This document shows, piece by piece, positions 1 through 64,000 of a DNA stretch of 64,000 nt. The stretch's first letter is position 1, and each line of letters starts with the position of its first letter. The stretch lies in NCBI GenBank assembly GCA_011525665.1, contig WYAU01000012.1, positions 1 through 64,000 on the forward strand, read 5' to 3'. Both the position numbers and the translations under genes were made by a program. The notes beneath the pieces are model-generated. The model searched no databases and had not been told where the DNA came from. It worked only from the letters and a program-made list of their open reading frames with translations. This DNA is from Candidatus Brocadia sp. (GTDB taxonomy: Bacteria > Planctomycetota > Brocadiia > Brocadiales > Brocadiaceae).

Positions 1-199
1 AGGATACCATATAGTATGCTGTTCTCAACCCTTATTTTTCAGGCTATTCCGGTCACACCAACCTCACTTCCCTTACGGAGTGCTGGTTAGCTGGTGTTTG
101 CTCTATTTTTCGCGCAATTTATGTGTAATTATGTCTTTGGCTATTTTAATCGTGTACTGATAATTCATAAATCGCTATTACGCGGTTGGTTTGAAATTC
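1..199. other. no gene seen
   Basis: I see no convincing coding region between the window start and the stop codon of the TPR gene. A short plus-strand open frame here runs into the TPR gene on the other strand and has no recognisable content. Confidence 0.5.
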
Positions 200-1120
200 C
201 TATTTTATTGCCTCAATCATTCTCAGGAATTCAATCCTTTCATTTGCCCGCTCTGCCCATATGGTATCAGGAAAATCAGCCTTAACATATTCAAAATACA
301 TGGCGGCTGAAGCGGGTTTTTTCACCCTCAGGTAAAACTCTCCGATGTTAAACTCCCTTTCCGCCTCAATAATCCTTATCTCTTCAATCATTCTCTTTGC
401 ATCCTCTGCATGGACGCCGCGGGGATTCGTGACCAAATATTCTTCAAAGCCTTCCCGGGCGGAGATCAGGAGGCCATAATTGCGTTCTTGTTGCTTCTCA
501 TGGTACACCTTTGAAAGCGGTATCCGGTATTGTACGTAAGGAACCCATTCGTTCTTCGGATAATTTTCCAGAAACTTCTCATAGGCGTCAAGGGCTTCTT
601 CATACTGGCCGCGCTTAAAGTAGCAATCCGCTATTTTTACCTGCGCGTCAGGAGCAATGGGCCCTAAGGGATGCTTCTCTATAATCTTCTCAAAAACCCT
701 GATCGCCGCTTCCTCATGAGTGTCCATCTGTGCTACGCCGACCTGATACTCCCTTTTAAGTATTTCCTCCGTCCTTTTTGTGCCCGGATATTTTTGTAAG
801 GCCTTCTCGTACGCCTTCAGCGCCCTTTTGTAGTCTCCGTTGAGAAAATAGGCCCATCCAATGTTTATCTGAGAAACTTCTGCATATTCTGAAGCAGGAT
901 CGGCGTCAATAATCGATTCAAATTCCTTTATTGCAATGGTATATTTTTGTTCTACCAGGAGTGAAAGGGCATACTTGTAACGTTGTTCCACCGTTGTAAT
1001 CGCAGTGGAGGGGGATTCCATCCATCCTGTCTCTTTATTCCATACCCATTTCCCGAAGGCAGATGTCGCCGTCATACAGAATATGATAAACAGGAGACAA
1101 AGACATTTTAATTTCATCAT
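200..1120 (-). CDS. secreted TPR-repeat protein, BamD/YbgF-like
   Basis: About 306 residues. The N-terminus is a signal peptide: basic MMKLK, a hydrophobic stretch, then a likely cleavage site near TSAFG-KW. There is no lipobox, unlike true BamD. The rest is a series of tetratricopeptide-type helical hairpins (Y-x-x-A-L/I-x-x-F/Y-E patterns such as YKRALKAYEKAL and YEEALDAYEKFL), as in the BamD, YbgF and Tol-Pal-associated families. Such proteins act as periplasmic scaffolds for outer-membrane or cell-wall machinery. I chose the internal ATG because the upstream TTG start would precede the signal peptide with extra polar residues. It is the last gene of the purA-led operon, just after recO. 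The exact role is inferred from domain type only. Confidence 0.75.
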   Translation of the reverse strand: MMKLKCLCLLFIIFCMTATSAFGKWVWNKETGWMESPSTAITTVEQRYKYALSLLVEQKYTIAIKEFESIIDADPASEYAEVSQINIGWAYFLNGDYKRALKAYEKALQKYPGTKRTEEILKREYQVGVAQMDTHEEAAIRVFEKIIEKHPLGPIAPDAQVKIADCYFKRGQYEEALDAYEKFLENYPKNEWVPYVQYRIPLSKVYHEKQQERNYGLLISAREGFEEYLVTNPRGVHAEDAKRMIEEIRIIEAEREFNIGEFYLRVKKPASAAMYFEYVKADFPDTIWAERANERIEFLRMIEAIK

Positions 1121-1142
1121 GTTATCCACGCACAACTTCCTG

Positions 1143-1892
1143 TCAAATCCTGATATATTTCCAGGAGTTTAGCCCTTTCTGCAGCACGAAGTTAATATAA
1201 TATCGCAGCATCTTTTCTATTTCAACACAAATAGATGATTGTATCCTGACACGTCCTAATCTCTGCACATTAATATCCGTTAATCGGCTGGCAATGCGTA
1301 TTGCACCGGCAGGGACAAGAATCCCGTTTTTCCATTTTCCCTGGCATCTTCCGCATAACACGCCGCCTTCCTTTGCGTTAAAATATATTTCTGTTACTTG
1401 CGGCATGTCGCTTTTACAATTTACACAGCGTCCCCACTCGGGTAAATATCCCAGGATCTTCAACGTTTTTATCTCAAAGGCCAGCAAGGATATCATAGCA
1501 TCGGTATCCGCAGTTGTCCCCCCCAGCGTGCTTGCAAAGATATCAAAGAGTTGTTCACTGGGGTCATTTTCCCCCGTAAATTCATTTACCATTTCCGCCA
1601 TACACGCGGCTTTATAGTATTTATCCAGATCGGTCCGAAGGACGGGGTAATTGTTTTGTAAAATGGCCTCCGTAAGGGTATGAAGAGACGTGTGTTCTTT
1701 TTTAATAAAGAGAATTTGATAGTACGTTAAGAGGTCGACTGCCTTCGAACTCTGCCTTCCCGAAGTACGCTTGAACCCCTTTGCAAGGGTATGGATCTTT
1801 CCGTAGTCACGGGTATAGAAGGTGATTATTTGACTGGAATCGCCGTAATCTATCCTTCCCAGTGCGATTGCCTCTGTTTTGAAGACGGGCAT
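1143..1892 (-). CDS. recO: DNA repair protein RecO
   Basis: 249 residues, the usual RecO length. The N-terminal OB-fold begins MPVFKTEAIALGRIDYGDSS and continues through the typical YTRDYGK-x-x-x-LAKG segment. A middle helical part follows, then a zinc-binding motif made of CVNC and CGRC. RecO loads RecA on SSB-coated single-stranded DNA together with RecR in gap repair. It lies 21 nt downstream of ybeY and just before the TPR gene, on the same strand. Confidence 0.93.
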   Translation of the reverse strand: MPVFKTEAIALGRIDYGDSSQIITFYTRDYGKIHTLAKGFKRTSGRQSSKAVDLLTYYQILFIKKEHTSLHTLTEAILQNNYPVLRTDLDKYYKAACMAEMVNEFTGENDPSEQLFDIFASTLGGTTADTDAMISLLAFEIKTLKILGYLPEWGRCVNCKSDMPQVTEIYFNAKEGGVLCGRCQGKWKNGILVPAGAIRIASRLTDINVQRLGRVRIQSSICVEIEKMLRYYINFVLQKGLNSWKYIRI

Positions 1893-1913
1893 ATTTCGTC
1901 AAATGAACGCTGA

Positions 1914-2402
1914 TTAATGCGGGACAGGAACACGATAACCAAAATTCGACAACAGTTCCCCTTCTCTTTGATGCATCTTTTTTGCATCGCTTTTGTGCTT
2001 ATCGTCATACCCCAGCAGATGCAATAATCCGTGAATCAAATAAAGGGCGACTTCTCCTTCGAGGGAATACCCCTGTTTTTGTGAGAATTCGGCAGCCATT
2101 TCAACAGAAACGATAATTTCCCCGGCAATAGTGTTTTTACGAGAAGGCTCAGGGTAAGGAAAACTCAGCACATCAGTGGCATAATTATGGCCAAGAAAGG
2201 CGCTGTTCATTTCTTTTATCCTCTTATTATCTACGAAAACAATACTGAGTTCCGTATTCACACCTTTTTTTTCGGCTTTGAGAACAGCGGCAACAAGCTT
2301 TTTTATTTTATTCTTATCGATAGGATAAAATTTTTGCAGGTCTGTAACCTCTAATTTCACACGCTTTTCCATTCCGCCGGGCCATGAATTTTTCCCTATC
2401 AT
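1914..2402 (-). CDS. ybeY: endoribonuclease YbeY (rRNA maturation factor)
   Basis: 162 residues. The C-terminal zinc motif HGLLHLLGYDDKH matches the YbeY signature H-x3-H-x5-D/H. YbeY is a single-strand-specific metallo-RNase involved in 16S rRNA 3' processing and ribosome quality control. The first ATG overlaps the phoH stop by 4 nt (ATGA). An internal ATG at MEKRVKLEV, about 10 codons in, is an alternative start. The phoH-ybeY pairing is a widely conserved gene order and supports the call. Confidence 0.93.
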   Translation of the reverse strand: MIGKNSWPGGMEKRVKLEVTDLQKFYPIDKNKIKKLVAAVLKAEKKGVNTELSIVFVDNKRIKEMNSAFLGHNYATDVLSFPYPEPSRKNTIAGEIIVSVEMAAEFSQKQGYSLEGEVALYLIHGLLHLLGYDDKHKSDAKKMHQREGELLSNFGYRVPVPH

Positions 2403-3391
2403 GATTCATATGCATCGACAATATCCTGAACCAGTTTATGCCGGATTATGTCCGACTTTGTCAGGTATATAAAAGAAATATTTTTGATATCCCTTAACCT
2501 TTCCTGAACGTCAATTAACCCGGATGTCTCTCCCGCCGGCAAATCCACCTGGGTAATATCCCCTGTCACAACCACCTTCGATTTAACGCCCAGTCTCGTC
2601 AAAAAAGTCTTCATCTGTTTTACAGTACAGTTTTGCGCCTCATCCAAAATGATAAAGGAATCATTCAGGGTTCTTCCCCGCATATAGGCAAGCGGTAAAA
2701 TCTCTATGATGTCGGTTTCCAGGTATTTTTTTACATGCCCGACGTCCATCATGTCCGCTATGGCATCGTAGAGCGGGCGTAAATACGGATTTACCTTGGC
2801 CTTGATATCACCGGGCAAATATCCAAGTTTTTCGCCGGCTTCAACGGCGGGTCTGGCAAGCACAATTCTTCTAATAAGCCCACTTTTCAGACACGAGAGG
2901 GCCATCGCTACCGCCAAATACGTCTTTCCCGTTCCTGCAGGCCCGATGCAAAAAACCAGATCGTTTTTTTTAATTGCTTCTATATATTTTGATTGTCCAT
3001 CCGTCTTGGGCTTTATAAACAGACCCCGCTGAAAGACGTCAATCGTATGGACAGATTCATCACCCGCCTCGCACTTTGCATCTATAATGGCCTGCTCTAC
3101 ATCTTCCGAATCCAACCTCCCCGTAGAACGAACAATTTCCAGCAATCTGTTTAATACTTCCTTGCTGGTGTCTACCTGCTCTTTTTCTCCTTCAAGTTTC
3201 AGTAATCCATGGCGGGCGACAAGATGAACGTGAAAAGCGTCCCTGACAAGACGGAGATGCCGGTCGTGGCTGCCATACAGGATGGATGCTTCCGCATCGT
3301 TCTCAAGGACGAGTGTATTTTGATAAGTTAAAGGTTCCCGAAAATATTCTTTGTTTTCATGGTATTTCTGGATTTTCACTTTCTGATTCAT
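2399..3391 (-). CDS. phoH: PhoH family ATPase
   Basis: 330 residues. The N-terminal region is KH-like (RLVRDAFHVHLVARHGLLKLEG). The PhoH ATPase domain has Walker A GPAGTGKTYLA around residue 150 and Walker B FIILDEAQN, then VTGDITQVDLP, all typical of PhoH-like proteins. The family is linked to RNA metabolism; its biochemical role is not settled. Its start is 1 nt after the cdsA stop and its stop overlaps the ybeY start by 4 nt, so it is probably translationally coupled to both. Confidence 0.92.
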   Translation of the reverse strand: MNQKVKIQKYHENKEYFREPLTYQNTLVLENDAEASILYGSHDRHLRLVRDAFHVHLVARHGLLKLEGEKEQVDTSKEVLNRLLEIVRSTGRLDSEDVEQAIIDAKCEAGDESVHTIDVFQRGLFIKPKTDGQSKYIEAIKKNDLVFCIGPAGTGKTYLAVAMALSCLKSGLIRRIVLARPAVEAGEKLGYLPGDIKAKVNPYLRPLYDAIADMMDVGHVKKYLETDIIEILPLAYMRGRTLNDSFIILDEAQNCTVKQMKTFLTRLGVKSKVVVTGDITQVDLPAGETSGLIDVQERLRDIKNISFIYLTKSDIIRHKLVQDIVDAYES

Positions 3392-3392
3392 A

Positions 3393-4238
3393 CTAAACTA
3401 ATGGAAAAAATTCGAAAAAATAATATGCGACCGGCATACTAATCAATAAACAGTCAATGACATCAAGCACCCCCCCGAAGGCGGGCACCAGGCGTCCGGA
3501 GTCCTTTACCTGAGCATCTCTTTTGAGCAAAGATTCTGCCAGATCTCCTAACATGGCGGAAAAACCCACAATCGTTCCAAATACCACCGACCCTGGCAAA
3601 TTCATGACCTTCGTCTGGGGAATAAGATTAAAAATGACCGCTATGAGCACACTCGATAAAAGCGAAAAACAGGCGCCTTCTATCGTCTTATTCGGACTGA
3701 CAACCTTTGCCAGCTTGTGTTTGCCGTATTTTCGGCCCAACAAATAGCCTCCGATGTCACCAAACTTGGAAACCAGCAGAACCAGAATTACGATACAAAG
3801 ACCGTTAGGGAAGTGACGCAGGGCGATGGCAAAACTCAGGAGAAAGACCACATAGAAAATACCGAATATGGTTACCGCAATGTTTTTTATGGCATCCTTT
3901 GTACCGCGGGTAAAAGCCTGAATTAACAAAAGCCAGAAGATGAGGATAACAATGGTTTCTTGTCTGAGGAAAGGGGCATCGATACCGGGATTTGTGCGTA
4001 TCGATAACCAGTATGACACAGACAACCACACACCTGCGACAATACCCGATATACGAAACGGGGAGAAACCGTTCCTGCCCGCAATGTGGTAAAATTCATA
4101 TAAACCGATTCCACCAGCCAGGATGGCCAGGCATCCAAACCCGATATCGGTATGAAACCGGACATCGAGGGAGAGAATGCCAAAGAACAGCGCAAAGAGA
4201 ATGACACCAAAAGTAATCCTTGTCTGGAGGGTATTCAC
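3393..4238 (-). CDS. cdsA: phosphatidate cytidylyltransferase
   Basis: 281 residues from a GTG start that overlaps the uppS stop by 4 nt (GTGA). A longer upstream open frame runs back inside uppS without family features and was rejected. About eight hydrophobic segments are seen. The C-terminal signature is present: SPNKTIEGA, then GDLAESLLKRDAQVKDSG and PAFGGVLDVIDCLL. CdsA makes CDP-diacylglycerol from phosphatidate and CTP at the inner membrane, the branch point for phospholipids. The uppS-cdsA order is widely conserved. Confidence 0.93.
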   Translation of the reverse strand: MNTLQTRITFGVILFALFFGILSLDVRFHTDIGFGCLAILAGGIGLYEFYHIAGRNGFSPFRISGIVAGVWLSVSYWLSIRTNPGIDAPFLRQETIVILIFWLLLIQAFTRGTKDAIKNIAVTIFGIFYVVFLLSFAIALRHFPNGLCIVILVLLVSKFGDIGGYLLGRKYGKHKLAKVVSPNKTIEGACFSLLSSVLIAVIFNLIPQTKVMNLPGSVVFGTIVGFSAMLGDLAESLLKRDAQVKDSGRLVPAFGGVLDVIDCLLISMPVAYYFFEFFPLV

Positions 4239-4951
4239 TCTCGTAACCCACCAAAACGGCGTTCCCGGTGCGCATAATCTTTTATCGCCTCCTCCAGGTG
4301 TTCCTTTCTGAAATCGGGCCAGCAGACGGGGGTAACCCACAGCTCCGTGTACGAAATTTCCCACAAAAGAAAATTACTTACCCGCATCTCGCCCCCCGTT
4401 CGTATGAGCAGGTCGGGGTCGGACATTTCACCCGTGTATAAAAATTTTTTAAAGGTCTCCTCCGTAATTTCTTCCACACCCATCTTTCCGGATTTAACAT
4501 TTTTGGCAATCATCTTTGCCGCATCGACGATCTCTGAACGTCCTCCATAATTGAGCGCAAGGCAGAGGACCATCCCGGTATTATCCCTGCTTTCTTCTAT
4601 GCTGATAGCGAGTTCTCTCTGAACATCTTCCGGCAGACCGCTGATGCGGCCAATTGCCGCCAAGCGGATATTATTTTCCTCAATCTCTTTTCGCTCCCTG
4701 ATAAGGAACTCTTTCAGGAGCTTCATCAACAGGTTGACTTCCCGCTTCGGTCTTTTCCAGTTTTCCTGGGAAAATGCATAGAGCGTAAGCTGTTTTAAAT
4801 GCTTTTTCGCACACTCGCGCGTTATTTCACGGACAGACTCGACTCCCTCCTTATGACCCCGGATTCTTACCAGTCCCCTCCGTCTTGCCCATCGTCCGTT
4901 CCCATCCATAATAATCGCAATGTGGGAAGGGAAATGCCCATTTCCGCTCAT
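4235..4951 (-). CDS. uppS: undecaprenyl diphosphate synthase
   Basis: 238 residues. It shows the cis-prenyltransferase motifs IIMDGNGRWARRRG near the N-terminus (catalytic Asp), YAFSQENWKRP, LALNYGGRSEI, and DLLIRTGGEMRVSNFLLWE with YTELWVTPVCWPDF at the end. It makes the C55 lipid carrier for peptidoglycan and other surface polymers; uppP at the other end of the window recycles the same carrier. Its ATG overlaps the purA stop by 4 nt. Confidence 0.96.
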   Translation of the reverse strand: MSGNGHFPSHIAIIMDGNGRWARRRGLVRIRGHKEGVESVREITRECAKKHLKQLTLYAFSQENWKRPKREVNLLMKLLKEFLIRERKEIEENNIRLAAIGRISGLPEDVQRELAISIEESRDNTGMVLCLALNYGGRSEIVDAAKMIAKNVKSGKMGVEEITEETFKKFLYTGEMSDPDLLIRTGGEMRVSNFLLWEISYTELWVTPVCWPDFRKEHLEEAIKDYAHRERRFGGLRE

Positions 4952-6243
4952 ACGAGATTCACAATCTGACCGCGGTCCGGACCCACAGAAAGCATTTCTA
5001 TCCTGATACCCAAAATCTCTTCAAGGGTATTTATATAACTCTTCGCTTGCGAAGGGATATCTCTTTTATCACGCATTCTGGACGTATCCGTCTGCCAGCC
5101 GGGCACTTCCTTGTATATCGGTTGACAATCAGGCCGCGCAGCCAAATCTGTGGGAAACAGGTCGTATACCTTGTCACCGAATTTGTAACCTACGCATATC
5201 TTTATGGTCTTCTGTTCATCCAGCACATCCAGTTTCGTCAAAACAGCACCATCCACACCATTCACCATGATTGCGTGCTTTACGGCAACTGCATCAAACC
5301 AGCCGCAGCGTCTGGGCCTTCCGGTAGTAGCCCCATATTCTCCCCCCTTCTTTCGTAAGTATTCACCCAATTCATCATTCAATTCAGAAGGGAAGGGGCC
5401 GCTGCCGACCCGTGTCGTGTAAGATTTCATCACACCGAGCACCTTATGTATCTGTCGGGGGCAAACACCCGCGCCAACCGCCGCGCCACCTGCTGTGACA
5501 GAGGATGAAGTAATAAAGGGATAGGTACCAAAATCCACGTCAAGCAATGAGCCCTGGGCACCCTCAAATAATATCTTTTTCCTGGACTTTATGGCGTCAT
5601 CCATAAACACTACCGTATTACACACAAAAGGCTTTATCTGTTCTGCATACTCGCAATATTTATTGTAAATATCCTCCCAGGACAACGCATCTGCATCATA
5701 CAAACGCGCAAATATCTTATTTTTCTCCTCTACGATTTTTTTGAGCCTTTGCCTAAAGTGTTCAGGATGGTAAAGATCGGCTACCCGTATGCCCGTGCGG
5801 GCCATTTTATCGGTATAACACGGCCCGATACCCCGGCGGGTCGTACCAATCTTTTCATCCCCCTTTTCAGATTCAGAAAGTTCATCCAGCTTTTTATGGT
5901 AGGGAAATACGAGATGTGCTATTTCACTGACACGCAGGTTGTCACCTATGTCTATATTCTTCTTCCTTAACTCATCGATCTCTTCTAATAATTGGAGGGG
6001 ATCAAGGGCTACTCCGCTACCGATGACACAAGATTTGTTTTTCCTGAGGATGCCGGAAGGAATGAGATGCAATACGAATTTTTCGTTGTTTATAATGACC
6101 GTATGGCCTGCGTTGCTTCCACCCTGATACCTTACGATAATGTCAAACGACTCTGTCAGTATATCAACAATCTTGCCTTTACCTTCATCACCCCACTGCA
6201 AACCAACAAGGCAGGCATTCGAACCCATAGATAAATTTTCCAT
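4948..6243 (-). CDS. purA: adenylosuccinate synthetase
   Basis: 431 residues, full length. The GTP/IMP-binding segment VGLQWGDEGKGKIVD is at the N-terminus, followed by QGGSNAGHTV, GTTRRGIGPCYTDK, FEGAQGSLLDVDFGTYPFITSS and TTGRPRRCGWFD. It catalyses the first committed step from IMP to AMP. It is the first gene of the seven-gene minus-strand operon, so the promoter should lie just upstream in the 6.25-6.4 kb region. A second in-frame ATG at MGSNACLVG, five codons in, could be the real start. Confidence 0.97.
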   Translation of the reverse strand: MENLSMGSNACLVGLQWGDEGKGKIVDILTESFDIIVRYQGGSNAGHTVIINNEKFVLHLIPSGILRKNKSCVIGSGVALDPLQLLEEIDELRKKNIDIGDNLRVSEIAHLVFPYHKKLDELSESEKGDEKIGTTRRGIGPCYTDKMARTGIRVADLYHPEHFRQRLKKIVEEKNKIFARLYDADALSWEDIYNKYCEYAEQIKPFVCNTVVFMDDAIKSRKKILFEGAQGSLLDVDFGTYPFITSSSVTAGGAAVGAGVCPRQIHKVLGVMKSYTTRVGSGPFPSELNDELGEYLRKKGGEYGATTGRPRRCGWFDAVAVKHAIMVNGVDGAVLTKLDVLDEQKTIKICVGYKFGDKVYDLFPTDLAARPDCQPIYKEVPGWQTDTSRMRDKRDIPSQAKSYINTLEEILGIRIEMLSVGPDRGQIVNLV

Positions 6244-6649
6244 AAAAATTTGGCAAAACCCTCCGAATTCGTTGGGAAATAAGCTTTTACAAAATTATAA
6301 AAAATGGGGTTGGGAATGTCAAGGGAATAGACTTTTAGGGCTTGTATAAGGATATTTTGGAGAAAGGATTATGGAAACTAATAGGGGGATGAGGAAAAAG
6401 ACAGCATTGTATAAGAATCGGCTTTAATGTTAAGGAATTTTCAATGTTAGGCCTGAAAGGGTGAAAGGAAAAAAAACTCCTTTTCTTCCACCCCTTTGGG
6501 GTTATCTATTGTTGATGTTTTCTTGTCCAGGGGCTTATACCCCTGGCTATACACTTTCTGCCCTTTGGGCATTTATACAAGTGTTTTCCTAAACCATATT
6601 TCTCGCGTAGCATACTCAAGATGCTCACAAAAATGTGATTTTTATACAG

Positions 6650-6680
6650 GGTGGCACGGACAAACTCCGTTTGTCCGTGT
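6650..6680. repeat. dispersed palindrome, CACGGACAAA type
   Basis: A perfect 10-bp inverted repeat CACGGACAAA / TTTGTCCGTG with a 5-nt spacer (arms 6655-6664 and 6670-6679), preceded by GGTGG. It is nearly identical to the copy at 60892-60922 and related to the one at 6788-6817. This suggests a REP-like family spread between genes. Confidence 0.7.
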
Positions 6681-6787
6681 TGAACTTGCACTCCATTATC
6701 TATGAATCATCCATTTTGAAACGTTGATATACAACATAAGTATAACTATTGCAATTACAAAGCATTAAGTAATATTGCATTGCGGAA

Positions 6788-6817
6788 CCACGGACAAGCA
6801 GAGCTTGTCCGTGCCAC
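6788..6817. repeat. dispersed palindrome, second copy
   Basis: Arms CACGGACAAGC (6789-6799) and GCTTGTCCGTG (6803-6813) with a 3-nt loop. It is followed by CCACC, the complement of the GGTGG that precedes the other copies, so this copy lies in inverted orientation relative to 6650-6680. Confidence 0.65.
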
Positions 6818-7451
6818 CCTTATGGAATGGTTGCTCTGTAGAAATTTGATAAATCACAAACTGTGAACTTTTTGAGTATAGCAGGGGGTGAAGCTCCTCC
6901 CATTCTTTTCCAGGAAAAACCGAAAAAAGGTTTGCATTCTTCTTCATTTTTTTATTATCATTTTTAAAGTAAAGACAATTTACAATCATCCTCTCGTCAT
7001 TACAACAGCCGTACGGAGCCGACTTATTGTCAGATCAAATGGAACAAGAGGATTTTGTGCTGATCCGTATAAGACGACATGATATAAAGTGCGAAGAGAC
7101 ACAAGTGCCAGTGTCTGAAGTGATTATCACAATAGTATTTACCATATCAAAGGCATGTTAAATACTAAATGTTAGGCCACTTCCGAGTGGAAAATGTCAT
7201 CTAATCCACAACCATCAACGATGCAGCCAGGGTAGGCGCCTCCTACCAAAAATTGAGCAATCGGGATGGGTTCTGTGTAAAAGGATTGGATCGAATGGTT
7301 TTGACAAATAACCAATAATTTTGGTGGTACGTGTACGACATCCTACGTTAAATATTCGAGTCTGCCGCTTTAAAACCGTGAGATTGATTATGGCGGGCAA
7401 TACCTTGCCCTACTTGGCCGATTTAGGGTATTGGGCATCAAATAAAGTATC

Positions 7452-8264
7452 ATGGACTACAAAATTAACAGACTTTCCGATTACTCCGATGACAGTTTGC
7501 TCAATGAACTCAAGCGAGTAGCAAAGCGGATCGGGAAAGATATCCTGACCCAAAAAGATTTTAGTCAGCATTCTAAGACAAGCCATAGCACAATTGTTAA
7601 AAGGTTTGGATCATGGAACTCTGCCTTAGAACGAGCAGGGCTTCATGTTGGCAGAAAAGCTAACATATCTACTGAAGACCTATTTAGTGAAATCGAGAAT
7701 GTTTGGAATCACCTTGGACGTCAACCACAATATAGGGAGATGGAGCGATTTGGAAGATTCTCATTGAAACCCTATGAGAATAGATTCGGAAGTTGGATAA
7801 AAGCGGTCGAAAAATTCGTTAAGTGGAAAGAAGACAAAGGACCTATAGTTGAAAAAGAATTGAATACCATTAGCCCGGAAATTCTAATTGATACTGTTAA
7901 GGAACGAAAAAAAGTCAAAAAAGTTGAATATGGAGAACCAATAGATTTCTTAGGTCTTCGCCATGCACCATTAAATGAACAAGGTGTTGTATACCTATTT
8001 GGTATCCTCAGTAGAAAACTGGGATTCATTATCGAAGCTGTTAGAACGGATTTCCCAGACTGTGAAGGGAAAAGGGAGATACCAGGAAAACCAGGTAGGT
8101 GGGAAAGGGTGTCTATTGAATTCGAGTTTAAAAGCTCCCATTTCAAAGATCATGACCATAACCCCGGCGAATGTGATGTCATTGTTTGCTGGGAAAATGA
8201 CTGGAAAGATTGTCCTACTGAGGTAATTTCATTAAAGGAAATAATGCTAAAGGCAAAAAAGTGA
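7452..8264 (+). CDS. homing-endonuclease-associated-repeat protein, putative nuclease
   Basis: 270 residues. The N-terminal half holds two repeats of the homing-endonuclease-associated type, each ending in an RFGSWNSALERAG or RFGSWIKAVEKF motif. These are DNA-binding helical repeats known from HNH and other nuclease proteins. The C-terminal half has no HNH motif. Its conserved-looking block (SIEFEFKSSHF, then PGECDVIVCWENDW) resembles a restriction-endonuclease-like core with E-x-K and D residues; that is an inference. The stop is followed 5 nt later by an attC-like structure. Upstream is repeat-rich DNA, which suggests a mobile or cassette-borne gene. Substrate and biological role are unknown. 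Confidence 0.7.
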   Translation: MDYKINRLSDYSDDSLLNELKRVAKRIGKDILTQKDFSQHSKTSHSTIVKRFGSWNSALERAGLHVGRKANISTEDLFSEIENVWNHLGRQPQYREMERFGRFSLKPYENRFGSWIKAVEKFVKWKEDKGPIVEKELNTISPEILIDTVKERKKVKKVEYGEPIDFLGLRHAPLNEQGVVYLFGILSRKLGFIIEAVRTDFPDCEGKREIPGKPGRWERVSIEFEFKSSHFKDHDHNPGECDVIVCWENDWKDCPTEVISLKEIMLKAKK

Positions 8265-8269
8265 CATTT

Positions 8270-8331
8270 GTCCAACAAGTGCTTGCACAAGGACGCTCGT
8301 AAACTCGCGCTTGTGATGCAGGGCGTTATTG
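8270..8331 (+). other. attC-like recombination site 1
   Basis: Begins with GTCCAAC, matching the integron R'' consensus RYYYAAC, and ends with GCGTTATTG, sharing only the GTT core with R' (GTTRRRY). Between them is an imperfect stem, CACAAGGACGC pairing with GCGCTTGTG apart from two bulged bases. Extrahelical bases are a hallmark of attC sites. Length about 62 nt, within the short attC range. It starts 5 nt after the preceding gene's stop. No integron integrase is seen in the window. Confidence 0.4.
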
Positions 8332-8358
8332 ATAAAATAATACTCTTTCTTGTAATAG
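8323..8358 (+). repeat. 36-nt direct repeat, copy 1
   Basis: Starts GCGTTATTGATAAAATAA and ends GTAATAG. A copy with a few mismatches lies at 9651-9686. It begins at the right end of the attC-like site, so the similarity spans the presumed cassette junction. A hairpin of the TGGGTT / AACCCA type follows at 8369-8389. Confidence 0.7.
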
Positions 8359-8565
8359 TATTGTAGGTTGGGTTTCGTTCCTCAACCCAGCAATTTAATA
8401 TATGGTATGGGAAGGGAATATTGCAATATCGCAGATCACAAGTGAAAGGTGCGACGTTCTTCTTTACCGTAATGACATACAGTAGAAAGAGGATATTATA
8501 TCACAAGGCAAATGTGGCGCTGATAAAAGAGGCTTTCCAGGCGTGAGCCAAATATGGAGGGGAAT

Positions 8566-9534
8566 ATGCCAGTGGATACTTTGTTCCTTGCATTTTGGAA
8601 CGTAGAAAACCTGTTCGATATTGAGAGTGCGGTACGCCCCGACAAGATACAAAAAATAATCGCCAAAGACATTGTGGGATGGGATAAAACCTTTCTGGAT
8701 GCCAAGCTCCGTCAGCTTTCTGTAGTTATTCGCTCAATGAATAGCGGAAACGGTCCTGACCTCCTCGGTGTATGCGAGGTAGAAAATAGAAATGTTCTTG
8801 AAAAGCTAACGAATCAAATCTCTATCGACGGTGGTCGCGAATATCGCGTAGCCCACGCTGACACGAGTGACAACAGAGGGATTGATGTTGCGTTCCTCTA
8901 TGATTCAGATATTGCAAGCACTTCTCCAGATCAAACATTCCAGCATTGGGTTGTTAAACGCTACGCTACACGCGAGCTATTTCAAGTCAACTTTACTCTC
9001 GACGGGAAGAAATTTGTTTTGATTGGAAATCACTGGCCATCGCGAACATCTGGTCAGTATGAATCCGAACCATACAGAATGGTTGCTGGTGAGACGCTAG
9101 CCTATTGGATAGAGCGTATCCACGATGAACTCGGAGAGGATGTTGGTATTATTGTCATGGGAGATTTTAATGATGAGCCATTTAATCGCTCAGTAACAGA
9201 ATATGCGCTTTCGACTAACGACAGCCGCGTTGTATTGAAAGGTAGAAATCAATACTTATTGAATCTAATGTGGCCAATTTTGGCAAACGGCCGTGGTTCG
9301 CACATCTATGATGGACGTTGGAATTTGTTGGATCAAATTTTGGTAAGCCGTGCAATTGTTAATGGCAAATGTGGCTGGCTTGTGAAAGATAATGCTAGGA
9401 TTGAGGGTATAGAAATCATGTCTCACCCCAATAAACCTGGACCCAGAAGATTCGGGATAAAGCCAAACGAACGAGACAGTGGCGGCTTCAGTGATCACTT
9501 TCCCGTTAGTGTTACCCTTCAAAAGAGTGCATAA
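8566..9534 (+). CDS. endonuclease/exonuclease/phosphatase (EEP) family protein
   Basis: About 322 residues. EEP-fold motifs in order: LAFWNVENLFD (metal-binding Asn), LLGVCEVENRNVLE (Glu), IGNHWPSR (His), IVMGDFNDEP (Asp/Asn pair) and GGFSDHFPV (terminal Asp-His). All the catalytic residues expected of a Mg-dependent phosphodiesterase are present. There is no signal peptide, so it probably acts in the cytoplasm. The ATG at 8566 has GGAGG five bases upstream; the earlier ATG at 8554 has none. It is flanked by two attC-like sites, which suggests a gene cassette. Substrate unknown; DNA is likely. Confidence 0.8.
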   Translation: MPVDTLFLAFWNVENLFDIESAVRPDKIQKIIAKDIVGWDKTFLDAKLRQLSVVIRSMNSGNGPDLLGVCEVENRNVLEKLTNQISIDGGREYRVAHADTSDNRGIDVAFLYDSDIASTSPDQTFQHWVVKRYATRELFQVNFTLDGKKFVLIGNHWPSRTSGQYESEPYRMVAGETLAYWIERIHDELGEDVGIIVMGDFNDEPFNRSVTEYALSTNDSRVVLKGRNQYLLNLMWPILANGRGSHIYDGRWNLLDQILVSRAIVNGKCGWLVKDNARIEGIEIMSHPNKPGPRRFGIKPNERDSGGFSDHFPVSVTLQKSA

Positions 9535-9583
9535 CGTCGCCATTGATCAAGGTTAAAAGGCCGGGGCTTCAATATTTATCAGC

Positions 9584-9659
9584 ATCTAACAACTGTATCA
9601 ACGCGGACTGGTAAATTCTGCTGCGCTTCATTGCCAGCCGGTTATACTGAGCGTTATTG
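9584..9659 (+). other. attC-like recombination site 2
   Basis: Starts ATCTAAC, a match to RYYYAAC, and ends GCGTTATTG as at site 1. The inner part contains GGACTGGTAA and TTGCCAGCC arms around a loop with GCTGCGCTTC. The outer parts (AACTGTATCAACGCGG and CCGGTTATACTGAGCGTT) pair imperfectly. Size about 76 nt. It lies about 50 nt after the EEP gene stop. Confidence 0.4.
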
Positions 9660-9686
9660 ATAAAATAACACTGTTTCCGGTAATAG
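9651..9686 (+). repeat. 36-nt direct repeat, copy 2
   Basis: Second copy of the GCGTTATTGATAAAATAA repeat, 1,328 nt downstream of the first. The two copies bracket the EEP gene exactly as two cassette junctions would. Confidence 0.7.
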
Positions 9687-10106
9687 ACATTTCTGCATAT
9701 AGAATCTTCCTCTCCTAATATTTATCTCCTTTAGCATTTACAGCTATCATCCTGTTTTTGGAAATGGAAACCATACAGGGACGCAAAAGGATGAACTTGT
9801 CTTCATAAAAAGTCTTATAGAAAAACTCCTGTCTCCAAAAGTCGTTCTGTAAAACCCATCTGCTTACGTTAGTACACGCTTACGGCTTGTTCAAACAATG
9901 ACACGCCTGCGAACTGCTGCGTTATAGTATTACCGTGTAAAATCTTTCTTTTTTCGCAAGTTTTTTAACACCCCCCTTGATAGGGGGGATTTGGTTGTGG
10001 CTTCGCTGCGCTATGTCTCATATACCTTGACACGATACTCTATCTTTTGCTAGTATCTCACCATGAAAATTGTTCAATGTATTTAAGCCTTCGTAACGAC
10101 TTTTAA

Positions 10107-10182
10107 GCTCCCTTATTGGTAGGACAAGCGTCCCCGCTTGTCATCATATTGTCAGCGAGGACGCCTAACCTACCATAGGAGC
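10107..10182. repeat. large imperfect inverted repeat, GGTAGG...GCGTCC type
   Basis: The left arm contains GCTCC, then TTGGTAGG and GCGTCCCCGC. The right arm contains GCGAGGACGC, CCTACCA and GGAGC. The arms are complementary apart from small internal mismatches and enclose a loop around TCATCATATTG. A REP-like intergenic element. Confidence 0.65.
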
Positions 10183-10208
10183 TGGGGTGTGTTGCGGCAA
10201 AACTTACA

Positions 10209-10272
10209 TACCCCTTCCTCCCCCTTTATCCCCTTCAGAGAGGGGGACATAGTGGGAGGCGCTGAGGGAGGA
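10209..10272. repeat. C-rich/G-rich palindromic repeat upstream of priA
   Basis: CCTCCCCCTTTATCCCC followed by AGAGGGGGACATAGTGGGAGG. It appears related in inverse orientation to the GGAGGGGATAAAGGG element found inside priA and inside the octaheme cytochrome gene. Confidence 0.55.
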
Positions 10273-10383
10273 GTTGCAAAAGACCGAAAACTTCCCGACA
10301 TGAACTTATGCCCTCAGCTGCTTTTAGCGCAACCGGGACGGTTGCGCTACCGGATGAATTTCCTGTATATAAAATAGGAATCT

Positions 10384-12915
10384 ATGTCTACCAGCCTCCT
10401 CAGTCAAAATTCACCTCCGACGTGTCCAACTGACGTTGTACCGGGAAATCAGACTATGCCAGGAAATCAACCGGATCAAAAATTATTCGCAGAGGTGGTC
10501 GTCAATATCCCTTTAGATAAGGTGTTTCATTATAGCATCCCTCTCCATTTACGAGAAAATCTTGCCGCCGGGATGCGGGTAAGAATACCCTTTGGCAACA
10601 AGATAATGACAGGGTTTTGTGTCGGATTTACTGATACCCCATTTACCGACAAAACAAAAGATATTATAAGTATAATCGATAAGACCCCATTGATGGATGA
10701 CATCATGCTGAAGATTACCCGATGGTTATCGTCTCATTACTGCTGCGGGTGGGGGGAAGCGATCTATGCCGTTATTCCGCCTGTGGTACGCAGTCGGGTG
10801 AAAGAGAAACAGGACACTTTTGTAAAATGTAGCGGGCATACCTTATCTCTCAATCAGGAAGCCCTCATACAGATGAAAACCCGTGCACCAAAACAGGCCA
10901 AGGTACTGGAAATCCTTTTAGAACATCCGTCTGAAATAAGCGCCAAAGAATTGATCCGCATCAGCGGCTGCAAGATGCCCGGCCTTCGTCAACTGAAAAA
11001 GAAGGGTTTTGTCATTCTTGAAAACAAACTCCCTGATGATGCAAGTATGCCGCGTACTGTCGACTTATTGCAGCAACACTTAACCCTTATCCCGGAGCAG
11101 CAAAACGCCTTCGATATCATCTGCCAAAAACTCTCAGGGCTTTCCCATCGCAACCAAATCCCATTATCTTCAACCACCCCTCCTTCCCCTCCTTCGCAAG
11201 GAGGGGATAAAGGGAAGGTAAAAGAATCAAAGCAATTCCATGTTCCTCCCTCACAAGGAGGGGACTCCGCCGTGAGCAATCAGTCGGACGAACAAGGGGA
11301 GGTAAAGACATTAAATTGGGGAAGGGAATCTTTACCGTATGATACAACACAGATCAAGCCGGGCGTTATATTGCTTCACGGCATTACCGGCAGCGGGAAG
11401 ACGGAGCTCTACCTTCAAACCATAGCAAAGGTGCTCGAAGAGGGCCGTAAGGCCATATACCTCGTCCCTGAAATATCCCTTACCCCGCAAACCATTCACA
11501 GAATAACGGCACGATTCGACAGGATAGCCGTATTACACAGCAATCTCCTGGGAACTGTCCACGAGTCACAATGGAACGATATTAAAGAGGACAAGGTGGA
11601 TATCGTCATAGGCGCGAGATCCTCCATATTTGCCCCCCTGAAGAACGTCGGGTTGATTATCATAGACGAGGAACACGAAAATACTTATAAACAGGAAAAT
11701 AATCCGCGATACAATGCCAGAGATATCGCCGTTCTCAGAGCGACTTACGAAAATGCCCTGGTTATTATGGGCACGGCCACGCCCTCCCTGGAAAGTTACT
11801 ATCAGGCGCTGAACGGCATCTATGAAAAAATTGTCCTTTCCAAAAGAATCGGCGAACGGCAACTCCCGCCCGTCGACATTGTCGATATGAGGGAGGAAGT
11901 CCGCAAACGCCGGGGATACAACATTATTTCCCAACGGTTGCAATATTACATGAGACAATCCCTTGCCAGAAATGAACAGGTGATCTTGTTTTTGAACCGG
12001 AGAGGGTTCGCGCCGTACATTCACTGCAAACGGTGTGGATTTGTATTAAGGTGCAAGCGATGTGACATCCCCATGACCTTTCACAAAAAATTCAATGCTA
12101 CGGTATGTCATTATTGCCACGCGGAAGCCCATCCGCCGGAATCATGCCCTGACTGCCTGGCCAATACTATTAACTATCGTGGGTTTGGGACGGAAAAAAT
12201 TGAAGACGAAATTAAGGCCAAGTTCCCCAATTATAAAATCATACGGATGGACAGCGATTCCATGCGTGTACGCGATGCCCACGAAAAGGCCTTAACTGCA
12301 TTTGAGCGGGGGGAGTTTCCGATATTGCTTGGTACACAGATGATCGCAAAGGGATTGGATTTTCCGAACGTCACCCTGGTGGGGGTGATATCCGCGGACA
12401 CGATCCTGAACCTGCCTGATTTCCGTGCAAGCGAACGGACATTCCAACTCATTTCACAGGTGGCAGGGAGAACGGGCAGGGGGTCAAAGGGCGGGCGGGT
12501 GGTGGTGCAATCCTTTAACCCCGCGCATTACAGCATCACGTATGCCGCCACCCATGATTATGAAGGGTTTGCAAAAAAAGAACTGGAATACCGAAGGCAA
12601 TTGAATTATCCCCCATTCGGGAAACTGGCACGGATTATCTTCCGCGGTCCGCAGGAAGAGAAAACCAAAGAAAAATCCTTTATCGTTGGAGATAAACTGA
12701 AAGAATTCGCAAAAACACAGGGGAAGCGTCTGGAAGTACTTGGACCGTCACCTGCCCCCATGACGAAAATCAACAATCAGTTCCGATGGCATATCTTCGT
12801 AAAGGCACAAAACCATACGAGTATTCACAACGCCATTCACAGCGTTGCGGATATGTTAAAATCGTCAAAAAACGTACAAATAATGGTCGATGTTGATCCC
12901 TCCATGATGTTATGA
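10384..12915 (+). CDS. priA: primosomal protein N' (PriA helicase)
   Basis: 843 residues. The N-terminal DNA-binding domain starts near FAEVVVNIPLDKVFHY. The helicase core has Walker A GITGSGKTE at about 333-341 and DEEH at 428-431. Eight zinc-binding cysteines follow (CKRC, CKRC, CHYC, CPDC), then QMIAKGLDFPNV and QVAGRTGRG. PriA restarts stalled replication forks. An extra segment of roughly 60 residues just before Walker A (about 262-325) contains a repeat-derived stretch (TPPSPPSQGGDKGK, PPSQGGDS), so a dispersed palindromic element sits in frame here. The last codons (VDPSMML-stop) form the left attachment site of the element that follows; the coding sequence is intact. Confidence 0.96.
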   Translation: MSTSLLSQNSPPTCPTDVVPGNQTMPGNQPDQKLFAEVVVNIPLDKVFHYSIPLHLRENLAAGMRVRIPFGNKIMTGFCVGFTDTPFTDKTKDIISIIDKTPLMDDIMLKITRWLSSHYCCGWGEAIYAVIPPVVRSRVKEKQDTFVKCSGHTLSLNQEALIQMKTRAPKQAKVLEILLEHPSEISAKELIRISGCKMPGLRQLKKKGFVILENKLPDDASMPRTVDLLQQHLTLIPEQQNAFDIICQKLSGLSHRNQIPLSSTTPPSPPSQGGDKGKVKESKQFHVPPSQGGDSAVSNQSDEQGEVKTLNWGRESLPYDTTQIKPGVILLHGITGSGKTELYLQTIAKVLEEGRKAIYLVPEISLTPQTIHRITARFDRIAVLHSNLLGTVHESQWNDIKEDKVDIVIGARSSIFAPLKNVGLIIIDEEHENTYKQENNPRYNARDIAVLRATYENALVIMGTATPSLESYYQALNGIYEKIVLSKRIGERQLPPVDIVDMREEVRKRRGYNIISQRLQYYMRQSLARNEQVILFLNRRGFAPYIHCKRCGFVLRCKRCDIPMTFHKKFNATVCHYCHAEAHPPESCPDCLANTINYRGFGTEKIEDEIKAKFPNYKIIRMDSDSMRVRDAHEKALTAFERGEFPILLGTQMIAKGLDFPNVTLVGVISADTILNLPDFRASERTFQLISQVAGRTGRGSKGGRVVVQSFNPAHYSITYAATHDYEGFAKKELEYRRQLNYPPFGKLARIIFRGPQEEKTKEKSFIVGDKLKEFAKTQGKRLEVLGPSPAPMTKINNQFRWHIFVKAQNHTSIHNAIHSVADMLKSSKNVQIMVDVDPSMML
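11172..11265 (+). repeat. palindromic repeat inserted in frame in priA
   Basis: About 94 nt beginning AACCACCCCTCC, with CAAGGAGGGGATAAAGGG in the middle and a second CTCACAAGGAGGGGAC at the end. It shares most of its sequence with 24146-24230 inside the octaheme cytochrome gene and has the same plus-strand orientation. It encodes about residues 263-294 of PriA, rich in Pro, Ser, Gly and Lys. Confidence 0.8.
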
Positions 12916-12922
12916 AAACGGC
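12898..12922 (+). other. attL, left attachment site in the 3' end of priA
   Basis: 25 nt beginning CCCTCCATGATG, identical to 16619-16643. Similarity extends to about 37 nt with two mismatches. It spans the last codons and stop of priA plus the ATGA that could start a downstream gene. Confidence 0.85.
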
Positions 12923-13370
12923 CATTTTTGCCATTTTTTATAAGTGACTGGAAGCGTGTCTTTTATGACTGTAATATTTTGCACTAAAACAACTTACGAT
13001 TTAATTTCAATTCCTGCCAATTCCTGTGGATTCCGACTGTTTCCAATGGAGTTGACTACGTTTTGACTACAATTTGACTACAGTTGATGAAACATGAAAC
13101 CTATTGAGGAGAAACAGATACCCCCAACCCCCTTTAGAGGCCACCCCTCCTGTCATATGTATGGTCAGATTGCTAACTGTTTTCTTTTGATGTGATACTA
13201 TTTTCATGGCATTCAAGGAAATTTCATTCTTGTATGTTCTTGCCAGTTTTGATATGTATTTATGATTAGGTACGACATAAAAAGTTGATTATCAACGTTG
13301 CTTAAGTTTGTTTTTCGATTTTTTTCCATTAAAATTTCTTTCCGAAACCTTTTAAACCGGAGTCACGAAA
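12923..13370. other. left end of the integrated element, non-coding
   Basis: About 450 nt without a gene. It carries the TTTGACTACA repeats at 13052-13086 and a C-rich repeat fragment near 13121-13153 (CCCCCAACCCCC type). The stretch upstream of the first HTH gene is AT-rich and is the likely promoter region. Confidence 0.55.
13052..13086 (+). repeat. integrase arm-type direct repeats, left end
   Basis: Three copies of TTGACTAC at 13052, 13063 and 13074, an exact 11-nt period (one helical turn). The last 24 nt (13063-13086) are identical to 16518-16541 near the right end. Direct repeats at both ends close to att sites are what arm-type binding sites of lambda-like integrases look like. Confidence 0.65.
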
Positions 13371-14111
13371 ATGGGACATAAAAGAAGACTTAGGCGCACC
13401 GATGACCTTAAAATCCTCGAATTATATGCAGAAGGGAAAACACAAAAGGAGATCGGTGAAGTTTTTGGCGTTACAGATGTAGCTATAAGCTTAAGATTAA
13501 AAAAGATTCTCCCTTTGGTGAAGGTTGTTAAAGAAAAAAGGTTTTTATCCCGTGAGCCACTCGACATGCAGTTGCTTCAGGATTTAAAGAATGCCAATAC
13601 TGTCCAAGAAGAAGTGCATACACAATGTCCTAAAACTGCTAATGAGAATAACATAATCTCGCCAGAGCACAATGGTAATAATGATAGTAATACCGTAATG
13701 GATGTGGTGGATGTTGAACCAGAAGAAGTTAGAGAATTGGGCGATTTAATGAGTGCTTGCGGACTAAACAAGGAATATCGGTTGCAGAGATTAAAGCGTT
13801 GTATAGACCACCCTGACCCTGGCGTAGTCTTAAAGGCCTTAGACCAGTCGTGGAAGCTGGATGGAAGTTATCACAACGATAAAAATATAAACATCACTGG
13901 AATAAACATAGCAACAATAGTCGAGTCTAACTGGAATAACTCTCAAAGGATTAAACATTTCCTTACACAACGAGCACGGAATGTCGGAATGTGTCAATCC
14001 TTCAAGGGTAGCCATAAATCAACCGGTGAGGAAAAGCCGAGAACCCAAGAGGTCTTATATTGCAATTTTGAATCAACAAGGACACGGTACTTATTTGATG
14101 GACTACTATAA
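13371..14111 (+). CDS. HTH protein of the integrated element, possibly small-terminase-like
   Basis: 246 residues. The N-terminus has a helix-turn-helix (LKILELYAEGKTQKEIGEVFGVTDVAISLRLKKI, about residues 13-47). The middle is polar. The block DPGVVLKALDQSWKLDG near residues 147-163 resembles phage terminase small subunits, where similar text follows the HTH. The last 70 residues look less coherent, and a different reading frame is also open there (13981-14181), so a frameshift near the 3' end is possible. It is the first gene after attL. Function unproven. Confidence 0.6.
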   Translation: MGHKRRLRRTDDLKILELYAEGKTQKEIGEVFGVTDVAISLRLKKILPLVKVVKEKRFLSREPLDMQLLQDLKNANTVQEEVHTQCPKTANENNIISPEHNGNNDSNTVMDVVDVEPEEVRELGDLMSACGLNKEYRLQRLKRCIDHPDPGVVLKALDQSWKLDGSYHNDKNINITGINIATIVESNWNNSQRIKHFLTQRARNVGMCQSFKGSHKSTGEEKPRTQEVLYCNFESTRTRYLFDGLL

Positions 14112-14177
14112 TTTCTTGTTCTTTCTTATGTGCTTTGAGCTTTTACGGTGGATTCTTTTTGGGCAGTATTGGTCAAG

Positions 14178-14282
14178 TTAGCCATGTTTGTGCTTCTTTT
14201 CCTGTCTTGTGATATAGAAATACATTACCCATAAGGCTACAATCCCTACCCCGAAGATTATTAAAAGGTTGATTTCGTTCAT
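14178..14282 (-). CDS. 34-residue membrane peptide
   Basis: Begins MNEINLLIIFGVGIVALWVM and ends in a basic tail (RQEKKHKHG). One transmembrane helix is predicted by eye. Its ATG overlaps the stop of the upstream minus-strand gene by 4 nt (ATGA), so coupled translation is likely. No known family recognised. The tight coupling and clear membrane-plus-basic-tail layout argue for a real gene. Confidence 0.5.
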   Translation of the reverse strand: MNEINLLIIFGVGIVALWVMYFYITRQEKKHKHG

Positions 14283-14467
14283 TTGTCTTTGTCCTCTCTT
14301 TGTTCTATTTTAAAGGCAATGAAAAAGGCTGAACCTGTAAGCAGAATACCAAAGATTGTAACAAGTAAACTAAATTTATGAGAAACGAATTGTCCTAAAA
14401 TCAACGTAGCAAATGAGAGCTTACCAATATCGTAAATTGTCTTTGCTAAGTTTTCGTATTTCTTCAT
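14279..14467 (-). CDS. small two-helix membrane protein, DUF6722-like
   Basis: 62 residues starting MKKYENLAKTIYDIGKLSFA, with two hydrophobic helices (about 16-28 and 33-50) and a charged tail EQREDKDK. The layout resembles small membrane proteins annotated DUF6722 on mobile elements; this family link is from memory and weak. I chose the internal ATG because the upstream open frame overlaps the divergent HTH gene. It is transcribed opposite to the rest of the element, with the 14468-14553 gap as a divergent promoter region. Confidence 0.55.
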   Translation of the reverse strand: MKKYENLAKTIYDIGKLSFATLILGQFVSHKFSLLVTIFGILLTGSAFFIAFKIEQREDKDK

Positions 14468-14553
14468 TTGTTCTGTAATATAATACCAATTACACCAAAA
14501 CACGTCAAAAGAAAAAGGAATAGATAAATACACATAAGGATCGAGGTAACGCA

Positions 14554-15054
14554 ATGACTGAATCTGATAAACCAATAGAGGCTGTCCCTGCCGAAGATGT
14601 TGAGGTAATTTCTGATAAAGATATAGACAAACCACAGAAAGACATTCCTATTGAAACTTTAGTTTCCCTAAGAAACAAAGGGCTTTCTTTTGAGCAAATT
14701 GCCAGGATTACCGGATGTTGTAAACAAAATGTTCACCAACGCTTAGAATCTATTGGATATAGTAAGGAAAGATTAGAAAACTTTAAAGAAAGCAGGGCGG
14801 ACGTCTTTGCGTTTATGCAATCGAAGCTACTAAACTCGATAGACAATGCCGCAATTCAAAAGATGCAACCTTATCAACGGATCATTGGAACGGGGATTCT
14901 TTACGATAAGGAAAGGCTTGAGCGGGGGCAAAGCACGGGGATTATCGACATTACCACTACCATAAGAAGCATCGAGGATTTGTCGGCACGGGAGAAAATT
15001 TTGGAAGCACAATTTCGAGAGCTCACAGAGAAAAAGAAATCAAAAGCTAAATAA
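14554..15054 (+). CDS. second HTH protein of the integrated element
   Basis: 166 residues. An acidic N-terminus leads to a helix-turn-helix, LVSLRNKGLSFEQIARITGCCKQNVHQRLESIGY (about 36-69), then a helical region (KLLNSIDNAAIQKMQPYQRIIGTGILYDKERLERGQST) and a basic C-terminus. The combination recalls phage small-terminase or regulatory proteins. After its TAA stop the same frame stays open for 38 more codons and contains RCTGCGG, a zinc-ribbon-like fragment without its own start codon. Confidence 0.6.
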   Translation: MTESDKPIEAVPAEDVEVISDKDIDKPQKDIPIETLVSLRNKGLSFEQIARITGCCKQNVHQRLESIGYSKERLENFKESRADVFAFMQSKLLNSIDNAAIQKMQPYQRIIGTGILYDKERLERGQSTGIIDITTTIRSIEDLSAREKILEAQFRELTEKKKSKAK

Positions 15055-15217
15055 AAATATTTTTGCGATATAGGTCTATCCCACAGAGATTACGAATTAG
15101 AGCGGTATATCGGCAGACCTTCCGGGAATCCAAAAGGTTACCGGTGTACGGGCTGTGGCGGTTTAGGGTAGCGATATTGTCTTGCTTTAGGGAATAACGG
15201 GCTTACAAATAATTTGA

Positions 15218-15451
15218 ATGAAAATGTTCACAATGAAACGTTACGCAAATACAAAAGAAGTTTCTGAATATACGCCCTTACCCGTGAAAACTCTGTATGA
15301 ATGGGCAAGTTTAAGGCGTATTCCTTCTATTAAACTGGGACGTAGGGTATTATTCGATCTGGATGATATAAACTCTTTCATGGCTTCCCTGAAGCGTGAT
15401 ACGGGGCACTCTGAGAAAATTGTCAAAGAGGTTATTGCCAATGCACGCTAA
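15218..15451 (+). CDS. xis: excisionase-like HTH DNA-binding protein
   Basis: 77 residues. The fold is the MerR/excisionase winged-helix type: YANTKEVSEYTPLPVKTLYEWASLRRIPSIKLGRRVLFDLDDINSFM. Such proteins bend DNA at att sites and steer integrase toward excision. Position immediately upstream of the integrase gene supports an Xis role. A second ATG four codons in (MKRYANTK) may be the true start. Confidence 0.75.
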   Translation: MKMFTMKRYANTKEVSEYTPLPVKTLYEWASLRRIPSIKLGRRVLFDLDDINSFMASLKRDTGHSEKIVKEVIANAR

Positions 15452-15513
15452 AGCATATATAATTCTGAACATAGACATAAAGACACCTTCCGGTCACGGG
15501 AAAGGAGGGGAGA

Positions 15514-16570
15514 ATGTTTAAACGTGACGGGACATGGTGGGCGTGTATTCGGTACCGGGGCAAGAAAATCCAAAGAAGCCTTGAAACCGACAACAAAAAA
15601 CTTGCTGAAAGTATTGAATCCAAACTTAGAACGACACTCATAGAAGAAAAATATTTTGACCGGTGCGAAGGGGAAGTAAAAACGTTTCAGGACATGGCAG
15701 ACCGATTTATGTTAGAGTATGCGCCGAAAAACTCGAAAAGGACGCAAATGCATTACAAGACAACGCTGAGTCATGCACTGCCTTTTTTTGGTAGCATGAA
15801 GCTTACTTCAATTACACCTAAAAAGATAGCTGAATATAAGGCCATGAGGTATAAGCAAGGGGATTAAACCCGGTACGTTTAATCTGGAACGGGCGATGTT
15901 TTCAAAGATGTTTAACGTTGCTATACGGGAATGGGAATGGTTGAAAGAAAATCCCGTCAGTAGGGTTTCCAGGGATAAGGAGAATAACCAGCGTGACAAG
16001 TGGTTATCTGTGGATGAAGAACGGCGGTTATTGGAGAATATGCCAGAGTGGCTAAGAGAAATAGTCTCGTTAGCCTTACACACAGGTTTAAGGCAAGACG
16101 AATTGCTTTCATTGGCGTGGGACAGGGTAAACCTTCTGCAAAGGACAATCGTTATTCAGAAGTCAAAAAACGGAAGGGCGAGGACTATCCCTTTAACCAG
16201 TGTTGCAATGGGAATCCTGGAAGAAAAGGCGCGGATAAGGAATCTAAAAGCCGACCTGGTGTTTACAAATACTGTGGGTAAAAAAATTGGTAAAAGCTGG
16301 GTGTTGGAAAATTTTATCATTGCCAGAAAGAAGACTGAGCTTGATGACTTTCATTTCCACGACCTCAGACATACCTTTGCTACCCGGCTAGCACAAAGGG
16401 GAGTTGATTTGTATACTATTTCTAAATTGCTAGGCCATGTCAACATCACCATGACACAGCGTTATGCACATCATTGTCAGGAAAGTTTAAGGGCGGGAAT
16501 TTCGGTTTTAGAAAAAGTTGACTACAATTTGACTACAGTTGGGGAAAACAGAAATGTCTTGAATGCCTGA
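15514..16570 (+). pseudogene. int: tyrosine recombinase (integrase), one frameshift
   Basis: Two adjoining frames make one phage-type integrase. 15514-15867 encodes the AP2-like arm-binding and core-binding domains (TWWACIRYRGKKIQRSLET through KIAEYKAMRYKQ). A second frame, open from about 15857 to 16570, continues with GIKPGTFNLERAMFSKMFN and the catalytic domain. Catalytic residues are all visible: TGLRQDE (Arg), a Lys in the beta-hairpin (VIQKSKNGRAR), HDLRHTF (His-Arg), LLGH and the nucleophile in MTQRYAHH. The break is at the GGGG run near 15857-15860. It could be an inactivating mutation, programmed slippage or a sequencing error. The right-hand arm-type repeats are encoded within its C-terminus. 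Confidence 0.85.
16518..16541 (+). repeat. integrase arm-type direct repeats, right end
   Basis: Two TTGACTAC units at 16518 and 16529 (11-nt period), identical over 24 nt to 13063-13086. They overlap the end of the integrase coding sequence and lie 78 nt before attR. Confidence 0.65.
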
Positions 16571-16618
16571 AAGCCTTGATTTTACTGCTATATTCAGGTG
16601 ATTTGTGGTTTTGTTGAC

Positions 16619-16643
16619 CCCTCCATGATGTTATGAAAACGGC
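16619..16643 (+). other. attR, right attachment site
   Basis: 25 nt identical to 12898-12922. It recreates the last codons and stop of priA, followed by ATGAAAACGGC, as would be left by site-specific integration into the priA end. Confidence 0.85.
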
Positions 16644-17509
16644 AATTTTAGAATTTGGATCACGGGCGAAGGTAAACTACCTTTGCATCACTATCTGAGG
16701 GGTAACGATACCCATAAAAAGGTTGCGATATTTGAGCAACTCCGCGATTTAACAAACCTCCCGTTTCCCCGTTATACAGGGATTGACCTGAAAGCCTATC
16801 CCAGGAAGAATACCGTCCCCATTCAGTTTTCCCGGGGATGTATCCGAAGATGCAACTTTTGCTCGGAAAGACTTCTCTACAAAAATTTCAGGACAAGACC
16901 CGTCAACAGTCTTCTTGACGAAATCCGATATCACATGACAAACAACGAAACACACAATACTTTGTTTTTTACGATTCCCTGATAAATGCCGATCTCAGGA
17001 ATCTGGAGGCATTATGTGACGGCATCATTGCGCATTTTGGATCAATCCGTTGGGAGGCACAGATAGCGATCAGGAATGATATGGCCCAGAAACTCTTTGA
17101 AAAGATGAAACAGAGGGCTGTTACAGCCTGTTTGTTGGATTGGAGTCAGGGTCAAATAACATCCTGAAAAACATGAACAAGGATTTTACCTCAGATGACG
17201 CCCGTTATTTCTTTACTGCCCTTCATCAGGCGGTATCTTTTTCGGTGTAAGTATTATTGTTGGTTATCCTGGTAAGACCGAGAGGGATTTTCAAAATACC
17301 CTTGATTTTATTGCTAAGTATAAAAATATTATACCTCAAATTGCTCAAATAAATCCCTTTACGTATTATGACGGAACACCGGCTGATGAAACGGCAGATT
17401 ACAGGACAAACCCAACAGCCCTGAAAAGAATGGAAATCTTTGTTAAAGAAGTCAGGAAGCATAAACTTAAGCATACCAATGCCTCTATTGGAAATCTGAG
17501 AGAGAAATA
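16644..17509 (+). pseudogene. decayed radical SAM protein gene, 5' truncated and frameshifted
   Basis: Reading across frames gives a radical SAM protein. It starts abruptly at about WITGEGKLPLHHYL, then LPFPRYTGIDLKAYP, SRGCIRRCNFCSE (the CxxxCxxC motif), FYDSLINADLRNLEALCDGII, GLESGSNNILKNMNK and VSIIVGYPGKTERDF, and ends at NASIGNLREK. Shifts of frame are needed near 16970, 17111 and 17229. The layout matches B12-binding-type radical SAM enzymes, whose N-terminal cobalamin-binding domain would be the missing part. The gene begins right at attR. In the uninterrupted chromosome it may have started at the ATGA overlapping the priA stop. Confidence 0.75.
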
Positions 17510-17740
17510 GTTTTACCCAAAAACGCTGCCTGAGACAGCATAATTTAACGTTCAAGGAATTTCAAATTTCTTTGGCAGGAGCCAACTCCCGTTGGAGGCC
17601 AGGCGCATGTACACCGTCGTGCATTGCCAATTGCCGTCAGAAGACGTCCACTACCTTCGCATTACGAAAAAGTTGCCGAAGACTTACGTTAAGTCATTCA
17701 TTATAATTGCGGCCTTTGGAATACACCGGACGTTATAAAT

Positions 17741-18325
17741 ATGCTGGAAATTCGTGAAATCACCGCAAACAGGATACTAAATCCCACCTCCATAGATTTA
17801 GGGGAGTACGTAATCAATCCCTATATGGGTTGTGAGTTTTCATGTCTTTATTGTTATGTGAGATCAAACAAGGCCGTTCGCAAAAGGATATATTTTACCG
17901 TAAATAATTTCATGGATATATTCAAGGCAGTATTAGAACCAAAGAATCCGAGATTCGCGGCCAGAAACAAAGCAATTTACGTACTTCTTAACGAAGGCAT
18001 ACCCGTTACGCCTTATTATTCCCCTGTTATTCCCTGGGTAACTGATATTAAGGAATCGTTCTTACCCTTTGAAAAGGCACAGGGGATTGAATTTAAACAC
18101 GTGAATTTCAATCTCAAAAATACCCATGATATTCTTGAAAATATTTTCCAGATACAACCCTGTTTAAAAGAAAAACTTACTGCAATGCTTTATGAAAGGG
18201 ACTTCTACAAACAGACATGGAAGGAACTGGATGAGGAAATAGAGAGGCAAGCACAGGAGGCAAAGAAAGAATATAAAATCCATAGGCACGGCTTTGGCGA
18301 TTTTTTTAAAAATACATATTGGTAA
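17741..18325 (+). pseudogene. radical SAM protein with internal deletion
   Basis: 194 residues in one frame. The N-terminus has INPYMGCEFSCLYCYVRSN with the CxxxCxxC cluster motif, as in the spore-photoproduct-lyase-like/Rv2578c-like group. The text then jumps to NEGIPVTPYYSPVIPWVTD, which normally lies about 100 residues further on in full-length relatives of roughly 300 residues. The SAM-binding middle of the barrel therefore appears deleted while the frame stayed open. It could still be expressed as a short protein, but catalysis is unlikely. It follows another decayed radical SAM gene. Confidence 0.6.
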
Positions 18326-18420
18326 CAAGACCTTCCTGACCATTCTGACAGGATTATGACAAGGCCTTGCCTTTAAAACCATTTGTTTTATCACCATTAT
18401 TATCAAGCAACAACCGCACG

Positions 18421-19401
18421 CTATGGCGGCGCCATAAATTCCGGACCGACCGGATCCGTAACGACATTTTTCACGATTTGTTCAATGACATGGCGTGACG
18501 AGTCATCAATCTTCCATCCCATCACATCCGCCACAGGGTCTAACTGATCGGGCCCGCGTGCGCCCCACAGGGCTATGCTCACGCCGGGCTGATCAAGCAA
18601 CCAGCGGACTGCCAGGGCCAGCACACCCTTGTTAAAGCGTTCCCGGGCAAAACGTTCAAGCTGTGCAACGGCTTCAAGGTACTGGGCATATCGTGGTTGC
18701 TGAAATTTTGGATCGATCTTCCGCAAATCGTCTCCCGTAAATTCCGTGTCGGGTTTCATCTTCCCGGTAAGTAATCCGCGGCACAGGGCGCCATAAGTCA
18801 AAGTTGCCAGGTTGTGCTTGCGGGCGTAAGGCAGCACGTCCTGTTCGATCTGGCGTTCGAATAAGTTATACGGTGGTTGCACAACGTGGAGGGGGGCTGC
18901 CTGACGGAAAATATCAATCTGTTTTGGCGTGTAATTGCTTACACCAATGGAGCGGATCTTGCCCTGACGATACAGATGATGCATAGCCCCGGCGGTTTCC
19001 TCAACGGGAACCAAAGGGTCAGGCCAGTGTACCTGGTAGATATCGATGACTTCGGTGCGCAGGCGTTGCAATGAATCATCAATCTCTTTAAAGATGCGGT
19101 CTTTTTTCGAGTTGCGGAAGACCTTTGTATCACGCCACTCCAATCCAACTTTGGTGGCTATAATAACGTCCTTACGTTTACCGTACGACGCTATCGCCTT
19201 TCCGACAAACTCTTCCGAACGACCCTGACCGTAGACAGGGGCGGTATCAATCACATTGATCCCCAGTTCAATGGCCTTATGGATGGCGCTGATCGCTGCC
19301 TGTTCTTCAGTGCCTCCCCACATCCAGCCACCAATAGCCCATGTCCCCAAACCGATTCGTGAGGCGCGTAATTCCGTTCCCGCGATAGTGACGTATTCCA
19401 T
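18421..19401 (-). CDS. aldo/keto reductase
   Basis: 326 residues from MEYVTIAGTELRASRIGLGTW; the longer open frame runs back into the APS reductase gene and was rejected. Catalytic tetrad: Asp and Tyr in IDTAPVYGQGRSEE, Lys in IIATKVG, His in YQVHWPDP. The NADPH-binding end is GVSIALWGARGPDQ. It is a cytoplasmic oxidoreductase of the YajO/Tas-like branch; substrate unknown. It sits 50 nt downstream of the APS reductase gene on the same strand, so the two are probably cotranscribed. Confidence 0.9.
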   Translation of the reverse strand: MEYVTIAGTELRASRIGLGTWAIGGWMWGGTEEQAAISAIHKAIELGINVIDTAPVYGQGRSEEFVGKAIASYGKRKDVIIATKVGLEWRDTKVFRNSKKDRIFKEIDDSLQRLRTEVIDIYQVHWPDPLVPVEETAGAMHHLYRQGKIRSIGVSNYTPKQIDIFRQAAPLHVVQPPYNLFERQIEQDVLPYARKHNLATLTYGALCRGLLTGKMKPDTEFTGDDLRKIDPKFQQPRYAQYLEAVAQLERFARERFNKGVLALAVRWLLDQPGVSIALWGARGPDQLDPVADVMGWKIDDSSRHVIEQIVKNVVTDPVGPEFMAPP

Positions 19402-19451
19402 AATTAAGGTCTCCCCCGGCTCAAAATAATCTGTGCTTTTACCCGCTGATA

Positions 19452-20195
19452 TCAAATCCCGGAGCCGTCTGAACAATTGATATTGCAGTACTTCGGCCCC
19501 TCATCGCCTGCAGTTACCAGATGTCTCCACCGGCCAGCCCGCGGGTCTTCACCCGGTGCGACCGGCGTGGTGCAGCACTCGCATCCGATGCTGGGATAGT
19601 TTTGCCTATGCAAGGGATGTACAGGCACATCATGTTCCTCCAGGTACATTTGAATCTGCTTATCCGTCCATTCAAATATCGGATGCAGGGTATATCCCTG
19701 GGTACGCGGATCTTGTAAAAGAGGACTCAATTTGGCGCGACGACCACCCTCGCTGCGCCGCAGACCAACCATTGCGAGTTTGCGCCCGTGCTGCTTCATG
19801 TGGCTAAGGAAGGGAACCGTCTTGCGCAGGCGGCAGCATTCTTTCTGGCCATCAGCAAAGAGATAGAGTTTTTTTTCAAATTTTCTTTCCTGTCGCTCCG
19901 GGGTTAATTCCGGATACAGCGTCACGATATTTAACTTGTAACGCCGTATGAACTCATCACGAAGTAACAAAGTTTCTCGAAAATGGTACCCTGTGTCAAC
20001 GAAGAGAATCTCGTTTTCCAGCTCCATACTATGAAAGTAATGCATCAGCACGGATGCAGAACTCTGCATGCTGCTCAGCAGTATGGCATGCCTGCCAAAG
20101 GTTTCCACTGCCCATCGGATCCGCTCCGCGGCTGTCAAGTCCTGGAGCAGCTTGTTTGCAGCTATCAGATCCGGTTCTACCGTAGATTGTTTCAT
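19452..20195 (-). CDS. cysH: adenylyl-sulfate (APS/PAPS) reductase
   Basis: 247 residues. It has the PP-loop nucleotide-binding domain (ILLSSMQSSASVLMHYF, then LFVDTGYHFRET) and two Cys pairs, KECCRLRK and GCECCTTP. These bind the 4Fe-4S cluster of the APS-type enzyme. The catalytic C-terminal Cys seen in plant-type reductases is represented by the last CNINCSDGSGI segment. It reduces activated sulfate to sulfite in assimilation. A divergent promoter region of 190 nt separates it from the glycoside hydrolase gene. Confidence 0.92.
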   Translation of the reverse strand: MKQSTVEPDLIAANKLLQDLTAAERIRWAVETFGRHAILLSSMQSSASVLMHYFHSMELENEILFVDTGYHFRETLLLRDEFIRRYKLNIVTLYPELTPERQERKFEKKLYLFADGQKECCRLRKTVPFLSHMKQHGRKLAMVGLRRSEGGRRAKLSPLLQDPRTQGYTLHPIFEWTDKQIQMYLEEHDVPVHPLHRQNYPSIGCECCTTPVAPGEDPRAGRWRHLVTAGDEGPKYCNINCSDGSGI

Positions 20196-20329
20196 TGTTT
20201 TTTTCCTAAATTAACAGATTTTTCCATCGTTACAACCTTTTTCAGATTACGTCTCTTTTCCCCGCTATTGAATCACAGAAATATAATAATTATTACAGAA
20301 AAGACCTCCAATCGCAATATTCTGTGCAG

Positions 20330-20335
20330 TATAAT
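20330..20335 (+). promoter_or_regulatory. possible -10 box (TATAAT) for the glycoside hydrolase gene
   Basis: TATAAT at 20330-20335, 50 nt before the ATG at 20386. The ribosome binding site is GAGGAG just before the start. The matching -35 region is not close to consensus, so confidence is low. Confidence 0.35.
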
Positions 20336-20385
20336 ATGAGGAGTCCTTATCTTTCAATAAAAAACAGCAAGAGGAGATAGTTCTG

Positions 20386-21585
20386 ATGGACAATCCGGAA
20401 TCCTTAGTCACCACAGAGGGAGATCTTATTCAGGGGTGTTACAGCCGTTCCCTGCAATTATTAAAAAACAACTCAACACCTGACGGTATTATCGCCTGTG
20501 CAAGATCGAAAAAAGCCGTGGACAGATCCTATGCCAGTATTTTTGGACGTGACGCAGCCATTTGTTCCCTGGGCATGATTGTATCGAAAGACCAGGAACT
20601 TGTTCACCATGCAAAGACTAGCATCCTCACCCTCGCTCAGTATCAAGCCCGGAACGGGCAGATCCCAAAATACGTAAAACCAGAACTCCGGGAGGTTGAT
20701 TTCTGGTATTCGGGATGCATTGATGCCACTCTCTGGTGGCTGATCGCCATAAACTTTTACGACCGTTTCTTTCCTGAAGAAAGGTTTTCAGAGGAGTTAC
20801 GGCCGGCAACAGACCGTGCCCTTAACTGGCTTTTCTGTCAGGAGCATCAGGGGGTATTTCTGTTGCAGCAGAATGAGGCAAGCGATTGGGCGGATATCAT
20901 GCCGAGATCCGGATTTGTGCTTTATTCCAACGCCCTGTGGTATCATGTTAAAAAACTGTATAAAATTTCCACCGCCGACAGGACAAAACGTTATTTCAAA
21001 ACCATATTCTTTCCTTTTGACAAGGCAATAGCGGAAGACAGGCGGGTTCGTATTCTGATGCACTATATCAGGAACAGGATGAGGCGCAGCGATTTTTATC
21101 TCAGCTTCGTGAATTTTTCTTTCTGGGGGGAAGAGATAGACGTTTTCGGCAACATACTCAGCGCACTCTTTGGACTTGCGTACACTTCCAAGGCCTCGCG
21201 CATGGCCGATGCCATGTTCAATCTGAAAATTCACCAACCTTATCCCGTGAAGGTGGTCCATGATCCCATTCGGGAAGACAGTCCCTTCTGGCGTCCTTAT
21301 ATGAGGCGCCACAGGCAGAATCTTCCCTATCAATACCACAACGGAGGCATTTGGCCGTTTGTTGGCGGGTTTTGGGTGATGCTTCTCGCGAAACTGGGCA
21401 AAAAGGAGCTTGCATGGAAAGAACTGGAGAGGTTCGCCGGGGCGAATAAGGTCAATAACTGGGAATTCAATGAATGGTTTCACGGAATAACAGGCAAACC
21501 AATGGGTATGACGGGTCAATCCTGGAATGCGGCAACGTTTATACTCGCATTTCATGCCCTCCGGGATGACATTCATTTATCATAG
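20386..21585 (+). CDS. glycoside hydrolase, amylo-alpha-1,6-glucosidase / GH100-like
   Basis: 399 residues with no signal peptide. Text typical of (alpha/alpha)6-barrel glycosidases: IFGRDAAICSLGM, QIPKYVKPE, DFWYSGCIDATLWWLIA, QNEASDWADIMPRSG, YHNGGIWPFVGGFWVMLLAKLG and GMTGQSWNAATFILAF. This pattern is shared by the neutral invertase (GH100) and the glycogen-debranching-like groups; I cannot separate them by eye. It probably acts in cytoplasmic glycogen or sucrose turnover. It stands alone, divergent from cysH, with a strong hairpin after it. Confidence 0.75.
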   Translation: MDNPESLVTTEGDLIQGCYSRSLQLLKNNSTPDGIIACARSKKAVDRSYASIFGRDAAICSLGMIVSKDQELVHHAKTSILTLAQYQARNGQIPKYVKPELREVDFWYSGCIDATLWWLIAINFYDRFFPEERFSEELRPATDRALNWLFCQEHQGVFLLQQNEASDWADIMPRSGFVLYSNALWYHVKKLYKISTADRTKRYFKTIFFPFDKAIAEDRRVRILMHYIRNRMRRSDFYLSFVNFSFWGEEIDVFGNILSALFGLAYTSKASRMADAMFNLKIHQPYPVKVVHDPIREDSPFWRPYMRRHRQNLPYQYHNGGIWPFVGGFWVMLLAKLGKKELAWKELERFAGANKVNNWEFNEWFHGITGKPMGMTGQSWNAATFILAFHALRDDIHLS

Positions 21586-21654
21586 TTACATTTCTTCCTG
21601 GATGTGTAATCTTTAACCTTCCATACGATTACCCTTGCGGGTAATTTCATAAAC

Positions 21655-21684
21655 AAGAAGGGCAACCGACGGGTTGCCCTTCTT
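21655..21684. terminator. strong hairpin between convergent genes
   Basis: Perfect 13-bp stem AAGAAGGGCAACC / GGTTGCCCTTCTT with the tetraloop GACG. It lies between the glycoside hydrolase gene (plus) and the acidic repeat gene (minus), so it can serve as a bidirectional terminator. No long T-tract follows on the plus strand. Confidence 0.7.
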
Positions 21685-21781
21685 GCTGAGAGATTTTACT
21701 CTTGCACAACACGGTGAAACGTATAATACCATTTCGCCTGTTATGCCCGATAATCGGTGATCTGTAGTACGGTTCTAACAG

Positions 21782-22177
21782 TTAGATCAATTTTCCAGAC
21801 TTTCCCTCATCATCGTCATCATCGTCAGACATAACGGTGCCGGCCAAAGCGGTCTTCAGGGAGCCGATCGTCAATTCATCCGACTTCCCTTCCTTGTCCT
21901 TGTCCTCATCCTCTGACATTATAGGACCGGCGAAAGCAGTCTTTACCGAATCACTCATCAATTCTCCTGACTTTTCGTCCTTTTCCTCATCATCAGACAT
22001 AACGGGGGCAGCGAATGCGGTTTTTACCGAACCGATCATCAATTCATCCGACTTCCCCTCTTTGTCCTTGTCCTCATCTTCCGCGATGACAGAGCTAACG
22101 AACGAACAATTTACAACACCCGCACTCACCATTAAGACACTTACAGCAACAAGACTATACCCTAAATTCTTAAGCAT
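21782..22177 (-). CDS. secreted acidic tandem-repeat protein
   Basis: 131 residues from MLKNLGYSLVAVSVLMVSAG, which has GAGGAGAGGGAA just upstream; the longer frame starts inside the promoter and was rejected. The signal peptide ends near VIA-ED. The mature part is three and a half repeats of about 28 residues: an acidic block (EDEDKDKEGKSDEL, DDEEKDEKSGEL, DDDDDDEGKSGKL) and a helix-like block (GSVKTAFA, DSVKTAFA, GSLKTALA). Apart from the repeats there is no domain I recognise. Asp-rich repeats may bind cations such as Ca2+ or Fe; this is speculation. Its nearest upstream neighbour is the octaheme cytochrome gene. Confidence 0.75.
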   Translation of the reverse strand: MLKNLGYSLVAVSVLMVSAGVVNCSFVSSVIAEDEDKDKEGKSDELMIGSVKTAFAAPVMSDDEEKDEKSGELMSDSVKTAFAGPIMSEDEDKDKEGKSDELTIGSLKTALAGTVMSDDDDDDEGKSGKLI

Positions 22178-22496
22178 TTCCCTCTCCTCCTCATGCTTAT
22201 TGGAAATCAAGCCATGCCACCGGGAACGCTCCCGGTATCGCCGGCTGTCTTCACTTATATAAATGTCATATAATTGACTCGTTGTCAACAGGTATTTTTT
22301 GTAATTCCCACAAGGATTATGACATACCTTCTGCTTCTTTCTCTCGCCGTTGTACCATTGATCCTACACCAAGTTTTTCTGCCCGTGACCTTTATTAGAG
22401 CTCCGTAAAAATCACGGGTATCATTAACAACGCGCACCTCTTTCTTTAAAACTTAAAGTCCTGATAGTAATTGCATGAACCACATTTTCCTATTTA
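22178..22496. other. leader region of the acidic repeat gene, non-coding
   Basis: On the minus strand TTGACA lies at 22283-22288, with AT-rich sequence (TTATAT) downstream, suggesting a promoter whose -10 position is not certain. A short inverted repeat (CGGGAGCGTTCCCG) occurs in the leader. No gene seen. Confidence 0.4.
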
Positions 22497-22637
22497 TCAT
22501 CCTTTAGCTATTTCATGAATAAGTTCCAAATTCATTTTCTGACGCCGATCCCACCCGGTAGGATTAGTGAATCTTGCATTCCCTTTCGTGATTTTTGCGT
22601 ATTTGGCGGGTCTAAGTAATTTTGAATTTCCCATCAT
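22497..22637 (-). CDS. 46-residue ORF coupled to the octaheme cytochrome
   Basis: Starts MMGNSKLLRPAKYAKITKG and ends MNLELIHEIAKG. It is basic, has no signal peptide or cysteine, and matches no family I know. Its first ATG overlaps the cytochrome stop by 4 nt (ATGA), the classic arrangement for coupled translation. The coupling is the main reason to believe it. Function unknown. Confidence 0.45.
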   Translation of the reverse strand: MMGNSKLLRPAKYAKITKGNARFTNPTGWDRRQKMNLELIHEIAKG

Positions 22638-24391
22638 TTCCCCCATTCCTTCCTCTTCCACCCCAGGAGCATATCGGTGTATTCGCCGTGTTTCCAGAAA
22701 GGGTAGGCGGTGTGTTTGATGCCTACTTTTTCTTCGATTGCTGCGAAACGTTTGAGTTTGCTGGCCTCGTCCTTGATCTGCACCAGCCAGCGGTCCTGCG
22801 CCCACTCCCAATAGCCATAGATGGGACTGTAATAGGCATTGTGGGCCTTCGCCTTATAAATGGCGCCAATGATGTCAACCAGCATCTCGTAGGTTAATCG
22901 TTCGATATTGGAAACGTTGTATTTTCGCATTTCCCCCTTTCCCGGCATCAGGCTAAAGACATTATGCCCTCTCGAATCGGGGGCAAGGTCGCTGGGCATG
23001 GGATCGATGAGATTGTCAGTATACAAAGCCATTACGATACCCATCGCCTCACGATATTTGGTAAAACTCAGCTTTACCGCCTCGTCCATGGCCTCCAGAT
23101 GGTCTCTTGCAAACCGTGGCGAATGGCAGCCCTTGCAGGTATTAATCCACGCGTCCCGTGTCGCTTTATACCGGTATGCGCCCCGGTCCACTAATGATGT
23201 ACCCATGTATGTATACGCAGCAGACATGCTAAGGATGTTGTGATTCCCTTCGGGCATATGGCAGTATGAACAGGTAGGAACGACATAGTTTTTTGCGTTG
23301 AGAGGCCTTGTCCAGTCCCAGGTTTGCCCTTCTCCCTGATAAACCATACCATGATACGACTGCATATACATCTCATACTCGTATTGCTCCGGACCGGAAT
23401 GACACACCCCGCAACTGGTAGGTTTCCTGGCCTCAGCCGTAGAAAAACGATGCCGTGTATGACAGCCGTCGCACCGGTTTTCTGCAATGGCGTGACAGGC
23501 AAGGCAGGAAGCCGTTTCTTCTGCGGGCTTTTCCATCTGGCATCCCATATCGATTAATTCCAGATGATACGCATGGGCATGGGAACCCCGGCCACCTTCA
23601 CGATGCCCCTTCATCTGTTTTTCATGACACTCACCGCAGTGGTCATACGTCGGCATTATGAGCTTTTCATGGTTTTTCCCGTGACACCGGTCGCAACCGA
23701 CCACCTCTTTCCCCTCAGGCGGAGTCCCGTGTTTGCTTTGTTTCCATTGGGTTACAATGCCGGGGTTTTCCATGTTGTGACAGGCAACACACTGCTCGTT
23801 GGTAAATTCACCGGTTACCGTACTGCCTGGGTGAAAGTTCCCGGCATTATAATAATACGCCGGATCGTACCAACGTACCATGGGTAAAAATCTGTAGAGT
23901 TCTCCGAACTTCCCCTTCCCCGGGAAGAGTTCCTTTGGGCCTGTGTAATAGCTTGAAAGACCCCCTGCGTTGTAAACATCCCCAGAGTCGTCGGTTCCCA
24001 CCTTTTCCCCCAGAAGGCCTGCCATCTCGTGGCGGAACCGCATGTTTCCTAATATACGCCGTGGTGTTGCAGTCGTCCTGGTTGCAGGGATTTCAATGGA
24101 CCGGGGTAATTGCTCAAGATCAAACGGAATTTCTGGTGATTTTATAACCACCCCTCTTTCACAAGGAGGGGATAAAGGGGAGGTAAAGTCAAATACCTCC
24201 CGTATTCCTCCTTCGTAAGGCGAGGATGACGGGCGGTTTTCCGCTTGATGCTGGATAAATTCAATTTGGCGACTGGTGTCTTTTAGCTCCTCCGCAAAAG
24301 AACGGGTTACAATACAGGGCATAAAAAACGTACTAATAATGAAAGGGATGATGACGAAGGATTGGTTCGTGTTACGATAAAATTTATTCAT
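22634..24391 (-). CDS. octaheme cytochrome c, hydroxylamine oxidoreductase (HAO) family
   Basis: 585 residues. A signal peptide (to about residue 34, SFA-EE) sends it out of the cytoplasm. Eight CxxCH heme motifs start at 201, 233, 252, 296, 307, 327, 374 and 419, the HAO-family number and spacing. Anammox bacteria carry about ten such paralogues that oxidise hydroxylamine or hydrazine or reduce nitrite. Which reaction this one performs cannot be read directly. A Tyr-rich stretch (YYSPIYGYWEW, 520-530) lies after the last heme, where the catalytic cross-linking Tyr of oxidative members would be. Residues 54-82 are encoded by a dispersed palindromic repeat. The start has AGGAGG upstream. It appears monocistronic apart from the small coupled ORF. 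Confidence 0.93.
   Translation of the reverse strand: MNKFYRNTNQSFVIIPFIISTFFMPCIVTRSFAEELKDTSRQIEFIQHQAENRPSSSPYEGGIREVFDFTSPLSPPCERGVVIKSPEIPFDLEQLPRSIEIPATRTTATPRRILGNMRFRHEMAGLLGEKVGTDDSGDVYNAGGLSSYYTGPKELFPGKGKFGELYRFLPMVRWYDPAYYYNAGNFHPGSTVTGEFTNEQCVACHNMENPGIVTQWKQSKHGTPPEGKEVVGCDRCHGKNHEKLIMPTYDHCGECHEKQMKGHREGGRGSHAHAYHLELIDMGCQMEKPAEETASCLACHAIAENRCDGCHTRHRFSTAEARKPTSCGVCHSGPEQYEYEMYMQSYHGMVYQGEGQTWDWTRPLNAKNYVVPTCSYCHMPEGNHNILSMSAAYTYMGTSLVDRGAYRYKATRDAWINTCKGCHSPRFARDHLEAMDEAVKLSFTKYREAMGIVMALYTDNLIDPMPSDLAPDSRGHNVFSLMPGKGEMRKYNVSNIERLTYEMLVDIIGAIYKAKAHNAYYSPIYGYWEWAQDRWLVQIKDEASKLKRFAAIEEKVGIKHTAYPFWKHGEYTDMLLGWKRKEWGK
24146..24230 (-). repeat. palindromic repeat inserted in frame in the octaheme cytochrome gene
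   Basis: 85 nt whose plus strand starts AACCACCCCTCTTTCACAAG and contains GGAGGGGATAAAGGGGAGG, then a related CTCCTTCGTAAGGCGAGGA. It matches 11172-11265 in priA. The cytochrome is read from the opposite strand, giving SSPYEGG and SPLSPPCERGV, so both strands of the element can be translated without stops. Confidence 0.8.
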
Positions 24392-24591
24392 AGTTTGATT
24401 CCTCCTGATATGAAATGGTGGCGTTATCCTTGCCTGATGTGCCGGTTAGCTTCCACACCGAGACCCATGTGAGTCGTCATGCTGTTTTTGGTTTCGGAGA
24501 GAGGACTCACCGAAACATCTAAAACATTTTCATGGTTTCAGGGCGCCGCTTTAGAGATATGATGACTATGATGAAAGACTTTGTCAAGGAG

Positions 24592-25914
24592 CTACTTGAG
24601 AACAGTTTTCATTTGAGAAATCAATACCCTGACCTCTTCAATGGCTGCCTCCTTCGTTGTGATGTTGCCATCGAGCTGCTCGTCCTCAATTTTTGTCAAA
24701 ATATCTTTAAACAGAGGGCCGGGTTTGAGCCCCAAGTCAATGAGGTGGTGTCCGGTAATCAGGGGTTTGGGTTTGACCTCTTCGTGGCTCAGTTTACCGA
24801 ACATCTCCTGACAGTAATGATAGTCCGACAGGTCTCCGCTGCTTGCAAGGGCATCAATCCTGCATAACTCTGCCAGTTCGGGATATCCTTCATGTGCGAA
24901 GAGTCTTTTGAGTTTGTTCAATCGCATCTTTTGAGCATCCTTAAAATACAGGTGTTTCAGGACAAGCCAGACGATCCGCTCCTTTTCGGCAGTAGAGGTC
25001 TTCAGCCGGTCACAGATCCTTGCAGCCATGTCCGCCCCGACTTTTTCATGCAGATTGAACCGAATCCGGTCCAGTTCCTCAAAGGTAACGGTCTTACCGA
25101 TATCGTGCAACAATACCCCCATGGCTAAGGTAAATGACGGTTTTTCCATCTTCGACAGGCATAAAAGGGTATGCACAAAGACGTCCCCTTCAGGGTGGAA
25201 ATTTTCTGGCTGTCGAACACCTTTCATGTTGGATACCTCAGGCAGTATCTCCCGCAAAAGGTGAAGTTCGTCCAGCAATTTGATACCAATATGCGGATTA
25301 GGACCGGTAAGTATCTTTTCCAGTTCCTCCCGTATGCGCTCAGCACTGACGACATGAATCTTCTTCGCAAGCTGAACAATTGCCTGTTTTGTGTCGGGAT
25401 GGATGGGAAAATTGAAGCGGCATGCAAAGCGGGCAGCCCGTATCATACGCAGCTTGTCTTCGGTGAATCGTTCCATGGGATTTCCGATAGTCCGGATAAT
25501 CCCTTGAGAAATGTCCTCCCGTCCGCCAACGTAATCGAGTATCTCGTTCTTAAGAGGGTCGTAAAGCAGACCATTGATGGTGAAGTCTCTTCGTTTTACA
25601 TCATTTTCAGGGGTACAAAAGGCGACATAATCGGGATGACGTCCATCGCTGTATGAGCCTTCCGTGCGAAAGGTAGCCACCTCGAAGTTATGACCATTTT
25701 TAACAACAATAACCACACCGAACTGTACACCAACGGGAATGGTTTTTTCAAAGAGTTTCATGACATCCTGGGGCAGGGCATTGGTGGCGATGTCATAATC
25801 GGCAGATTCCTTCCCCATAATCATGTCGCGCACACATCCGCCGGCAAAAAGGGCTTTATAGCCGTGTTCCTGCAGGGTTTTTACGATCTCTACGGCGTTT
25901 TGTTTTACAGTCAT
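24592..25914 (-). CDS. cca: CCA-adding tRNA nucleotidyltransferase / poly(A) polymerase family
   Basis: 440 residues from MTVKQNAVEIVKTLQEHGYK; an upstream TTG frame lacks family features. Nucleotidyltransferase motifs: LFAGGCVRDMIMGKESADYDIATNA (Gly-Gly and the two catalytic Asp), RRDFTINGLLYDP, and RMIRAARFACRFNF. A C-terminal HD domain follows (GVLLHDIGKTVTFEE). It adds or repairs the 3' CCA of tRNAs, or adds A tails to RNA; the two activities cannot be separated by eye. Confidence 0.92.
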   Translation of the reverse strand: MTVKQNAVEIVKTLQEHGYKALFAGGCVRDMIMGKESADYDIATNALPQDVMKLFEKTIPVGVQFGVVIVVKNGHNFEVATFRTEGSYSDGRHPDYVAFCTPENDVKRRDFTINGLLYDPLKNEILDYVGGREDISQGIIRTIGNPMERFTEDKLRMIRAARFACRFNFPIHPDTKQAIVQLAKKIHVVSAERIREELEKILTGPNPHIGIKLLDELHLLREILPEVSNMKGVRQPENFHPEGDVFVHTLLCLSKMEKPSFTLAMGVLLHDIGKTVTFEELDRIRFNLHEKVGADMAARICDRLKTSTAEKERIVWLVLKHLYFKDAQKMRLNKLKRLFAHEGYPELAELCRIDALASSGDLSDYHYCQEMFGKLSHEEVKPKPLITGHHLIDLGLKPGPLFKDILTKIEDEQLDGNITTKEAAIEEVRVLISQMKTVLK

Positions 25915-25968
25915 AGGTGAAGGACACCTTGGGTTTCTTAACAAAAATATATTTACATTTTTCGGCAA

Positions 25969-26243
25969 AACAATTTAGCGCCAATTTTTGAACACATACA
26001 GGCAATAAATTGCCTGCCTATTGCCTTACGTCCCTCTCGGGACTTAAAAAGCACAACCGATTTTTCAAAAAACTTTATCTAAGGGTTATAATCTCCGGAT
26101 ATTGTCAAACAAATCAGAATTTTGAAAATTCGAGTAATTTGCAAGGAAATTAGCTGAAATTTTCAAAAATAGATGCCTTTGCTCCAATGTCCAATTGAAA
26201 ATTACTCCTGAGTTCTGAAAGCCGATCGCTAACTGCTTATTAT
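25969..26243. other. intergenic, no gene seen
   Basis: Between guaB and cca. A small inverted repeat CAGGCAAT-AA-ATTGCCTG lies at 25999-26016 and may help terminate guaB transcription. Nothing else recognised. Confidence 0.4.
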
Positions 26244-27758
26244 TTATCTCCCCATTCGTATCAAACCCAGATGCGGTTCCTTGAAGGAATAAAGGTTGTG
26301 AACGCTGCCTTCAATCTGGGCGGATTGTGACCGCATTTCAAAACGAAGCGTGCCCTCATAGAGGCCGGTATGAAGTTCCTGTATGCTTTTAAGACCGAGT
26401 TCCTGCAATGAATGGAGCAGGCTTTGCATCAGATACTGAACAAGATGGATAACCGAACCCTTATCGACCACCGTGCCGGTAACACCTTGGGCGACTTTAA
26501 TCCGGTCTTCAGCCGAGAGATACCTTTTTCCGCCTCCCTTTTCCATAGCTTCATGAGATGCCATGCCCCGGTATTTTTTTACGCGCACCCCCCCCTCGTA
26601 GAAATACTCACCGGGAGATTCACTGGTGCCTGCAAGCAAACCACCCATCATAACGGTACTGGCGCCGAGGGATAATGCCTTCACAATGTGCCCGATATTG
26701 GCTATACCACCATCTGCAATCACGGGAATATTGGCGTATTCCCGGGAGAATTTTGCAGTGTGGTAGACGGCTGAACCCTGTGCTCTCCCAACCGCAAGGG
26801 TGTCCTGCGTAATGCAGATAGACCCGCTACCCATACCTATACGAAGGGCATCGGCTCCTGCATCGATCAATGATTTGCACTGTTTGGCCGTGACGACATT
26901 TCCCCCCACCACATCAAGCTGGGGGTATTTTTGCTTGATGTATTTGATCGTGTTAATTTGAAAAACAGAATCACCCTGTGATGAATCGATCACGATAACA
27001 TCAACGCCGGCCTTCACCAGTTCAGCCAGCCGTTCTTTGTCGTCTTCCCGTGTCGAGAGCGCAGCCCCGACGAGGAGTTGCTTGTCCTTGTTTTTCGATG
27101 AAAAAGGGAAGTCCTCGTTCTTCAGTAAATCGGTACGACTCATAAGAGATACGAGACGGCCCTGTTTGTCGACCAGGGGAAGCTTTCCCTTTTTGCTTTC
27201 CTTAAGTATTCTGTTCCCCTCGGCAAGGGAGATACCTGCCGGTGCAGTAACCAATTGAGTGGTCATCACCTCTTTTAACTTCTTGGACCGGTTTTCCTCA
27301 AAATCTATATCCCGCTTGGTTACGATACCGACAAGTTTTGAATTTAATGTACCATCCTCTGTAATGGGGATACCTGAAAAGCCGTAGGTTTCTTTGATAG
27401 TATCGACGTCCCTGATGGTGTGGTTTGGGCTAAGAACAACGGGTTCTGTAATAAATCCGTTCTCGAATCTTTTGACCCGGCGCACTTCTTTCACCTGTTC
27501 CTCGATGCTGTTGTTATAGTGAATAATACCGATCCCGCCAAGCATGGCCATGCTGATTGCCATCCTCGATTCCGTTACGGTGTCCATGGGAGAGCTCACC
27601 ACGGGCCTTTTGATCTTAATATTGCGGGTCAATGTTGTTTCAAGACTGATCTTTTCGAGACTAAAATCGATATGACCCGGCAGCAGGATAAAATCATTAT
27701 AAGTGACACCCCCGCGTCCTTCAAAAAATGTTTTAGCATCCAGTCCGTTAGGCGCCAT
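26244..27758 (-). CDS. guaB: IMP dehydrogenase
   Basis: 504 residues. Start [22 protein letters not shown], then [28 protein letters not shown]. Two CBS domains lie at about 95-215. The catalytic loop [11 protein letters not shown] has the active-site Cys near residue 310. It also has [29 protein letters not shown] and YRGMAS at the C-terminal end. It oxidises IMP to XMP, the first step to GMP; purA elsewhere in the window takes the other branch. The gene stands alone, with a 316-nt upstream gap. Confidence 0.97.
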
Positions 27759-28074
27759 AAAAGTTGTTTTATAACCTCCGATAATTGTTATTGTGCTGAA
27801 ATGTGTTTCTCATACATCTTTAGAGTAAAGATGCCAGGAAATTCACGTTCTGTGTTGCCGGCGTAAAGGTGTAAGTTCTCGCCGGATTCCCGTTTTCACG
27901 ACAATGACTTTCCCGTTCTGATAGCTGGCAATGTGTATAGTATACCGTTCAAGTCATCCGTGTGCAAGTCGTGCAGTAATGCACCTTCCGCTCCGTTCCC
28001 GTGACTGCCGGATATTTCTGTATGACTGTACAAAGCATTATAATTATACCCCCCAGCATCAGCAAGGATTTTGT
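27759..28074. other. guaB upstream region, no gene seen
   Basis: 316 nt with no coding signal. On the minus strand, GGAGG lies before the guaB ATG. A palindrome GTATAGTATAC occurs at about 27937-27948. No riboswitch class could be recognised by eye. Confidence 0.4.
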
Positions 28075-28977
28075 TTACAGTTCTCCGATTACCGTAATCT
28101 CGGTCTCCAGGACAAACCCCAATTTCTGCTTTACTTCCCGTTGCACAAACCGGATTAATTCTAAAACATCGGCAGCCGTGGCATTACCGGTATTAACGAT
28201 GAAGTTAGCATGTCTTCCCGATACCTCCGCCGCACCAATACGCAAGCCCTTGAGTCCCGCCTGCTCTATCAACCTTCCCGCCCCAATATCCTTGATTTTT
28301 TTAAACACCGAACCACAACTGGGATATTCCGATAATTGCGGCTGTTTAACGTTGCGCCAGGCCATATTTGTGTCCATAATTGCCCGTATTTCCTCTTTCT
28401 GCCTTGCACTAAGCTGAAATGTAACATCCAGGACGATGTCTTTCCGCTTCTGTAAGATACTCTTGTCATAGCTAAACTGAAAGTAATCGACCCCGACCGT
28501 GCAAAACTGCCCTTCTTCTGTAAGAACACAACTGGACCGAACTATTTCTTCAATAAATACCGTCCGCTTTCTGTCAGGCGACAGGAAGTGCAGGTTCTGC
28601 CACAGAGCCCCGCCAACGGTACTGGGAATGCCGACAAAGTGTTCGAATCCGGATAATCCACGGCGGCAACATTGCTCTATAAGATCGGCAATAATTGCAC
28701 CACTTTCAGCTACTACTTTGCCGTTATCAGAGAAGGCGACTTTATTTGCTAAATTACGGATAACCAGCCCACGAAATCCCTTATCCGTAACTAAAATATT
28801 AGCCCCGCAACCGAGCAAAAAAAAGGGGATAGCATTACGACGGGCCTCAAATAAGGCATGTATTAATTCATCAATGGTATGAACCACGACAAATAAATCA
28901 GCCGGCCCACCGATTTTGTATGTGGTAAATGGGGCCAGGAGTTTATTCTTTTCCAGATTTGGAATGTTCAGTAACAT
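28075..28977 (-). CDS. murB: UDP-N-acetylenolpyruvoylglucosamine reductase
   Basis: 300 residues from MLLNIPNLEKNKLLAPFTTYKIGG; an upstream in-frame start adds 14 unrelated residues. FAD-binding segments: FFLLGCGANILVTDKGFRGLVIRN and GIPSTVGGALWQN. The active-site region is YPSCGSVFKK, then GRLIEQAGLKGLRIGAAEVSGRHANFIVN. MurB makes UDP-MurNAc in the cytoplasm, and murA in this window makes its substrate. This is relevant to the debate on peptidoglycan in planctomycetes. Confidence 0.95.
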   Translation of the reverse strand: MLLNIPNLEKNKLLAPFTTYKIGGPADLFVVVHTIDELIHALFEARRNAIPFFLLGCGANILVTDKGFRGLVIRNLANKVAFSDNGKVVAESGAIIADLIEQCCRRGLSGFEHFVGIPSTVGGALWQNLHFLSPDRKRTVFIEEIVRSSCVLTEEGQFCTVGVDYFQFSYDKSILQKRKDIVLDVTFQLSARQKEEIRAIMDTNMAWRNVKQPQLSEYPSCGSVFKKIKDIGAGRLIEQAGLKGLRIGAAEVSGRHANFIVNTGNATAADVLELIRFVQREVKQKLGFVLETEITVIGEL

Positions 28978-29341
28978 AGTGAAATAAACAGTTGACAGTA
29001 AGCAGGTTGCAGTTGACAATGGAAATGAAATTATTCATCCTCTTTCTGTTGCCAACTGTCTACCGCTTATTACATTTTCAATATTACATTCTTATTGACA
29101 GAATAGCTTTTTTTATTATACATTTACAACATAAATTTTCATGATAGACGTAATAAAAGGCTGCATGTAGTTAGTGTTTGTTCATTGGTGGCAGAAGGAA
29201 AAGAGTGAGGGGTCAGGTCAAACCTTCATAAATATAAAACTATTAAAAATAGACAATAAAGCTAACACTTATAAGGCTTCCGCTTCGCTGTGGCAACTGA
29301 AATTCATCGTTAGCCTCTAATCATTTGAGAGAAAAACTGCT
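28978..29341. other. intergenic, no gene seen
   Basis: AT-rich, with one RAYT/IS200-like end motif (GAGGGGTCAGGTC near 29210-29222). The murB promoter should lie within its left part. No other feature recognised. Confidence 0.35.
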
Positions 29342-29503
29342 ATGGGTAAAATGGGATATGGATACGGTAGCGAATGGCACTTGCTTAGGCATCTTGGCTA
29401 CCATCGTGCGTATTTATCCAAGCGAATTTTGAATGTGACAGGCGGCGATCATTGGAGAAAGGCCACTGGTAAAAGGCGGTTAATACTGCAGGCACATGAT
29501 TGA
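29342..29503 (+). CDS. 53-residue ORF, possibly an N-terminal fragment of a nuclease
   Basis: Starts MGKMGYGYGSEWHLLRHLGY and continues with HRAYLSKRI. This opening resembles the N-terminus of a larger PD-(D/E)XK-type hypothetical protein family; that is my recollection and cannot be verified here. The last 20 residues (RKATGKRRLILQAHD) look unrelated, so it may be a fragment. No clear ribosome binding site. GGGGTCAGGTC-like motifs (29210, 29697), typical of RAYT/IS200-associated ends, lie on both sides. Confidence 0.35.
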   Translation: MGKMGYGYGSEWHLLRHLGYHRAYLSKRILNVTGGDHWRKATGKRRLILQAHD

Positions 29504-29576
29504 CCTTAAGCGCCTTTTTCTTTTACATTTCTCGTCTGTGTATTGCCATTAACGGTTGGTATTCTGCGCTACAGAG

Positions 29577-29681
29577 AGGCAGGGTAGGCATCGCCTACCT
29601 TTAAATTCTGATTTTGGCGGTAGGCATTGTTCGCTCTATATCGGTGGATTTGATTTTGGTAGGCGATGCCCACCCTACCTA
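29577..29681. repeat. large inverted repeat, GTAGGCATCGCCTACC type
   Basis: AGGGTAGGCATCGCCTACC on the left and GGTAGGCGATGCCCACCCT on the right are near-complementary and enclose about 60 nt. The left arm is itself a palindrome. A shorter relative is seen near 7226-7241. REP-like. Confidence 0.6.
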
Positions 29682-29778
29682 AAAATTGGGGGGGAAATGG
29701 GGCCAGGTCTTTAACCTTGATATTTGGTTGTTAGACACGGTATAAATTTTAAGTGTTAATACTCTTGTTATTATTAAA

Positions 29779-29957
29779 CTACTCCCGTCCCAAATATTTT
29801 CTAATATGTTTTGCCAATTTGTTATCAATTTCTGTGTGTCTTGGAACAGGCTGATTTTCCCGATAGAAGGATTTATATAGATGTCGTGTTTTGCTCCAGG
29901 CCTTAAAAGTACACATCCATCTCTCATAAGCTGACGGATAAATTCCTTTCGCTTCAT
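29779..29957 (-). pseudogene. hicA: HicA toxin, frameshifted
   Basis: Begins MKRKEFIRQLMRDGCVLLRPGAKHDIYINP, the HicA RNA-interferase fold with the G-x-x-H catalytic His in GAKHDIY. It should continue GKNQPVPRHTEIDNKLAKHIRKYLG, but this lies in another frame. One A appears lost in the short A run after GGG near 29860. Adding one base restores a 59-residue protein ending at 29779. The ATG overlaps the hicB stop (ATGA). The toxin is probably inactive unless the shift is a sequencing error. Confidence 0.8.
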
Positions 29958-30133
29958 AACACAATTTCTTTCGTCTGGTATTCTTCCGGTACATCATCCA
30001 TCGCCATTAAAAGATATCCATCTTTAATATTTTCTTCCAATACCTCAAGTGTTTCTCCCTGTGTCATGATTTCTGGGTGTTCAAGAAGTTTTCCAAGCCA
30101 ATATTTCTCACCCTTCCAATAAATCATAGTCAT
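29954..30133 (-). CDS. hicB: HicB-like antitoxin
   Basis: 59 residues, too short to appear among larger open frames. It reads MTMIYWKGEKYWLGKLLEHP then TQGETLEVLEENIKDGYLLM, the HicB partial RNase-H-like fold (Y-W-x-G-x-L and a T-x-G-E-T-x-x-E-x-x-x-N motif). It lacks the C-terminal DNA-binding domain of longer HicB proteins. It lies directly before and overlaps hicA, the antitoxin-first order. Confidence 0.75.
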   Translation of the reverse strand: MTMIYWKGEKYWLGKLLEHPEIMTQGETLEVLEENIKDGYLLMAMDDVPEEYQTKEIVL

Positions 30134-30153
30134 CTTTATCCAGCCTACCGGCG

Positions 30154-30825
30154 TTAGTATCTATGCAGGACAATATCCGAGTACCATGCCTTAACCTTTC
30201 CGTGAGTGCGGTCGGCGTTGGTCTGAATCCCCACGTAGATAATCCCGGGTGGTTCCTCTCCAAATTCCCTGATATAGTCCTGGTAGTGGTTCACCTTGTA
30301 ACTGAGCCACTTACCCGCATCTTTTTCACCGTTCTGCACCACGACCATCCTTGCCCTGACCTCACAGGGATTTTCAAATCGTTCCCCCACGGACACGTTA
30401 TTTCCATAAACATAGATTAATATCCTGTACCAGTATGGCATCGAGAGAAAAGTTTTGCCGTAGACTATGCACACGGCGGCCGGGTAATCATCGCCGCCGA
30501 CTTCTTTTTCCCGGCTTTCCGGCAGGACGTTGGATATCTTCCAGGCCCAGCTCAAAAACGGATATTCTTTCGGGTCAAGATGCACCGGCTTAAAGAGGAT
30601 CGAACCGTTATCATGTGCATTCACATGAAGCGTCTTTTTACCTTCCGTTTCCACTATTGTCGGCATAATCCTGTTCTTAATCTCCCTGCAAATACCTTTG
30701 TGGGTCTTCCAGCCTACAGGCTTGCCCTTAGCCAGTTCTTCCTTACTGAATTCCGTAATGGGGAAAAAATCCTGTGAATACATTTTTTCAGAAATGGCAC
30801 ACGTACAGAAAAAAAGGTACATCAA
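30154..30825 (-). CDS. DUF3047 protein, exported or periplasmic
   Basis: 223 residues. An N-terminal hydrophobic stretch (MMYLFFCTCAISEKMYS) may be a signal peptide or the end of one. The body matches the DUF3047 pattern: GWKTHKGICREI, VNAHDNGSILFKPVHLDPKEYPFLSWAWKISNVLP, AVCIVYGKTF and YVGIQTNADRTHGKVKAWYSDIVL. The family has a galactose-binding/jelly-roll-like fold by reputation and no assigned function. It sits between hicBA and the Nqr operon. Confidence 0.8.
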   Translation of the reverse strand: MMYLFFCTCAISEKMYSQDFFPITEFSKEELAKGKPVGWKTHKGICREIKNRIMPTIVETEGKKTLHVNAHDNGSILFKPVHLDPKEYPFLSWAWKISNVLPESREKEVGGDDYPAAVCIVYGKTFLSMPYWYRILIYVYGNNVSVGERFENPCEVRARMVVVQNGEKDAGKWLSYKVNHYQDYIREFGEEPPGIIYVGIQTNADRTHGKVKAWYSDIVLHRY

Positions 30826-31082
30826 GTTTGTCCGTGCCGCCTTTTTACGTGAAAGTTACAAAACATCAAGATTGTGCTTCTTATGAAAATCTTTTGAATA
30901 ATCGAATAAGCATTCACGGGCTTATTCACTTTGTGTTTGCTTTGTGCGAAAGAGGGTTCGTTGCATTGATGTCCCCAAACAGAGTTTGGAAACAAGGAAA
31001 AGGTGTTTTTCACCGGCAACCGTCCGTCATCTTCCATTACCTTTTCCGCCAGGAATGCCCCACCTTCCCCTTTATATGCTGT

Positions 31083-32744
31083 CTAAGCGCGGGCACCCCA
31101 TATTTTATCATGAAAATACGATTGAATTATGGTTTCTAATCCTTTGTCCTTATGCTCAGACTTTTCGAGGGTTTCTCTCACTATATTAAGGAAATGATAA
31201 CTTTCTTCAATCTTATCTTTCAATATCAATTGAATGATGAGGATGTGGCTGATTTTTTCGATAATGCCATCGGCATTGGGTATGTTTAAAGCATAAAGCT
31301 TTTCTTTGATTTCACGTTTTTGGTAGATGAGGTCTACAGAGGGAGTCAGGGTGCCGGTAAAGTCGTCAAACAGGGCATTCTCCTTCTTTAAATTCAACTG
31401 GTTGGCTGCTGCGTCAATAACGGTAACGGTCATCGGTGACGGACCACAGAGATAAAATACAATGTCTGGTTCGGGCGAAAGGTATTTCCTCAGGAGCGGC
31501 CCTATAAAGCCGACCTCACCCTTCCACAGTTTACCCGTTTCATCTACAAGCCCTTGTTCTTTGATAGTCCGCTTGTCCTCCGGAGAAACGCAATGGAGGT
31601 ATTTTTTGTCCGTATCATTCAACTCGGCAGGATTGTCGTCCCGAAATGCGCCTGAAAGCACGGGTACAAATTTATAGTGGGGATTCTTTCGCTGCCAGTT
31701 TAACCACCGGGGTAAATAAACCATGGGAATATCCTGGAATCGCCTTTCACCCAGAAAAAACACCGCCTTATCCTGCCTGCCTTCCTGAAACCATTGTTCT
31801 AAAAGCGCCATGACGGGAGCCAGGCCTGCTCCGCCTGCTACAAAGACGGCGGTATGCGGTTCTTCCTTCAGTGTGAAATGACCATAAGGCCCGGTAAAAC
31901 GGATCTTTTCACCACGGAAAAAGTTCCACAGGCTTTTCTCCAGAATATAATTATGCACACAACTAGGCCCTATGCAGGGAGGCCCACCCCTTTCTACGGA
32001 CATGGTCGGGTCAACAGGGGCCATACGGACAATGAGTTTTAAAAGATCCGGCTCCGTAGAGGCCAGCGAATATCCCCTGTACAGCGTGGTACCTGGCATA
32101 TACGGAACGAATTCCTTTCCCAGTCTCCTGCATGCTTCCTTAATAAAATCACCATACTTTTTATAATGCTCTTCCACAAAATCTTCAGGAATTGCCAGTT
32201 GGATATATTGTCCGGGTTTATATTGGATGGGTTTCGATGGTTTAAGCCACACCTCCATCTTGTCGCTGGTAATCGCCCTTTTCTTAATCACACGTGCAGT
32301 GTATTTTTTGACATGTAACGTATCTTTGGGCAGATACAGGCTCACATCCTTTTCAACCCTGACCTGACAGGCCAGCCGCACATATCCATCCCCCACACCC
32401 TGCTCTAAAAATTTCCTGGTTGCCTCTCTGGCGCGCATGTCAAAATGTGGAGTTTCTGCGGTCGTATAAGTACCAAGATCGGTGTGAAGTTTTACCTTGC
32501 ACTGGCCACAGGTAGCCATACCCCCGCAGGCTGCAGGAATGTTAAATCCCCTGTTTTGAAGCAAAGGAAGGAGTTTTTCACCACCTTCGATATCCAGTTC
32601 CTTTCTGTAATCGTCATCACTCAATACCGTAAGCCTGCGTTTTACACCGCGGCCGAAGAATTGGTAGGTTATTTCGCTGAATATGCTGAGCAGCAAGGCC
32701 AGCAAGGCCATGATCCCAGCTCCTAAAAGAAGGGGGATGGTCAT
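31083..32744 (-). CDS. nqrF: NqrF, NADH-oxidising subunit with extended C-terminus
   Basis: 553 residues; typical NqrF is about 407. One N-terminal transmembrane helix (2-25). The 2Fe-2S ferredoxin domain has C73, C79, C82 and C126 (ACGGMATCGQC). The FAD domain has LYRGYSLAS and VRMAP, and the NADH domain has FVAGGAGLAPVMALLEQW and LCGPSPMTVTVI. The usual end is near FDDFTG at about residue 460. About 90 extra residues follow, predicted helical with no motif I know. NADH electrons enter the Na+-pump here. Last gene of the operon, 15 nt after nqrDE. Confidence 0.93.
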   Translation of the reverse strand: MTIPLLLGAGIMALLALLLSIFSEITYQFFGRGVKRRLTVLSDDDYRKELDIEGGEKLLPLLQNRGFNIPAACGGMATCGQCKVKLHTDLGTYTTAETPHFDMRAREATRKFLEQGVGDGYVRLACQVRVEKDVSLYLPKDTLHVKKYTARVIKKRAITSDKMEVWLKPSKPIQYKPGQYIQLAIPEDFVEEHYKKYGDFIKEACRRLGKEFVPYMPGTTLYRGYSLASTEPDLLKLIVRMAPVDPTMSVERGGPPCIGPSCVHNYILEKSLWNFFRGEKIRFTGPYGHFTLKEEPHTAVFVAGGAGLAPVMALLEQWFQEGRQDKAVFFLGERRFQDIPMVYLPRWLNWQRKNPHYKFVPVLSGAFRDDNPAELNDTDKKYLHCVSPEDKRTIKEQGLVDETGKLWKGEVGFIGPLLRKYLSPEPDIVFYLCGPSPMTVTVIDAAANQLNLKKENALFDDFTGTLTPSVDLIYQKREIKEKLYALNIPNADGIIEKISHILIIQLILKDKIEESYHFLNIVRETLEKSEHKDKGLETIIQSYFHDKIWGARA

Positions 32745-32759
32745 TGTTTTACTCCAAGC

Positions 32760-34175
32760 TTAAAAAATATGAATCATGCCAATGCCGGTAAAGATAGCTG
32801 CCATTATACCCAGGAGCAAAATGGCAATGGTGTCTTCATCCCATGCCGTAGTTGGAACGAATAAACGCTGGCGTCTTAGCAGGGCAAGCCAAACAACGAC
32901 CATCATCCAGTGAAGCCCGTATCCAAGAGCCGTTACGGCTGTGACCAGGAACTTTGCTCCTGAAGGAATTGTAAACGTGGCGCTGGCAAGGACAATGCAA
33001 TTGACCGTGATGAGTTCCAGGAACTGCCCCATCTGTTCGTATACATTCTTCGCAAATTTTCTTAAAAGCACGCTCAGGATTTGTACGAACACGGCAATGG
33101 TAACGATGAAGACGGTCAGATAAAAAATATTTTCCAACCGAACGGGAAGCGGCGAATATTTTGACAGGAAATCACTGCACCTGACCAGGATATGGTGATA
33201 TACCATCCAGTTCAATGCGGTAGACAATGTCATAACAATAATCACGGCAATCCCCATTTTCCATGCTGCATCAATCTGGCGGGATTTGTTCAGCAACGGG
33301 CATATCCCTAACAATTTACTTAATACAATCCCATCAAAGAAAAGGGCATTGAGCAGGACAGGGAACAGAATGAGAAAATGCTGATGAAGCGTTGGAATTG
33401 TCTGTATATGGATAATAAAACTAATAAACAGACAGGCTCCTAACCCTATTGCAATTAAAGTTACCCAAGAGATTCCCCGCTTCGGACGGGGCGTGGCAGC
33501 GGGAACGCCTCCGTTTGTAGCTGAGGCGCATTCACAGGAAGAAGCCTCCTGATATACAATCCCTGCCCTAAGAAGAAAAGGGCGTAACAAGAGTCTGAAG
33601 GCGGCAAGGGCAAAGAATCCACCCACCGGCGTAACCATGAGAACCACCCTCGGAAATGTATCCGAAAGCACGGGAAAGCCCATAACTGTTCCAAAACCCA
33701 GGGGTTCCCGCAAGAATGCAAGCAGGATTAAGGCTGTGGAATATCCAAGACAGGCCTTCATTATCTTCTTTTGTGCCTCCCAGAAATCAACAGTCAAACC
33801 CTCGGAGATAACGGCAAGTACGATACAATTCGTCGTAATAAGGTCGATGTATGCCTTTATGTTAGTTGTAATTTCAGGCACAAAGGCCTGTGCAAAAAAT
33901 CCGAAGATGGCCACAAAGACAGATACAATAATCATCAAGAGGGAAATCTTATGATGTGTGCCAGCTGTCGATATAAGTCGTTTGAAGGGGTAGACCAGGC
34001 AAAAGCTGCCAGTCGCCACAAGTGTTACCCCGATTCCCATAGTCAGGGAATTTTCCAGTTTGTTTGTTACAGCGAGGGAAGAGCAGAATCCAAGTCCGGC
34101 ACCGGCTGTCAGGATGAGGTTGTCCCTCATGAAAAACTTAGAGATCTTTCGAATATTTCGCTTTAACCCTACCAT
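32760..34175 (-). CDS. nqrDE: fused NqrD-NqrE membrane subunit
   Basis: 471 residues from the ATG overlapping the nqrC stop. The first half is NqrD-like and the second half NqrE-like, joined by a linker with CECASATNGGVPAATPRP (about 214-231). Each half carries the two cysteines that hold the intramembrane iron centre in Na+-NQR: C31 and C117 (TTNCIVLA) in the first half, C292 (LLGICPLL) and C393 (TVNCIVLA) in the second. Around twelve hydrophobic helices. All four key cysteines are kept, so it should be functional. NqrD and NqrE are normally separate proteins. Confidence 0.9.
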   Translation of the reverse strand: MVGLKRNIRKISKFFMRDNLILTAGAGLGFCSSLAVTNKLENSLTMGIGVTLVATGSFCLVYPFKRLISTAGTHHKISLLMIIVSVFVAIFGFFAQAFVPEITTNIKAYIDLITTNCIVLAVISEGLTVDFWEAQKKIMKACLGYSTALILLAFLREPLGFGTVMGFPVLSDTFPRVVLMVTPVGGFFALAAFRLLLRPFLLRAGIVYQEASSCECASATNGGVPAATPRPKRGISWVTLIAIGLGACLFISFIIHIQTIPTLHQHFLILFPVLLNALFFDGIVLSKLLGICPLLNKSRQIDAAWKMGIAVIIVMTLSTALNWMVYHHILVRCSDFLSKYSPLPVRLENIFYLTVFIVTIAVFVQILSVLLRKFAKNVYEQMGQFLELITVNCIVLASATFTIPSGAKFLVTAVTALGYGLHWMMVVVWLALLRRQRLFVPTTAWDEDTIAILLLGIMAAIFTGIGMIHIF

Positions 34176-34831
34176 TTGATGTCCCCTTGTCCTTCCCAAA
34201 ATTCATTCATGGCATCGTTAAGAAAAGTCTCTATTCCTCTGCTTGTATTTGTGGCACCGGTAATTGCATCCACCTCATTGGCGCCCTCTGCCTTTCTTTC
34301 CCTGACCACCAGCAGCTTCGGTCTCAGCTTCTTTCCGGCAAATTGTTTCTTAAACTGGTCCTCGGTAATCCTGCCACCCAAACCCGGTGTTTCACTATGG
34401 TCCAGCACCTCAATGCCTTTCAGTGTTTCCAGATCAGGCTCAACGCAGATAAAAAGAGACATAATACTCGATTTGTTGTAACCGTAACCCATCTTTGATT
34501 CTACAAAGCCAACACCCTGCAACTTTCCATCTTTTACATATTTAAATATCCTTTTCCGTCCCCTTGATTCTTCGGCGGTTATATTTTTTTCAAAAACCTC
34601 TTTGATGTCCTTTTTGTCATAGCTTTTAAAACGAAACCCTAATATCTTGTTTTCCTTAACGCGATAGGGTATGTTAAAAATGTCCAATACAGCCCGTTTC
34701 TCCTTTACGTCGTAATATTCAGCAATTTTCGGGGCTGTATAAAAATACACCAACAGGAGCCCTGCACAGGGTAAAAAGGCAATCAGGAGGATTGAAAAGA
34801 TTCTTAATATAATTTTTTTAAGTTCTTCCAT
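34169..34831 (-). CDS. nqrC: NqrC, covalent-FMN subunit
   Basis: 220 residues. One N-terminal transmembrane helix (about 8-31) and a periplasmic FMN-binding domain. The flavinylation motif DAITGATNTSRG lies near 189-200; the Thr in it carries FMN in known NqrC/RnfG proteins, attached by ApbE. ETPGLGGRI is also typical. It precedes nqrDE with overlap and follows the DUF5618 gene by about 105 nt. Confidence 0.92.
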   Translation of the reverse strand: MEELKKIILRIFSILLIAFLPCAGLLLVYFYTAPKIAEYYDVKEKRAVLDIFNIPYRVKENKILGFRFKSYDKKDIKEVFEKNITAEESRGRKRIFKYVKDGKLQGVGFVESKMGYGYNKSSIMSLFICVEPDLETLKGIEVLDHSETPGLGGRITEDQFKKQFAGKKLRPKLLVVRERKAEGANEVDAITGATNTSRGIETFLNDAMNEFWEGQGDIKW

Positions 34832-34936
34832 GTATTTTTAAGAAATCACAGATTTCACGGATAACACAGATTTTTCATGATTCTTCATCAGAGCGATGAG
34901 TAAATGTTCATTCAATTGACATACAGTTTGTGGCAT

Positions 34937-35332
34937 CTATTTCCACTTCCTGAACTTTTCAATGAATGCCTTGGCCGACTTAAAGATATCTTTTATTGCG
35001 TTAACATCTTCTATGAGTCCCCTGTAATATCCGGCAATATGGAGTTCCTTGTAAAGTTTCTCAAATTCTCTTGTAAGTTTCCCATTGTGGACTGCCAGAT
35101 ATTTTCTCAACATCTCCCGGTAACCATCAACGGATTGTGGTAAGTCCTTTGTGTCCACCCCGGCCTTTAGCAGGTATTCGTCAATGGCCTTTAATATGGC
35201 GAGGTATGCTGTCCCGCAAGCCTCCTGAACATATTTAATGTCTTCGTACCGGTCACCTTCTATTTTAGACTTGTTTAATAATTCCTTTGCATTTTCAAAA
35301 TATCTAGAGGACTCTGATTTAATTTTTGGCAT
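34937..35332 (-). CDS. DUF5618 (HEPN-like helical) protein within the Nqr operon
   Basis: 131 residues, almost all helical: MPKIKSESSRYFENAKELLN, YVQEACGTAYLAILKAIDEYLL, then DGYREMLRKYLAVHNGKL. This matches the DUF5618 family, small proteins with a HEPN-like bundle and no proven function. It lies between nqrB and nqrC, where a redox subunit would be expected, but has no membrane segment or cofactor motif. It may be an inserted gene; a repeat lies just upstream. Confidence 0.7.
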   Translation of the reverse strand: MPKIKSESSRYFENAKELLNKSKIEGDRYEDIKYVQEACGTAYLAILKAIDEYLLKAGVDTKDLPQSVDGYREMLRKYLAVHNGKLTREFEKLYKELHIAGYYRGLIEDVNAIKDIFKSAKAFIEKFRKWK

Positions 35333-35400
35333 AAACTGACCTCAGATGAGCATTAATTAGGTCTTCGGTGACTTTTTATAATAAGATAAAACCCATCCCT

Positions 35401-35456
35401 GAATCCCCTCCCAGGAGGGGACTTTTCTAAACCCCTCTCGAGAGGGGTTGGGGGTG
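35401..35456. repeat. paired C/G-rich palindromes between nqrB and the DUF5618 gene
   Basis: TCCCCTCCCAGGAGGGGA followed by AACCCCTCTCGAGAGGGGTT and GGGGGTGTG. Two adjacent hairpins of the same general type as the element in priA. They lie between cotranscribed genes, so they could modulate expression of the downstream subunits. Confidence 0.6.
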
Positions 35457-35504
35457 TGTAAGGCAGAAGCAGAAAGTTTGAAATTCCTTAGCATTAAATT
35501 ATTC

Positions 35505-36608
35505 TCATACACGATACCGTATTTTCACCATCAATGATTGAATCGGTATAGCGAGGAGGTTCATGAGCAAGATGGAATACATCACCCCTTCAGGCAATGT
35601 GGTAAAATTCCTTATCAGTACAGTGATAAGTCCACACCCGGCGCCAAAGATCCATTTTGCAGTCTGATTGTATGTTGCCGTTATGGGATCAGTGGCCATG
35701 AAAAATGCCCCCAGGATCAATCCACCGCTCAGGAGTTGAAAAAGGGGCGGCGCAACCGTCCTGCCCAAAATCAATGAGAAGAATACCGAAAGGATAAGCA
35801 CACTGCCCAGATAGGACGCTGGTATTCGCCAGTTTGCGACCCTCATTTTGATTAACCATAAACCGGATAGTATCAGTGCCAACCGGCACGTTTCACCCAT
35901 AGAGCCATTTGCCGTACCTAACAACAAAGAAAGATACGACGTAGTTTCCCCGCCGGTCTTGAATGCCGTAAATGGAGTCGCATGGGTAACGGCGTCCAGC
36001 CCATAGCGGAAAGTATGAAGATCCGGTATACCCACAAAGGGGGTTTGATAACCGGTAACAAGCAGCGCAGGAAAACAGATGGTTAAAAACAAACGGCTGA
36101 AGAGGGCGGGATTTACGAGGTTATTCCCAACCCCACCCAGGATATTTCTGAAGATAATGGCGAGAGCCGCCCCCAGACCTACTAACCAGAGCGGCGCCTG
36201 CGGAGGCAGGATAGCCGGAATGAACAGGCAGGAAACAAATCCACCCTCGCTGATATGTTCCTCCCGGGCAATAATGGCCCAGATCACATCCACAACAAAA
36301 ATACCGATAATAAAAGAAACAAGCAGTTTGGACACAACACCTTGCCATCCATAAAAATACATGGCGGGTAATACCCATCCGGCTACCAATGCAACCAGCA
36401 CCGCACCCATAAACCGTTTCACATCATAATTGTTCCGGATAAAGGGCTGCGTATGCGTTGTTTCCCTGGCGCTCCGGAGCAGTCCGTCAAATGCCCCAAA
36501 AAGTGCGCCAAAGAGAAAATTTATTTTAGGGTGGGTATGAATAAAAGATCCTACCGTATCAAGACCCTTCTCCAAGACAGGTTCTACTGGCTTAAGTAAT
36601 TTTTTCAT
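35505..36608 (-). CDS. nqrB: NqrB, membrane subunit with covalent FMN
   Basis: 367 residues with about ten hydrophobic helices. The flavinylation motif DAVTHATPFTAFK is at about 204-216, where Thr carries FMN. RNILGGVGNNLVNPALFSR and FMATDPITATYNQTAKWIFG are NqrB/RnfD hallmarks. NqrB forms the Na+-translocating channel and quinone-side domain. Its start overlaps the preceding subunit gene by 17 nt. Confidence 0.93.
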   Translation of the reverse strand: MKKLLKPVEPVLEKGLDTVGSFIHTHPKINFLFGALFGAFDGLLRSARETTHTQPFIRNNYDVKRFMGAVLVALVAGWVLPAMYFYGWQGVVSKLLVSFIIGIFVVDVIWAIIAREEHISEGGFVSCLFIPAILPPQAPLWLVGLGAALAIIFRNILGGVGNNLVNPALFSRLFLTICFPALLVTGYQTPFVGIPDLHTFRYGLDAVTHATPFTAFKTGGETTSYLSLLLGTANGSMGETCRLALILSGLWLIKMRVANWRIPASYLGSVLILSVFFSLILGRTVAPPLFQLLSGGLILGAFFMATDPITATYNQTAKWIFGAGCGLITVLIRNFTTLPEGVMYSILLMNLLAIPIQSLMVKIRYRV

Positions 36609-37707
36609 GTTGTTTATCCAGCGCCTTGCATTCTTTAATAATATGTAAGAGCTCTAACTTCGATGGGCAGATAAAGCTGCACAGACCGCATTCGATGCAT
36701 TTTTCCAGATTATAAAGGCGTGCCTTATGCTTTTCTCCTCTCGTGTAACTGTGATAATAGAGTGCAGGTTCTAAATCTACCGGGCAAATGTTGTCACAAT
36801 AATTACAGTAAACGCACCGCCGCAATTCTCCGAGCAGATTTGTGGTCAGAATCAATTCATCAGACTTGATCATCGGGAACATTACCTTCCGATTCTTCTC
36901 CTCTAAAACCACAATGTTGTTGACAGACCAGTTTATTTTCTGGGATAAATCGGTTATCTCGTTACCCCGTAACGGACCGTTTATAAATACACGATACTTC
37001 CCTGTTTCCTTGACCTTATTCTTCAGTATCTTTTCTATGGACGTACCCAGCTGAACATTGACAATCTCATTCTCCTTCAACCCCGTACCTGAGAGAACTA
37101 TGAGACGTGAATCAACCTTATTTCTCAAAATACAGCTTTCATAAATGGCCGAAACTGTCTGGGCATCGAGTATCAGCACACCAAGCGATTTCGTATCCTG
37201 ACCGAAACTCACCTCTATACCCAGAATAACCTTCAGTAATAAGACAGGATCATCCTGCGGATACTTCGCATACAGGGGAAAAACACGCATCCAATCTTCA
37301 TTGGATGCGAATTTCTTCGCGTCTTCAACAGTCCGGCATTCTCCTTCATTTATGGCCAGAGAAAGAACTGCCCCCGGGAAATAATTCGTTTTTATCTCTT
37401 TTAACATGTTGAGGAATGACGGGGTTTTGTGTTTCAGGATTACCCAGTTAGGCAATGCCCATGGTTCGGTGGGACAGAGATTTACAATAATATGCGCTAC
37501 CTTTTGATCTGGTACCTTGAATTGAAACATCTCCGGTGTGCCGTCAGACGAGATGTCTTCTATAATACTGCAAAACTGCAGAGGATAGGCATCCGGAAGA
37601 TAAAAACCACCCTGGAAGCGTGTATTTTCTTTTTTTACGAACACGTTTTTCTGCCTGGGAAAAGAGGGCTGACTTAAGTAAGACCGCATACACCGTTTCA
37701 CTGACAT
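36592..37707 (-). CDS. NqrA/RnfC-type subunit with two 4Fe-4S motifs
   Basis: 371 residues, shorter than NqrA or RnfC (about 440-450). The middle has an RnfC/Nqo1-like stretch (TVSAIYESCILRNKVDSRLIVLSGTG, LGTSIEKIL). The C-terminus has two complete CxxCxxCxxxCP motifs: C298, C301, C304, C308 and C337, C340, C343, C347 (CVYCNYCDNICP, CIECGLCSFICP). These are features of RnfC; textbook NqrA has lost most of these cysteines. The gene sits where nqrA would, first in an otherwise Nqr operon. I therefore see it as a hybrid or ancestral form. The NADH/FMN-binding glycine-rich loop of RnfC is not obvious. Confidence 0.8.
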   Translation of the reverse strand: MSVKRCMRSYLSQPSFPRQKNVFVKKENTRFQGGFYLPDAYPLQFCSIIEDISSDGTPEMFQFKVPDQKVAHIIVNLCPTEPWALPNWVILKHKTPSFLNMLKEIKTNYFPGAVLSLAINEGECRTVEDAKKFASNEDWMRVFPLYAKYPQDDPVLLLKVILGIEVSFGQDTKSLGVLILDAQTVSAIYESCILRNKVDSRLIVLSGTGLKENEIVNVQLGTSIEKILKNKVKETGKYRVFINGPLRGNEITDLSQKINWSVNNIVVLEEKNRKVMFPMIKSDELILTTNLLGELRRCVYCNYCDNICPVDLEPALYYHSYTRGEKHKARLYNLEKCIECGLCSFICPSKLELLHIIKECKALDKQHEKIT

Positions 37708-37879
37708 TCGAGTAAAAAGATTTCATAACATATCAACAAGAATTTAAAATGTCAAGCAAACTTATTTGTATGCAGAAACAGAAGATAGTTGTCTGACTTG
37801 TTACGTGCGACAAGGTGACATCACATGGAGGAATGACGAACTGTTGAATCAGGCCGTTGAAAAAGAGGCGGTTGTTGCG

Positions 37880-38779
37880 TTACGCCGATGAAACATTGTA
37901 AGCCTTTGCTATAATCCCCCACGCCTCCTCTGCCGTCTCAACATACTCGAAAAGTTCAATATCCTCCGGTAAAACAGCGCCTTCATCAACCAGGGCGTTA
38001 AAATTTATCACCCTGTCCCAGAACGCCCTTCCGAAGATGAGCACAGGAATGGGTTTGATCTTCTTTGTCTGTATCAGCGTTAAAGTTTCAAAAAGCTCAT
38101 CAAGTGTACCGTACCCCCCGGGGAAAACAACAAGCGCCTTTGCCCGTATAAGAAAGTGCATTTTTCGTATTGCAAAATAGTGGAATTGAAAAGAGAGCTC
38201 AGGCGTGACGTACTCATTTGGTTTCTGTTCAAACGGAAGGACTATATTGAGGCCGATGCTCTCAGCGCCTACATCAAGGGCGCCCCGGTTAGCCGCCTCC
38301 ATTATCCCCGGACCTCCGCCCGTGACAACCACGAACTTGAAATCGGGCAACGCATTGCCGGCTTGAGAAACGAGGGAAGAAAGCCTTCTGGCCTCCACAT
38401 AATATTTTGAGTTTGCAGCAATGCTGCGCATTATCTTTGCCCTCCGCGCAAGCAGCCCGTTGGACGGGTTTTTTGCGGCAGCGGCCTCCGCATCTGCTAA
38501 CTGTTTTTGAGCAACCTCAGGCTCAGAAATCCGTGCGCTTCCGAAAATAACAATAGTATTTTCAATTTCGTGCTCTTTCAGTATGAGTTCCGGTTTCAGC
38601 AATTCAAGCTGAAGACGGGTGGGCCTGAGTTCTTCCCTCAGTAGAAAATCAGTGTCCCTGTAGGCCAACCGATACGAAGGAGAAAGGGTCTGCGGCGTCG
38701 GTACGCATAATTCAGCAACCCGGGCATCTTCTGACGCAGAAGGAAATGTTTCTTTTTTCTTTTTATGTCTCACAATCAC
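37880..38779 (-). CDS. LOG family protein (TIGR00730-type)
   Basis: 299 residues. The LOG signature is present: VVTGGGPGIMEAANRGA, then ALVVFPGGYGTLDELFETLTLIQTKKI with the PGGxGTxxE catalytic motif. Members hydrolyse nucleoside 5'-monophosphates at the N-glycosidic bond; plant homologues activate cytokinin. The first 90 residues are an additional helical region with a basic start. The gene is last in the ffh-led cluster, 160 nt after the acetyltransferase gene. Confidence 0.88.
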   Translation of the reverse strand: MIVRHKKKKETFPSASEDARVAELCVPTPQTLSPSYRLAYRDTDFLLREELRPTRLQLELLKPELILKEHEIENTIVIFGSARISEPEVAQKQLADAEAAAAKNPSNGLLARRAKIMRSIAANSKYYVEARRLSSLVSQAGNALPDFKFVVVTGGGPGIMEAANRGALDVGAESIGLNIVLPFEQKPNEYVTPELSFQFHYFAIRKMHFLIRAKALVVFPGGYGTLDELFETLTLIQTKKIKPIPVLIFGRAFWDRVINFNALVDEGAVLPEDIELFEYVETAEEAWGIIAKAYNVSSA

Positions 38780-38939
38780 TTCATCCTTTCCGGGAAAATG
38801 ACAAAAAAGGCCCTTTAAACTTCATAATACAGCGAAACACTCGCTTTGGCCCGGCCCCTATCCGCCCTTCTCCTCCTCTTCCGTGAATTTCCCTGCTTCT
38901 CCGGAAAAAAGCTTTTTTATCTGTGTTTTTGCAGGGAAA

Positions 38940-39407
38940 TTAAGAAGCTGCATTTTTATTCAATTCATAAATCAGCGGGATTTCACCACAGTCAGGAAAT
39001 TTGTGGCATTTGACACATTCAGACCAGATCTTGTGGGGAAGCGTTTCCTTCTCTACGCGGCGGAATCCGCATTTCTCAAAGAATTCAGGCACATAGGTAA
39101 GGACAAACATCTTTGCAATACGCAACTTGCGCGCCTCCCGCCTGCAAACCATCACCAGTTTTCTGCCGATGCCCTCTCTCTGACAGGACTCCACAACGGC
39201 AACCGACTTTATCTCCGCAAGGTCTTTCCAAAAAATATGCAGGGCTGCACAACCCACAACCTGCCCGTTTTGAACGAACACAAAAAAATCCCTGATGTTC
39301 TCATACAATTCACTCAACGACCGGGGCAACATCACATTTTTCGCCGCAAAGTCGTTAATGAGTTTGTAGATCTTTTCCACGTCGTCTATCGTTGCTTTTC
39401 GTAACAT
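38940..39407 (-). CDS. GNAT acetyltransferase, N-acetylglutamate-synthase-like
   Basis: 155 residues. MLRKATIDDVEKIYKLINDFA, then EIKSVAVVESCQREGIGRKLV (acetyl-CoA-binding Q/R-x-x-G-x-G/A) and FFEKCGFRRVEKETLPHKIW. The tail SECVKCHKFPDCGEIPLIYEL is typical of the short ArgA-like branch, which acetylates glutamate at the start of arginine synthesis. Function is inferred from that resemblance. Confidence 0.8.
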   Translation of the reverse strand: MLRKATIDDVEKIYKLINDFAAKNVMLPRSLSELYENIRDFFVFVQNGQVVGCAALHIFWKDLAEIKSVAVVESCQREGIGRKLVMVCRREARKLRIAKMFVLTYVPEFFEKCGFRRVEKETLPHKIWSECVKCHKFPDCGEIPLIYELNKNAAS

Positions 39408-39474
39408 TTATTTCTCACACGCCACTACGGCACAAAGACACAAAAGAAAAAAATGAAAATTCCTTGCAATCAAA

Positions 39475-40845
39475 TTAACCAAGCACATTATACTTTCTTA
39501 CCCTGAAATCGACGCCCAATTCCCGGGCAATCTTTTTACATTTTTCTACATCCACACCCGGTATTTCCACAAGAGAAACCTGTACATTGGGTATCACTTG
39601 TTTTGCATCCTTAATGAACTGAATAAGGGCAGGATATGCCTTTTCCCCAAATACGGGTTTACAAATCTCTTCATATTTTTCTGACGTATCGGCATTCAGG
39701 CTGATGCAGATGGTATCGATCAGCCCTTTTAACTCAGGGATAATGGACCTCCCATTGATCAGGTCACCATGACCGTTTGTATCCAGCCGGATACGTTTTC
39801 CCTTCGATTTCAGGAATCGTGCAACGGCTACCAGCACATCCAACCGTTCCGTAGGTTCACCATAACCGCAGAAAACGATCTCGTCATATCCCCCGGTATC
39901 TCCAATGGCGTTTATTACTTCATCTGCAGTCGGTTCTTTTTTTAACCCCAGGTGGTGTCCCTTAACAACGGGATAACTCTCCCTCATGCAAAAGGCGCAT
40001 ACATTCGAACACCGATTGGTGAGATTGATATACAATGAATTTCGGATCGCATAAGCAATCTTCCCTTCCTGTTCAGGCTCACCAATGCCAAAGAGTTTAT
40101 ACGCATTGAAGGTGGTAATCCGTGTAATATCCTGTACGGACAATCCGTAGATATCGGCTAGTACAGGGATAATGAAGGATAAATAGGATGGCTCATTGCG
40201 TTCACCCCTTTTGGGTTGCGGCGACAAAAAAGGGCAATCGGTTTCTAAAAGGAGCCTTTCAACAGGAACCGATTTGGCGACCTCTCTTAAGGCATTCGCA
40301 TTGGAAAAGGTAATCGGCCCCGCAAACGATATATAGAATCCCCATTCTATACATTTCTCCGCTGTTTCCTTCGTTCCGCTAAAACAATGAACAACTCCCT
40401 TCAGCGCTCCATTTTTGTGCTCATGCAATATTGCCAAGCAATCGCTGCTGGCTTCACGGCAGTGGATAATTACCGGCAGGTTATGGGCCTTCGCCAGGGT
40501 CAGGTGTCTGCGAAAAATACGCTGCTGGTCTTCGTGAGGGCTGCGATTCCTGTAATAGTCAAGCCCCGTTTCCCCTATCGCGATAACCTTTGATTCCTTT
40601 GCCAAAGATTCGAGAGCCTGCCAATCCTGTTCAGAAACCTTTGAGGCATCGTGGGGATGAATCCCAATACTGGCATAGATATTGTCAAATTTATGAGCTA
40701 GCGTAATACTTTTCCTGCTCGAGGCAAGGCTTGTGCCCACATTGATAATGCAACCCACCCCGGCCTCCTTTGCACGAGACAAAACAGATTCCAGGTCTGA
40801 TTTATACTCAGGAAAATCAAGATGGGCATGGGTATCGACAATCAT
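39475..40845 (-). CDS. TatD-family hydrolase fused to a radical SAM domain
   Basis: 456 residues. Residues 1-255 are TatD: MIVDTHAHLDFPEY (metal-binding HxH), IGETGLDYYRN, IHCREA, VVHCFSGTKE and LLETDCPFLSPQP. TatD proteins are metal-dependent 3' exonucleases or deacylases. Residues 270-456 form a radical SAM domain with CSNVCAFC near 279-286, VFCGYGEPT and IRLDTNGHG. The match is to the group known as TatD-linked rSAM (TIGR04038). The two are separate genes in many bacteria; here they are one. The radical SAM substrate is unknown. Confidence 0.9.
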   Translation of the reverse strand: MIVDTHAHLDFPEYKSDLESVLSRAKEAGVGCIINVGTSLASSRKSITLAHKFDNIYASIGIHPHDASKVSEQDWQALESLAKESKVIAIGETGLDYYRNRSPHEDQQRIFRRHLTLAKAHNLPVIIHCREASSDCLAILHEHKNGALKGVVHCFSGTKETAEKCIEWGFYISFAGPITFSNANALREVAKSVPVERLLLETDCPFLSPQPKRGERNEPSYLSFIIPVLADIYGLSVQDITRITTFNAYKLFGIGEPEQEGKIAYAIRNSLYINLTNRCSNVCAFCMRESYPVVKGHHLGLKKEPTADEVINAIGDTGGYDEIVFCGYGEPTERLDVLVAVARFLKSKGKRIRLDTNGHGDLINGRSIIPELKGLIDTICISLNADTSEKYEEICKPVFGEKAYPALIQFIKDAKQVIPNVQVSLVEIPGVDVEKCKKIARELGVDFRVRKYNVLG

Positions 40846-40855
40846 ATCTCAGATT

Positions 40856-41311
40856 TCACGTCCTTGCCCCAGACGGGTCATTTCGGGTAAAGGCATTAGT
40901 AAAAAGCGTTATCGTCGGATGTTTTTCTTTTGGTGAGTAAAAGATGGAAACCACGTCAAATCGAAGATTTATGCCTTCGATCTTCTTTTCTGCAACATAC
41001 TGCAAGGCGACCTTGATAATCTGCCTCTTTTTGGCTTCCGTTACGGAGAGTTCCGGGGGACCATATTTGTCAGAATAGCGCGTTTTTACTTCCACAAATG
41101 CAATAGTTCCCTGGTCATAACAAACGATATCTATTTCCCCGTTTCTCCGCCGGTAATTTCGCTGCAGTATTTTGTATCCCCTTTTCTTCAAAAATTTTAC
41201 AGCGATCTGTTCCCCCTTTGTCCCTATAGCCTGATTGTAAGGCAGTTCCTTAATTTTGCGTTTGAATACCTGCGCTACCGGAGCAATATATTTAGCATAA
41301 AATAATTGCAC
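40856..41311 (-). CDS. YraN/UPF0102 family nuclease-like protein
   Basis: 151 residues. The family core is GTKGEQIAVKFLKKRGYKIL, then NGEIDIVCYDQGTIAFVEVKTR. This carries the Asp and E-x-K residues of the Holliday-junction-resolvase-like PD-(D/E)XK fold. About 30 extra residues precede the core (MQLFYAKYIAPVAQ), so a later start is possible. It lies between rplS and tatD, as in many bacteria. Confidence 0.88.
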   Translation of the reverse strand: MQLFYAKYIAPVAQVFKRKIKELPYNQAIGTKGEQIAVKFLKKRGYKILQRNYRRRNGEIDIVCYDQGTIAFVEVKTRYSDKYGPPELSVTEAKKRQIIKVALQYVAEKKIEGINLRFDVVSIFYSPKEKHPTITLFTNAFTRNDPSGART

Positions 41312-41390
41312 TATTCTTTTCTCCGATACCAGCCCGTTCGTTTTTTTTGACCGATTCTAACCTCACACGGGAAATTTTTGTAAATCTATG

Positions 41391-41792
41391 CTATTTCTTT
41401 TCTCCCTGAACTTTGGTGCTTTGAGCCGCGGCGCTTTTCGGCGCAACAGTTTCAAATTTTTCCTGCAATCTTGTTCCCTTGCTTGTCCTCTTGCGCATGT
41501 AATACAATTTTGCGCGCCTCACCATACCCGATTTTATGACTTTAATATCAACGAGCTTCGGTGAATGAACAGGAAATACCCGCTCAACCCCTTCACCCTG
41601 AACAATCCGCCTTACGGTAAAGGTCTCTTTAAATCCCCCGCCATTTTTCGCAATTACCACGCCGCTAAAGACCTGCACGCGCTCCTTATCACCCTCAACA
41701 ATCTTTACTGATACATCCACCTGGTCACCAACGGAAAACTGCGGTACTGACTTTTTCATTTGTTCTTTTTCTATCACGTCAACAATATTCAT
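41391..41792 (-). CDS. rplS: 50S ribosomal protein L19
   Basis: 133 residues. PQFSVGDQVDVSVKIVEGDKERVQVFSGVVIAKN and TFTVRRIVQGEGVERVFPVHSP are L19 signatures. The C-terminal tail (TVAPKSAAAQSTKVQGEKK) is an extension beyond the usual 115 residues. L19 sits at the 30S-50S interface. It follows trmD by 71 nt. Confidence 0.97.
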   Translation of the reverse strand: MNIVDVIEKEQMKKSVPQFSVGDQVDVSVKIVEGDKERVQVFSGVVIAKNGGGFKETFTVRRIVQGEGVERVFPVHSPKLVDIKVIKSGMVRRAKLYYMRKRTSKGTRLQEKFETVAPKSAAAQSTKVQGEKK

Positions 41793-41863
41793 AAATCCTT
41801 ATCCTCCTCTTTTAGCTCATAAAATTCCTGGCGCGCGTAGCCGCAGCCGAACGAAAAATTGGA

Positions 41864-42544
41864 TTATATCTTATTTAAGAGATCCGGTCTTCTTTCCCCG
41901 GTTCTTTTCACCGCGTGGTCTTTTTGCCATTCTTTTATCTTCTGGTGATTACCGGACATTAACACATCGGGCACCTTCATGCCCCTGTATTCCGCCGGGC
42001 GGGTATATTGCGGATATTCCAGCAAAACCTCACTAAACGATTCTGTGGCTGCGGAATCCGGATCACCCAGGACCCCGGGAATCAGGCGAACCACGGCATC
42101 GATAACCACCATTGCAGCTATTTCTCCGCCGGAAAGCACGTAATCACCAATTGAAAGCTCCGTCACGTCCAACCCCAGCCGCACCCTCTCGTCAAACCCT
42201 TCATAATGACCGCATATCAGCATCAAATAAGGTTCTTTCGCCAGTTCCCGGGCAACGGGTTGCGAAAACGGGAGCCCCTGCGGCGTTAATAATATCTTTT
42301 TAGGACAAACATCTGCTTGTTGTTCTATAGCCTCTATCGTATTGAAAATAGGTTCAGGCTTCATCACCATACCCGGCCCCCCGCCGTAAGGCCGGTCGTC
42401 CACACATCGTCTGTTCTCTGCATATTCCCGTATATTGAAGAGGCCATAGTGAACCAGCCCCTTCTCTCGGGCAATCTTCAACATGCTGTGACCCAGCACG
42501 TTTTCAAACATCTCCGGAAATAACGTTACAATATCGATGCGCAT
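41864..42544 (-). CDS. trmD: tRNA (guanine37-N1)-methyltransferase
   Basis: 226 residues. MRIDIVTLFPEMFENVLGHSML, DDRPYGGGPGMVMKPEP, ICGHYEGFDERV and the knotted SPOUT signature ELSIGDYVLSGGEIAAMVVIDAVVRLIPGVLG. It methylates G37 in tRNAs to prevent frameshifting. It starts 3 nt after the rpsP stop. The usual rimM and KH-domain genes between rpsP and trmD are absent. Confidence 0.97.
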   Translation of the reverse strand: MRIDIVTLFPEMFENVLGHSMLKIAREKGLVHYGLFNIREYAENRRCVDDRPYGGGPGMVMKPEPIFNTIEAIEQQADVCPKKILLTPQGLPFSQPVARELAKEPYLMLICGHYEGFDERVRLGLDVTELSIGDYVLSGGEIAAMVVIDAVVRLIPGVLGDPDSAATESFSEVLLEYPQYTRPAEYRGMKVPDVLMSGNHQKIKEWQKDHAVKRTGERRPDLLNKI

Positions 42545-42547
42545 ATC

Positions 42548-42805
42548 TTATTTTTTGAAAGGGATGCCAAACTTTTTCAGGACGGCGGCAACTGACTCCG
42601 TCGGCTTTGCACCCACACTCAACCAATACTCCACCCGCTCTTTTTTCAACGTTACCTGCTTTTCGTTATTCGATTCCAGCGGGTCATACGTCCCCAGATT
42701 TTCAATCACCTTTCCGTCTCGTTCTTCGTGTGCATCAAATGCCCCAATCCTGTAATACGGCCTGTTTTTACGGCCCATCCTCATCATCCTAATCCTTACA
42801 GCCAT
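42548..42805 (-). CDS. rpsP: 30S ribosomal protein S16
   Basis: 85 residues. MAVRIRMMRMGRKNRPYYRI at the start and FDAHEERDGKVIENLGTYDP are S16 text. The N-terminus MAVRIRM is slightly longer than the common MVKIRL. It opens the rpsP-trmD-rplS unit, about 180 nt after ffh. Confidence 0.97.
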   Translation of the reverse strand: MAVRIRMMRMGRKNRPYYRIGAFDAHEERDGKVIENLGTYDPLESNNEKQVTLKKERVEYWLSVGAKPTESVAAVLKKFGIPFKK

Positions 42806-42836
42806 TTTTTTCTCCTAACAAATCAAATTATTCCAT

Positions 42837-42931
42837 GTAAGTCCCCCCTTAATAAAAGGGAGATTCAGGGGGTTGTGTTTATTCAGGGATATGTTACAAT
42901 CCCTTAGCAAGCTTTTCTAAGGGGGATTTAC
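42837..42931. repeat. palindromic element between ffh and rpsP
   Basis: Outer arms GTAAGTCCCCCCTTA on the left and TAAGGGGGATTTAC on the right are nearly complementary and enclose about 65 nt, with an inner AAGGGAGA and a GGGGG run. This is another C/G-rich dispersed element. It sits between two cotranscribed genes. Confidence 0.55.
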
Positions 42932-42984
42932 ACGATTCATATCCACCACCCGCGTGAACAAAATGAAAATTCCTCTCCGTTACA

Positions 42985-44337
42985 TTATCGCATCATCCCC
43001 TTGCCAAAGGGCAAACTGTTCGATAACTGCTTCATTTTCTTCAGGTTTTTTTCATTTCCTTTGAAATGTTTCATCAATTTCTTCATTGACTTAAACTGCT
43101 TCAGCAATTGATTTACATCCTGAATGGTTGTCCCGCTTCCACTGGCTATTCGTTGCCTCCGGCTTCCATTAATCGTATCCGGCAGGGTCCTTTCCTGAAT
43201 TGTCATGGATCTGATTATCGCCTCAACCCTCTGTAACTGCTTTTCATCCACGTTCAGGCCATCCATCTTATTTCCCATACCCGGTATCATTCCCAGCACT
43301 TCCTTCAGTGGCCCCATCTTTTTAATCTGCTGGAGTTGCATAAGGAAGTCGTCCAGGCTGAGCGTATCGTCTTGTATTTTTCTGCTCAGTTTCTGGGCTT
43401 CTTCCATATCAATCGCTTGCTGTGCCCGTTCAACAAGGGATACAACGTCACCCATCCCCAGTATCCGGGATGCCATACGATCCGGATGAAACTCTTCGAG
43501 GCGGTCCATTTTTTCGCCGATACCCACAAATTTGATCGGCTTCCCGGTAACCGCCCGTATTGAGAGAGCGGCTCCGCCCCTCGTGTCGCCATCGAGCTTG
43601 GTTAAAATCACACCGTCAAATCCCAGCCGGGTGTTGAACTCCTTTGCGCTGTTAACGGCATCCTGACCCGTCATCGAATCACAAACAAAATAAATCTGAT
43701 CCGGCTGGAGTTTTTCTTTGATCTCCGTTAATTCCAGCATCAGTTCATCATCGATATGTAGCCTTCCCGCAGTATCAAGAATAACAACATCATTGGCGTT
43801 TTCCCTCGCATGCTTAACGGCATTCTTGCATATCTTTACAGGCTGGGAATCCGCTTCAAAATATACCGACACATTGATCTGCTGCCCCAAAACCTTTAAC
43901 TGCTCAATCGCAGCGGGCCTCTGCACATCCGCAGCCACGAGCAAGGGTTTTCTCCCCTTCGAAAGTATCGTTTTGGCAAGTTTTCCCGCCGTTGTGGTCT
44001 TTCCGCTCCCCTGCAACCCCACCAGCATAATCAGCGTCGGTTCTCCCTCCTGAAAAGGGATCGATGTATCAGACTCCCCCATTAGTTTAATCAGTTCATC
44101 GTGAACAATCTTGATAACCTGCTGGCCCGGGGCAATACTCCTGATCACTTCTTCACCAACGGCACGCTCCGTGGCATGCTGGATAAAATCCTTTACGACT
44201 TTATAATTGACATCCGCTTCAAGGAGTGCTAAACGTACCTCATGCAATCCATCCTTGATATTGGCCTCCGTAAGGCGCCCCTTCCCCCGGAGCTTGCTGA
44301 AAACACCTTCCAGGCTGCTTGTAATTGACTCAAACAT
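42985..44337 (-). CDS. ffh: signal recognition particle protein Ffh
   Basis: 450 residues. The N-domain starts MFESITSSLEGVFSKLRGKG. G-domain: MLVGLQGSGKTTTAGKLA, AADVQRPAAIEQL, VILDTAGRLHID and LTKLDGDTRGGAALSI. The methionine-rich M-domain begins near residue 300 and ends with RQRIASGSGTTIQDVNQLLKQF. It targets nascent membrane proteins with 4.5S RNA and FtsY. First gene of the minus-strand cluster; its promoter should lie in the shared divergent region with rpmE. Confidence 0.97.
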   Translation of the reverse strand: MFESITSSLEGVFSKLRGKGRLTEANIKDGLHEVRLALLEADVNYKVVKDFIQHATERAVGEEVIRSIAPGQQVIKIVHDELIKLMGESDTSIPFQEGEPTLIMLVGLQGSGKTTTAGKLAKTILSKGRKPLLVAADVQRPAAIEQLKVLGQQINVSVYFEADSQPVKICKNAVKHARENANDVVILDTAGRLHIDDELMLELTEIKEKLQPDQIYFVCDSMTGQDAVNSAKEFNTRLGFDGVILTKLDGDTRGGAALSIRAVTGKPIKFVGIGEKMDRLEEFHPDRMASRILGMGDVVSLVERAQQAIDMEEAQKLSRKIQDDTLSLDDFLMQLQQIKKMGPLKEVLGMIPGMGNKMDGLNVDEKQLQRVEAIIRSMTIQERTLPDTINGSRRQRIASGSGTTIQDVNQLLKQFKSMKKLMKHFKGNEKNLKKMKQLSNSLPFGKGMMR

Positions 44338-44499
44338 AAAACTTTACGCCTATCATAGTAAAAAAATTTACGTGTGCATGCCACTGAATACTGGAAAAAC
44401 CGACCCACGAGATTCTTAAAGATAAACTTAAAATTTTTATTATATTTAAATATTACAAATATTCAAATAAATTTTTCAAAACTATTTGCAAAAATTCTA

Positions 44500-44528
44500 T
44501 TGCAGAAATTTCACGGGTCTGTTAGAAT
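44500..44528 (+). promoter_or_regulatory. possible sigma-70 promoter for rpmE-prfA-prmC-murA
   Basis: TTGCAG at 44500-44505 and TAGAAT at 44523-44528 with a 17-nt spacer, in an AT-rich divergent region. It would give a leader of about 75 nt ending at the rpmE ribosome binding site (GGGGAGGAA). Confidence 0.4.
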
Positions 44529-44567
44529 TTTTTTCATCTGTTTGGATAATCGGTTGTCTTAACTTGC

Positions 44568-44590
44568 ATGCGTTCATAGAGAGAACGCAT
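44568..44590 (+). promoter_or_regulatory. leader hairpin upstream of rpmE
   Basis: Perfect 8-bp inverted repeat ATGCGTTC / GAACGCAT with a 7-nt loop, 22 nt before the rpmE start and just before its ribosome binding site. It is placed like the autoregulatory leaders of other ribosomal protein genes, or like an operator. Function is inferred from position only. Confidence 0.45.
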
Positions 44591-44612
44591 TATTCATTTT
44601 AGGGGAGGAAAC

Positions 44613-44843
44613 ATGAAAGAAGGAATTCATCCGGAATACGTGGAAACCGTTGTGTCGTGCGGATGCGGGGAGACTTTCACGACCCGGTCAACAAAGCAGA
44701 AAATTACCGTAGAAATCTGCTCGAAGTGCCATCCGTTTTATACCGGCAAACAGAAGTTTGTAGATAGCGCAGGCCAAATAGAGAAGTTTCAGAAAAGGTT
44801 TAAAAAGAGTCAAAAGGCTGAAGAAGCCGTAAAGCAGAAATGA
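44613..44843 (+). CDS. rpmE: 50S ribosomal protein L31
   Basis: 76 residues. [27 protein letters not shown], then [21 protein letters not shown], the L31 signature. Cysteines in CGCGE and CSKC make it the zinc-binding (C+) type. A basic tail ([16 protein letters not shown]) is typical. Its stop overlaps the prfA start by 4 nt. Confidence 0.96.
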
Positions 44844-45931
44844 ACGAGAAGCTGTTGAAAAAACTGGAAAAAATATACGAGCGATACACCGAACTGGAAA
44901 GGCTGTTATCCGATCCCGGCGTAATTGCAGACTCGAATCGCTATACTGCCTGCATAAAGGAACATGGAAGCCTTTCCAGGATGGTAAATAAATACATGCA
45001 GTTGACGGAAACCCTTGCCAGAAAAAAGGAAACTCAGGGACTTTTAGCCCATGAGGGCGAAGATAAAGAATTAGCAAAGATGGCTCAGGATGAGTTAGGT
45101 TTCCTGGAAAAACAGGAAGAAGCTTTATTTGATGAAATCAAAGGGTTGTTTGTTACGGAGGACAAGATTTCCGGCAAAAATGTGATTGCCGAAATACGCG
45201 CCGGCACCGGCGGCGAAGAGGCGGCTATTTTTGCGGCAGACCTGTTCCGCATGTACACCAAATATGCGGAAAATCAGGGGTGGAAGGTAGAGCTTTTTGA
45301 CTGTAGCGAAACAGACCTCGGGGGATTCAGAGAAGTCACCTTTTCCATTGAAGGAAACAACGTGTACCAAAAGCTGCGATTCGAAAGCGGCACCCACCGC
45401 GTTCAGAGGGTGCCGCGGACGGAGGCCAGCGGCAGGGTTCACACATCAACGGCCACCGTGGCCATTCTTCCGGAAATTGAGGAGGTAGAGATTGACATCA
45501 ACCCGAACGATATTTTAGTGGACACGTTCCGCGCCTCCGGCCCGGGCGGGCAAAAGGTAAACAAAACAAGTTCCGCCGTCAGGATTACGCACGTTCCCAC
45601 GGGATTGGTTGTAAAATGCCTTGACGAAAAATCCCAGCACAAAAACCGGGCAAAGGCAATGCGTATCTTGAGAAGCCGCTTGTATGAATTAATCGAGGGG
45701 CAAAAGCGGAATGAGCGTGACCAGATACGCCGGGATCAGATAGGAACCGGGGACCGCAGTGAAAAAATACGCACCTATAATTATCCGCAAAACCGGGTAA
45801 CTGATCATCGGATAAACTTCTCCGTGCACAATCTGGAACAAGTCATGCTGGGGCATCTCGACGAAATCATCGATGCTTTAATGACCTATTATAAAGAAGA
45901 GCAGTTAAAGCAACTTGCGGCAAGCTTATAA
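44840..45931 (+). CDS. prfA: peptide chain release factor 1
   Basis: 363 residues. Codon-recognition domain 2, then the catalytic loop [22 protein letters not shown] with GGQ near 234-236. [22 protein letters not shown] and [22 protein letters not shown] are RF-1 text. It terminates translation at UAA and UAG. The adjoining prmC encodes the enzyme that methylates the Gln of GGQ. Confidence 0.97.
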
Positions 45932-45957
45932 AAAAACCGTTAACAAACCAGACAAAG

Positions 45958-46986
45958 ATGCTGCCCGACACACGCGAAACAAACACTCCCCCCAAAGATT
46001 CAAAACAAAATACAAATCACCACCCATCAATCCGGGATTTCCGGAATAAAGACGTTAGAAGCAGGGAGAAGAACACTCTCCTTCCGGACACCTGTACCGT
46101 CTCCCGCCTCGTTCTGTGGGCAGGCAAGACGCTGCAAGCGCATGGCATCGATTCTCCCCGCCTGGACGCAGAGGTCATTTTATCATATCTCCTGGGTTGT
46201 AAACGCATAGACCTTTATGGAAATCCTGACATGCCGGTGGAAAACGCCTTGACAATACGCTACCAAAAAGCCATCCGGAGGCGCGCACAGCGGGTTCCGT
46301 TACAGTATATCGTAAATCATGCGGAATTTATGTCCCTGGATTTTTACGTGGACGAACGGGTGCTGATTCCACGCCCTGAAACGGAACTGGCTGTCGAGGC
46401 CGTAATCAAAAGGGCACACACCCTGGCCGGAGAAGATGAAATTATCATTGTGGATATCGGGACAGGAAGCGGCAATATTTCGGTAGCCCTGGTAAAAAAG
46501 CTGGAAAAGGCACGGATATTCGCAGTAGACATATCACCTGATGCCTTAGCCGTTGCCCGGATCAATGCCCGAAGGCACGGGGCGCTCACCAGGATAACCT
46601 TTTTGTGTGGCGATACCTTTCAGCCGCTGGAAGGTCAGGGAATCGAATCGAAGGTGAACGTCATCGTATCCAACCCCCCTTACATATCACGCGGCGAATT
46701 CCCTACCTTACAAAAGGAGGTGAGGGATTATGAGCCGTATGGAGCACTTGTCAGCGGACAGGACGGCTTGCAAATTTTCAAACGCATTGTCTTACAGGCA
46801 AATACGTGGCTCAAGCCGGGAGGCTTTATCATTTTTGAGGTTGGTGAAAAACAGGCAGGAGAAGTAGCGCGGTTGTTACAGGATACGGGATGTTTCCGAA
46901 AGCCGGAATTTATAAAAGATTATCAGCACATATACCGCATCGTCATTGCGCAAAGGGAGGGAAATCGTGGACAAAATCGTCATTGA
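45958..46986 (+). CDS. prmC: release factor glutamine methyltransferase
   Basis: 342 residues. An unusual 45-residue polar N-terminal extension precedes the family start near [27 protein letters not shown]; the real start may be later. It has [32 protein letters not shown]-like text, [19 protein letters not shown] (SAM binding) and [14 protein letters not shown] (NPPY near 239). It modifies the GGQ glutamine of RF1 and RF2. Confidence 0.94.
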   Translation: [342 protein letters not shown]

Positions 46987-48232
46987 GGGAGGAAATCGTT
47001 TAGAGGGATGTGTAAGAATCAATGGCGCGAAAAACGCAGCCTTACCCATCATGGCCGCCTGTTTACTATTAAACGGCCCGTCCCGGATAAAAGGGATACC
47101 GAATATTGTCGATATCCAGACGCAATCGGAAATACTGAGGAATCTTGGAGGAGAAGTTAAAAAACTCGGCGACGGAACCCTCGAAATAATGTTCAGGGAC
47201 GGAGAAAACGATGACAAATTCACAGCACCCTATGAACTTGTCAGAAAGATGAGGGCATCCATCTGCGTTTTAGGTCCGTTGTTAAGCAAGAGACGCAGGG
47301 CAAAAGTCTCCTATCCCGGGGGATGTGTCATTGGACAACGTCCCATCGATTTGCATATAAAAGGGCTCGCCGCACTGGGCGCCCAGATAGAAACAGCGGA
47401 AGGGTATGTAAACGCCTCAGCGGACAAACTCACGGGAACAAGAATTTCTTTCACAGGGAAAACCGTGCTGGGAACTTGTAACGTCATGACTGCGGCCGTA
47501 CTGGCGGAGGGTACAACTACAATTGAGTATGCAGCATGCGAACCGGAAGTGCAGGACCTTGCAAACTTCCTCAACAAGGCAGGTGCAAAAATTACCGGGA
47601 TTGGTGAAAGCAAACTAACGATTGAAGGCGTCCGGGAATTACACGGCGTTGAGTACGAAATCATTCCCGACCGGATTGAGGCAGGAACCTTTATGATTGC
47701 CGGCGCTATTACCGGCGGTGACATAACACTGGAAAATGTAAAGGCAGAACACATGAGTGCCGTAATCGACAAATTAAGAGAAATCGGCATAGAAATAACC
47801 ACACATGGCGATACCCTCGGAGTCAAAGGGAATCCTGCATATCATGCCGTTGATCTGACAACGCTGCCTTACCCGGGCATGCCTACCGACATGCAGGCCC
47901 AGTTTATGGCCTTGTTGTGCATCGCGGAAGGGAAAAGTATTATCACGGAAAAAATCTTCCCCGATAGATTTATCCATGCCGCGGAATTGCGGCGGATGGG
48001 CGCCGACATCCGGGTAGACGGGCCAAGCGCAATTATACGGGGGACCCCCTTTCTTTCCGGCACGGAAGTGATGATCTCCGACCTGCGTGCCGGCGCCGGC
48101 CTTGTGCTTGCCGGCTTGGTGGCAAAAGGAGCCACCCGGATTCACCGTATTTATCATTTAGACCGGGGATACGAACGGCTCGAAGAACGGCTATCGCAAC
48201 TTGGGGCAGCCATAAAACGCACCAGAGACTAG
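46967..48232 (+). CDS. murA: UDP-N-acetylglucosamine 1-carboxyvinyltransferase
   Basis: 421 residues from a GTG start (VDKIVIEGGNRLEGCVRING) that has GGGAGGG just upstream and overlaps prmC by 20 nt. NGAKNAALPIMAACLL contains the catalytic Lys, and SYPGGCVIGQRPID carries the fosfomycin-sensitive Cys (near 119). DLRAGAGLVLAGLVAKG is typical of the end. It commits UDP-GlcNAc to peptidoglycan synthesis; murB in this window takes the next step. Confidence 0.96.
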   Translation: MDKIVIEGGNRLEGCVRINGAKNAALPIMAACLLLNGPSRIKGIPNIVDIQTQSEILRNLGGEVKKLGDGTLEIMFRDGENDDKFTAPYELVRKMRASICVLGPLLSKRRRAKVSYPGGCVIGQRPIDLHIKGLAALGAQIETAEGYVNASADKLTGTRISFTGKTVLGTCNVMTAAVLAEGTTTIEYAACEPEVQDLANFLNKAGAKITGIGESKLTIEGVRELHGVEYEIIPDRIEAGTFMIAGAITGGDITLENVKAEHMSAVIDKLREIGIEITTHGDTLGVKGNPAYHAVDLTTLPYPGMPTDMQAQFMALLCIAEGKSIITEKIFPDRFIHAAELRRMGADIRVDGPSAIIRGTPFLSGTEVMISDLRAGAGLVLAGLVAKGATRIHRIYHLDRGYERLEERLSQLGAAIKRTRD

Positions 48233-48700
48233 ACAACACTTAAGTCCATTGCATTCGGATTCCCTCCCCGCCGAAGACACCGAAGATGCAAAGATTCCGG
48301 TAAAACTTATACAATTTAATTAGGCATTCGGCAACTTATTATAAGTTACCCCCCATAATCCCCCCGCTTACGGGGGGATTATGGGGGGTAATTGAAATCC
48401 CGGCATCATCTTATTTACGGCATTCACTCCAGCGGGCCGCAACAATCACGAAAGTGGCATATTATGTGCATAACAGGACATCATAATTGTCGTCGTTCCT
48501 GTAAAGCAATAACTTTCGCCGCAGTAATCTGAAAAACGTGAAACTATACTTTCCAAACACTGTAAAAACTTAAACTTACAGTCTTTTAAAACCTGTTTCA
48601 AAACCCGCTTGATAAAAACAATCTGCCGCCTGTCACAGTATTAAAGCTGCATAATGAAAACCATGGTGGTGTTCATTTTTTCGTAGGGGGCGGCAAATTT
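48233..48700. other. intergenic between murA and the porin gene
   Basis: 468 nt without a gene. It contains the palindrome AACTTATTATAAGTT (48333-48347) and the perfect 21-bp hairpin at 48346-48391. The remainder must hold the porin promoter, but no clear consensus stands out. Confidence 0.5.
48346..48391. terminator. perfect 21-bp hairpin, C/G-rich repeat
   Basis: TTACCCCCCATAATCCCCCCG pairs with its exact complement after a CTTA loop. It may end murA transcription, but no T-tract follows; it also looks like a member of the C/G-rich repeat family seen elsewhere in the window. Confidence 0.6.
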
Positions 48701-50293
48701 TTGTATAAGAAACGAACAAAAGTGAAAAAAATTACACTTACAACCCTCTTTTTCTCGCTGGCATTATCCGATACAGCCTTTGCAGGCCGGGACACTCAAA
48801 TACACTATCTGATAGATCGCCTTCATAGCCTCGAAAAAACGGTGAATTCCCAGAGAGAAGAAATACGTTCCCAAAAAAGAGAAATAGCCAGCCTGAGGGA
48901 TGAACTTGCAGCAGTAAAAGCCAGCAGCGACCTTGCAAGTATGCCCCTGACTAAAGCAAACGAAAATAACCGCAATAGTGCTTCCCCCTTAAAGCGTGAA
49001 ACTCCAAAACAACGCATCACATCAAAACATCCTCCCAGTGAGGGAAAAAATCAGACATCTCCTTACCTTGCAAACGGAGTCAGCGCCGGTTCTCAGGCTA
49101 CGGAGCCGGAAGAAAATTTACCCATCTCTTCAGATAAAAAATCCTTCGAAACGTCACATGATAATCAACACGCTGAGGAAATCAACCACTCCATGGCCGA
49201 CACTTCCTCATCATACGTGAGGGTCGGATACGAAACAGGAAAGGGGTTCTATCTCAACACCGTGGACGACAGGTTTCTGTTGCATCTCCATCAAAGGACT
49301 CAACTTCTTTACACTTTTACCGACAACGACCGCTCTGACGATATCAGTTCGTTTCGCATCCGTCGTCAAAGGATTAACTGTGAAGGCCATGTACTCAGTA
49401 GCGACCTTACCTATGAAGTTGAATGGGACCTTTTTGCAGAATCAGGCAGAGGAGAGTTAAAAGATGCTTATGTAAACTATGAGATGACAGACTGGATTCA
49501 GTTCCGCGGCGGGCAATGGAAGGTTCCCTATAACCGTCAGAAGATCACTTCTTCTGCAAAGATGCAATTCGTAGACAGGTCTCTGGCAAGCGAAGAGTTC
49601 CATTTGGGCAGAGATATTGGTATCATGGCCCATGGAGAACCCATGAAAGGATTGTATGAGTATAAACTCGCTGCCATGCAGGGAGCCGGTGAAAATGAAA
49701 AGGAAAATGACGACACGAAACATCTTTATGTGGCGCGGTTTGCCATAAACCCTTTCGGAAAATTCAAATCATATTCTGAATCCGACCTTGAACATGAAAA
49801 AACACCCAAGCTGGCATTGGGCGCCGCATATGCCATAAATAGCGGTAAACAGTTGTTTGTTAGAGACGAAATCATGACCTTTCAAAACGATCTTAACGTT
49901 GAACAGGCAACAGCAGATGTCCGGATCAAATGGCGCGGCTTTTCCTTTACCGGTGATTACTTCTGGCGGGATATCACTGCCCACGAAGGAGAAGAAGGAT
50001 TCAGGCCGGGAGGTATTATCGCCGATGGATATACGGTACAGGGAGGGTACTTTGTACCTGTTTCATCCCTCCGGAAGCATCTGGAGTTTGCCGGGCGGTA
50101 CAGCCGCATTGATCCGGATACCGAAACAACCCATGACTCAGCGAGCGAGGTGGGTTTCGGGATAAACTGGTTCTTTAAAAGTCACGGCCATAAGCTCCAG
50201 GCTGATCTGAGACGCATAACCACACACCAGGGACCACCGCAGGATGAAAAATGCGACATTGAATTCAGGATGCAATATCAGTTAATATTTTGA
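48701..50293 (+). CDS. outer-membrane porin, phosphate-selective OprO/OprP-like
   Basis: 530 residues from a TTG start with GGGGGCGG upstream; a GTG 21 nt further in would give a cleaner signal peptide (VKKITLTTLFFSLALSDTAFAG). After the signal comes a coiled coil (LIDRLHSLEKTVNSQREEIRSQKREI, about 33-75), as in Planctomycete porins, and a low-complexity linker. The beta-barrel from about 165 shows the OprO/P pattern: FLLHLHQRTQLLYTF, FRIRRQRINCEGHVLSSDLTYEVEWD, LKDAYVNYEMTDWIQFRGGQWKVPYNRQ, ending in IEFRMQYQLIF with terminal Phe. Anion selectivity is inferred from family only. Confidence 0.85.
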   Translation: MYKKRTKVKKITLTTLFFSLALSDTAFAGRDTQIHYLIDRLHSLEKTVNSQREEIRSQKREIASLRDELAAVKASSDLASMPLTKANENNRNSASPLKRETPKQRITSKHPPSEGKNQTSPYLANGVSAGSQATEPEENLPISSDKKSFETSHDNQHAEEINHSMADTSSSYVRVGYETGKGFYLNTVDDRFLLHLHQRTQLLYTFTDNDRSDDISSFRIRRQRINCEGHVLSSDLTYEVEWDLFAESGRGELKDAYVNYEMTDWIQFRGGQWKVPYNRQKITSSAKMQFVDRSLASEEFHLGRDIGIMAHGEPMKGLYEYKLAAMQGAGENEKENDDTKHLYVARFAINPFGKFKSYSESDLEHEKTPKLALGAAYAINSGKQLFVRDEIMTFQNDLNVEQATADVRIKWRGFSFTGDYFWRDITAHEGEEGFRPGGIIADGYTVQGGYFVPVSSLRKHLEFAGRYSRIDPDTETTHDSASEVGFGINWFFKSHGHKLQADLRRITTHQGPPQDEKCDIEFRMQYQLIF

Positions 50294-50374
50294 TAAACTG
50301 TCCGGCAACCGACAACCGCATAATATGAGATTGCAAAACAAACCGTATCCGAGGGAGTATTCCCGGAGTAAATC

Positions 50375-51286
50375 ATGAGTAAAGCACGTATCATAAGTTC
50401 CGTTCTCTTCCTGTATTTTATCTCTGCAGGGATTGCATATAGCCAGGAGGTGCCAAAAAAAAGCGTTCTCACCATCGGAAAAGTCACAGACAAAGTGTTA
50501 AAACTGCAAAAGAACATGGAACCCATCATAACTTATCTGGCATCCAGGCTCCGGGACATGGGAATTGAACGGGGGGAGATAATACCCGTCAGTGATAACC
50601 AGGCAATGATCAGGAGCGTGAGAGAAGGAAAAATCGATATCGTACTGGAAACGCCTTTTTCAGCCCAGATGTATAGAACCAGGGCGAAGATGACCCCTCT
50701 ACTCCTGGTCTGGAGAAAAAACCTTGGGGAGTATAACAGTTTTATCTTCGTCAGAAAGGACAGCGGACTAAACCGGCTGGAGGATTTGAAAGGGAGGATA
50801 ATTGCCTTTGAAGACGAGGGATCGACTTCCTCGTTTTTTCTGCCAAAATTATCCATGGAAACAAAAGGGCTTGATGTGATAAAAATCAGTTATCCCGAAC
50901 CTTGCGTTCCTGAAGACGCGATCGGATATGTTTTTGCCGGCTCGGAGTTGAATATCTCCAACTGGGTCTTCTTTCGGAAAGCAGACGCAGGGGCACTGAG
51001 TTGCTCGGATTGGTTCGACCAGGGAGATAATCCGCGGGCATACAGGAAAGAGTTTAAAATTATTTATAAAACGCAAAAACTGCCAAGGATGTTAGTTCTG
51101 GTAAGAGCCGGGTTGGACGAAAGATTCGTAGCAAGGATAAAAGAAGAGATGCTCAATATGGATAAAAGCAAAAAAGGCAAAGAAGCCTTAAAGGAGTTTA
51201 ATATAGAAAAATTCGCTGAACTGCCAAAGGATACCATACGACGTGTTGAACACTTCTGTGGAGGCAAAGTTCGCGTCTCTGATTAA
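50375..51286 (+). CDS. PhnD-like periplasmic substrate-binding protein
   Basis: 303 residues with a signal peptide (to AYS-QE, about residue 23). IITYLASRLRDMGIERGEIIPVSDNQAMIRSVREGKIDIVLETPFSA and FVRKDSGLNRLEDLKGRIIAFEDEGSTSSFFLPK are typical of the PhnD/phosphate-phosphonate family (type 2 binding fold). No ABC permease or ATPase gene is adjacent. It lies between a porin and a sensor enzyme, which suggests a sensing role rather than transport. Confidence 0.82.
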   Translation: MSKARIISSVLFLYFISAGIAYSQEVPKKSVLTIGKVTDKVLKLQKNMEPIITYLASRLRDMGIERGEIIPVSDNQAMIRSVREGKIDIVLETPFSAQMYRTRAKMTPLLLVWRKNLGEYNSFIFVRKDSGLNRLEDLKGRIIAFEDEGSTSSFFLPKLSMETKGLDVIKISYPEPCVPEDAIGYVFAGSELNISNWVFFRKADAGALSCSDWFDQGDNPRAYRKEFKIIYKTQKLPRMLVLVRAGLDERFVARIKEEMLNMDKSKKGKEALKEFNIEKFAELPKDTIRRVEHFCGGKVRVSD

Positions 51287-51343
51287 AAATATTCTTCCCT
51301 GATGCCCTATAATTGAAAAAATCTCCGGAGGAATTTTACCCAG

Positions 51344-54300
51344 ATGTTTCATATGCGAAGCATCAAGACCAAGTTCTGCCTTTTTATTGCCTTACTAATC
51401 TTTCTGCCAATGGGACTCTTTGTTGGCGTGGCAATTCATATCCATCGAAACAATCTCACGCAGGTGGAGAAAATGAACTCCGCCCTCATGACAACGACTC
51501 TCGTGAGTGAATGGGAAAAGAAAACACATTCCCTGTCAGCGCTTCTTGCAAAAGAATTTGCTCAATCTATTTTTGAACTGGATATTCAGGAAATGAAATA
51601 TCTTGCCAGGCTGGTTATGGAGGGAGAGGAATTCCGTTACATTTACGTCCAGGACAAGGAGGGAAGGATACTGGTTGACACTACTGAGGGTTCTCCCTTG
51701 CTGGGAGAAATACTCAATGATGCGCTTACCAGGAAGGCGCGCGCTGCCAACCAAATACTCATGCAAAGAACGGCGGATATTGTTGACGTCGCTTCGCCCG
51801 TTATGGTAGGAACCCGGCGTCTGGGCATCGTCCGTATCGGTTTTTCTACAGAAAGAATTCAGAAATTTACCGGTTTAATAACACAGGAAATTGATGATAG
51901 CATAAATCAGGCGTTTGCCCTGATCGTCAGAAACATACTTCTTTTTCTGCCGGTGGTATTAGCCCCCACCGCAGCCTTTGGATATATATTTATCCGCCGT
52001 CTCACATCACCGATAAAAAATCTCACCAGGGGAACCGAAAGAATAGCCAGGGGTGACCTTGGCTGCCGGGTGGAGACACACTCAAAAGACGAACTCGGCC
52101 GGCTCGCGGCATCTTTTAACAGGATGGCGGAAAATCTGCGCAAGACGACCGTATCAAAAAATTACGTGGATAACATTGTCCGGAGCATAGCGGATACCCT
52201 TATAGTAATAACTCCCAAAGCGACAATCCAAACGGTCAATCAGGCAACCTGCAAGCTCCTGGATTATCCGGAGGAGGAACTTATTGGCAAACCACTGTCT
52301 CTGGTTTTTACCGGGGAACGAGACGTTGAGGCAACCCTGTTTGATTCGCTCTCTGAAACGGGCTTCATCTGCAACGTAGAAACGAACTATCAGACAAAAG
52401 ACGGAAGAAAAATACCCATACTGCTTTCCGGGGCAATAATGAACCGTGATACCGCGCTGGAGGGAATCGTATTGATTGGTTCGGACATCACTGAACGCAA
52501 AAAAAGGGAGAAGGAAATCGGAGACCGTGCAGCACAACAGGAAGCCCTCTCAAAAATAGGTCAGCGCGCATTGACCGAAACTTGCCTCGCCGTCATATTG
52601 AATGAAATTGTAGCCATGGTTGCCCAAACCTTTGCCGCGGAGTATAGCAAGATATTAGAACTGCTTCCTGACAGTAATGCGCTGTTGCTGCGTGCAGGGA
52701 TCGGCTGGAAAGACGGATTGGTAGGACAGGCGACTGTAGATGCCGGGTGCAATTCACAGGCCGGTTACACCTTGCTTTCCCGGGAACCGGTAATCGTCAG
52801 CAACCTGAACTCTGAAACCCGATTCAAAGGGCCTGCCCTCCTTTTAGACCACGGGGTAACCAGCGGCATAAGCGTTATCATCCGGGGCAAGGACCGGCCA
52901 TTCGGCATCCTGGGCGTACATACGACCGGACAACGATCATTTACTAAGGACGATGTCCATTTTTTACAAGCCGTAGCGGATGTGCTGACGCATGCCATCG
53001 ACCGCAACCGGTTTGTTGAAAAACTGACAGAAAACGAAAAACGGCTGGAACTGGCGCTCTGGGGCACTGATCTCGGGTTATGGGACTGGAACCTTCAGAC
53101 GGACGAGGTCTTCTATGACCAGCGACTGACAGAGATGCTGGGTTATACACCGGAAGAGATCGGGTTGCATGACCATTCATGGGAGAAATTGATTCATTCT
53201 GATGACATGCCGGGGATGACAAAAATTCTCCATGACCACCTGGACGGAAAGACAGAGTGCTATGAGACTGAATACCGAATCCTGAGCAAGTCTGGTGAAT
53301 GGATCTGGATTTTAGATCGCGGTAAGGTCGTGGAGCGGGATAGCCATGGCAAACCATTGCGCGCCGTAGGAACACATCGCAACATCACGAGACAAAAACA
53401 GGCAGAGGCGTGTATTCTCTATATGGCCAACCACGATATATTAACCGATCTGCCCAACCGCGCCCTTTTTCTCGATCGTCTGGAGCAGGAGATTGCCCAT
53501 ACACATCGCAATAATCATATGCTGGCGGTAATCTTCGTTGATCTTGACCGGTTCAAAATTATCAACGATACCTTTGGGCATACTTTCGGCGACATGTTGC
53601 TCAAAGCAGCAGCAGAGCGGCTAACGGATTGCGTCCGTGAAGGCGACACGGTGGCTCGTATGGGCGGGGACGAATTTACCCTTATTATCACAGATATTGT
53701 CGACCCGCCGGACGTTGTTCTTATTGCACAGAAAATCCTCAACAATGTATCTCTTCCCTTCCATGTTGAGGGTCGCGAATTGCACATAACCCCTAGCATG
53801 GGTATCTCTCTCTATCCGTTAGATGCGAAAGATGCGGACAATTTAATTAAAAAGGCGGATACCGCTATGTACTATGCAAAAGAGCAGGGAAGATGCAATT
53901 TTAAGTTTTTCACCGAAGAAATGAACGTGAATATCCTGGAAAGGGTAACGTTGGAAAACGGTCTGAGAAAGGCGCTGGAAAAGGAAGAGTTCCTGGTATA
54001 CTATCAACCCCAGGTAGACCTGTTCACCGGCCAAATTATTGGCATAGAAGCCCTGGTACGCTGGCTGCATTCAGACCGGGGAATGATTTCTCCCGATACA
54101 TTTATCCCCATCGCTGAAGAAACGGGGCTGATCGTGCCTCTTGGCGAGTGGGTACTGAAAACTTCGTGCGCCCAAATGAAGACATGGCACGATGAGGGAT
54201 TTCCTGCGCTGCGCGTCGCCGTCAATATCTCGGCATATCAGTTTAAACAGCAAGATTTTGCCGATATGATCGCCCGCGCGCTCAAAGAAACACGCCTTGA

Positions 54301-54727
54301 ACCTCAGTCCCTGGAGATAGAGCTCACGGAAGGCGTCATGATGCAAATAAACGAACAGATTGTCACGACACTTTGCGGACTGAAGGCGCTGGGAATACAA
54401 TTCGCCATTGATGATTTCGGCGCCGGATACTCATCCCTGGGCTATCTGAAACGCTTCCCCGTCGATGCACTAAAAATTGACCGATCCTTTATCCGGGACA
54501 TCACCACAAATACCGATGACGTGGCAATTGTCTCGGCGATTATTGCGATTGCAGAAAGCCTCAAACTGAGAGTAATTGCCGAAGGGGTTGAAACGAATGA
54601 GCAGGCAAGATTACTGCAAAAACTTCGGTGTAACAATATCCAGGGCTATCTGTACAGCCATCCTTTGCCTGCGCATGACATGGAACGCCTGCTGCACAAA
54701 GCATATCGCACCGGGCATGAGGGATAA
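51344..54727 (+). CDS. membrane sensor with HAMP, PAS, GAF, PAS, GGDEF and EAL domains
   Basis: 1127 residues. Two transmembrane helices (about 11-33 and 192-214) enclose a periplasmic sensor region. HAMP follows (RLTSPIKNLTRGTERIARGDL), then PAS (about 285-390), GAF (about 400-560) and a second PAS (570-690). GGDEF is intact (GGDEF 774-778) with an RxxD inhibitory site (REGD, 765-768). EAL is intact: EAL at 902-904, ELTEG, DDFGAGYSS, LKIDRSFI and IAEGVET. It can probably both make and degrade c-di-GMP. It follows the PhnD-like protein by 58 nt, so a shared signalling pathway is likely. Confidence 0.93.
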   Translation: MFHMRSIKTKFCLFIALLIFLPMGLFVGVAIHIHRNNLTQVEKMNSALMTTTLVSEWEKKTHSLSALLAKEFAQSIFELDIQEMKYLARLVMEGEEFRYIYVQDKEGRILVDTTEGSPLLGEILNDALTRKARAANQILMQRTADIVDVASPVMVGTRRLGIVRIGFSTERIQKFTGLITQEIDDSINQAFALIVRNILLFLPVVLAPTAAFGYIFIRRLTSPIKNLTRGTERIARGDLGCRVETHSKDELGRLAASFNRMAENLRKTTVSKNYVDNIVRSIADTLIVITPKATIQTVNQATCKLLDYPEEELIGKPLSLVFTGERDVEATLFDSLSETGFICNVETNYQTKDGRKIPILLSGAIMNRDTALEGIVLIGSDITERKKREKEIGDRAAQQEALSKIGQRALTETCLAVILNEIVAMVAQTFAAEYSKILELLPDSNALLLRAGIGWKDGLVGQATVDAGCNSQAGYTLLSREPVIVSNLNSETRFKGPALLLDHGVTSGISVIIRGKDRPFGILGVHTTGQRSFTKDDVHFLQAVADVLTHAIDRNRFVEKLTENEKRLELALWGTDLGLWDWNLQTDEVFYDQRLTEMLGYTPEEIGLHDHSWEKLIHSDDMPGMTKILHDHLDGKTECYETEYRILSKSGEWIWILDRGKVVERDSHGKPLRAVGTHRNITRQKQAEACILYMANHDILTDLPNRALFLDRLEQEIAHTHRNNHMLAVIFVDLDRFKIINDTFGHTFGDMLLKAAAERLTDCVREGDTVARMGGDEFTLIITDIVDPPDVVLIAQKILNNVSLPFHVEGRELHITPSMGISLYPLDAKDADNLIKKADTAMYYAKEQGRCNFKFFTEEMNVNILERVTLENGLRKALEKEEFLVYYQPQVDLFTGQIIGIEALVRWLHSDRGMISPDTFIPIAEETGLIVPLGEWVLKTSCAQMKTWHDEGFPALRVAVNISAYQFKQQDFADMIARALKETRLEPQSLEIELTEGVMMQINEQIVTTLCGLKALGIQFAIDDFGAGYSSLGYLKRFPVDALKIDRSFIRDITTNTDDVAIVSAIIAIAESLKLRVIAEGVETNEQARLLQKLRCNNIQGYLYSHPLPAHDMERLLHKAYRTGHEG

Positions 54728-54875
54728 AACATCCCGTTCATTTTTTGTTTGAAGAACAAACAGTATTTTCCCTATAATCATCAGAGGAAAATGTTCCGGG
54801 GCGCAACACTGCACATGACCAATCGCCCATTTTGCACACATATATTCACTTTTATTCAAAACGGATTCAGGAAAG

Positions 54876-55736
54876 ATGTCATCTGTTTCAGATGAAAAGA
54901 GATTGTATCACCGCATAAAGATTCTCTCGGACGCTTTCTTGCTGTCCTCCCGAGCAATGGATTACAAATCATTTTTGCGGTCGATAACACGGCACTTTAA
55001 GATCTTCACCGGAGCGGATGCATCCGTTCTTCTGTTAAATCATGATGACAACCTCGAGCCGGTTTGTTCTGCAGGGATTCCTCTTTCCAAGGTTAAGGAC
55101 GCATGCCTGCCACGTTCTACACGGCTGAAAGACATTATGACCCGTCCCGTTATCGACGTGCGATACACGTCGTTTATGAACACCCCCATTATTCATAACC
55201 GGAAGCTGATCGGGCTATCGGCCGTTTTCAGCATCACCCCCGAGAAATTTCATACGTTTGAACATGATAAATACGAAGGCCTTCTCCTGACTATGCTGGC
55301 CAGTTATATCGCCGAGAGTATTGAAAATGCAAACCTGGTGAACACCCTCAAATCACTAGAACTTTCAAAATCAGAGTGGGAAAGCGTCTTTGATTCCCTG
55401 GATGATTTAATCAGCATACACGATTTGGACTTTACTATTCTTCGGGCGAACAAGGCAGTGGCCAAAAAATTCAATATGGATATTAAATCAATTATCGGCA
55501 AAAAGTGTTATAAGATTTTTCACGGCACGGAGGAGCCCTGGAAGAAATGCCCGCACCGTAATTCAATGGAGACAAAGAAGGCATGTGCAGAAGAGATCGA
55601 AGATCCCCATATGTGCGGCATCTTCCATATCACGTCATTTCCCTATTTCAACACTGCGGGAAAGCTGATAGGTTCAATACAGGTAACGAAGGACATTACC
55701 GTACAAAAGAAGCTGCTCGGCCAGACAGTACAGTAA
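54876..55736 (+). CDS. GAF-PAS sensory protein without output domain
   Basis: 286 residues, soluble. A GAF-like domain (about 15-160, with FTGADASVLLLNHDDNLEPV and GLSAVFSITPEKF) is followed by a PAS domain (about 165-280, SEWESVFDSLDDLISIHDLDFTILRANKA). The PAS has the CYKIFHG, KKCPH and ACAEE features of Cys-rich PAS sensors and ends LIGSIQVTKDITVQKK. No kinase or GGDEF domain follows; it may pass a signal to the upstream c-di-GMP enzyme. Confidence 0.8.
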   Translation: MSSVSDEKRLYHRIKILSDAFLLSSRAMDYKSFLRSITRHFKIFTGADASVLLLNHDDNLEPVCSAGIPLSKVKDACLPRSTRLKDIMTRPVIDVRYTSFMNTPIIHNRKLIGLSAVFSITPEKFHTFEHDKYEGLLLTMLASYIAESIENANLVNTLKSLELSKSEWESVFDSLDDLISIHDLDFTILRANKAVAKKFNMDIKSIIGKKCYKIFHGTEEPWKKCPHRNSMETKKACAEEIEDPHMCGIFHITSFPYFNTAGKLIGSIQVTKDITVQKKLLGQTVQ

Positions 55737-55926
55737 CACAAGGCCTGTGGGCTTTGGTCTGCCGCCGGAATTATTCCTGACGCCCCCCCGGACGCAATCA
55801 AACAAACCACTCCTGAACCAGGACCAGACGGAAGTGTAACCGCAGGATCGCAGACCTCCGGGGATGGGACATAGGTATTGACAGGCGTACCGCCCCACTG
55901 ACATTAACCGAGGTTGACTTCTGCTT

Positions 55927-56431
55927 ATGACGTCAAATATGATACCGATTCAAAGGATTATTATCGTATTGGATAGTGTAGGCATCGGCGCTATGCCCGA
56001 TGCACATCCTTACGGAGACGAAGACAGCAATACCACGGAAAAATATTGCGAACATAGTATACCTCCGCCGACAGTGTCTTTCAGATTGCGGCCTGTGAGG
56101 ATATCATTCCCGTTCCGGAATAATATTGTATGACGGAATACTTTTTACCAATCTCGTTGATTTCGACATGAAATATGGTCACAGAAACGACGTTTTGTTT
56201 ATCACGGCAGATCATGGCTGTGACCCCACAACCCCCGGCACAGACCACTCCAGGGAGTATGTGCCTTTGTTAGTTTATGGAAAGGGGTGGAATCATCCCA
56301 AATCATTAGGCATTCGCAAATCCTTTGCGGACCTGGGAGCCACTGTCACAGAAATATTAGGTCTGAAAAAACCCAGGTGGGGGCAGAGTTTCTATAAGGA
56401 CATTAAGAGCGATGTTTGCCGCCCAGTGTAG
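55927..56431 (+). pseudogene. deoB: phosphopentomutase remnant
   Basis: Two fragments of phosphopentomutase. 55927-56040 gives IIIVLDSVGIGAMPDAHPYGDE (metal-binding start). 56126-56431 gives [19 protein letters not shown] joined directly to [29 protein letters not shown]. Intact DeoB is about 390 residues; most of the middle is missing, as is about 30 residues between the GHRNDV and TADHG motifs. At least two internal deletions are therefore needed. It is not functional as a mutase. Confidence 0.85.
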
Positions 56432-56472
56432 GGGTAAAACATTTGCTATAAATCGGAATAAATGCGTTCATA

Positions 56473-56505
56473 CTCGAACAGGCGCCTGCTTCGAGCCTCC
56501 TTTTT
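56473..56505 (+). terminator. Rho-independent terminator after the deoB remnant
   Basis: CTCGAA / TTCGAG arms (56473-56478 and 56490-56495) around an inner AGGCGCCT palindrome, followed by CCTCCTTTTT. A T-run after a strong stem is the classic layout. Confidence 0.7.
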
Positions 56506-56737
56506 CAAAAACTAAATTGTTACAGAAATTTTAAATACATTGATTTTTATTAACCATAAATTTAGAATATACAGGAGATTATTTCCGCTCACCTTGTCAA
56601 AATATTTTTTGGAAGATACTGAAGAGAAATTTAGGAGGTTTACGGGGTTGCGATAAGCTGCTTTATGCGACATGATAACTGTGGTTAAATTTGTCATACC
56701 GGGATGAAGAAAGCAATTACGGGGGAAAGGGGGAGGT
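56506..56737. other. intergenic, no gene seen
   Basis: AT-rich on the left, purine-rich (GGGGGAAAGGGGGAGG) right before the PTS-type gene start. No gene or repeat recognised. Confidence 0.35.
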
Positions 56738-57196
56738 GTGAAACTGTCGGATGTTTTAACCAAAGAACGCATAATCATCGGCTTGAACGGAACGGATAAA
56801 TATAACGTGCTGGAAAAAATGGTACACGCGGCCAGGACATCGGAAAAGGTGACAAGCGAAACGGACCTCCTGAAAAAGGTAATTGAACGGGAAAAAATTA
56901 AAAGCACGGGAATTGGCGGAGGAATTGGGATTCCCCATGCCCAGACCTCCGGCGTTACTGATATTGTCGCATGCCTTGGGATTTCGGAGCAGGGAATTGA
57001 ATTTAATGCAATAGACGGGAAACCCGTCCACCTGGTTTTTTTGATTGCCACCAAAGAGCGAACCGACAGCAGGTATCTCGGCCTTTTGAGCCGGATAGCC
57101 CGTTTATTCATTGATGATCCCTTTAAGCAAAGAATTATTAAATCTCATTCCCCTGAAGAGATTATGCATCTTATTATTGAAAAAGAAAAGGAATAA
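56738..57196 (+). CDS. PTS IIA (fructose/nitrogen-type) domain protein
   Basis: 152 residues from GTG at 56738, directly after GGGGGAGG. MKLSDVLTKERIIIGLNGTDKYNVLEKMV and GIGGGIGIPHAQTSGVTD, where the His of GIPHA is the phosphorylated residue. LVFLIATKE-x-x-SRYLGLLSRIARLF is typical of PtsN-like domains. Such proteins regulate by phosphorylation state and need not transport sugar. It lies 39 nt before the CNNM/CorC-type gene, as PtsN-like proteins sometimes do. Confidence 0.88.
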   Translation: MKLSDVLTKERIIIGLNGTDKYNVLEKMVHAARTSEKVTSETDLLKKVIEREKIKSTGIGGGIGIPHAQTSGVTDIVACLGISEQGIEFNAIDGKPVHLVFLIATKERTDSRYLGLLSRIARLFIDDPFKQRIIKSHSPEEIMHLIIEKEKE

Positions 57197-57235
57197 TATT
57201 AATTATGCAGAAAGAAGTAAGAAGGAGTTGCCTTT

Positions 57236-58258
57236 ATGGATCACATGCATTTTTCCACCACGACAATCATTTTTATGTTGATACTCTTTCTTACCCTCCT
57301 TGTTGTCTCAGCCTTTTTTTCTCTTACCGAAACGTCGCTTTTTTCCATCAATAAAATACGATTGGATTCCTTGATCAAACAGCGGGACAAACGAGCCGTC
57401 TCCATCTACCAGAACATCAATGAGCCGGATAAGCTCCTCAGCACCATCCTCACAGGAAACAACATTGTCAATACCCTGGTATCAACGATAGGAACGACGA
57501 TCGCAATATATTATTTCCATGAGTGGGGCGTAATACTCGCACCCGTAATCGTCGCCTTTATTTTACTTTTGTTTGCAGAAACGTTTCCGAAAGTGTTAGC
57601 AACCCAGTTTCCCGAGCAACTTTCCCTGCTGATCATCAGGCCATACGAGTGGATACGATGGATATTATCACCCAGCGTTTCATTAATCACCTATATAACC
57701 TACCTGTTTTTTAAACTATTTGGTGTGAAGATCGAGTATAAAAAGACAATTTTCAGCCGTGAAGAGGTAAAGCATATTATCAGGGAAAGCGGAGAGACAG
57801 GTGTACTGGCTGATGGCGAGCACAAGTTATTGCACAAGATATTTGAATTTAACGATAAGCTCGCGAAAGAGGTTATGGTGCCCAGACAACGGATTGTTGC
57901 CATAAATGCAGACATGGGGCGTGAGGACATAGTGCGCGTCGTTACAGAAGAAGGGTATACGCGGTATCCGGTGTACAGACACTGCATTGATAATATAATT
58001 GGAATCGTCCATGCAAAAGGAATCATCAATATGGTAGTGAATAATTCCCTTTTTGTCCTTGAAGATCTTATGATGGAACCTTATTTTGTCTCCGGGAATA
58101 ACAAAATCAGTAAAATATTCACGGAATTTCAGCAGAAGGGCTTGCACATTGCCATTATCAAAGACGCCGGAGGAACTGTTTCAGGTTTAATTGAGATAAA
58201 AGATATCTTAAAGGTTATTTTCGGGGAATTGCGGGAAAAGACCATCCCGGAAGAGTAA
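57236..58258 (+). CDS. CNNM/CorC family membrane protein (DUF21 + CBS)
   Basis: 340 residues. Start with AAGGAG upstream. The DUF21 membrane domain (residues 1-150) has FFSLTETSLFSINKIRLDSL and LLLFAETFPKVLATQFPE. The intracellular CBS pair (about 200-330) has VMVPRQRIVAINAD, GYTRYPVYRHCIDNIIGIVHAKGI and DAGGTVSGLIEIKDILKVIFGEL. Family members transport or regulate Mg2+ or Co2+. The C-terminal CorC_HlyC domain is missing, so it is a short form. Confidence 0.88.
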   Translation: MDHMHFSTTTIIFMLILFLTLLVVSAFFSLTETSLFSINKIRLDSLIKQRDKRAVSIYQNINEPDKLLSTILTGNNIVNTLVSTIGTTIAIYYFHEWGVILAPVIVAFILLLFAETFPKVLATQFPEQLSLLIIRPYEWIRWILSPSVSLITYITYLFFKLFGVKIEYKKTIFSREEVKHIIRESGETGVLADGEHKLLHKIFEFNDKLAKEVMVPRQRIVAINADMGREDIVRVVTEEGYTRYPVYRHCIDNIIGIVHAKGIINMVVNNSLFVLEDLMMEPYFVSGNNKISKIFTEFQQKGLHIAIIKDAGGTVSGLIEIKDILKVIFGELREKTIPEE

Positions 58259-58395
58259 CCGTTCGGAACCATGAGCAAGCAGCGGCAGAAAAGCCGGTAA
58301 CCAGAAGCGCTTCAAACAGTTTAATCGGTTGAAATTATCACAAGAAAATAAGGGCAAAAAATAAAACACTTCCAGGGTATGGTAAAGGATTTAAT

Positions 58396-59424
58396 ATGTC
58401 TGTCTTTGTCACCGGCGGAACGGGATTTTTAGGGAAACAAGTCGTCAGAGAGTTAAGCGGTTTCGATGAGGAAATACATCTCCTTGTGAGAGACAGCAGC
58501 AAGGTAAAGGATTTTGATAATAAACACTTAAAAATATTCCCGGGCGATATAACCGATGCCCGGACAATCAGGAATGCAATCAAAGGATGTAAAACGGTAT
58601 TTCATATGGCATCTCTGGTAAAGGAGTGGGTAAGTAATCCCCCGGAATATTATCAGGTCAATGTCAGAGGCTTTAAAACCGTTATGGAGTGTGCCAGGGA
58701 AGAAGACGTCACAAGGTTTGTGTACACCTCTTCCTTTATGGCGCTTGGCCCGTCTTACGGGAAAGACAATACCGAAGAAACCCATCACGACCCAAAGCAT
58801 TTCCATAATCAGTACGAACGGACAAAGTATCTCGCTGATCAATTAATCCCTGAATACCTTGACAAAGGATTGCCGGTAATAACGGTATATCCCTGCGTCA
58901 TTTATGGACCGGGAGAAATTACCGAGGGAAATCTGGTTGTCCGTATTATCCTGGACTTTTTGGCGGGCAAGGTAGGCGGCATTCTGGGTGATGGAAGCAG
59001 ATTGTGGAATTATGCATTTATTACCGACGTGGTAAAAGGCCATATACTGGCATGGAAAAGAGGCAAAGTCGGACAAAAGTATATTCTCGGTGGGGAGAAT
59101 GCCTCCCTGGAGGCATTTTTTAACCTCCTGGGAGATTTAACGGGACTTAATAGCCCAAAACGCCATATACCGTTTTGGGTTGCAAAAATGTCTGCCCGGT
59201 GGGAGAAATCCCTTGGTTTTTTCGTGGGAAAAAGACCAAAATATCTGCCTTCCACCATTGAAATTTATAAACACGACTGGGCGTATAGTTCGGAAAAGGC
59301 AGAACGGGAGCTGGGATATACCAATATTCCTTTACAGGAAGGCCTGAAGTGTACGCTTGATTGGATAGGCAAAACCTGTAAGCTTTTAGCAACCAGGAAT
59401 CGAAGAAAACAGGCTGATGGCTGA
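58396..59424 (+). CDS. NAD-dependent epimerase/dehydratase (extended SDR)
   Basis: 342 residues. Cofactor motif FVTGGTGFLGKQVVREL, then GDITDARTIRNAIKGCKTVFHMASLV. Catalytic YxxxK in QYERTKYLADQLI and TVYPCVIYGPGE downstream. The closest general match is the HpnA / dihydroflavonol-reductase-like group. HpnA acts in hopanoid synthesis in some bacteria, but no hopanoid genes are nearby. Substrate unknown. Confidence 0.85.
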   Translation: MSVFVTGGTGFLGKQVVRELSGFDEEIHLLVRDSSKVKDFDNKHLKIFPGDITDARTIRNAIKGCKTVFHMASLVKEWVSNPPEYYQVNVRGFKTVMECAREEDVTRFVYTSSFMALGPSYGKDNTEETHHDPKHFHNQYERTKYLADQLIPEYLDKGLPVITVYPCVIYGPGEITEGNLVVRIILDFLAGKVGGILGDGSRLWNYAFITDVVKGHILAWKRGKVGQKYILGGENASLEAFFNLLGDLTGLNSPKRHIPFWVAKMSARWEKSLGFFVGKRPKYLPSTIEIYKHDWAYSSEKAERELGYTNIPLQEGLKCTLDWIGKTCKLLATRNRRKQADG

Positions 59425-59543
59425 ACAATCATCAAGAGGGGCAGGGGTGTGTGGTAGTTTCCTCGGCTTTTCATTATAGTGCGAAAAGTCTCTTCGCGCT
59501 ACAGACCGCATACATAAAATGAAAATTCTTATACAATCAACCT

Positions 59544-60866
59544 ATGACAAGCGAAACGAAACGCAAGATTGAACACATCGTACCGGTTATATTCGCTTTT
59601 TTACTGAGGTATTTCACTACCTGGCAAGCGCTCCTGTTTGCATTCGTGGGAATTATGTATGGACTTTTCTTATCAAAAATATTCGTAAAAGAGGCCTTCC
59701 GGGAACATGAACAGCAAAGGGGCTTTTCCTTCGGAAAACTGATCTACGGGGCAATGGTCTTTGTCCTTATTCTCCTGTTCAGCAAAAAAATGCACGTCGT
59801 GGCGGGCGCATGGGCCATCATGTCCCTGGGAGACGGCTGCTCTAATCTCTTCGGAAAGGCTTACGGACACAAGAAACTTCCCTGGAATCCTGAAAAGTCA
59901 TGGATCGGTTCTGCGGCCTTTGTCTTCTTCGGCGGACTGGGCGCTGCCATTCTCATGTGGTGGGTAAATCTGAATCCGTCCCAGACGCCGTTGGCGTGGC
60001 ATCACTTCCTGATTACGGCATTTTTGACCTCTTTCATAGCGGCAGGGGTAGAATCACTGCCCCTGAAGATCGATGATAATATTACCGTCCCGCTGGCGGC
60101 GGGGCTATTTCTGTATGCAACGACCCTGGTGAAGTGGGAACACCTTCGTCATGCACACAGCATCTTCGCCGCTTTCGGCATCACCGTTTCCTTCGGGCTG
60201 CTTGCCTATTACTTGAAAGCGGTAAGCAAATCGGGTTTAATTGTCGGGATTGTTCTTGGCACAGGAATCTATCTCTGTCTGGGTTTTAGGGGATTTTTAA
60301 TCCTCTTTACATTTTTTTCACTCGGCAGCTGGTCATCCAGACATAAATATGCGTGGAAGGCCTCTCAGGGGATAGCCCAGGAAAACAAAGGAAGGCGCGG
60401 CTCAAAGCATGCACTTGCAAAGGGTGGCGTTGGGTTTGTGATGGCCGTTCTGGCCTTATTGACCGATACCCCGGAAATCTTCACGGTTGCCTTCGTTGCG
60501 GCATTCGCCACCGCCACATTCGATACAATATCCAGTGAACTGGGGCAAATTTATGGAAAAAGACCGGTCTTAATCACCACCATGCGACCGGCGCCTGCAG
60601 GCACGGATGGAGCAATATCTGCCGAAGGAACCATCTTAGGGGCCCTGTCCGCCGCTTTTATCGGCACAGAAGCGTACGCGCTGCAATTAATCACTCTTCA
60701 GGCAACAGCCATTGTAATACTTGCGTCGTTTATTGGCACAACGGTTGAAAGTATTTTAGGTGCAACCATGGAACGAAGGAAATGGATAAGCAATGAAGTT
60801 GTTAATTTCATTAATATTTCCACCGGCGCAGGAACGTCCTTATTCCTTGCAAAGGCATGTTTATAG
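59544..60866 (+). CDS. fused isoprenoid-alcohol-kinase-like and DUF92 membrane protein
   Basis: 440 residues with many hydrophobic helices. Residues 1-200 resemble the dolichol/phytol kinase (VTE5-like) CTP-dependent family: MSLGDGCSNLFGKAYGHKKLPWNPEKSWIGS. Residues 215-440 match DUF92: FATATFDTISSELGQIYGKRPVLITT, PAGTDGAISAEGTILGAL and TVESILGATMERR. In plants and cyanobacteria, VTE5 phosphorylates phytol and VTE6 (a DUF92 protein) makes the diphosphate. A fusion suggests one protein that converts an isoprenoid alcohol to its diphosphate. That is inference from family knowledge. Confidence 0.75.
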   Translation: MTSETKRKIEHIVPVIFAFLLRYFTTWQALLFAFVGIMYGLFLSKIFVKEAFREHEQQRGFSFGKLIYGAMVFVLILLFSKKMHVVAGAWAIMSLGDGCSNLFGKAYGHKKLPWNPEKSWIGSAAFVFFGGLGAAILMWWVNLNPSQTPLAWHHFLITAFLTSFIAAGVESLPLKIDDNITVPLAAGLFLYATTLVKWEHLRHAHSIFAAFGITVSFGLLAYYLKAVSKSGLIVGIVLGTGIYLCLGFRGFLILFTFFSLGSWSSRHKYAWKASQGIAQENKGRRGSKHALAKGGVGFVMAVLALLTDTPEIFTVAFVAAFATATFDTISSELGQIYGKRPVLITTMRPAPAGTDGAISAEGTILGALSAAFIGTEAYALQLITLQATAIVILASFIGTTVESILGATMERRKWISNEVVNFINISTGAGTSLFLAKACL

Positions 60867-60891
60867 AGCGTTTTATTTTATGCAAGTAATT

Positions 60892-60922
60892 GGTGGCACG
60901 GACAAAGGGAGTTTGTCCGTGT
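60892..60922. repeat. dispersed palindrome, third copy
   Basis: GGTGGCACGGACAAA and TTTGTCCGTG arms (60897-60906 and 60912-60921) with a 5-nt spacer, nearly identical to 6650-6680. It lies between two plus-strand genes. Confidence 0.7.
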
Positions 60923-61026
60923 CCCCGGCGTCATAACGGGTTAAGCCCATCATGAGTTTCCGAGGGACGGTTCCCGATTCGAAACCCTTAACCAGCAATG
61001 CGAAACTATCGGACATCAATTACATT

Positions 61027-62232
<1,206 letters not shown>

Positions 62233-62492
62233 CGCACCGTGTCCCTGCAAATCACTATATTTCTTGTTAAAACGTTGGTGTAAGGCATAATTTGGAAACA
62301 GGGAAATTCAAAGTTGCGGTTATCCTGAGAACCGAAGCTCGCGTTACATTAAAAAAACTTGCCGGAGGTCTCAAGGCTAATCCAATTTTGCAGACTTCAC
62401 CATGCGCGCTCAGCCAAACGATTGAACCGGTGAAGGCTGCCAAAGCCACACAATGAAAAGTCTCCACTTTAAAAACGAAAGGGTGTAAACTT

Positions 62493-63272
62493 ATGACCTA
62501 TTTAGACGCATTGATCCTTGCCATCATTGAAGGTATTACCGAATTTTTACCTGTTTCATCGACCGGACATATGGTAATCGCTTCTACATTTATGGGAATT
62601 AACGATAATACCTTAACAAAGAATTTTGAAATCGTCATTCAGCTTGGTGCGATCTTATCAGTGGTGGTACTTTACTGGCGCAAGTTCCTTACCTCTTTCC
62701 GGTTTTATTTGAAGCTGGCCTTTGCATTCCTGCCTGCTGCGGTTGTAGGTTTTCTCCTGGAAGATTATATCGACCGTTTACTGGCAAACGTATGGGTAGT
62801 AATTGCCTCACTGTTTCTTGGGGGAATCATCCTGATCTTTGTTGACCGATGGTTTAAACACGCCGAAGGGACGGAAGAGCAGGAAATATCCTGGTTTCAG
62901 GCCGTTAAAATCGGCTGCTTCCAGTGTATCGCAATGGTCCCGGGAGTATCACGAGCGGCAGCCACTATCATCGGTGGAATGGCGGTAGGGCTTAACCGGA
63001 GAACGGCCGCAGAATTTTCATTTTTTCTTGCCGTTCCAACCATGCTGGGAGCCAGCGCCAAGAAAATGATGGGTTTATACGGGACAATCGAGAATCATGA
63101 TATCGCCATCCTGCTTTTCGGGAGTTTCGTGGCATTCGCCGTAGCTATGTTCGCCATCAAGGCCTTTATCGGTTTCCTGAAACAACACGGTTTTAAATGG
63201 TTCGGATATTATCGCATAGTCTTTGGGGCGGCATTGGCCATCATTGCATTTGTTATGAAAATAAGCATGTAA
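62493..63272 (+). CDS. uppP: undecaprenyl-diphosphatase (UppP/BacA)
   Basis: 259 residues with about eight hydrophobic helices. IIEGITEFLPVSSTGHMVIA contains the conserved E-x-x-E-F-L-P-V-S-S-T-G-H, and VPGVSRAAATIIGGMAVGL has the P-G-x-S-R motif. It removes a phosphate from undecaprenyl diphosphate to recycle the lipid carrier that uppS makes; in many bacteria it gives bacitracin resistance. AAAGGGTG lies upstream of the start. Confidence 0.95.
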   Translation: MTYLDALILAIIEGITEFLPVSSTGHMVIASTFMGINDNTLTKNFEIVIQLGAILSVVVLYWRKFLTSFRFYLKLAFAFLPAAVVGFLLEDYIDRLLANVWVVIASLFLGGIILIFVDRWFKHAEGTEEQEISWFQAVKIGCFQCIAMVPGVSRAAATIIGGMAVGLNRRTAAEFSFFLAVPTMLGASAKKMMGLYGTIENHDIAILLFGSFVAFAVAMFAIKAFIGFLKQHGFKWFGYYRIVFGAALAIIAFVMKISM

Positions 63273-63596
63273 AACTTTAAGAAAACGTATTCGTTCCTTT
63301 CTGGAAAATTCCGGCAAGGCGCAGTGTCTTAAAAAAATATTTTGACCTTTTTAGAAAAAAACAAAACTACTCCTGTCAGGATTTAAAACCCTGACAGGGG
63401 TGACTCAGAAATTTCGTGCTTCGGATTTCGTCTTTTCCGACTCGTTCGGGTTAGGGCTCCCTGGCAGGATCTTTTCACTCTCAAACACGATAACAAACAC
63501 GCCATGTACGACTAGTTGTGGTTCAGCCTGTGCAAAGCGCGGTCGGTTACAACTGTTTATAAGGCGCCCATCGCAGTTGTCCCGTTCCTATTCAAC
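63273..63596. other. intergenic, inverted repeat, no gene seen
   Basis: A hairpin CCTGTCAGG / CCTGACAGG (63372-63380 and 63390-63398) around an AT-rich 9-nt loop may end uppP transcription and the converging gene. No coding signal. Confidence 0.5.
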
Positions 63597-64000
63597 TCAA
63601 TGCCAGCGTTTCATGTGGCTGGCATGGCTTTCCAGATAAGCACCCGGGCTGAAATACTTATCGTAAAACTCCAGTTCCAGGTGATGAGCCTGGAGATAAG
63701 TCAAAACGAAGATCGAGGGAATCGTGCCCGGAAACTTGCCGAAGCGGTCGTATACATACTGCGCCATGGTCGTCACGCAGTCCTTGAACTCTTCACTGTG
63801 GACTTTCGCGCTGCCCCGAATTTTCCGGTTGTCGCGGTACGGTCCGGCTGTATCGGGATGGAAAGGACCGCCGGGACCAAACTTTCGTTTCACGAGTGCA
63901 TCGACGGCGGCGCGCATAGTGGGATAGTGCGGCGGACAATAGCCTTCACACACTCCCGGTAGCCCTGTGGCATTGGGAAAAGGCCATCGTTCATCAGTAT
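63597..64000 (-). CDS. 3' part of an unknown gene, open past the window edge
   Basis: The frame stays open to the window end, so the start lies beyond 64000; the visible part is about 133 residues. It contains ERWPFPNATGLPGVCEGYCPPHYPTM, then FGKFPGTIPSIFVLTYLQAHHLELEFYDKYF, and ends ESHASHMKRWH. No family recognised. The many His near the end (HHLELEFYDKYF, HASHMKRWH) could bind metal; this is a guess. Annotation as a complete short ORF starting at 63953 would be wrong. Confidence 0.7.
   Translation of the reverse strand, partial: TDERWPFPNATGLPGVCEGYCPPHYPTMRAAVDALVKRKFGPGGPFHPDTAGPYRDNRKIRGSAKVHSEEFKDCVTTMAQYVYDRFGKFPGTIPSIFVLTYLQAHHLELEFYDKYFSPGAYLESHASHMKRWH

Follow-up and report, generated by a model that had tools for sequence, protein, structure and literature searches.

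Genes and repeats at the 3′ end of priA

We analysed a 64,000-nt stretch of DNA (hereafter the window) in which priA, the gene of the replication-restart helicase, occupies positions 10384-12915 of the plus strand. Its ORF is intact and ends in TGA, and its Pfam PriA domains are complete, including a PriA_C match (PF18074, 9.8e-24). The 3′ end of the gene is an attachment site: the last priA codons and the stop lie within a 25-bp sequence, CCCTCCATGATGTTATGAAAACGGC, which occupies 12898-12922 and recurs exactly at 16619-16643, these being its only two copies in the window. No chance match was expected for a repeat of this length, even when three mismatches were allowed. The similarity extends into wider blocks on the plus strand (attL, 12891-12928; attR, 16612-16649), which are identical at 36 of 38 nt. 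An earlier note on this DNA had described identical 25-bp direct repeats flanking a block at 12898-16643 and had named the priA 3′ end, not a tRNA gene, as the target. Both observations held, as the repeats form an exact and unique pair, the left one is the end of priA, and ARAGORN detected no tRNA gene in the window.

Between the repeats lie, in order, a 246-aa HTH ORF (HTH1), two minus-strand membrane peptides, a 166-aa HTH ORF (HTH2), an HTH_17 excisionase-like gene and a tyrosine integrase gene. HTH1 (13371-14111, plus strand) is an in-frame fusion: an HTH protein forms its first 190 or so residues, and residues 209-246 (13995-14111) are the tail of a D12 DNA adenine methyltransferase (Dam). 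The 34-aa single-pass peptide tm2 (14179-14283, minus strand) has 67-73% identical copies next to the Dam tail in two other elements, L175 and L192. The 62-aa membrane protein tm1 (14279-14467, minus strand) is weakly DUF6722-like (PF20482, 0.0016, below the cut-off) and has relatives in the same place in L175, L176, L185 and L187. HTH2 (14554-15054, plus strand) belongs to a satellite/phage family with homologues beside an integrase gene, and usually Dam, in Brocadiaceae elements. The excisionase-like protein (Xis; 15218-15451, plus strand; PF12728, 1.1e-9; phrog_66, 8.6e-9) is followed by the tyrosine integrase (15514-16570, plus strand; PF14659; PF00589, 3.1e-38), which is read as two ORFs, 15514-15867 and 15896-16570. 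The genes listed in the earlier note were thus all found, but the integrase is split by a frameshift and HTH1 is chimeric. No structural gene was recognised in 12898-16643 among the ORFs or in phage-family and Pfam searches, and a primase or replication gene is absent from the window copy.

HTH2 is possibly a small terminase, as the TerL and portal genes of phage contig L139 are preceded by a homologue. This assignment is tentative: the AlphaFold model of HTH2 (pLDDT 73.5, pTM 0.35) had no significant fold match, either in the PDB or among viral proteins, and its matches in family libraries were mostly generic HTH ones, leaving the gene context in L139. Searches of HTH1 and HTH2 against phage records returned no match.

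The integrase carries a +1 frameshift at about 15854-15867, where one extra base stands in AAGCAAGGGGATTAAACCC, and the window copy as assembled has no intact integrase reading frame. The homologue in the related genome G004 is intact (351 aa) and shares 78% and 89% identity with the two parts, the higher value being for the C-terminal one. The dN/dS ratio against G004 was about 0.1 on either side of the frameshift (about 0.08-0.11 when xis is included), indicating that the lesion is either very recent or an assembly error; in the latter case, the element could still move. Programmed frameshifting at the GGGG before the stop was also considered and set aside, since no relative that was read shares it and an error or recent mutation is simpler.

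Empty and occupied priA sites in relatives

The C-terminus of priA was located in related genomes and the sequence downstream was read; the empty sites described here come from relatives, none from the window species. In nine genomes with an empty site (G011, G013, G014, G018, G019, G021, G022, G029 and G031), guaB begins 39-312 nt after priA. The same spacing was found in other families of the order (G043, G048 and G050), which makes priA-guaB the ancestral order. In G004, guaB is displaced to 9.07 kb from priA by an 8.8 kb insertion, and in G015 to 11.5 kb by an 11.3 kb insertion, both carrying xis and int genes related to those of the window. G015 belongs to the same genus as G022, whose site is empty, and the G015 flanks, joined at the core, align base by base with that empty site; over the right flank, identity was 89%, against a shuffled mean of 54%. 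Furthermore, a public Jettenia ecosi contig (L039) contains a related integrase gene followed by the same core and guaB, and in G002, G008, G009 and G026 the conserved left end is still present, followed by varying amounts of element. These results confirm that the window element is an integrase-mediated insertion at the priA 3′ end, which is an unusual, recurrently used insertion site. The earlier note would have been contradicted by relatives without empty sites or junction variation; ends with and without an insertion were both found, and the junctions vary. The literature searched, which covered few subscription papers, contained no report of priA as an attachment site. Elsewhere in the window's own genome, a displaced left end of a priA-type element with HigBA (L005, G000:C5:98114-98269) lies away from priA and has no core.

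Occupation of the site changes the priA stop codon. TGA ends priA in six of the seven genomes that have the left end (the window, G004, G008, G009, G015 and G026), the exception being G002, and in these it is followed by AAACGG or a similar sequence. All tabulated genomes without the left end have TAA or TAG. The right junctions of G004 and G015 retain the TAA version, which places the crossover upstream of the stop and the origin of the new stop in the element. As read from these junctions, the relatives show that integration replaces the TAA stop of priA by an element-encoded TGA. The proposal that the repeat restores the last priA codons and stop, leaving the helicase intact, therefore stands, since ORF and domains are whole, with the refinement that the element itself supplies the TGA. 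An attP that carries a replacement for the end of its target gene is a known principle (PMC10111431).

Two further features of the window priA were noted. PriA ends in DPSMML (12901-12915), against DPYMML in most relatives; both repeats contain the Ser codon, which may have arrived with an element. Most relatives lack an in-frame insert found at 11137-11350 (PriA residues about 252-322). Fragments scattered through other genomes match residues 262-310, so priA seems to have taken up a small dispersed repeat.

Attachment-site architecture and the integrase clade

From a comparison of attL and attR in G004 and G015, we infer a minimal crossover core of ATGATGTTAT (12904-12913). It is followed by the conserved left end of priA-type elements (12916-13086, plus strand), which shares 75-88% identity with the priA-proximal sequence of G002, G004, G008, G009, G015 and G026 and ends in three arm-type repeats of TTGACTAC with 11-bp spacing (13050-13085). 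Two further copies, again spaced by 11 bp, lie within the 3′ end of int (16516-16540, plus strand). The G004 element has GGTCAC-type repeats at both of its ends, with the spacing and places seen in the window element, so that the repeats covary: TTGACTAC at either end in the window, GGTCAC-type at either end in G004. Such a matched change is expected of arm-type sites that would be bound by the element's own integrase, and the presence of tandem repeats at both ends strengthens the interpretation of the junctions as att sites.

The right junction departs from this picture. Its repeat keeps the element-type sequence GAAAACGGC on the far side, unlike those of G004 and G015, where the host TAA side follows. 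Beyond it, the flank is rearranged and guaB is inverted (26244-27758), so the original attB cannot be rebuilt there. A degenerate stretch upstream of the inverted guaB (guaB region, 26244-28075) is common to the window and G008 (score 110, shuffled maximum 62); in G008 it adjoins guaB and reads as Rep- and integrase-like remnants. The best inference from these sequences is that the slot was used by more than one element, that the right repeat is what remains of the left end of a former neighbour, and that the inversion came afterwards. A former tandem neighbour would also account for the length of the repeat, which is 25 bp in the window but about 14 bp in G004.

A tree of 83 integrases placed the four that are associated with priA in one clade, with a support of 100/100. 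Sixty-two of the 83 abut a tRNA gene, as does none of the four in the priA clade. Within this clade, L136 forms a long branch, fitting a decayed integrase, and the priA group stayed on one side of every bootstrap tree. The tree is most simply read as a single switch of the integrase target from tRNA to priA. No integrase relative in viral contigs was closer than 33-39%.

The wider family is also represented in the window's own genome. A sister xis-int element at tRNA-Gln (L194, G000 C52:20721-23145) encodes a Rep-like protein. A Rep of this type, 92% identical, was found beside tRNA-Ala in Brocadia sp. WS118 (L044), which suggests recent transfer. Several 3′ stumps of related integrase genes (L003, L004 and L006, on G000 C71 and C44) were also observed, at least one of them beside tRNA-Ala.

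Origin of the window element

The composition of HTH1 bears on the small size of the window copy. Residues 43-190 are 63% identical to an HTH1-related protein fragment in G002, and residues 209-244 are 89% identical to the extreme end of the D12 adenine methyltransferase of another G004 element, L175 (PF02086, 9.5e-30). From 13994, the window DNA is collinear with L175 across the end of the methyltransferase gene, up to and including tm2 (83% over 293 bp). Neither a D12 methyltransferase above the family cut-off nor a Prim-Pol was found in the window genome. As the body of the methyltransferase is missing and its tail is fused in frame, an internal deletion or an equivalent recombination joined HTH1 to the tail. 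Judged from these alignments, the window copy is a remnant, and its small gene set reflects loss, not design. The suggestion in the earlier note that the minimal gene set marks a new small element class was accordingly abandoned, given the Dam-tail fusion, the frameshifted integrase and the siblings of 8.8 and 11.3 kb at the same site.

The closest sibling of the window element is the G004 priA element (L123, 8.8 kb). It shares with the window element the attachment site, left end, Xis (82% identity), integrase and paired arm repeats, but differs in having an intact integrase, HigBA, a Prim-Pol (1.4e-26), a DnaB-like protein (3.1e-6) and a small terminase (TerS, phrog_57, 1.6e-27), and in lacking the Dam tail, membrane pair and HTH2. 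Its ORFs included no recognisable capsid, portal or large terminase gene, and no Rep or conjugation gene was noticed. The G015 element carries methyltransferase/restriction-type and helicase-like genes, not a satellite set, so not all members of the priA clade are satellite-like. The two membrane genes and HTH2, together with the Dam tail, belong to a module that also occurs in other Brocadiaceae elements with a different integrase, some of which carry a Prim-Pol or the G004-type terminase. A search of viral contigs for relatives of the G004 small terminase, which might mark a helper phage, found none. Satellite status, as proposed earlier, is plausible for the clade through the genes of the G004 sibling, but the window copy itself offers only the Dam-tail/membrane/HTH2 module. 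On the basis of one intact sibling and the shared module, phage-satellite ancestry of the window element is likely.

Among described elements, Gram-negative PICIs, including fis and tRNA types (PMC10111431), resemble the window element in having a tyrosine integrase and a small HTH excisionase/AlpA-like gene; here the int plus alpA/xis module is present, with Xis (PF12728) beside a broken int. In PICIs, attP restores the target gene and tandems are known (PMC10111431), and their replication and TerS genes find a parallel in the G004 sibling. In contrast, the window element is 3.7 kb long, has no primase left, targets priA and resides in an anammox planctomycete. The PICMI of Vibrio, with int, alpA and primase next to fis (PMC10803314), is alike in its very small gene set, its integrase and PF12728/AlpA-type gene, and its position beside a protein gene. 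However, the window element falls outside the PICMI definition, as it lacks the primase that is a core gene there and has priA rather than fis as its site, and its small size results from deletion. The window element thus represents a familiar type of element, in decayed form and at an unusual site.

We consider it likely that the locus holds an integrative element in decay, which probably descends from a phage satellite and whose integrase belongs to a Brocadiaceae clade specialised for the priA 3′ end. A lambda-type tyrosine integrase would bind the arm sites, arranged in tandem with 11-bp spacing, at either end of the circular element, and would recombine attP with the last priA codons through the short core (about ATGATGTTAT) that attP contains. 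The attP would bring a replacement priA end with its own TGA stop, so that priA stays functional, and Xis would direct excision. The window copy formerly had more genes, in this scheme, until an internal deletion fused HTH1 to the Dam methyltransferase tail and a one-base insertion broke the integrase. Unless it were served in trans by a related integrase, the copy as assembled would then be stranded.

Three other explanations were weighed. That the repeats arose when the priA end was duplicated by chance, without site-specific integration, has a negligible probability. The right repeat is indeed element-like on its far side and closer to priA (GTTGACCCC) than to the attP side of G004 and G015, so this junction is not a textbook attR. 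Relatives, however, have empty and occupied sites with the same core, the same integrase clade and paired arm sites, and the joined flanks of G015, set against the empty site of G022, argue decisively against chance duplication.

A compact and still mobile element, such as a minimal PICMI-like satellite, would require the frameshift to be an assembly error and the HTH1-Dam-tail ORF to be a functional regulator. The purifying selection on xis and both integrase parts, the position of the lesion within a G run, the fused ORF remaining open and the precedent of a six-gene satellite (PMC10803314) all fit such an element. We regard it as improbable, because the window element has no replication gene, a Dam tail without a Dam body points to deletion, the siblings at the site measure 8.8-11.3 kb, and two other priA-clade integrases, L136 and L039, are also damaged or shortened. 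It is less improbable, though still unlikely, that the locus is the remnant of an ordinary genomic island or plasmid-like integrative element, not a phage satellite, which gained the Dam-membrane-HTH2 module by recombination. Rep-type elements occur in the wider integrase family (C52 of the own genome, L044, L051, L066 and L078), the G015 cargo is of another type, and HTH2 lacks a significant terminase fold match. Against this stands the closest sibling, in G004, with its Prim-Pol, DnaB-like protein and small terminase and no Rep or conjugation gene noticed. For the window element, we therefore retain the reading as a decayed integrative element with probable satellite ancestry.

Small elements related to the module recur in Brocadiaceae (L175, L176, L177 and L184-L193, in G001, G003, G004, G009, G013, G015, G017, G020, G022, G026, G030 and others). 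They carry Dam, tiny membrane genes, a small terminase or HTH2 and a tyrosine integrase, several also a Prim-Pol, and look like an undescribed satellite family. They share the Dam tail, tm1/tm2 and HTH2 with the window element, in the best cases with order and orientation kept, but their integrases are only about 30% identical, several have a complete Dam and Prim-Pol, and they are not at priA. The L194 element, by comparison, shares the related xis-int pair (about 66%) and differs in its Rep-like gene and tRNA-Gln site. Tentatively, and with somewhat less than even confidence, we suggest that Brocadiaceae host their own undescribed satellite family (Prim-Pol, small terminase/HTH2, Dam, tiny membrane pair and integrase), one clade of which switched once from tRNA to the priA 3′ end, supplying the stop, with the window element as a crippled member. 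Within the coverage stated above, the literature search returned nothing relevant on satellites in Planctomycetes. Anammox bacteria drive nitrogen removal and are studied mainly in enrichment cultures; the same search yielded little on their phages and satellites. With its empty and occupied relatives and the intact G004 integrase, the recurrent priA site gives a starting point in the search for live elements and their helper phages in reactor metagenomes. An integrase clade that moved from tRNA to an important protein gene and rewrites its stop codon also offers a clean case for the study of target switching.

Several other features of the window were recorded. Directly after attR lies a 5′-truncated and frameshifted radical-SAM gene (16664-17512), homologues of which, of about 435-445 aa, are intact elsewhere in the genus. 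Upstream of priA, 7452-8264 encodes a protein with two homing-endonuclease-associated HNH_repeat domains (PF18780, 6.2e-33), and an ORF at 21782-22288 contains several near-identical acidic repeats (DEDKDKEGKSDEL...).
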